Below, in pieces: positions 1 through 23,896 of a stretch of 23,896 bases of DNA. Every line of letters begins with the position of its first letter. The first letter of the stretch is position 1. The stretch covers positions 1 to 23,896 of the IMG/VR virus record IMGVR_UViG_3300022227_000031; one strand, written 5' to 3'. The notes beneath the pieces are model-generated. The model had not been told where the DNA came from and searched no databases. It saw only the letters and a program-made list of their open reading frames with translations. Source of the DNA: a virus. Both the position numbers and the translations under genes were made by a program.

Positions 1-1150
1 TAAAATCTTCTCCAGCACTTTCTTTTACTGCCTTTCTAGGATCTGAATTAAGAACTAATTGCAATCCATTATTCGGTTTTTCAATGTATGGTAATAATTC
101 ATCATTCTGAAGTATACCTTTAGCCATCTTTTCCATTTGTGCCGGAGTCTTTAACTTTCTTTCTCCATACATTTCATCACCAAATATATTACTAAATGAA
201 TTAACTACTGCTTTTGGATCACTCCAGATCCTATTGCTTTTAGCTTTAACCAGCTTAAAGCCCTCAACTGTTTCCCCCCTTTCCGCTTTCGCTTTCAAAG
301 TTAATTGTGCTTCTTTAAGAAAATCTAAAATTCGTGGAGACATAGAAACTAATTTAATTAAATGTTCAGTTGGAAAATCTTTTACAGTTGCAAAATCTTG
401 TTTAGCTATTATCTCAGTTTCTGCCCTGACTTCTGGACAATCTCCAATAGCCGGACACCATTTACAATGATCTCCAGCCCTAAGTGGTGCATTAGTTCTT
501 CTTGTATGTCCTATATGTGTTTTAAGTTGTTTTTCAAAATCTTTAAGTTGATCAATAGTATAACTACATCTTCTAACAACACCTTCTGGATGATAAGCAT
601 TAGGTTGAACAATATAAGTATCTACTCTATCTACATCTTTTCCTTTAAGAGCACCTAATGCATAATACATCAACTGTTTATTATTATAAACTTCAACTAC
701 TCCAACGCCATTCTTATAATCCCAAACCAAAAGCCTGTCAAAAGGTATATAAAGAGAACAATCATTAATACCCCATGCCTCTTTATCCACATCCAGATTA
801 AAAGGTTCTTCAATCGAAAGAAAATGAACTCCAGTACCCAATCTTTTAGTTTCATACTGAATAGCATCAATGTATACAGTAACAGCCTCAACCATATCTT
901 CAGTATATTCAATTTCATAATCTCCAATCATTTCAGTATGCCCAATCCAACTTTCTATATCGAATTTTTTACCTTCTTTAAAACGCTTCAAAAGTTTTTC
1001 AGCCATAATATGAGCAGCTGTTCCTTTTGCAGCATCAAAAGATTGTTCTTGTTCAGGAAGTGTAGCAATCAATTTAACACTTCCCGGACACTCCCACCAT
1101 CTATGACAGGTGGAAGCTCCTAAAGGTGAGTGTTTTATTTCTTGTTCCAT
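1..1150 (-). CDS. DUF2800 family nuclease, Cas4/RecB-like (3' end off the left edge)
   Basis: A continuous frame of 383 codons starts with ATG at 1150 and is still open at the window edge. Family-level role: DUF2800 proteins are phage and prophage nucleases of the PD-(D/E)XK (Cas4/RecB-like) fold, probably acting in recombination or end processing. Visible evidence: the N-terminal signature HSPLGASTCHRWWECPGS (residues 7-24); an active-site-like arrangement D130, then D144-Y-K146, then Q159xxxY163; and cysteines C229-x2-C232-x5-C238 that, with C15 or C21, match the four-cysteine iron-sulfur cluster of Cas4-type nucleases. The C-terminal motif GFKLVKAKSNRIW is also typical of the family. Family members are about 370-400 aa, so only a few residues should be missing. 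The start overlaps the end of the upstream gene by 16 nt; a GAGG lies about 11 nt upstream. Family confidence is high; actual nuclease activity is inferred. Confidence 0.88.
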   Translation of the reverse strand, partial: MEQEIKHSPLGASTCHRWWECPGSVKLIATLPEQEQSFDAAKGTAAHIMAEKLLKRFKEGKKFDIESWIGHTEMIGDYEIEYTEDMVEAVTVYIDAIQYETKRLGTGVHFLSIEEPFNLDVDKEAWGINDCSLYIPFDRLLVWDYKNGVGVVEVYNNKQLMYYALGALKGKDVDRVDTYIVQPNAYHPEGVVRRCSYTIDQLKDFEKQLKTHIGHTRRTNAPLRAGDHCKWCPAIGDCPEVRAETEIIAKQDFATVKDFPTEHLIKLVSMSPRILDFLKEAQLTLKAKAERGETVEGFKLVKAKSNRIWSDPKAVVNSFSNIFGDEMYGERKLKTPAQMEKMAKGILQNDELLPYIEKPNNGLQLVLNSDPRKAVKESAGEDF

Positions 1151-1557
1151 GTTCGTACCGCCTCTCTAAACTGAGCTACAATTTTCGACCTTCTATCTTC
1201 AGGTACATCTGAAATCTTTTTATAACCCGCTATATTAAGAATTTTCTGAGCTTCTGCTACACCCAAATTAGTTTCACTATCATCAAGATCAACAACAGCA
1301 CTTGCTTCTGCTTTAAGTTGATCTATTGTTACAGGTTGTGCCGGGGGTGCTGGTGGAGTAGAATCTAAACCCAAAGGATCTTCCTTCTTAGCTTTAGCTG
1401 CATTATCAGCTTCAATTTCTTTATTAGTTCTTCGTTTCTTTCTATTTACTGGATTTGACTTTGGTTTTACTTCTGTACCGAATTGAAACTCATTCAATCT
1501 ACCAATCAAATTATTAATAGCTAAAGTATTTTCATTTATTGCTTGTTCTAAACCCAT
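1135..1557 (-). CDS. Hypothetical phage protein, charged linker plus C-terminal helical motif
   Basis: 140 aa. It starts at an ATG preceded by GGAGG with good spacing. I do not recognise a named family. The N-terminal 30 residues look helical. Residues about 32-80 are a basic then Pro/Ala-rich, low-complexity linker (KKRRTNKEIEADNAAKAKKE, then PPAPPAQP). The C-terminal 45 residues (VAEAQKILNIAGYKKISDVPEDRRSKIVAQFREAV) resemble a short helical module seen at the end of several phage replication or recombination accessory proteins. It sits immediately upstream of the DUF2800 nuclease and overlaps its start by 16 nt, so the two are probably translationally coupled. The arrangement (flexible linker plus small terminal domain) would suit a partner protein of the nuclease, but that is inference. 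Confidence 0.75.
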   Translation of the reverse strand: MGLEQAINENTLAINNLIGRLNEFQFGTEVKPKSNPVNRKKRRTNKEIEADNAAKAKKEDPLGLDSTPPAPPAQPVTIDQLKAEASAVVDLDDSETNLGVAEAQKILNIAGYKKISDVPEDRRSKIVAQFREAVRTWNKK

Positions 1558-1591
1558 TTTCTGCCTCCTAAAAAATAAAATTTTCTAAAAT

Positions 1592-1819
1592 TTATTCTCC
1601 ATCATGTTTTTGTTTCTCTGATAGAGGTTCAAGTACCGCAATAGTATTACGAACAACTGTTATATAAGCCCTCAACAAACCAATTAACTTTACTTTTACT
1701 TCTTCTGGTATTCTTCTTGTACTTTCTAAACCCTCTAATTTTTTGGTTTGAGTCTTAACTTCACTTCTTAATGAATGAATCACTTTCATATTATTCTGAC
1801 CTTCTACATTTTCTGACAT
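1592..1819 (-). CDS. Hypothetical small helical protein
   Basis: 75 aa, with an ATG preceded by GGAG at 6 nt spacing. It begins one base after the stop of the SNF2 helicase gene, so it belongs to the same transcript. The sequence looks like two helices: residues about 12-33 (heptad-like, charged: VIHSLRSEVKTQTKKLEGLE) and residues about 38-65 (VKVKLIGLLRAYITVVRNTIAVLE). No cysteine cluster, signal peptide or membrane span is present. The function is not recognisable. Confidence 0.7.
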   Translation of the reverse strand: MSENVEGQNNMKVIHSLRSEVKTQTKKLEGLESTRRIPEEVKVKLIGLLRAYITVVRNTIAVLEPLSEKQKHDGE

Positions 1820-1820
1820 A

Positions 1821-3089
1821 TTAATCTCCTAAAATTTTATTAATACTTTTTAACTTAGAATTAATAGTACCTAACATTTGTTCTTCGATTGAATCCTTAC
1901 ATACAAGAAGCTGAACAATAACTTTATCGGCTTCTTGCCCCATTCGCCTTAACCGACCAATACATTGTCTAAAGGGAATCCAATCTACTTCTACAAAGAT
2001 CATTTGGTGTGCAACTTTCTGAAGTCCATCAAGTCCAACTCCCGCAGCTTTTAACTGCCCAATAAAAACTTTACTCTTTGGATCATTGACAAAATAATTC
2101 TTTACATTTTCTCTTTGGCTTATAGTTAATCCTCCAAAAAATTTAACAGGATAATATCTACCTAATGCTTCTGCTAATTGATTAATTACTGATCGATGAT
2201 AAGCAAACACCACCAGCTTATCTACTATCATTAAAGTATCTTTTATATACTGAATACATTGAGGCAATTTTGCTAAAGCAACTTCTTGTCTTAGTGAGGC
2301 AAGTGCTCCCAATTCTGCCATAGGTTTGAAATAGGATGGAAAAGAACATTCAGATTCCAATTTGTTAATCTGAATGTTCTTTTCCATCCTAATGATTTGC
2401 ACATCAGCTTTAGGCAATGCATCTTTCAAAGTACGCCTCAACATAAACCCTTTCAACATATCCCTTAATTCTAGTTCGTTTGTTGCACCATTTGGCATCG
2501 GCTTACCACTAACATGATCATAATAGCCATCACAAAAATGCATAACATAACTTTCATAGGAATCATATTTTCCTAGATGCTTTCTACCTAATGTATATAA
2601 TAATGGAAAGAGATCTACAGGGCGATTTTCTATTGGCGTTCCTGTAAGCATCCATTTATATTTTGCAGATCTAGCTATTCCAAAAGATCCTAAAACTTTT
2701 ACAGATCTTTTAGAAGTTAATGTTTTTAAATAATGCCCCTCATCTAAAATGATAACATCCCAATTTCTAGCTTTTAATGAATTAAAAATTCTGTCTCTTT
2801 GTAGCAAATCATAATTGATAATGATTACTTCTGCATATTCATCAACTAAAGACTTTCCATTTTCTATAATAGATAAGAAAAGTTTGCGAAGCGACCACTT
2901 TCTAAATTCCTCTTGCCAATGAATCTTAACTGAAGCCGGACATATTATAAGAATACTTCTAGCACATATAAAATCACATGCCCTGATTGCTTGAGCAGTT
3001 TTACCTATGCCCATTTCATCAGCTAATAAAGCATGATAATTCTCAGCTAAAAAGTTTGCACCAGTAATTTGATATTCTTCTAATTTCAT
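1821..3089 (-). CDS. SNF2-like DEAD/DEAH-box helicase
   Basis: 422 aa, a compact phage SNF2/RapA-like superfamily 2 ATPase that would remodel or translocate on DNA during replication or recombination. Motifs in order: Q-like start LEEYQITGANFL (3-14), Walker A DEMGIGKT (24-31), Walker B DEGH (116-119, a DEAH variant), motif III LTGTP (148-152), second RecA lobe with VFAYHRS (294-300), motif V GLDGLQ (352-357) and motif VI QCIGRLRRMGQ (375-385). Both lobes are complete and the length suits phage members without accessory domains. AAAGGGA precedes the ATG. Residues about 234-252, between the lobes, are encoded by a 25-bp perfect inverted repeat, described separately. The gene follows the primase-helicase gene across a structured 100-nt gap. 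Confidence 0.93.
   Translation of the reverse strand: MKLEEYQITGANFLAENYHALLADEMGIGKTAQAIRACDFICARSILIICPASVKIHWQEEFRKWSLRKLFLSIIENGKSLVDEYAEVIIINYDLLQRDRIFNSLKARNWDVIILDEGHYLKTLTSKRSVKVLGSFGIARSAKYKWMLTGTPIENRPVDLFPLLYTLGRKHLGKYDSYESYVMHFCDGYYDHVSGKPMPNGATNELELRDMLKGFMLRRTLKDALPKADVQIIRMEKNIQINKLESECSFPSYFKPMAELGALASLRQEVALAKLPQCIQYIKDTLMIVDKLVVFAYHRSVINQLAEALGRYYPVKFFGGLTISQRENVKNYFVNDPKSKVFIGQLKAAGVGLDGLQKVAHQMIFVEVDWIPFRQCIGRLRRMGQEADKVIVQLLVCKDSIEEQMLGTINSKLKSINKILGD
2332..2391. repeat. 25-bp perfect inverted repeat inside the SNF2 gene
   Basis: Bases 2332-2356 are the exact reverse complement of 2367-2391, with a 10-nt spacer (ccaatttgtt, 2357-2366). The repeat lies wholly in coding sequence, in the segment joining the two helicase lobes. 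It would form a very stable hairpin in single-stranded DNA or mRNA. Confidence 0.97.
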
Positions 3090-3106
3090 AATTCCCTTTA
3101 AAAATT

Positions 3107-3213
3107 TAGTGGAGTAGGCGGGGCGTAGCTCCCCGGTACTACAGGCTTCATGCTTAACGAAGTGTCAAAGTTTGCTCCGGCTTCCTATACCTATCCCAAA
3201 AGGGATTCCACTA
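3107..3213 (-). ncRNA. GC-rich multi-helix structured RNA candidate in the primase-helicase gap
   Basis: This stretch is about 57% G+C over 3111-3180 in a genome near one-third G+C, and can fold into several helices. P1 is a 7-bp outer stem (3107-3113 with 3207-3213). A 5-bp hairpin lies directly beside it (3193-3197 with 3202-3206, 4-nt loop). A 6-bp hairpin uses 3146-3151 with 3157-3162 and needs a G-U pair that exists only on the minus-strand RNA. The last is a two-part hairpin (3114-3117 with 3139-3142, then 3119-3123 with 3131-3135). The right part overlaps the last codons and stop of the primase gene; the left end lies 18 nt before the SNF2 start. I cannot match it to a riboswitch or ribozyme class. 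It could also be a mobile repeat. Confidence 0.45.
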
Positions 3214-5314
3214 GAAAACTTGTATCTGTTTTTGGTCTTGTATATCCATAGCATGCTTCACTTTTATAAGTGTAAGAACCTTTCTTCCAGTTAAGTGATT
3301 TCATAATTTGAGTAATTCTTATTGAATCTACTTTAGTAATGTTTCGTGGAGATCCATTAAGACAATCTCTCCAGATTTCCATAGGTTTAACATGCAATCT
3401 TAATCTACCATCTACCTTTACATTATTTAACCAACTATGAATCATTTCTGCCCATTCATCTATAGGTTTACGCTTTTCTGCTTCTATCCTTGCCATCTCT
3501 TTTATCCTATCACTTGATATGTATATTTTCTCAGCACAATTTTTATAGAGATGAACAGCTTCAGCCCAAATTTGATCTATATCCCTTTCCATTTCTTTAA
3601 CCTTACATACATAATCATCTGGAACTGTAACAGGCCAAAATCTCCTATTTCCTGTAGGATCTGTTAAATACCCTACTTCATCAGGATTAATTGTTCCAAT
3701 AAATATGCTTTGGCGAGGTAAATCCTCTGGATTTCGCCTATGTGATAGTCGATGCCTGTCAATTCTACGGCTTAGAAACGATTTCATGGCGTTTATTTCA
3801 GCCTTTTTTACGAAACTCATCTCAGATACCTCTATTATCCACTTATTTCGCATACAAGCTACTGTATCCTTACTATGAGGTTCAAGGTGTAGATCAGCAT
3901 ACCAATCCTTTGCAAGAGCTTCTATGAGCATAGATTTCATAGCATCCTGACCACCTTCAAGTACCAATATGTTATCAAATTTGCAACCGGGATCATATAT
4001 CCTCGCTACAGCTCCTAATAAAGTTTTAGTACCTACTGCCTCAACATAGGGATTATGCTCTACGCCAGCGTAATCGTGAAGCCATGTAAAGACTCTAGGC
4101 TTCTCATCCCATACTAAACCCCCTAAATAGTCTTTCAAGGGGTGATATGGGCGTTTGTGCGACTCCAGAAGGATGCCAGCATAGACTCCCGGTATAGAAA
4201 GATCATACTTTTGTAGCTCAGCAAACTTACATTGTAGGAAAGTAGCATCATTATCTGTAAAGGGTACTAACATTTTACCCTCTGGATACCAAGGTGGGAT
4301 TCGTGTAAATTCTACTTCATCTGTAAATAGGTTATATTTGAGTAATTCACATAGTTGAGGAGTAAGATAGAAGTAGGCTAATGTGGTTTGAATATGAGCT
4401 TTATAAGTGCCATCCTTTCTTACTTTTGATCCAAATACAGGAGCATTAGGATCTATTTGTTTTTTTTCCTGTGCTGGTATATCTTTGAAATCAGCTTGAG
4501 GATTATTAATTCCTAAAGGTGCAGTATCATAACTATAAGCGTTAAAAACCTTTAATTTAAGTTCATTTTCATCCCATTCTGGTTTACATCTAGGATTATA
4601 TATCTCATCCATAAGGATATAAGTAGCTTCTGGACTTAAACCAAAACTTCTACATCTACAAGCTGTAACATAAGTTTGTTGATCTCCACCATTACCTTCA
4701 AATGCAGCTTCTGCTGTTTTCAGATAAGCCTTACATCTTATTACACTTTGTTCATCATCTGAATAGTTTTTGAGTCCTTGAATTTCTTCAAATGTTATAG
4801 GTGTGTAAGTTATTAAATCTAATAATGCTGCCGGGGCATCTTGTACATTACATACCTCGCCAACCACAATCTTGTATGGTTTATGTGTTTCGGGATGAAT
4901 GGACTCAACCCCGACAACAAACCGCCCCTTAGATTTAAATTCTATATCTGGAAATGCTCGCCATTTTTCTTTAACTCTAATATCTTTTGGCTTTTTAAAA
5001 TAGAAATGAAAACCACCTGAACCTGTTCTAACTCCAAAAGTTTTTTTGAAATCAAGATCAACAAGTTTTACTAATCTGTCAAATGATTCTCGCCCTTTTC
5101 TGGGAGTACCATCTTCATGATCTTTAGTATCCACATCAATAACCAAATCATCATGCTGCAAACATATACCATAGTTTTTAGTGAAAGATCGAATATCCAA
5201 AAAAGGATTTTGTTTAACATTTGGCCATGCTTTCGGTATAGGTTTCTTTCCATTTACAGGGAAAATTCGATACCCCGCTTGTAGATAGTTGTCTATTGCC
5301 TCTTCTTTTTGCAT
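3191..5314 (-). CDS. Bifunctional primase-helicase: prim-pol domain fused to VirE-type P-loop domain
   Basis: 707 aa, probably the replication initiator/primase-helicase. The N-terminal prim-pol (AEP primase-polymerase) domain has the metal motif DLVIDVDTK (D60 and D62) and the nucleotide-site motif RTGSGGFHFYF (96-106). Residues about 190-263 resemble a primase C-terminal helical linker. From about 390 a VirE-type domain begins (HPLKDYLGGLVWDEKPRVFTWL), with a P-loop at EGGQDAMKS (453-461), an acidic Walker B-like WIIEVSEM (492-499), sensor FIGTIN (538-543) and TGNRRFWPV (554-562). The P-loop is atypical: methionine replaces the glycine before the catalytic lysine. The ATG has no strong ribosome site. 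No polymerase gene is seen here, so the prim-pol part might do some synthesis or the host polymerase may be recruited (inference). Confidence 0.92.
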   Translation of the reverse strand: MQKEEAIDNYLQAGYRIFPVNGKKPIPKAWPNVKQNPFLDIRSFTKNYGICLQHDDLVIDVDTKDHEDGTPRKGRESFDRLVKLVDLDFKKTFGVRTGSGGFHFYFKKPKDIRVKEKWRAFPDIEFKSKGRFVVGVESIHPETHKPYKIVVGEVCNVQDAPAALLDLITYTPITFEEIQGLKNYSDDEQSVIRCKAYLKTAEAAFEGNGGDQQTYVTACRCRSFGLSPEATYILMDEIYNPRCKPEWDENELKLKVFNAYSYDTAPLGINNPQADFKDIPAQEKKQIDPNAPVFGSKVRKDGTYKAHIQTTLAYFYLTPQLCELLKYNLFTDEVEFTRIPPWYPEGKMLVPFTDNDATFLQCKFAELQKYDLSIPGVYAGILLESHKRPYHPLKDYLGGLVWDEKPRVFTWLHDYAGVEHNPYVEAVGTKTLLGAVARIYDPGCKFDNILVLEGGQDAMKSMLIEALAKDWYADLHLEPHSKDTVACMRNKWIIEVSEMSFVKKAEINAMKSFLSRRIDRHRLSHRRNPEDLPRQSIFIGTINPDEVGYLTDPTGNRRFWPVTVPDDYVCKVKEMERDIDQIWAEAVHLYKNCAEKIYISSDRIKEMARIEAEKRKPIDEWAEMIHSWLNNVKVDGRLRLHVKPMEIWRDCLNGSPRNITKVDSIRITQIMKSLNWKKGSYTYKSEACYGYTRPKTDTSFLVESLLG

Positions 5315-5331
5315 AAAATTTTACCAAAAAA

Positions 5332-5532
5332 TTATTTATATTCGTAGGAAATAAAAGGGAATGTTTTCTTAAATACATGAACTTCATCGCAAGTCTCACA
5401 TCTATGTTGATAAAGAATACTTTTAATATCATGATCATCAGTAATACCTGTAAAAACAGTATATCCTTTTTTACAATGATCACATTTATAATTAACTTTA
5501 AAAGTTTTTACTTCTGATTTCATTTCAGGCAT
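5332..5532 (-). CDS. Small zinc-ribbon protein
   Basis: 66 aa. Two CxxC knuckles (CDHC at about residues 17-20 and CETC at about 45-48) separated by about 25 residues predict one zinc ribbon. The remainder is beta-rich and ends FPFISYEYK. AGGAG stands 7 nt before the ATG. It lies between the helix-turn-helix gene and the primase-helicase gene, 17 nt from the latter. Small zinc ribbons in this position are common in phages and may bind nucleic acid or the transcription machinery; the actual role is unknown. Confidence 0.8.
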   Translation of the reverse strand: MPEMKSEVKTFKVNYKCDHCKKGYTVFTGITDDHDIKSILYQHRCETCDEVHVFKKTFPFISYEYK

Positions 5533-5534
5533 AT

Positions 5535-5726
5535 TTAACTCCTAAAAGAATTATCTTTATAATAAGCTCTGAAAACTTCTTCTGCATTAAAATACCAGTA
5601 GTGCCCTTTCTTAGTTGCCGGAATTATATTTCTACGAGCTAGGGATCTTATCCATAATGTAGTTGTGTTTAATTTTTTTGCAATTTGTTTTGCTGTTAGA
5701 TTTCTAGTATGTTGTTTGTTTATCAT
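5535..5726 (-). CDS. Small helix-turn-helix DNA-binding protein (excisionase/MerR-like)
   Basis: 63 aa from the ATG at 5726; a TTG four codons upstream (5738) is an alternative start, and neither has a convincing ribosome site. The core LTAKQIAKKLNTTTLWIRSLARRNIIPATKKGHYWYFNAEEVFRAYY matches the winged-helix layout of excisionase and MerR N-terminal domains: a first helix, a turn, a recognition helix with RxxARR, then the wing (GHYWYF). It overlaps the end of the O-antigen gene by about 23 nt, so it is probably read from the same transcript. It could be an excisionase, which would imply a temperate phage, or a regulator of the nearby promoter; no integrase is in this window to settle this. 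Confidence 0.75.
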   Translation of the reverse strand: MINKQHTRNLTAKQIAKKLNTTTLWIRSLARRNIIPATKKGHYWYFNAEEVFRAYYKDNSFRS

Positions 5727-6798
5727 TTTTATATACAATAATCATACCTATAATAAACCAGAATAGTATAGAAGTTGGTATAACACTAAAGCTAAATAAA
5801 TTTTGTATTAAATACCCAACAATAGAGGTACTTAATACTATAATTTGTGGGTTTTGGCTTTTCTTTTTGACAATCCAAAAAAATATTGTCAAAAAGAAAA
5901 GCCAACAACCTAAACCTACAAGCCCTTTCTCTATTGCAATATTTAGAGGTTCATTGTGAATCTTATTTTGATCTTGTGTAGGAAACTCTCCTCTTGTATA
6001 ATAATATTGATACCTATATACTTCACTAATATTATCAAGTCCTATTCCAAATACAGGAGATGCCTTTACCATATCAACACCCACGCCCCACATATCTATT
6101 CTACTATTAATTGTACTAGGTTGAGTAAAGAATCTTTTCAAAGGTGTTTGTGGAAATGAAAGATTGAGAATAATGATTATACTTATAATTCCAACTGTAA
6201 TTTTCCAATTAATTTTTCTCCAAATATATATTTGAAATTGTCTTGTATCAGGATTAAAAAACCAAAATCTTTCTTTATACAGTAGTACAAAATACAATCC
6301 TGAAACAAATAAGGCTACAAATGCTGCTCTTGTTTGAGTACCGAAAATTGCAAATATAAAAATTACTGCAAAAAATATATAATATTTTTTACCTTGAGCA
6401 ATTTTATAATATACAAAAGGCAACACCATTATTAAAAATTCACTAAGAAAGTTAGGATGTGAAAGGGTTGAAAACGGTCTTGCAGAACCTTCCATAGCGT
6501 AACTCCCTTTCCAATAATAAGGATCTAAACTTACTTGTTGAACAAGAGCATAAACAGAAACAACAAATCCTAAACTTATTAATATAAGAGAAAATTCAGC
6601 AAAGTTATTACTTGATAATACTTTTATTACTGTATAGTAAGTAATGAGATAACAGAAAAAAGTTAAAAGACCATCATATCTTTGATATGTTCCATAAAAA
6701 CTTAATCTCCAATTAACTGATAGACAAGTTGAAATAATTGCAGAGATTAATATTAAAATTATAGATATGTTAAGAGTTTGTTCTTTAGAAATATGCAT
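5704..6798 (-). CDS. O-antigen polymerase/ligase (Wzy_C/WaaL family) membrane protein, main frame
   Basis: 364 aa with about ten hydrophobic segments. It is an inner-membrane glycan enzyme that would polymerise or ligate surface polysaccharide in the host. Family signatures: LSFYGTYQRYDGLLTFFCYL near residues 32-51, the TRAAF segment at about 155-159, and a large polar loop (about 215-285) with RIDMWGVGVDMVKASPVFGIGLDN followed by KIHNEPL, containing the conserved histidine. The usual first two spans are not in this frame: they are encoded at 6759-6920 in a frame shifted by one base and overlapping by 40 nt. The ATG at 6798 has no ribosome site. With the upstream promoter at 7091-7118 it forms a self-contained cassette, like a phage moron for lysogenic conversion. 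Polymerase versus ligase cannot be decided from sequence. Confidence 0.87.
   Translation of the reverse strand: MHISKEQTLNISIILILISAIISTCLSVNWRLSFYGTYQRYDGLLTFFCYLITYYTVIKVLSSNNFAEFSLILISLGFVVSVYALVQQVSLDPYYWKGSYAMEGSARPFSTLSHPNFLSEFLIMVLPFVYYKIAQGKKYYIFFAVIFIFAIFGTQTRAAFVALFVSGLYFVLLYKERFWFFNPDTRQFQIYIWRKINWKITVGIISIIIILNLSFPQTPLKRFFTQPSTINSRIDMWGVGVDMVKASPVFGIGLDNISEVYRYQYYYTRGEFPTQDQNKIHNEPLNIAIEKGLVGLGCWLFFLTIFFWIVKKKSQNPQIIVLSTSIVGYLIQNLFSFSVIPTSILFWFIIGMIIVYKNDKQTTY
5854..5905. repeat. 21-bp perfect inverted repeat inside the O-antigen gene
   Basis: Bases 5854-5874 are the exact reverse complement of 5885-5905, with a 10-nt spacer (ccaaaaaaat). It is in-frame coding sequence for a membrane span and the basic residues after it (LFFLTIFFWIVKKKSQ). 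The spacer length equals that of the repeat in the SNF2 gene. Confidence 0.97.
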
Positions 6799-6920
6799 AG
6801 AATTAGTATTGAAAAAAAGTAAAGTATAAATGCTTTTACTATTATAGTATCAGCCCTTGAATAAGGAAAATTAAAGCAAAGTACAATAAAAATGAGATTT
6901 AGATATAGTAAATATTTCAT
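6759..6920 (-). CDS. N-terminal part of the O-antigen enzyme in a different frame (split or frameshifted)
   Basis: 53 codons from the ATG at 6920. The product has two hydrophobic spans separated by FPYSRADTIIVKA, the arrangement found at the start of Wzy/WaaL proteins (span, short loop ending in a lysine, second span). It ends KNKLLTYL. The main frame (5704-6798) starts inside it, one base out of phase, and lacks these spans. The main frame is open back to 6850, and a run of seven T residues (minus strand, 6812-6818) lies in the zone shared by both frames. Options: a broken gene, a -1 frameshift or slippage product, two separately translated halves, or a base-call error in the homopolymer. 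No ribosome site is visible before the ATG. Confidence 0.65.
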   Translation of the reverse strand: MKYLLYLNLIFIVLCFNFPYSRADTIIVKAFILYFFSILILCIFLKNKLLTYL

Positions 6921-6927
6921 AGTATTA

Positions 6928-7033
6928 AATAATTATGTTGTTAGTCTCTACCAGCACATTTGAACACTACTATCTAGAACACATTTCCAACTAAAAAACG
7001 CATAGCCTACCGGGAGACTAACAACGAATTATT
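6928..7033 (-). repeat. Long stem-loop in the leader of the O-antigen cassette
   Basis: The arms 6937-6948 and 7014-7025 pair perfectly over 12 bp. After a short bulge, another 7 bp pair (6928-6934 with 7027-7033). The loop is about 65 nt. The stem sits between the promoter (7091-7118) and the ATG at 6920, ending 7 nt before the start codon, so it would occupy the ribosome-binding region of the leader. The loop holds a direct repeat of ACACATTT (plus strand). Confidence 0.8.
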
Positions 7034-7076
7034 TACACTTACAAAACCCCCTCTCTAGAAAAGTTATAAGGTTTTA

Positions 7077-7118
7077 CATAAGCATACATGAGTATACATA
7101 AACATACCTTGTTGTCAA
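7077..7118 (-). promoter_or_regulatory. Sigma70-type promoter with two 11-bp operator-like repeats
   Basis: Minus strand: a perfect -35 TTGACA (7118-7113), 16-nt spacer, and -10 TATACT (7096-7091). Two near-identical 11-mers, GTATGTTTATG (7107-7097) and GTATGCTTATG (7087-7077), start 20 bp apart, two helical turns. One lies in the spacer and the other covers the expected start of transcription. This suggests repression by a dimeric regulator. The promoter would drive the O-antigen genes after a leader of about 160 nt. Confidence 0.6.
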
Positions 7119-7131
7119 GAACTATTTTTAA

Positions 7132-7284
7132 TTATTCTAGCTTACCAGAATCTTGTAATTCAATGTGACAAACTTCTCCTTGTCCGGCTTTCATTCGTTC
7201 TAATGCTTCCTTTTCAGCTTCATCTCGGTTATCTGCTTCAATGTCAAAGCATGCAATATCAACCCACCATCTTTTTTTAGTCAT
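7132..7284 (-). CDS. Small hypothetical phage protein
   Basis: 50 aa, beginning MTKKRWWVDIACFDIEADNR. The ATG is preceded by GGAG at a normal distance. The pattern (beta strand RWWVDIACFDI, then helix DEAEKEALERMKAG, then strand VCHIELQD) resembles small phage proteins of a beta-alpha-beta fold, but I cannot name a family. It is the last gene of the group running from 8947; the O-antigen promoter begins only 14 nt beyond its stop. Confidence 0.7.
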   Translation of the reverse strand: MTKKRWWVDIACFDIEADNRDEAEKEALERMKAGQGEVCHIELQDSGKLE

Positions 7285-7300
7285 AATAATCTCCTTTTTA

Positions 7301-7456
7301 TTAAACAGCCTTCATGAGTACCCATTTTAAAGTTTTTATTTCTTGCAAACAAATCTTCCTGTCCTCAACTACATCAGGTATTTTGCTACCTTTCATGTCT
7401 GCAATTACATCAATAAGAAAATTAATTTGTTCCTTTATTTCTTTCTCGCTCACCAT
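7301..7456 (-). CDS. Small helical hypothetical protein
   Basis: 51 aa, starting MVSEKEIKEQINFLIDVIAD and ending LKWVLMKAV. AAGGAG is 11-16 nt upstream of the chosen ATG (7456); the nearer ATG at 7462 runs into a stop after four codons, so it is not the start. Predicted to be almost all helix. No recognisable domain. It follows the next gene upstream with a 4-nt gap. Confidence 0.65.
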   Translation of the reverse strand: MVSEKEIKEQINFLIDVIADMKGSKIPDVVEDRKICLQEIKTLKWVLMKAV

Positions 7457-7460
7457 CTTC

Positions 7461-7622
7461 TCATCTCCTTATTAGTTGTAATTCTAAATCTCTTTCTTCT
7501 TCTGTTTTAAACCATTCCATATAATCCCCTGAATCATCTTCAATGCCGTAAATAAGACCATTGTTATCATCAGTTGGTTTATGATCATACCAAAACACCT
7601 TAAAATATTCAGGTTTTCTCAT
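7461..7622 (-). CDS. Small acidic hypothetical protein
   Basis: 53 aa (MRKPEYFKVFWYDHKPTDDN onward), preceded by AAGGAG 8 nt before the ATG, which itself overlaps the end region of the DUF932 transcript with a 10-nt gap. It is strongly acidic and aromatic. No family is recognised. It sits downstream of DUF932 in a run of small genes with good ribosome sites. Confidence 0.7.
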   Translation of the reverse strand: MRKPEYFKVFWYDHKPTDDNNGLIYGIEDDSGDYMEWFKTEEERDLELQLIRR

Positions 7623-7632
7623 TTTAATCTCC

Positions 7633-8691
7633 TTATAAAGTAGCCATTGCTAATTTTTGTAAATCTAATGCTAAATCTTTGGCAATTCCATCTTGATTAG
7701 CAAGTAAACTAATAGCGTTTGCTAATCTCCATTTATTCTTATCTTGTGGTAATGATACAACTGGAAGTGGTGCATCATAAGTAGCTTTAACACTTTCAGC
7801 AAGTTCTTTAGAAAAACCTTTCTTTCTCATTTTTGCTATTTCAACATTAATATCAATAGGTACATCTTGCATAGAATTTGTTATTTTTTGTCTAACTCCT
7901 CCTTGCAAATCTATAGAACTTTTAACAGCATCACTAACCATAGATGCAACTGCTCGGTTATCAAGATCATGAGTTTCATTAGAAATTGATATAATACTCT
8001 CTTCTCCCATGTTAAAGCGTTTTCCAATATGAACTGATCGCATAACATCTGTACCCAACATAAGATTTCTGCAAGTAATTCGTAAGACTACAAGTTCAAT
8101 CTGTAATGCACAAGATCCGTAATCCCCGGTGGTAATGGAAATACCCAATACTATGAACTCATTTTCACTTGGTTGGAAAACTTCCGGGAGAATGAAACAA
8201 ATATTATAACGATAATCGGTGTTAGTACCTGTATAAGGTACATAGCCAGCTTGTAAAGCACTCTCAACGAAGCCATGGATTATTGGTGCACCATCCATCC
8301 TCCGATAGCTAGGTGAGAGCACTCCTTTAATTTGTTCATCTACTCTACGAAGTAACAACCCATCATCATTTAAACGATGATGTAAAATATTTAAATTATT
8401 TTCAAGGAGTTTTGGTTCTCCCATGTTGAGTAAATTATCAGCAAATGCTACAGGAATTTTCGTTCTTGCTAATAACTGATTCCGGGCATGGCGTGTAAAT
8501 GTATAAAAATTACAATTTTCATTTCTAACATAACAGCCAATTTCATTCCCAACAGTTAATTTAAAAGCCTCCGGCTTTGCTATAATATCCTCTCTCCTAT
8601 CCCATTCTTCTTGAATTTCTTGTAAAATACTTGGCACTTTTATACTTCCATCTGCAATAATACTATTTAATTTTTCTGCTCGTGTATCCAT
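7633..8691 (-). CDS. DUF932 family phage/plasmid protein
   Basis: 352 aa, matching the DUF932 family of phage- and plasmid-encoded proteins of unknown biochemical function, often found with replication and recombination genes. Recognisable family segments: an N-terminal region ending TRHARNQLLARTKIP, the motif LLLRRVDEQIKGVLSPSYRRMDGAPI (core of the family), the central beta-rich part with GISITTGDYGSCALQIE and the strongly conserved RITCRNLMLG. The length is usual for the family. AAGGAG stands 7 nt before the ATG. It is flanked by small genes on the same strand. Confidence 0.9.
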   Translation of the reverse strand: MDTRAEKLNSIIADGSIKVPSILQEIQEEWDRREDIIAKPEAFKLTVGNEIGCYVRNENCNFYTFTRHARNQLLARTKIPVAFADNLLNMGEPKLLENNLNILHHRLNDDGLLLRRVDEQIKGVLSPSYRRMDGAPIIHGFVESALQAGYVPYTGTNTDYRYNICFILPEVFQPSENEFIVLGISITTGDYGSCALQIELVVLRITCRNLMLGTDVMRSVHIGKRFNMGEESIISISNETHDLDNRAVASMVSDAVKSSIDLQGGVRQKITNSMQDVPIDINVEIAKMRKKGFSKELAESVKATYDAPLPVVSLPQDKNKWRLANAISLLANQDGIAKDLALDLQKLAMATL

Positions 8692-8731
8692 AATATTCTC
8701 CTTGCATAAAATTTAAAAAAAATAAAATTAC

Positions 8732-8947
8732 CTATGTTATCCCTCCTTTCTTTTTTTCTCGAATCATTTTAAATAATTTATCACATTGTTGAATAGTTTC
8801 ACTATCCAACTTTACCCCGGCAAGACTATATAGCAAGAGTCTTACCGCTTCTTGAACTTTAAAGCGTTCATCAGAATCCAGTAAATCATTTACTCTTTCC
8901 TTTGTACAAATCGGTGATGATAGAACATCTTTGTTTTCATTATTCAT
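8732..8947 (-). CDS. Hypothetical helical protein
   Basis: 71 aa. Its ATG overlaps the TGA of the upstream zinc-finger gene (ATGA, 4-nt overlap), so translation is coupled. The leader AAAGGGCGTAAACAA just upstream is a diverged copy of the leaders before 9458 and 9822. The sequence looks entirely helical and ends in a lysine-rich tail (MIREKKKGGIT). No domain is recognised. Confidence 0.7.
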   Translation of the reverse strand: MNNENKDVLSSPICTKERVNDLLDSDERFKVQEAVRLLLYSLAGVKLDSETIQQCDKLFKMIREKKKGGIT

Positions 8948-9099
8948 TTGTTTACGCCCTTTCTTTTAACAATTTCATAGTTATCATCATACAATTTTTT
9001 GTTCATGCGATCTGCACAATGATCATCACAAAAAATAGCACCTATACTATTTTCAACCCATGTTTTTATATTATCATTAAAACAGTATTCGCAATACAT
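8944..9099 (-). CDS. Small zinc-finger protein
   Basis: 51 aa. MYCEYCFNDN gives a CxxC knuckle at residues 3-6, and FCDDHCADR provides C24, H27 and C28 as the second ligand group, so one small zinc-binding fold is likely. AAAGGA precedes the ATG. The start lies directly after the stop of the upstream gene at 9100 and its end overlaps the next gene by 4 nt. The role is unknown; similar tiny zinc proteins are common in early phage operons. Confidence 0.75.
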   Translation of the reverse strand: MYCEYCFNDNIKTWVENSIGAIFCDDHCADRMNKKLYDDNYEIVKRKGVNK

Positions 9100-9294
9100 T
9101 TAAACATCCTTTCTTTTAGATACGGATTTTAATAAATTTTCAACAGCAGTAACAAAGCAATCTAACCACTCTCCATCTGATAAACATTCATCATGTATTT
9201 CTTCACAATTTTCTTTTTGCTTTAGCACATCTATTGTAAAATCAGAATGAAGAAGTTTAATAGCCTTTACAGCATCTATAAATGTCATTTCCAT
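9100..9294 (-). CDS. Small acidic hypothetical protein
   Basis: 64 aa (MEMTFIDAVKAIKLLHSDFT onward, ending LLKSVSKRKDV). Mostly acidic with helical segments. The start codon is 6 nt downstream of the previous stop. No strong ribosome site is seen, so it is probably coupled to the gene upstream. No family recognised. Confidence 0.65.
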   Translation of the reverse strand: MEMTFIDAVKAIKLLHSDFTIDVLKQKENCEEIHDECLSDGEWLDCFVTAVENLLKSVSKRKDV

Positions 9295-9299
9295 TTTAG

Positions 9300-9458
9300 T
9301 TAATCCTTAACAAAATTATAGTAAATTCTTGGATGGTGATTGAATTGTAATGATCCAATAGCATTATCAATTTTTCTTTTTACTACAACAAAAGGAGCTT
9401 GAAAACCAATAACTTCAAAATCCTTTTGGAGTTCTTCAGTTGTCCATTCTTTTTCCAT
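9300..9458 (-). CDS. Conserved small phage protein (WTTEELQ...FEVIGFQAPFVVV type)
   Basis: 52 aa. The sequence EWTTEELQKDFEVIGFQAP, then VVVKRK, GSLQFNHHPRIYYNF, resembles a short protein I recognise from many phage early regions, with no assigned function that I know. The predicted order is helix, then strand, strand, strand. The leader AAAGGGCGTGAACA directly before the ATG is shared exactly with the gene starting at 9822. The element at 9492-9565 separates it from that gene. Confidence 0.72.
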   Translation of the reverse strand: MEKEWTTEELQKDFEVIGFQAPFVVVKRKIDNAIGSLQFNHHPRIYYNFVKD

Positions 9459-9479
9459 TGTTCACGCCCTTTCCAATTT
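9456..9479 (-). repeat. Leader repeat, copy 1 (24 nt)
   Basis: Identical over 24 nt to 9820-9843. It holds the ribosome site (AAAGGG) and start codon of the gene at 9458. A shorter diverged copy (AAAGGGCGTAAACAA) precedes 8947. Confidence 0.95.
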
Positions 9480-9481
9480 GT

Positions 9482-9574
9482 TAAGATTAATGCCCTTACA
9501 GGTAAGAGGGCTTGTTTTGGAACTATCCTCTCATTAGCAGCTGCTTGAAGCATACCTGTAAGGGCTAAGATTAA
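9482..9574. repeat. 9-bp direct repeat flanking the 9492-9565 element
   Basis: TAAGATTAA occurs at 9482-9490 and again at 9566-9574, bracketing the inverted-repeat element with one extra T on the left. This is the layout of a target-site duplication, though the repeat is AT-rich and chance cannot be excluded. The right copy runs into the stop codon of the upstream gene. Confidence 0.5.
9492..9565 (-). ncRNA. Pseudoknot element, copy 1
   Basis: A 13-bp perfect outer stem (9492-9504 with 9553-9565) encloses two interleaved helices. S1 is AGAGG 9505-9509 with CCTCT 9527-9531. S2 is GCTT 9510-9513 with AAGC 9548-9551. S1 is flush against the outer stem and S2 flush against S1. The loop between S2 and S1' is 13 nt and ends TAT; a single A precedes the closing arm. 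The same plan appears at 10736-10803 with different stem sequences. It lies in a gap between two minus-strand genes, so minus-strand transcription is likely. It is not an intrinsic terminator, as no T-run follows. Confidence 0.6.
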
Positions 9575-9822
9575 AAATCTTTATAGTATTCATATAGTAA
9601 ATCTTCATCTGAGTATTTTTCATAACCAATAAAGCCATGCATTAAAATATCATACCAATAACTTTCACATCCGATATTTTCATCATGCTCTGCTTTTTTA
9701 ATATCTCGTTCTATTAGTGCATGTTTAATATCATCTCTATCTTTGGTAGTGTTTATATCATGGAATTGTAAACCTTTAGGAGCTAAACCAAAATATTTAC
9801 GAATTGTGTTTTCAATTTGCAT
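9571..9822 (-). CDS. Hypothetical protein
   Basis: 83 aa (MQIENTIRKYFGLAPKGLQF onward). Acidic, tyrosine-rich C-terminus (YSDEDLLYEYYKDF). It uses the duplicated AAAGGGCGTGAACA leader shared with the gene at 9458. No family is recognised. The stop codon overlaps the right copy of the 9-bp repeat that flanks the pseudoknot element. Confidence 0.65.
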   Translation of the reverse strand: MQIENTIRKYFGLAPKGLQFHDINTTKDRDDIKHALIERDIKKAEHDENIGCESYWYDILMHGFIGYEKYSDEDLLYEYYKDF

Positions 9823-9843
9823 TGTTCACGCCCTTTCCAATTT
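9820..9843 (-). repeat. Leader repeat, copy 2 (24 nt)
   Basis: Exact copy of 9456-9479, holding the ribosome site and start codon of the gene at 9822. The flanking sequence is unrelated beyond the 24 nt. Confidence 0.95.
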
Positions 9844-9935
9844 TCCCCGGATGGGTAGGTTAGCGGAGAAAGACTATCTCCTTTTTGTAGGCTGTTTTTT
9901 GATAATAGTAATAGTGCGAAGCATCTCCTTATTTC

Positions 9936-9991
9936 TTTCCGCCCAAAGGGCGGAAAAAAATTTTTGAGATACAGGAGTTTCCCCCTGTATC
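9936..9991 (-). terminator. Paired hairpins, probable terminator region
   Basis: Two adjacent perfect hairpins follow the end of the gene at 10001. The first reached on the minus strand is 9968-9975 with 9984-9991 (8 bp, 8-nt loop). A run of A and T follows. The second is 9936-9944 with 9948-9956 (9 bp, 3-nt loop, GGGCGG core). Neither has a T-run placed ideally, so termination is likely but not certain. The 90 bases between here and 9843 hold no supported gene; they include a 5-bp GGAGA/TCTCC hairpin. Confidence 0.5.
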
Positions 9992-10000
9992 CCAATTTGG

Positions 10001-10348
10001 TTATAATATCCATGTATTGAGGGCAAAATAAAATACATGGACAATGGCAACAATACCTATTGCCTCAAACCATCGTAGCCCTCGGATAACTTGCAAATCT
10101 TTAATCCAATTATTTAAAATTTTAAGTTCTCTTTTTAATTTATCATCTGATTCTATTATTCTATCTGATAAATTAGATTTTTCATTTTCGATGTAATCTC
10201 GATGTATGTCAATAGTTTTTTCGGTTGCAACCTCTGACTCTGCAATCAAATCTTCAATATCTTCTTTTTCAAGATAATATTTTTTGTTAATTTCATTTTC
10301 AATCAGTTCAACAATAGCATATTCAAGATTATCTGCTCTCATACCCAT
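10001..10348 (-). CDS. Membrane-anchored coiled-coil protein
   Basis: 115 aa. Residues 1-90 are charged and helical with coiled-coil character (NEINKKYYLEKEDIEDLIAE, then SDRIIESDDKLKRELKILNNWIKDL). A single hydrophobic span at the C-terminus (about 95-113, FEAIGIVAIVHVFYFALNTW) makes it a tail-anchored inner-membrane protein. The ATG follows AGGAGG closely. The leader and first three codons (Met-Gly-Met) are a near copy of those of the next gene upstream. Function unknown; membrane-tethered coiled coils in early regions can act in superinfection exclusion or host takeover, which is speculation here. Confidence 0.72.
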   Translation of the reverse strand: MGMRADNLEYAIVELIENEINKKYYLEKEDIEDLIAESEVATEKTIDIHRDYIENEKSNLSDRIIESDDKLKRELKILNNWIKDLQVIRGLRWFEAIGIVAIVHVFYFALNTWIL

Positions 10349-10376
10349 TTTGCCCTCCTATGTAAAGGTTAAAAAA
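10340..10376 (-). repeat. Met-Gly-Met leader repeat, copy 1 (37 nt)
   Basis: 35 of 37 bases match 10485-10521. It covers the leader, AGGAGG ribosome site and first three codons of the gene at 10348. Confidence 0.95.
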
Positions 10377-10382
10377 TTAAGG

Positions 10383-10493
10383 CTATGTATTAAACTTGAT
10401 TATTATTGTATAGACTACAATAATAGTCAGTACACATAAACCTAATCCATATAAAATAATCAGTAGTTCTTCAAATAACTCTTTCATACCCAT
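10383..10493 (-). CDS. 36-residue single-span membrane peptide
   Basis: Starts MGMKELFEELLIILYGLGLC, continues as one long hydrophobic stretch and ends VVYTIIIKFNT. AGGAGG precedes the ATG. The leader and first three codons duplicate those of the gene at 10348, and that gene also carries a membrane span, so the two may be expressed as a pair. The last codons contain a hairpin (10398-10410 with 10416-10428, one G-T mismatch, 5-nt loop). A holin-like or exclusion role is possible but unproven. Confidence 0.65.
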   Translation of the reverse strand: MGMKELFEELLIILYGLGLCVLTIIVVYTIIIKFNT

Positions 10494-10521
10494 ATTGCCC
10501 TCCTATGTGAAGGTTAAAAAA
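10485..10521 (-). repeat. Met-Gly-Met leader repeat, copy 2 (37 nt)
   Basis: Near copy of 10340-10376 (two differences), with the ribosome site and first codons of the gene at 10493. The first bases overlap the end of the zinc-finger gene at 10514. Confidence 0.95.
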
Positions 10522-10705
10522 CTTGGCTTGCCTCTTTGTCAAGGTCAATACTGTCATCTATGTTTTTAAGTAATTCTTCTTGTCTTGCCATTTCTCTTTC
10601 TTCATCAGCAAGACAAGATTTACAAATTGTTTCACCAAATAATATAAGCTGTTCATCATGTAACAATGGTGTATTACAACAAATGCAATATTCAATTAAA
10701 CTCAT
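10514..10705 (-). CDS. Small zinc-finger protein
   Basis: 63 aa from the ATG at 10705, chosen because GGAGG lies 8 nt upstream; an in-frame TTG at 10762 would add 19 residues but would start inside the structured element at 10736-10803. CICC (residues 7-10) and CKSC (about 28-31) form a four-cysteine zinc knuckle. The acidic helical tail follows (DEEREMARQEELLKNIDDSI). It lies downstream of SSB across the pseudoknot element. Function unknown. Confidence 0.75.
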   Translation of the reverse strand: MSLIEYCICCNTPLLHDEQLILFGETICKSCLADEEREMARQEELLKNIDDSIDLDKEASQVF

Positions 10706-10735
10706 TTGTAAATCCTCCGAATGAATAAATAAATA

Positions 10736-10803
10736 GGAAAGAGAGTAGAAGGGCTGGTACAATCTTTTTATCCTTCATTATGAACACCAGATACTCTCTT
10801 TCC
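10736..10803 (-). ncRNA. Pseudoknot element, copy 2
   Basis: A 12-bp perfect outer stem (10736-10747 with 10792-10803) encloses S1 (GAAGG 10748-10752 with CCTTC 10772-10776) interleaved with S2 (CTGGT 10754-10758 with ACCAG 10786-10790). The loop between S2 and S1' is 13 nt ending TAT, and one A precedes the closing arm, exactly as in the copy at 9492-9565. The outer stem and both inner helices differ in sequence from that copy yet keep pairing. It lies between the SSB stop and the zinc-finger gene, so it is in the SSB 3' untranslated region and the next gene's leader. Confidence 0.62.
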
Positions 10804-10811
10804 CAAAAATA

Positions 10812-11255
10812 CTATTGAGTAAGAGCAACTTCTTTGGCAGTTGTAGGTAACTCAGCTGAATCATCAAGTGTCTTTTCAGTATCTACAACATTTGTTGGTT
10901 CATCAGCAGTTTCTTCTTCTTTCTTTCTGCCGACAAATTGGAAATCTGTAGCAACAACTCTCAACATACTGCGTTTCTGTCCTTCAGGTGAAATCCATTG
11001 GTTGAGTTGAAGCCTACCTTCAATGAAAATTGGTGAACCCTTAGAAAAGTATGCAAAAATCGTTTCTGCTCGTTTGCCGAACATGCCGACTTCAACGAAA
11101 CAAACTTCCGATTTTTGTTCACCATCTTCTCCTAACCATGTTCTGTTCATGGCAAGACCGAAGTTAACTACCGCTGTATCTTTTTCTGGTAGTTGTTTTA
11201 ATTCTGGTTCTCGTGTTAAATTACCCATAAGCATGACCTTGTTCAAATTACCCAT
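10812..11255 (-). CDS. ssb: Single-stranded DNA-binding protein
   Basis: 147 aa. Coats single-stranded DNA in replication and recombination. The N-terminal OB fold is clear: NKVMLMGNLTREPELKQLP, then VVNFGLAMNR, then VCFVEVGMFGKRAETIFAYF, then KGSPIFIEGRLQLNQW and RSMLRVVATDFQFV. Residues 110-147 are an acidic, disordered tail. The tail lacks the usual C-terminal DDIPF-like tip; it ends EVALTQ. AAAGGA is about 7 nt before the ATG. The gene is preceded by a terminator at 11369-11406, so it probably has its own promoter in 11256-11368, which I cannot define. Confidence 0.95.
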   Translation of the reverse strand: MGNLNKVMLMGNLTREPELKQLPEKDTAVVNFGLAMNRTWLGEDGEQKSEVCFVEVGMFGKRAETIFAYFSKGSPIFIEGRLQLNQWISPEGQKRSMLRVVATDFQFVGRKKEEETADEPTNVVDTEKTLDDSAELPTTAKEVALTQ

Positions 11256-11368
11256 AATATACTTCCTTTCATAACAAGAATTAAAATAAAAATAGTTAAT
11301 AAAATAGTAAAACTTAACAACTCATAATAAACCCCCTTTCAGAAATAAATGATATAATAAAAAAGATA

Positions 11369-11406
11369 AAAATTAAAAACTACGCCTTTAGGCAGTTTTT
11401 AATTTT
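11369..11406 (-). terminator. Intrinsic terminator, likely bidirectional
   Basis: A 13-bp perfect stem (11369-11381 with 11394-11406) topped by GCC/GGC (11384-11386 with 11391-11393), flanked by T-runs on both strands. It closes the transcript of the three genes from 12749 to 11417. Bases 11256-11368 contain only AT-rich sequence and presumably the SSB promoter. Confidence 0.8.
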
Positions 11407-11416
11407 TTCTTTTTTG

Positions 11417-11761
11417 TTAATACACATGGTAAACATGTACTTTAAGATTTTTAGATTTAGCTAGGTTTATCATGTGTGCCGTACCTTTTGATTTACCATC
11501 CCATATAGCTATTAGAGCATCAGAAAGTTGTGCCATCTGATAATTTCTTTTATATCCAGCACTCTTACCAAACTTATTCCAATTTGCTGGATATATTTCT
11601 AACTTAATACCTCTGGATTTAGCGTACATTTCACCAAATTTATCAACACCACGAGCACCACCAGATATTACAACTGTTGGTGTGAAACCAGAATTTTCAA
11701 TAGCACACCTAACAGTTGTATAATTATTTATATTTCTTGAACCAGCTATAATTGTCCTCAT
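11417..11761 (-). CDS. SLOG-family protein (DUF2493/YspA-like)
   Basis: 114 aa, complete Rossmann-like SLOG domain, related to DprA and LOG proteins that bind nucleotides. Motifs: MRTIIAGSRNI (1-11), VVISGGARGVDKFGEMYA (30-47), the N/Q-rich helix YKRNYQMAQLSDALIAIWDG, and GKSKGTAHMI near the end. The length suits the stand-alone phage family. Its ATG overlaps the upstream gene by 4 nt. Role in phage biology is unknown; SLOG proteins can make or sense nucleotide signals or bind DNA. Confidence 0.9.
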   Translation of the reverse strand: MRTIIAGSRNINNYTTVRCAIENSGFTPTVVISGGARGVDKFGEMYAKSRGIKLEIYPANWNKFGKSAGYKRNYQMAQLSDALIAIWDGKSKGTAHMINLAKSKNLKVHVYHVY

Positions 11762-12264
11762 TTGTATTCTCCTTTTTCAATAAGTTTATCCAATTCCGTA
11801 ATAAAATGAGCTTTTGATTCTCTAGAAAATCGTTTAATCCATTCAACATCTTCTTTATCACAATTAATCCTCTGTACAATTTCTTCTTTTCTAATATCTG
11901 AACAGAGGTTACATTTATCTTCAGGTAAAAGTTCAAAATCTGAATCAGGATTTTTTAACCGATTTTGAGCTTGTAACACTAACGACCTAGCATATTCTTC
12001 ATTATCTTTACGACTTTCTAATGTATATGAAGTAACATGCTTGGGAAGATTAACAGATGATTCATTTAAATCTTTCTGAGCTTTCCATGATTTCCATTGT
12101 TTCCATGTAGCTTGAATAGTAGACCTAAAATGTTTGAGAGCTTCTTTCTTATCAGAGAACATTTTAGATTCATGGAATGTACTATTGGAAACCATGAACT
12201 GCTTATCAGATTTATACAGAACAGTACCAGTATTAGAATCTTTTAAAACTTTTACATACTTCAT
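11758..12264 (-). CDS. Hypothetical phage protein
   Basis: 168 aa, starting MKYVKVLKDSNTGTVLYKSD. Lysine/tryptophan-rich helical middle (STIQATWKQWKSWKAQ) and one CNLC at about residues 118-121 that is not accompanied by other cysteines apart from a single C134, so a zinc site is doubtful. Overlaps both neighbours by 4 nt, typical of a coupled operon. No family recognised. Confidence 0.7.
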   Translation of the reverse strand: MKYVKVLKDSNTGTVLYKSDKQFMVSNSTFHESKMFSDKKEALKHFRSTIQATWKQWKSWKAQKDLNESSVNLPKHVTSYTLESRKDNEEYARSLVLQAQNRLKNPDSDFELLPEDKCNLCSDIRKEEIVQRINCDKEDVEWIKRFSRESKAHFITELDKLIEKGEYK

Positions 12265-12749
12265 ATTCCACTCCTTTCAATTAAATTAACTAAAATATCA
12301 CCATGACATGCTAGTGGTTTACAATAACAACCTAATGTTTTACCTTTTAAACTTAATAATTGTTGTTTTGTAAACTTCATAGCATGTATTCTATACTTCT
12401 CAATAACTTCACTTCTATTACCATCTTTACCAATAATAAATGGATTACCCCAAATACTACCTCTACCAATATACACATCATATAATTTTCTATAATTCTT
12501 TAAATTAACAACTTTAGTTTCCACAATAACCTCCTTATCCGAAACAATTTCAAAAGAATCAAAAGATTTAAGAACTGAATGAATCTGCTTACCAACAGTC
12601 CATTTAAATATTGGTGCAGATTCAATAATAGTTCCAGAATTATTCACAACCAAACCACCACAAGCATAACTAGTAAAAACCCAATATAAAATAGAATGAT
12701 TATTATAGGCTACTTTTTCCAATTTCTTTTCCTTTTTCTCTCTTTTCAT
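12261..12749 (-). CDS. Fusion of a YACGG-type phage domain with DUF4326
   Basis: 162 aa. The N-terminal half (SILYWVFTSYACGGLVVNNS, then APIFKWTVGKQIHSVLK) resembles a stand-alone small phage protein with the YACGG...APIFKWxxGK pattern. The C-terminal half (about 78-162) is DUF4326: KVVNLKNYRKLYDVYIGRG, WGNPF, LKGKTLGCYCKPLACHGDIL with cysteines C144 and C146 and C151-H. First gene of the leftward early set. The first codons are lysine/glutamate-rich (MKREKKEKKLEKV), and the leader plus these codons are duplicated in inverted orientation on the other strand (12793-12880). AAGGAG is 7 nt upstream of the ATG. Confidence 0.82.
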   Translation of the reverse strand: MKREKKEKKLEKVAYNNHSILYWVFTSYACGGLVVNNSGTIIESAPIFKWTVGKQIHSVLKSFDSFEIVSDKEVIVETKVVNLKNYRKLYDVYIGRGSIWGNPFIIGKDGNRSEVIEKYRIHAMKFTKQQLLSLKGKTLGCYCKPLACHGDILVNLIERSGI

Positions 12750-12753
12750 CTCT

Positions 12754-12816
12754 ATCTCCTTTTTAAAAAATTAAAGTTTTGGCTTTAGCTGGACTTTAAT
12801 TTTTTAAAAAGGAGAT
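12754..12816. repeat. 24-bp perfect inverted repeat, core of an inverted leader duplication
   Basis: 12754-12777 is the exact reverse complement of 12793-12816, with a 15-nt spacer. Each arm ends in AAAAAGGAG, giving a ribosome site in both directions. Similarity continues beyond the perfect arms to about 12690 on the left and 12880 on the right with small gaps, covering the first codons on each strand. Confidence 0.95.
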
Positions 12817-12825
12817 GGTTGTGAG

Positions 12826-12927
12826 ATGAAAAGTGAGAAAAAGGGAAGGCTTAGAAATTGGAAAAAGCAAGACTATAATAATAATAACGAAGGTGGATTT
12901 ATTTTGTCCAAAAAGGCAAAGGATTAA
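12826..12927 (+). pseudogene. 33-residue relic or leader peptide copied from the start of the 12749 gene
   Basis: Plus-strand frame MKSEKKGRLRNWKKQDYNNN, ending LSKKAKD. The first 20 codons align in DNA with the first codons of the minus-strand gene at 12749, which begins MKREKKEKKLEKVAYNN. The ribosome site AAAGGAG is about 11 nt upstream, further than normal. It may be translated as a leader peptide or be only a remnant of an inverted duplication. Confidence 0.4.
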
Positions 12928-12980
12928 TAACGAAAGGGTTTCTATAGATGAGTTTGCCGTTATAGCACCAAAATAAATCC
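12895..12980. ncRNA. Third pseudoknot-type element
   Basis: A 12-bp perfect outer stem (12895-12906 with 12969-12980) encloses two interleaved helices: GGCAAA 12915-12920 with TTTGCC 12953-12958, and ATAAC with GTTAT (about 12926-12930 with 12959-12963). The topology matches the elements at 9492 and 10736, although spacings differ. It lies in the non-coding divergent region, so the transcribed strand is unknown. Confidence 0.45.
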
Positions 12981-13281
12981 AGCCGGACAACAAGCAGAAA
13001 CATGACAAGAGGCTTTTGCGATTGGCGTGATTTCTGCTCAACTGGAGATGTTCATTAACTAAAACCAAAGTGCGAGGGAACGAGCATTTCCATGTGCTTT
13101 GTAGTTGAAGAGTTTTTAACTAAAAAAAGTTAAAATTTACTTGTTTTAACTTTATTTATCCTTATGTTTTGTTGTTTTTAAGTTAAAAAGGTTAAACCGT
13201 TGTTAAATGTTGTTATATTTAGGGGCAAATGTGTAAGGGGGTGTTGGTTAGTTTTTAAGGTTTTTAAGTTAAAACGCTCAG

Positions 13282-13295
13282 AATGATATATCATT
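13282..13295. promoter_or_regulatory. 14-bp palindrome, copy 1
   Basis: AATGATATATCATT is a perfect palindrome; an identical copy lies at 13584-13597. Likely a binding site for a dimeric protein. Confidence 0.6.
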
Positions 13296-13303
13296 ATCGG
13301 TTG

Positions 13304-13324
13304 ACCGCTCATTTACCGCTCATT
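13304..13324. repeat. Tandem ACCGCTCATT repeats
   Basis: ACCGCTCATT occurs at 13304-13313 and 13315-13324, an 11-bp period (one helical turn), just beside palindrome copy 1. A variant ACCTCTCATT occurs at 13509-13518. Confidence 0.6.
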
Positions 13325-13552
13325 CATTAAATTAAACTAATGAAAGGTTTTATGACTAGAATGATAGGTTAATAGGTAAAAAGGTATTAAATTATTGTGA
13401 AATGAAAAAAAAGTATTATATGTTTATAAGGTTATAATCTGTGAATTGATAATACAGAACACACAAATATATTTCATTTACAGAAGTATAGAGCTTTTTA
13501 GCGTGATTACCTCTCATTATAGCATCTAAACTTATGAGGCTAATAGAGTTAC

Positions 13553-13648
13553 AAAGTGAGAGGTAAATGATAGGTGAGGGCAAAATGATATATCATTCTT
13601 GGTAAGTTATTCATATATAAGCACTTAACTTTTAGCACCTCTCACTTT
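13553..13648. repeat. 12-bp inverted repeat enclosing palindrome copy 2
   Basis: 13553-13564 is the exact reverse complement of 13637-13648 (core AGTGAGAGGT/ACCTCTCACT). The 72-nt interior contains the second AATGATATATCATT palindrome. Confidence 0.7.
13584..13597. promoter_or_regulatory. 14-bp palindrome, copy 2
   Basis: Exact copy of 13282-13295, about 300 bp away. Confidence 0.6.
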
Positions 13649-13719
13649 TAGCTTTTTAACTTAAAAAGTTAAAAAGGTTAGAAAGATAGATAAGGTGTTT
13701 AGCCTATGAATGAATGATA

Positions 13720-13800
13720 GCGATTGTTGTGTGTTCAATCGCAATGTATCTAAGATGCGGTATGTGTTGTACAATTAGATTGAACACATAAAGCATCTTA
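13720..13800. promoter_or_regulatory. Interleaved inverted repeats with competing hairpin (switch-like)
   Basis: Helix A is TGTGTTCAATC 13730-13740 with 13778-13788 (11 bp). Helix B is TAAGATGC 13751-13758 with 13793-13800 (8 bp). The order A-B-A'-B' makes a pseudoknot. A local hairpin GCGATTG 13720-13726 with CAATCGC 13736-13742 uses the same bases as helix A, so the two folds are mutually exclusive. If transcribed, this could be an attenuator or regulatory RNA. Confidence 0.5.
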
Positions 13801-13840
13801 TAAACAATATAGTCTATGACTTTCATTAACACAAAACTTA

Positions 13841-13881
13841 AGCCCCTACCCCCCTGTTTTTAAAGGGGCTGGCATCCCAGC
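13841..13881 (+). promoter_or_regulatory. GC-rich double hairpin
   Basis: AGCCCCT 13841-13847 pairs with AGGGGCT 13864-13870, and GCTGG 13868-13872 pairs with CCAGC 13877-13881 across a CATC loop. The two overlap, so only one can form at a time. It follows the switch-like repeats by about 40 nt. No T-run follows, so an intrinsic terminator is not clear. Confidence 0.4.
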
Positions 13882-14042
13882 TGGCCGACTACCTTCTTAT
13901 ATAAAAAAGCATCCATAGCTCTTAGTGTGTACAACCATAAAAACCACAAACCTTAAAAGCCCTTTCCAATTATATGAATATATACTTTACTAGAATAAAA
14001 ATTTATAAAATTTTTAGAACCCACCAACATACATAAAACTAC

Positions 14043-14070
14043 TTGACTTATTGTTTAAAATGTGTATTGT
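14043..14070 (+). promoter_or_regulatory. Candidate sigma70 promoter of the packaging/head operon
   Basis: -35 TTGACT (14043-14048), 16-nt spacer, -10 TATTGT (14065-14070). It faces the first plus-strand gene at 14124, which has a strong AAGGAGG site. Confidence 0.5.
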
Positions 14071-14123
14071 TTTTAGGCATGAAAACAACAAATAAAAAAT
14101 TTTAATTTTTTAAGGAGGTAGGG

Positions 14124-14759
14124 ATGAGTGTAGAGAGTGGATATAGAATTACAGTAGCCGGACAGTATTTTGTTAGAGAGGGGGAGAAAAGGCTGAATCT
14201 GAAGTCTTACAAATTCGATATTAATATGCCGACTATGGATTCAGCACTCTCCGTTATTAAGAATAAGATTTTGGATGTAGTGTTAAAGAAGAAGTATCCT
14301 GATTATGTTAGTTATAGAACCCACCAGATAATGAATGTTGTAGCATTTGGAGATGTTGCTCAGCAGAAAGCAGTTCTATGGCAGATGAACAGGACAACTA
14401 TTTTAAGTTACATACAGGAAAACGAGTTACCAGTAGAACCAGAAATCTTTGAAACGCTTATGGAACTCAGGGAAGCGGTGCAGATGGCAGAGGCTGATCC
14501 TGATAACTTTATAAAGGTACAGGATGCTAAGAGGAAGGATTGGAAGATATTAAGTGGGTTGCGGGCACTTAATCCAGATCTATTTCCAAAGCCTGAAGAG
14601 GAAACAGAAGAACAAGATATGGTAAAAGAAACAGGATCATCTTGGAAAGCAGATCCAGAGGAAGAAAAGGGTAGCAAGGTTAGAGTTCCTTTTACAAAGG
14701 AAGTAGTAGCAACAAAAGCTGAAACAAAGGAAGATGCCTTATCTGAACTTATGGCATGA
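14124..14759 (+). CDS. Hypothetical phage protein, first gene of the right arm
   Basis: 211 aa. AAGGAGG is 7 nt upstream of the ATG. The N-terminal half is ordered (GYRITVAGQYFVREGEKRLN, then KSYKFDINMPTMDSALSVIK); the C-terminal third is acidic and low complexity (PKPEEETEEQDMVKETGSSW). I do not recognise a family. It overlaps the next gene by 4 nt. Its position ahead of the packaging genes suggests an accessory head or regulatory role, but this is only context. Confidence 0.8.
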   Translation: MSVESGYRITVAGQYFVREGEKRLNLKSYKFDINMPTMDSALSVIKNKILDVVLKKKYPDYVSYRTHQIMNVVAFGDVAQQKAVLWQMNRTTILSYIQENELPVEPEIFETLMELREAVQMAEADPDNFIKVQDAKRKDWKILSGLRALNPDLFPKPEEETEEQDMVKETGSSWKADPEEEKGSKVRVPFTKEVVATKAETKEDALSELMA

Positions 14760-14992
14760 AAAAGTATTTAATATTCTTGGTTTTATTTGGGTGTAGTTTT
14801 GCAGAGGCATCCGATAAGGGGGAAGCGAAGAAACTCCCGGAAGAGAAATATGTTTATGCTTATAAGTATGAAGATAATGTTTCTTTAAGAATAAGGTTAG
14901 CACAAGCAGAGCTTGAGCTTTCATTAATTAAAATAGAGCTTCAGGCAATAAGGGAAGTATTGGAACAATTATTTTTTAAGAAATTTCAATAA
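14756..14992 (+). CDS. Small lipoprotein with coiled coil (spanin-like)
   Basis: 78 aa. Signal peptide MKKYLIFLVLFGC with lipobox LFGC, so C13 would be lipidated. The mature part has a heptad-rich helix (RIRLAQAELELSLIKIELQA onward). Lipid anchor plus coiled coil is the layout of an outer-membrane spanin subunit or of an exclusion lipoprotein. ATG overlaps the previous stop (ATGA). Confidence 0.7.
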   Translation: MKKYLIFLVLFGCSFAEASDKGEAKKLPEEKYVYAYKYEDNVSLRIRLAQAELELSLIKIELQAIREVLEQLFFKKFQ

Positions 14993-14997
14993 ATGTC

Positions 14998-15375
14998 ATG
15001 AACGCAAGTGATTGGGGATTTAGATCACAACTGGTGTTAATTTTTATGAACGCACCTATTGATGGGAAGTGGTTTTTATTGGCAGCACCACTTGAATACA
15101 TAGCAAAGGATGGTGAACCTTTTCATGTGCCTGTCGGGGTTAAAACCGATTTTGCTTCTATACCTCGTGGACTCAGGTGGTTAATCCCACGCATAGGGAG
15201 ACATGGAAAGGCTGCTGTTCTTCATGATTGGTTATGTGAGTACAAGATTATTCCTAGAAAAGAGGCAGATAAAATATTTCTAGAGGCAATGGAGAGTCTA
15301 GGAGTTAGTTGGATAAAAAGAAGAACAATGTATTCCGGGGTTAGATCTTATACTTTCGTATCGAGAAAGAAATGA
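14998..15375 (+). CDS. DUF1353 family phage protein
   Basis: 125 aa. The family motifs are clear: GVKTDFASIPRGLRWLIP (residues about 47-64) and HGKAAVLHDWLCE (about 68-80), followed by the helix KEADKIFLEAMESLGVS. DUF1353 proteins are frequent next to phage tail or lysis genes, with no proven activity that I know. The first 15 residues before the FMNAPIDGKWFLL strand are atypical, and no ribosome site precedes ATG 14998; ATG 15046 is a possible alternative start. It is coupled to the next tiny gene by a 4-nt overlap. Confidence 0.85.
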   Translation: MNASDWGFRSQLVLIFMNAPIDGKWFLLAAPLEYIAKDGEPFHVPVGVKTDFASIPRGLRWLIPRIGRHGKAAVLHDWLCEYKIIPRKEADKIFLEAMESLGVSWIKRRTMYSGVRSYTFVSRKK

Positions 15376-15464
15376 TAAAAGATTGGGAAATGTATATTTA
15401 TATACCAGTTATAATAATTCTTATGCTTGTGGGCAGTAAAATATTAATGGACATTTTAAGATGA
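15372..15464 (+). CDS. 30-residue single-span membrane peptide
   Basis: Reads MIKDWEMYIYIPVIIILMLV and ends SKILMDILR. It overlaps both neighbours by 4 nt as ATGA, so it is translationally coupled on both sides, which argues for a real gene. One hydrophobic span (about residues 8-22). Role unknown; a holin-like or spanin-partner function is possible. Confidence 0.6.
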   Translation: MIKDWEMYIYIPVIIILMLVGSKILMDILR

Positions 15465-15874
15465 ACGACTTACAAAAAAGTTATGAATCTTTTGTAGTAT
15501 GGGAAAACGGAGTACCACGAGTAGAACTCCGGCAGATGTTGGAGAAGGAAAATCTTATGGATCTTCCTTTAGCTGCTTTATCGCTTCCGTATTTACGAAC
15601 ACCTAAAGAAGTCTTTCTTGAGAGAGATGCAGAATTTGAAGGGTTGACAAATGCGGAGGTTATGAATATACGCCTTGCCCGGAAAGCAGCGAGGGGAGAC
15701 ACATGGGCAACTAAGGATATTCAGGATAGGGTTCTTGGCAAACCCAAACAACAAATTGAGAAGCATACAATATCAGAAACCTATGATCAGTTTTTAGAAA
15801 GAAAAGAACAACTAGCAGATGATTATATAAAAGAAATGGAGGAAGCAAATGCCGAAGTTACTATTGAAGGATAA
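15461..15874 (+). CDS. Candidate terminase small subunit
   Basis: 137 aa. Context: it precedes the large terminase by three genes. Residues about 68-100 (NAEVMNIRLARKAARGDTWA, TKDIQDRVLGKPKQ) match the helical module Al.GD..A...ildR..GKp found near the C-terminus of several small-terminase-like and DUF5681-like phage proteins. The C-terminal tail is acidic and coiled-coil-like, which suits an oligomerising subunit. The N-terminal DNA-binding fold is not obvious, so the call rests on this motif and position. Confidence 0.55.
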   Translation: MNDLQKSYESFVVWENGVPRVELRQMLEKENLMDLPLAALSLPYLRTPKEVFLERDAEFEGLTNAEVMNIRLARKAARGDTWATKDIQDRVLGKPKQQIEKHTISETYDQFLERKEQLADDYIKEMEEANAEVTIEG

Positions 15875-15895
15875 CAGCTACTAGCGTAGCTTGTT
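15873..15895 (+). promoter_or_regulatory. Hairpin directly before the phosphoesterase start
   Basis: AGCTAC 15876-15881 pairs with GTAGCT 15886-15891 (4-nt loop), extended by AAC/GTT with one bulge. It ends one base before the ATG at 15896 and replaces a ribosome site, so start recognition is likely controlled by folding or by coupling to the preceding stop codon, which lies in the stem. Confidence 0.5.
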
Positions 15896-16798
15896 ATGGA
15901 ATTTAATCAGATAACAATTCCATGCAAACGAAGAATAGATGAATGGTTTACATTGTATGGTTTAGGGGATGTTCATGAGGGTAGTGCTGGGAGTGATACG
16001 GATGCATTTCAGAAAAAGATAGATGAAATAAGAGATGATGATCACGCTTATGCTGTTCTGATGGGTGATCAAGCAGAGTTCATTCCAAAGGGTGATGGTC
16101 GTTGGAATACAAGGGCACTAGCAAGAAGATACAAACAGGGCAGTATTGATAACATAATTACCGAACAAATAATGACTACTAATAGGCGATACTATCCTAT
16201 TAGGAAAAAAATTGTCGGGATCATAGATGGTAATCATGAACGAAGCATATTTAAACATTACGAAAGAGATGTTTCTTACGAAATGTGGCTTCATCTTAAC
16301 GATATTAATATTAATGATACTGTAAAAGGGCAATCTGAAACAGCCATCATGAACCCGGATAAGTATAAGAACCCTACGGTGAAGAGGCTTTATGATGCTG
16401 GTGTTGTTCGACTTTCTTTTATTAACAGAAATGAAAAGAGTAGGCATCCTTGGAAAGTTTCGTTTGATGTGTTTGTTACTCATTCTACTATTGCCGGGAG
16501 AACACCGGGAGGCAAGGCAAACAGAATCGAACAATACTTGAAGGAGTGGGATGTGGATGTTGTTATTATTGGGCATGGGCATAGTATGCCAGCTATTCCA
16601 TATTCAACGAGTGGGTTTAATAGATATGGAAGATTAATAACAAAGAAGAAACGAGGGGTGATGTGTGGATCGTGGTTAAAAACATATACACAAGGAGCTA
16701 ATGGATATGGAGAAGTTGCTGGTTACAATAATTGTGAAATAGGAACACCAAAAATACAATTTAATCCACATTTGATGAATATAAGAGTTATTGTATAA
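15896..16798 (+). CDS. Calcineurin-like metallophosphoesterase
   Basis: 300 aa. All five metal motifs are present in order: GDVH (24-27), GDQ (57-59), GNHE (112-115), VTH (194-196) and GHGH (226-229), so a two-metal phosphodiesterase or phosphatase is expected. The length and the N-terminal TLYGLGDVHEGSAGS are like phage members of the family. It has no ribosome site; the hairpin at 15873-15895 takes its place. It sits between the small-terminase candidate and the large terminase, an unusual place for such an enzyme. Substrate unknown; DNA or cyclic nucleotide phosphodiesters are possible. Confidence 0.92.
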   Translation: MEFNQITIPCKRRIDEWFTLYGLGDVHEGSAGSDTDAFQKKIDEIRDDDHAYAVLMGDQAEFIPKGDGRWNTRALARRYKQGSIDNIITEQIMTTNRRYYPIRKKIVGIIDGNHERSIFKHYERDVSYEMWLHLNDININDTVKGQSETAIMNPDKYKNPTVKRLYDAGVVRLSFINRNEKSRHPWKVSFDVFVTHSTIAGRTPGGKANRIEQYLKEWDVDVVIIGHGHSMPAIPYSTSGFNRYGRLITKKKRGVMCGSWLKTYTQGANGYGEVAGYNNCEIGTPKIQFNPHLMNIRVIV

Positions 16799-17037
16799 TG
16801 GCAGATATTGAACAAAAAAAAGATGATAATCTTAGATATTATAGAATAGAAATAGACATGAGAATTGAGTATCGGGGTGAAGCTATGCCTAATGAAACTC
16901 ATGTTATACATCCTATACGAGCATTTATTAATAAGGCAATAAAAGCATACAAAAATGATTATATGTTATTAGGATACGATCCTAATGTTTATGAATTTGT
17001 TAAGGGTGAATCAGAAGAGGAGGATGACGATGGTTAA
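16798..17037 (+). CDS. Hypothetical acidic protein
   Basis: 79 aa. Its ATG shares a base with the previous stop (TAATG). Beta-like start (RYYRIEIDMRIEY) and an acidic tail (SEEEDDDG). No family recognised. It overlaps the next gene by 8 nt. Confidence 0.7.
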   Translation: MADIEQKKDDNLRYYRIEIDMRIEYRGEAMPNETHVIHPIRAFINKAIKAYKNDYMLLGYDPNVYEFVKGESEEEDDDG

Positions 17038-17218
17038 ATTATTTTGTTGTGCATTAATTTTAATAACTACAAGTGGGTGTGTACCTTTAGTTCTTGCTGC
17101 TACTAGTGGTGGAGCATGGTTAAAATACAGAGGGTACAAAAAAGAAGCAGATGCTTTTAATAATCTTAGGGAAGAAATTAAACCTATAATAAATGACAAG
17201 TCCAGAGAAAGTTCATGA
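17030..17218 (+). CDS. Small lipoprotein
   Basis: 62 aa from ATG 17030, chosen because GAGGAGG lies 8 nt upstream; upstream in-frame starts would be inside the previous gene and hide the signal peptide. MVKLFCCALILITTSGC has a hydrophobic core and lipobox TSGC. The mature part has a short Gly/Ala-rich segment then a charged helix. Second lipoprotein gene of this arm. Spanin or exclusion role is possible. Confidence 0.65.
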   Translation: MVKLFCCALILITTSGCVPLVLAATSGGAWLKYRGYKKEADAFNNLREEIKPIINDKSRESS

Positions 17219-18779
17219 ACTTTTACAAACTAATCTTCCTTTCTTTTCTAAAGTAGTATTAAAAATTAAAAATAAAGAATCAGGACAGATACAACCTTTT
17301 ATTTTTAATAGGGCACAAGAGTATCTTCATTTTAGAATAGAGAAACAGAAGAAAGAAAAAGGTAGGGTTAGAATCATAATACTTAAAGGTAGGCAGCAAG
17401 GCATGAGTACCTATGCTGCTGCTAGGGGGTATCATCTCAGTACAAGGAATAGAGGCAAGGCAGTTTTTATTCTTTCTCATGAATATCAAACCACCAACAA
17501 ACTCTTTGCAATGGTTGACAGATTTCAGCATCATTGCCCGGAAGCCATCAAACCTCATACCGATGTATACAATAACAAGCAAATAAAATTTGATCGCTTG
17601 GATAGTGAGTATACTACAGGTACAGCTGGTAATGAAGATGTAGGCCGGGGAGGAACACTTCAATACTTTCATGGTTCAGAGGTTGGCTTTTGGGAGAATA
17701 CCGATGGGATCGAAACAGGCATTATGCAATCTATAGCAGATGTTGCTGGTACAGAGATCTTGCTGGAGTCTACAGCTAATGGTATGGGTAATATGTTTCA
17801 TCGCAAATGTATGGCAGCGATGAGAGGTGAGGGAGATTATGAGCTTGTCTTTATTCCTTGGTTTTGGCAGAAAGAATATAGAAGGCCAGTAGATGATAAT
17901 TTTACATATACAGAAGAAGAGGTAATTCTTAAAGAGTCTTTTAGACTTGATGCTGAGCAGATTTATTGGCGTAGAATAAAGATAGAAGAATTTGGAACAG
18001 AATGGAAATTCAGGCAAGAGTATCCTATGACTGTACAGGATGCTTTTGTTACAAGTGGAACAAGTCTTGTTAATGGTGATTCAATTATTAAAGCAAGAAA
18101 AGCTAAATTTGATAATGCAACAGCCCCTCTTATTTTAGGTGTGGACATGGGAAGAGAGATGGATCGAACAGTAGTTATGCCTCGTAGAGGAAGATGCGTT
18201 TATCCATTTACTATATTTGATCCAAAGACAGAAGGGATCATTAGGCAAACAACAGTTGCTGCTCGGTTAGCAAGAATGATTGAAAAACAGAAGGTCAATA
18301 AAGTTTTTATAGATGTTGCGAAGGGTTATGGAGTTATTGATATTTTAGTTCAGGATGGTTTTGGCGATATTATTCGAGGAGTATTCTTTAATGAAGGTGC
18401 AATAGAAAACGACAAGTATGCCAACAAAAGAGCAGAAATGCATATACTCGCAAGAGATTGGATAGAGTCAGAAGCTGTTTCTATTCCTGATAATGATGAG
18501 TTAGAAGTAGACATGGCTTCTATCCCGGATTATAAAGAAACAACTAATGGATTGATACAAATACCGCCTAAGAAAGACATTAAGAAGATATTAGGAAGAT
18601 CTCCTGATTTATGGGATGCTTTTATCTTGACATTCGCATATCCAGTAGCTTCTAATATCGTGAATAAGGCGGTTAGACTTAAAAAAATTACAGGGAGAAG
18701 CCCTTTTAAAACTACAAGAAGATTACAAAAAAGCGATGAGGCAGTTAATTTATCAAGTACAGTAAATATATGGGGGTAG
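17193..18779 (+). CDS. terL: Terminase large subunit
   Basis: 528 aa. Packages DNA into the prohead by ATP hydrolysis and cuts it. N-terminal ATPase: adenine-site QPFIFNRAQEYL (34-45), Walker A KGRQQGMST (65-73), Walker B region FHGSEVGFW (159-167), coupling-type LLESTANGMG (190-199). C-terminal nuclease: acidic residues D318 (GVDMG), D374 (FIDVA), D475 (SPDLWDAF). The gene overlaps the lipoprotein gene by 26 nt; no strong ribosome site is seen at ATG 17193, but the frame includes the usual N-terminal segment. Confidence 0.96.
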   Translation: MTSPEKVHELLQTNLPFFSKVVLKIKNKESGQIQPFIFNRAQEYLHFRIEKQKKEKGRVRIIILKGRQQGMSTYAAARGYHLSTRNRGKAVFILSHEYQTTNKLFAMVDRFQHHCPEAIKPHTDVYNNKQIKFDRLDSEYTTGTAGNEDVGRGGTLQYFHGSEVGFWENTDGIETGIMQSIADVAGTEILLESTANGMGNMFHRKCMAAMRGEGDYELVFIPWFWQKEYRRPVDDNFTYTEEEVILKESFRLDAEQIYWRRIKIEEFGTEWKFRQEYPMTVQDAFVTSGTSLVNGDSIIKARKAKFDNATAPLILGVDMGREMDRTVVMPRRGRCVYPFTIFDPKTEGIIRQTTVAARLARMIEKQKVNKVFIDVAKGYGVIDILVQDGFGDIIRGVFFNEGAIENDKYANKRAEMHILARDWIESEAVSIPDNDELEVDMASIPDYKETTNGLIQIPPKKDIKKILGRSPDLWDAFILTFAYPVASNIVNKAVRLKKITGRSPFKTTRRLQKSDEAVNLSSTVNIWG

Positions 18780-18782
18780 AAT

Positions 18783-19007
<225 letters not shown>

Positions 19008-19043
19008 ATTAATTTTATATAGATTTATTGGAGGAAAAGAAAG

Positions 19044-19601
19044 ATGTTTAAAAAGTTATTATTAGCCGGATTGATAACAGGAACAGTTATACTTAGTTCT
19101 GTTACTCATGTGTTTGCAAGAGGGGATACCATTACAAATATCCCTATAGATAAACTTGATGAACTTACAGGAGCAGTATCTGGTGGAAATGATTTTGTTC
19201 CTGTATATGATGCTTCAGCAAAGAAGGATAAAAAGATTGATGTAGCAAGAATTGATTTTTCAAGTACAGGTGGCTTTAAAATTGGAACAGATGTTTATAC
19301 TTTAAGTTCAGGACTTGTTGGATCAGGCACAGTAACACTTGCTAATTTTACTACTTACGCTATTACTGATGCTACAGGGGAATCTGCTGATTGGCTTTTT
19401 ATTCCCGATGGTGGTACTGATGGACAACAGAAAAGAATTGTACTTGCTTCTGATCTTGAAACTGATGGGCTGAAAGTTGCTCCAGATAATTATGTTGGTG
19501 GAACGGATGTAATTTTAAATGATGCTGGGGATGCAGTAACCTTTGAATGGTCAGGATCTACATGGATCTTAACAAGTAATATCGGTGGAACAATAGAGTA
19601 A
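19044..19601 (+). CDS. Secreted-type phage structural protein (signal peptide plus beta-rich domain)
   Basis: 185 aa. GGAGG precedes the ATG. N-terminal signal peptide MFKKLLLAGLITGTVILSSV with a likely cleavage after VFA (residue about 25). The following NIPIDKLDELTGAVSGGNDF, VPVYDASAKK, KKIDVAR matches a common N-terminal motif of phage fibre or decoration proteins. The rest is beta-rich and glycine-rich. A signal peptide on a virion-like protein is unusual. No known family can be named with certainty. Confidence 0.72.
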   Translation: MFKKLLLAGLITGTVILSSVTHVFARGDTITNIPIDKLDELTGAVSGGNDFVPVYDASAKKDKKIDVARIDFSSTGGFKIGTDVYTLSSGLVGSGTVTLANFTTYAITDATGESADWLFIPDGGTDGQQKRIVLASDLETDGLKVAPDNYVGGTDVILNDAGDAVTFEWSGSTWILTSNIGGTIE

Positions 19602-19819
19602 TGTTTAAAAAAGTATTATTTACTTCTATTGCTGTAGGTTTACTGGTTACTTTTGTAGGAGTGTTTATAAAACTCTATCCTACAGTTGAAGAACATAAAG
19701 AGATACTTAATAGATCTTTAGAATTTAATGTTCTTGTTCCTAAAGAAGGTAAATTTTATACTCTTGATCCTAAAACACAAAGACTTATTATTTGGGATAA
19801 ACCAGAAAGATATAAATGA
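19601..19819 (+). CDS. Small membrane-anchored protein
   Basis: 72 aa. One N-terminal span (residues about 6-26), then a periplasm-facing domain of about 45 residues ending KPERYK. The first codons (MFKKVLF) resemble those of the previous gene (MFKKLLL), in DNA as well. ATG shares a base with the previous stop. Function unknown. Confidence 0.65.
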   Translation: MFKKVLFTSIAVGLLVTFVGVFIKLYPTVEEHKEILNRSLEFNVLVPKEGKFYTLDPKTQRLIIWDKPERYK

Positions 19820-20019
19820 TAAATCAAGCAGAATTAATAAGGGTTTATTTTAGGGCAGCTATAGCTATTTTCTTTATGGCATGTTTTGGATATGTTCTTA
19901 TGAATCATGTAGGTTTAAAACCCGGAGAAATTGCTCCTGATGTAATTTATAGTTGGTTAACTGGATTAATAATGGGCTTCATAGCATTTTATTTTGCTGG
20001 TGAAGCTATACAAAAATAA
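19816..20019 (+). CDS. Two-span membrane protein, holin candidate
   Basis: 67 aa with two hydrophobic helices (about residues 13-30 and 46-62) and a short loop between; both ends short. Size and topology suit a class II holin, and its place before the portal gene is compatible, but no lysin gene is visible in the window. Overlaps both neighbours by one to four bases. Confidence 0.5.
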   Translation: MINQAELIRVYFRAAIAIFFMACFGYVLMNHVGLKPGEIAPDVIYSWLTGLIMGFIAFYFAGEAIQK

Positions 20020-21755
20020 TGGCAGATGGAATAGAGCTTACAAAAGTTGGTGCAATAAAGGCTAAACTTGAAGTTTTAAAGAAAAGAAAAGAACCTTGGC
20101 TTCCTCACTATCAGTTATTGGGGGAGTTTATTAATAACCGAAAGCAGAATTTTACTGAGGTTAATCAGCAAGGGGCATTTCTTTCTAGAGAACTTTTTGA
20201 TAATACCGCTGCAAAATCAGCTGAGACAGCAGCTTCTTCTATACTCGGACAGTTATGGCCTAGTGCTTCACAATCATTTGAATTGATTCTCGCAAGAGGA
20301 TTAGAGGATAATGAAGAAAATAGAGAGTATATGCGTTTCATTACTGAAGAAGCACATACAATAATGGATGATTCTCGGTCAGGATTATCTGTTGCTTTAA
20401 CAGAACTCAGTCTTGATGATGTTGTATTTGGTACGGTTGGTTTAGGGATTTTTAAGACTAAAAAGAAAAGTGCACTTCCAATTCGATATGTTGCGTGGGA
20501 TGTTAAGATGATGCATATTGATGAAGATGAAAACCATTTTGTAGATACAATAATTTCAGAAAAGCCTATGACTATTAGGCAAATGGTTCTTGAATATGGA
20601 TTAGAAAATTTAGGTGTTACGAATCGGGAAAAGTTTAATAATGGTCAAGAAACAGATGTAGCTACAGTAATCCATGCTATTGAACCTCGAATAGAAGGAA
20701 GTCGAACAAAGTTTGGTGTTAAGAGTATGCCTATTGCTTCGATTCATTTTGAAGAAAGAGGAGAGAAGATATTAAGAGAGAGTGGATTTGATGAAATGCC
20801 TGTTCTTGTTACTCGGTTGCGTAAAGCAATGGGAGAAGTTCAAGGTAGGTCTTTAGGAATGGCTGCTCTCCCGGATATAATAGAACTTAATGTAATATGG
20901 GAAGCAGTAACAGTTGCTGCTGAAAAACTTGCAGATCCTCCATTAGCAATATTAGCTGATGGTGATCTTGGTACTACAACTATTAATACAAGTGCCGGGG
21001 CTATTAATGTTTTTAATATTGCAAATAGAACAGGGATTGCAAAACCTATAACTGAAATCTCAACTGTTGGAGATCTTCAACCTTTGATGATAATGATTGA
21101 TAAACTTACGGAATCAATCTCTAATCATTTTATGATTGATAGACTTCTTGATTTAAATAACGAAACTCGCATGACTCTTGGTGAAGCTCAAATCCGTAAT
21201 GAGCTTCGTGGCCAATCTTTGGGATCTCTTTTTACAAGAAAGAAAGCAGAATTGTTTAATAATCTTATTGAAAGAACAGTAAGTATTCTTACTGATGCTA
21301 ATAGATTAGGAGTTGTTAGTGGATCAGAAGAAGAAGCAGCTTTACTTGCAAAAGGAATTGAACCTATAATTATTCCTGATGAAATATTAAAGAAAGCAGA
21401 ACGAGGTGAAGAAATATTTAAAATTAAATATCTTTCTCCAGCTGAGAGAGCTATTCAAGCTGAAGAAGTTCAGGGCAATTTAGCAATGTTGGAAGTGCTT
21501 AATGCTACTGTACCTTTGAATCAAGAAGCAGTTGACAATATAGATATAGATGCTCTTATTAGAAGAACTTCAGAATTAACAGGGGCATCTAAAGAAATGA
21601 TAAGGGGTTTAGATATTGTAGAAGAATTAAGAACAAATAGAAATGAAGCTATACAAAAACAACAGGAAATAGAAACAGCAAGAGAGGGTTCAGAGATTGC
21701 TAGGAATTTAGCTCAAGCTCAAGCAACAGCTGCTAATGCTGATCAAAATGTATGA
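20019..21755 (+). CDS. Head-to-tail connector (portal) protein, T7/podovirus type
   Basis: 578 aa. Forms the dodecameric ring at the packaging vertex. Family features: N-terminal helix KAKLEVLKKRKEPWLPHYQL, the motif ELFDNTAAKSAETAASSILG (about 58-78), FGTVGLGIF, the central GEVQGRSLGMAALPDI, DPPLAILADG, and the C-terminal FNNLIERTVSILTD and tail with glutamine/alanine-rich helix. Matches the podovirus head-tail connector rather than the lambda or SPP1 type. Overlaps the next gene by 4 nt. Confidence 0.93.
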   Translation: MADGIELTKVGAIKAKLEVLKKRKEPWLPHYQLLGEFINNRKQNFTEVNQQGAFLSRELFDNTAAKSAETAASSILGQLWPSASQSFELILARGLEDNEENREYMRFITEEAHTIMDDSRSGLSVALTELSLDDVVFGTVGLGIFKTKKKSALPIRYVAWDVKMMHIDEDENHFVDTIISEKPMTIRQMVLEYGLENLGVTNREKFNNGQETDVATVIHAIEPRIEGSRTKFGVKSMPIASIHFEERGEKILRESGFDEMPVLVTRLRKAMGEVQGRSLGMAALPDIIELNVIWEAVTVAAEKLADPPLAILADGDLGTTTINTSAGAINVFNIANRTGIAKPITEISTVGDLQPLMIMIDKLTESISNHFMIDRLLDLNNETRMTLGEAQIRNELRGQSLGSLFTRKKAELFNNLIERTVSILTDANRLGVVSGSEEEAALLAKGIEPIIIPDEILKKAERGEEIFKIKYLSPAERAIQAEEVQGNLAMLEVLNATVPLNQEAVDNIDIDALIRRTSELTGASKEMIRGLDIVEELRTNRNEAIQKQQEIETAREGSEIARNLAQAQATAANADQNV

Positions 21756-22054
21756 AGTTAAAAACACCACAAGAAAAAGCAGTTATAGAAGCAAAACGAA
21801 TTAAAGTAGAAAAAGAACAAAGAGCTAAAATAAAAGCAATGCATGATGAAATTGCTGCTACTGAAAATGGAAGATCTTTTTTTAAGTATTATTTAAACCT
21901 TTTAGGATTGTATAAAGATTCTATTACTTTAAATCCAGAGACAGGGGAGGTGAATGATAAAACAACATTTTATTTAGAGGCTCGTAGAAGTGTATATTTA
22001 GATATGCGTAAACATATTTCGGACAAACATTTAAAAAAAATAGAATTTAAGTAA
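21752..22054 (+). CDS. Bbp19-like phage protein
   Basis: 100 aa. Basic N-terminal helix (KTPQEKAVIEAKRIKVEKEQ), then the pattern GRSFFKYYLNLLGLYKDS...FYLEARRSVYLDMRKHI, which fits the Bbp19-like domain commonly encoded between portal and scaffold in podoviruses. The function is not established; a head-assembly role is assumed from position. Overlaps the portal gene by 4 nt. Confidence 0.75.
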   Translation: MKLKTPQEKAVIEAKRIKVEKEQRAKIKAMHDEIAATENGRSFFKYYLNLLGLYKDSITLNPETGEVNDKTTFYLEARRSVYLDMRKHISDKHLKKIEFK

Positions 22055-22067
22055 GGAGGGGCAGATT

Positions 22068-22916
22068 ATGGGAGAAGAAAGCATTAGTGAAGTTAGTGGT
22101 GGAACAAATATGCAGCATCAAACAAGTGAAGCAACAACTGTTCCAGCACATACAACTGCTGAACCATCAGTAGAAACTGGTGATTTTGCTATTCCAGAGG
22201 CTTACAAAGATAAACCATATTTAAAAGATGTAACATCTCTAGATGATGTATTTAAGAAACTCGATGGTGCTCAAGGTTTAATTGGAAAAAATAAAATTAA
22301 TTTTCCAGATGAAAACACTACTGATGAAGATAGGCTTGCTTTTAATATTGCAGCTGGGATGCCTGAAAAAGCTGAAGATTATACATTTGATATTCCAGAA
22401 GGACAAGAAAGGAATGAACAATTTGAGTCTAGGGTTAAAGAACTTTTTCATGAATCTGAATTATCAGATAAAGCTGCTACAAAACTTCAAGTAGGTTTTG
22501 ATGCTCTTATGAAAGAAATGGCAGCATCACAAGGAGAGGTACAGGATGCAGCTTTTGCAGAACTTAGTACAAAAATTTTAGGTGAAAGAGTAGATGAAGT
22601 TTTAGCTTCTGGTAAAACTTTACTTGCAGAAAATACTCCAGAAGGAATGGAAGAGGCTGTTCAGAATTTGAGTAATGAGTCTTTAGTTATAATGGGGGCT
22701 GTTCTTGATAAGATTAAGAGTAAATATATTGATGAAGATAGTATCAACGATAATAATCTTCGTAAGGGTGGGGCTGATGGGGTTGATGCACTTAGAGAAA
22801 AAGGCAGAGCACTTATGAAAGATCCAGCAAGAGCTGATGCTTTCCATCCAAAGCATAAAGAAGTTAATGAAAAGATAACAGAAATATATGCAGAAATAGG
22901 AAAATTATCAATGTAA
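22068..22916 (+). CDS. Capsid scaffold/assembly protein
   Basis: 282 aa. AAGGAGG precedes the ATG. Disordered acidic N-terminus (about 1-40), then KPYLKDVTSLDDVFKKLDGA and the segment IPEGQERNEQFESRVKELFH, with long helices through the middle and C-terminus, as in podovirus scaffold proteins that fill the prohead. It directly precedes the capsid gene, the standard order. Confidence 0.85.
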   Translation: MGEESISEVSGGTNMQHQTSEATTVPAHTTAEPSVETGDFAIPEAYKDKPYLKDVTSLDDVFKKLDGAQGLIGKNKINFPDENTTDEDRLAFNIAAGMPEKAEDYTFDIPEGQERNEQFESRVKELFHESELSDKAATKLQVGFDALMKEMAASQGEVQDAAFAELSTKILGERVDEVLASGKTLLAENTPEGMEEAVQNLSNESLVIMGAVLDKIKSKYIDEDSINDNNLRKGGADGVDALREKGRALMKDPARADAFHPKHKEVNEKITEIYAEIGKLSM

Positions 22917-22919
22917 AAT

Positions 22920-23021
22920 ATCGGGTATCTGGAAACAGTCCGATGTTGATAGTCAAACTATCTGGTTTAAACCGCCATAAAGGTTAGGGCACTTCCGATG
23001 TTACTAAGTCGGGTATAGTTT
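22920..23021 (+). promoter_or_regulatory. Structured leader before the major capsid gene
   Basis: The 147-nt gap between scaffold and capsid holds a hairpin with GAAA tetraloop (22929-22931 with 22936-22938, closed by 22920-22924 with 22940-22944), a second hairpin (22948-22953 with 22957-22962), a palindrome GGTTTAAACC (22964-22973) and a third small stem (22995-22998 with 23009-23012). An alternative pairing AAACTAT 22955-22961 with ATAGTTT 23015-23021 competes with the second hairpin. The TTTAATTTTTTAA leader motif and TGGAGA follow before the ATG. Confidence 0.5.
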
Positions 23022-23063
23022 CTGGTTTGTTTAATTTTTTAATTTTAAATTGGAGACTATATT

Positions 23064-23896
23064 ATGGCTAATGATAATATTGATAAAGCCCTTATCATCC
23101 AATTCAGCGATCAGTTGAGGCATGAGTCTCAGCAGATCAGAGCAAGATTACGCCCATTCGTACAGGTAAAACCTATGATTGGGGATGTGTTTGCTTATGA
23201 TGGATTGGGTGATGTGGAAGCACGAGAAGTATCTGGTAGAGTACAAGCAACAGTTTTTGATGATATTGATCATCTTAGAAGGAAGATTACAAGGCGTAGA
23301 TTTGCTGTTACACTTCCTATTGATAAGATGGATGCTCTTGCTGTTCTTATTAAACCTCAGAGTGAATATGCTATAGCTTGTATTAAAGCTATGGAAAGAG
23401 TTTTTGACAAAGTTGGTGTTGATGCACTCTTTGCTACTGTTTCAACTGGAAGAGATTTTGAAACAGATGTTACTTTTTCTAATGATGGTGCATTTACTGT
23501 TACTGCAACTGGTGGACTTACTTATGATAACCTTTTAACTATTCATCAAAATTGGATAGATGCTGATGTTGGAAACGACATAGAGGAAGCAATGGTATTT
23601 GCAATTACTGGTGATGAGCATACTGCATTGATGAAAGAAACAGAATTAATCAGCGGTGATTTCTCAAGGAATTTTGTTGTAGATAAAGGATCAATGGTTC
23701 AAGCTGCCGGACTTAATTTAATTAAGTTTGCTGCTAATGCAAGAGTACCTATACTTCCGGTTGCTTCTGGAACTCGTGATTGTTTTGCTATGACTTCCAG
23801 AGGTCTTTGTTATGGACTATCTCAGGATATGGAAATAACAATTAAAGATAGACCAGATCTTGTGAATGTTAATCAGGTTCAAATAACTGGTATTCT
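23064..23896 (+). CDS. Major capsid protein (3' end off the right edge)
   Basis: 277 codons visible, starting MANDNIDKALIIQFSDQLRH with TGGAGA upstream. Family features: QQIRARLRPFVQVKPMIGDV near residues 23-42, the arginine-rich RRKITRRRFAVTLPIDKMDA (72-91), then the DLF-like central part. Matches the podovirus-type HK97-fold capsid family that follows T7-like portal and scaffold genes. The open frame continues past the end. Confidence 0.9.
   Translation, partial: MANDNIDKALIIQFSDQLRHESQQIRARLRPFVQVKPMIGDVFAYDGLGDVEAREVSGRVQATVFDDIDHLRRKITRRRFAVTLPIDKMDALAVLIKPQSEYAIACIKAMERVFDKVGVDALFATVSTGRDFETDVTFSNDGAFTVTATGGLTYDNLLTIHQNWIDADVGNDIEEAMVFAITGDEHTALMKETELISGDFSRNFVVDKGSMVQAAGLNLIKFAANARVPILPVASGTRDCFAMTSRGLCYGLSQDMEITIKDRPDLVNVNQVQITGI

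Follow-up and report, generated by a model that had tools for sequence, protein, structure and literature searches.

Two structured elements built on the same plan, in which a stem of 12-13 bp (P1) encloses two interleaved helices (PA and PB), occupy gene junctions in the early operon of a marine-type podovirus, and one independent third copy is found in a 47-kb relative. The first two elements lie in a 23.9-kb virus record of IMG/VR (IMGVR_UViG_3300022227_000031; the whole analysed stretch of 23,896 nucleotides is called the window below). We propose an element type defined by P1 enclosing interleaved PA and PB, with UAA 5′ and AUA 3′ of PB on the transcribed strand, and all of these features were found in the three members. 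The type is real but, as far as searchable, rare; its members probably influence the expression of neighbouring genes, and any function proposed for them is putative. The features of the window on which the following account draws are:

9492..9565, minus strand: element 1, whole, 74 nt; intercistronic, from the stop of the 83-aa orf (9571) to the next ATG (9458)
9553..9565, minus strand: element 1, P1 5′ arm, pairing with 9492-9504 (13 bp)
9548..9551, minus strand: element 1, PA 5′ strand GCUU, pairing with 9510-9513
9532..9536, minus strand: element 1, UAAUG directly 5′ of PB
9527..9531, minus strand: element 1, PB 5′ strand AGAGG, pairing with 9505-9509
9524..9526, minus strand: element 1, AUA directly 3′ of PB
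10736..10803, minus strand: element 2, whole, 68 nt; intercistronic, from the SSB stop (10812) to the next ATG (10705)
10792..10803, minus strand: element 2, P1 5′ arm, pairing with 10736-10747 (12 bp)
10786..10790, minus strand: element 2, PA 5′ strand CUGGU, pairing with 10754-10758
10777..10780, minus strand: element 2, UAAU directly 5′ of PB
10772..10776, minus strand: element 2, PB 5′ strand GAAGG, pairing with 10748-10752
10769..10771, minus strand: element 2, AUA directly 3′ of PB
10812..11255, minus strand: SSB gene (PF00436), immediately 5′ of element 2
10514..10705, minus strand: 63-aa orf (CxxC...CxxC), downstream of element 2
9964..9995, minus strand: intrinsic-terminator-like hairpin within the early operon, between both elements; kept in the strain L013
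9571..9822, minus strand: 83-aa orf, upstream of element 1; swapped along with element 1 in L013
9300..9458, minus strand: 52-aa orf, downstream of element 1

The genome shows a podovirus layout, with the early operon (SSB, primase-helicase, helicase) on the minus strand and the late genes (terminase, head-tail connector) on the plus strand. Its connector is 37% identical to that of the nearest annotated phage, one weak relative is located in an alphaproteobacterial MAG, and a 2.3-kb region has no DNA match among 50,697 phage records. According to our own orf list, the early operon contains four gaps of more than 100 nt that hold no additional gene-sized orf; elements 1 and 2 account for two of these and terminator-like hairpins for the remaining two, while most other junctions of the operon measure from -4 to 40 nt. 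Several further features of the window were recorded. The helicase orf contains, in frame, a perfect inverted repeat of 25 bp with 10 nt between its arms (2332-2391, minus strand). The repeat encodes about 20 residues, opposite which the related helicase from the 47-kb phage has an alignment gap, and it has the appearance of an in-frame palindromic insertion. In the minus-strand early region, a Wzy_C gene (O-antigen ligase/polymerase-like; 5704-6798) with its own sigma70-like promoter at 7118-7091 likewise carries, in frame, an inverted repeat of 26 bp (92%) around a spacer of 10 nt (5849-5910, minus strand), which is kept in L013. The long noncoding divergent region at 12741-14120, with many direct and inverted repeats, is possibly an origin or control region.

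Every helix that the preliminary description had listed for its two elements at 9492-9565 and 10736-10803 was recovered in place. On the plus strand, element 1 comprises S1 (AGAGG 9505-9509/CCTCT 9527-9531), S2 (GCTT 9510-9513/AAGC 9548-9551), a 13-nt loop (9514-9526) ending in TAT, a 16-nt spacer (9532-9547) and a single A (9552). The corresponding parts of element 2 are S1 (GAAGG 10748-10752/CCTTC 10772-10776), S2 (CTGGT 10754-10758/ACCAG 10786-10790), a 13-nt loop (10759-10771) also ending in TAT, a 9-nt spacer (10777-10785) and A 10791. The two helices, which had been described as adjacent, are indeed flush in element 1, but in element 2 one unpaired G (10753) stands between them. On the minus strand both elements follow the order P1 - U - PA - spacer - UAAU(G) - PB - AUA... 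(13-nt loop) - PA′ - PB′ - P1′, with P1 and PB flush on one strand, and the minus-strand motif earlier reported as TAATGA followed by AGGATA is present as TAATG-AGAGG-ATA in one and TAAT-GAAGG-ATA in the other. The pseudoknot of element 1 is the weakest, because its PA has only 4 bp and a local hairpin, UGCU-UCA-AGCA, competes with it. In the direction of the minus strand, element 1 begins 5 nt past the 83-aa orf and ends 33 nt ahead of the next AUG, and element 2 begins 8 nt past the stop codon of SSB and reaches to 30 nt ahead of the next AUG.

The interleaved helices of both elements exceed chance. When P1 was kept and the interior shuffled, and flush interleaved helix pairs of equal or greater size were counted, element 1 was matched by 233 of 100,000 shuffles (2.3e-3) and element 2 by 141 of 100,000 (1.4e-3), odds that leave the shared loop length and flanks out of account; a slightly different shuffle rule gave 0.27% and 0.13%, respectively. 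The third copy was matched by 9 of 100,000 (9e-5). In a scan with a relaxed pseudoknot descriptor, scores of 28-29 for the three members compare with 25 for the next candidate and with at most 23.5 in six shuffled controls; a control made from reversed sequence was set aside, since reversal preserves complementarity. Single-strand folding of the minus strand gave a z of about -3.6.

Searches for further copies covered about 5.9 Mb in total (overlaps counted), drawn from several hundred loci of related phages. They included some 220 additional loci gathered by primase, connector and terminase alignments, long stretches taken from about 40 records, and eight complete, annotated phage genomes. 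The third copy was reached through a scan for intergenic stems of at least 10 bp. It lies on the plus strand of the 47-kb contig 3300005253_000595 (L228 5744-5824) and reads GUGUGGAUGAUU-G-UCCUAU-GAAAUUUCUAAA-CAGGAA-AUAUAACAAAUAGGAA-AUAGGA-UUCCUG-AACA-AAUCAUCCACAC, with the helices in the same order as in elements 1 and 2, PA and PB of 6 bp each, UAA(A) 5′ of PB and AUA 3′ of it. A lack of further copies in related phages, which the preliminary description had named as a refutation, is thus not borne out, and the phage that carries this copy is a real relative (terminase 56% identical, primase and helicase 38%). The first base of the third copy coincides with the predicted +1 of a sigma70-like promoter, TTGACA-16-TATACT-TAAAGC-G, the only one with that downstream G found across the contig, and the copy ends 27 nt ahead of the first orf of the late-side operon; the 5′ end of that transcript would therefore be sealed in a helix. 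Because UAA-PB-AUA reads in the sense of this copy's own transcript, the relevant strand in the window is the minus strand, that of the early mRNA, whereas the preliminary description dealt mainly with the plus strand. Since each of the three members is oriented in line with transcription, a role at the level of RNA is favoured over a DNA cruciform.

No Rfam 15 family reached its gathering cut-off in the window, which agrees with the earlier statement that the elements could not be matched to a known RNA class, and a permissive Rfam search of the region returned chance matches below threshold alone (E of 0.76 or more), to eukaryotic or small families. BLASTN of each element against GenBank phages likewise gave chance pieces alone (E of 2 or more), five of which, inspected in context, had no structure, and the third copy found no match in the same collection. 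Nothing above chance was seen in annotated Pelagibacter, Manatee Spring and Limnohabitans podoviruses (the eight complete genomes and MW202485). The exact pattern TAATRRAGGATA-N10..24-CCTYYTA occurs in at least 119 stretches of IMG/VR, with no P1 among the matches listed, which are chance occurrences and in which a frequent 41-nt spacing apparently reflects a recurring, probably coding, sequence. As far as searchable, and among the matches listed, the elements are not a widespread sequence-conserved class. Four other candidates were rejected (L155 7843-7913, L217 9483-9541, L331 7795-7862 and L389 1437-1509), in which the plan is partial and the flanks are missing; their scores equal or lie close to the highest reached by shuffled sequence, or else they form nested hairpins. 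The candidate in L155 is placed like the elements, its stem of 13-14 bp standing directly past a stop codon and about 38 nt ahead of the next start; its interior is GC-rich and able to fold as a nested hairpin. A possible third local copy at 6936-7026 of the window was also rejected, as it lacks interleaved helices; on the minus strand, the leader that connects the sigma70-like promoter at 7118-7091 to a 53-aa orf here forms a stem of 12-13 bp around 65 nt, which has no Rfam match.

Close relatives of the window differ in what they retain. Element 2 is unchanged in a 96% identical contig (L001), an identity that is uninformative. In the 99% identical strain L013 element 1 is absent, the 83-aa orf and element 1 being replaced by a different small gene joined at flanking GGAAAGGGCGT ribosome-binding repeats, so that this copy of the element is dispensable. 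In the sister species (75-79%) the SSB junction does not have the plan and contains other hairpins instead. A hypervariable junction was also observed (window 9855-9960, L013 160-330), with a tandem duplication of about 47 nt in L013 versus a GC-rich hairpin in the window.

The members represent the same plan in different sequence. Common to all three are UAA and AUA around PB and a purine-rich PB (AGAGG, GAAGG, CAGGAA), and two of the three share the 13-nt loop. Homology by descent and statistical covariation are not established, because the helix sequences are unrelated between members, and convergent reuse of the plan is as possible as common descent. The preliminary description had spoken of covariation: pairing is indeed kept while the helix sequences differ, but P1 is unrelated and PA differs in 4 of 4 comparable pairs, and that wording is unsupported because two or three members are neither alignable by descent nor testable with R-scape. 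A MAFFT alignment of the three was not usable, the members being too dissimilar for a trustworthy alignment.

The only position common to all three members is directly upstream of a ribosome-binding region, in one case at the first base of the transcript. Between the end of the element and the next start codon (30 nt for element 2, 33 nt for element 1 and 27 nt for the third copy) lies an A/U-rich linker followed by a Shine-Dalgarno sequence, and when element and linker are folded together as nested structures, elements 1 and 2 stay separate closed units. Because all three members are so placed and one begins at +1, we tentatively favour, short of calling it probable, the reading that they are cis-acting leader or junction elements that protect the adjacent mRNA segment or set its expression. 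They would represent one type of structured mRNA element of about 70-80 nt, a 12-13 bp stem closing an H-type pseudoknot (PA/PB), inserted in a gene junction or leader directly ahead of the ribosome-binding region of the next gene. Such an element would most likely fold as the RNA emerges, forming a compact, RNase-resistant block that would keep the linker and Shine-Dalgarno sequence of the next gene single-stranded; at +1 it would act as a 5′-terminal cap structure, and past a stop codon as an intercistronic barrier. Computation establishes the plan, that it exceeds chance, where the elements lie and how they are oriented; we infer that the pseudoknot forms in the cell and acts on the downstream gene by a protective or translational mechanism. 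Against a leader or junction role speak the small number of members (three), the unrelated downstream genes, the lack of visible loss in L013, which does without element 1, and the different hairpins past SSB in the sister species; moreover, gene junctions are short here, and a minimal ribosome-binding site alone could give the 27-33 nt spacing.

Alternatively, the elements could be plain hairpins (P1, or P1 with PB), the PA pairing inside them and the flanks they share being coincidental. These phages commonly have intergenic stems of at least 10 bp around other interiors, one of them in this window, and the short PA of element 1 with its local competitor fits this reading, but the shuffle odds of all three members, the same helix order, the 13-nt loop in two of three and the UAA/AUA flanks make it decidedly improbable. 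A self-cleaving ribozyme or an excised small RNA, suggested by a compact fold with a pseudoknot between phage genes and by unpaired nucleotides kept at defined places, is highly improbable: neither the search at gathering score nor the permissive one matched an Rfam ribozyme, UAA and AUA alone are kept among the three members, far fewer than in known ribozyme cores, and such an activity makes little sense at the +1 of a transcript. By analogy with the RNase III sites of the T7 early operon, the elements might instead be intercistronic processing signals, P1 stacked on PB forming a 17-19 bp irregular helix that would be cut to separate mRNA segments. The position between stop codon and next ribosome-binding site in an early operon and the flush P1 and PB are in line with this analogy; yet it leaves the interleaved PA helix and the UAA/AUA flanks unexplained, the helix is short for RNase III, and the third copy, at +1, has no upstream mRNA to separate, so that we consider processing distinctly unlikely.

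The most interesting rival is a nascent-RNA antiterminator resembling the putRNA of HK022, in which the folded RNA would bind RNA polymerase as it emerges and cause terminator read-through. The similar length (~70 nt; PMC9378689), the start of the third copy at the +1 of a promoter and the strong terminator-like hairpin at 9995-9964, about 740 nt past element 2, would all suit such a role; since this hairpin stands within the early operon and L013 retains it, transcription must in some way read through it. However, put consists of two adjacent stem-loops and not of a stem-enclosed pseudoknot, element 1 is downstream of that terminator, some 2 kb separate element 2 from the region where the early promoter probably lies, and no excess of terminators is found past the third copy, which leaves antitermination unlikely. 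A translational operator for an RNA-binding protein, as in the T4 gene 32 leader, would account for the layout of pseudoknot, A/U-rich linker and Shine-Dalgarno sequence (PMC535899), and element 2 adjoins the phage SSB gene. This gene, however, precedes element 2 instead of following it, neither element 1 nor the third copy lies close to SSB, and no SSB homologue was detected in the 47 kb of the third phage; the lack of a detectable homologue and the upstream position of the gene weaken the SSB version, and with unrelated genes as its targets an operator of any kind seems distinctly unlikely.

Beyond the leader or junction role favoured above, the elements could belong to an undescribed class of stem-enclosed pseudoknot RNAs, defined by shape and two unpaired trinucleotides and not by sequence, which would serve as a portable cis-regulator at transcript starts and gene junctions of this podovirus group, for example as a protein-free antiterminator or as an mRNA-end protector; we regard this bolder proposal as rather doubtful. 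Few pseudoknots are known as cis-regulators of phage mRNA, and according to a 2010 review that of T4 gene 32 was possibly the only viral one in translational autoregulation (PMC3014915). If a portable, shape-defined element did exist, it would demonstrate that phage regulatory RNAs escape sequence-based RNA family searches. The element is searchable with pseudoknot-aware tools, and the strain that has no element 1 makes a testable case.

Among known systems, the RNase III sites of T7 are likewise structured, lie between early genes and precede the next ribosome-binding site, but they are nested hairpins with internal loops and do not have the pseudoknot plan. In the leader of T4 gene 32, a 5′ pseudoknot is followed by an A/U-rich ribosome-binding region that is unstructured and to which the phage SSB binds (PMC535899). 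The likeness to our elements is one of shape only: the T4 structure, an H-type pseudoknot of 28 nt with no closing outer stem, precedes the SSB gene itself, whereas here a stem of 12-13 bp encloses the pseudoknot and the downstream genes are not SSB. The putL and putR sites of HK022 are also phage elements of about 70 nt, present twice per genome, one of them just downstream of its promoter, so that one can open a transcript (PMC9378689). They differ in being side-by-side stem-loops of conserved sequence, in contrast to the enclosing stem and pseudoknot of barely conserved sequence described here. As regards position, the third copy stands at the +1 of a late-side promoter, and the copies in the window are internal.
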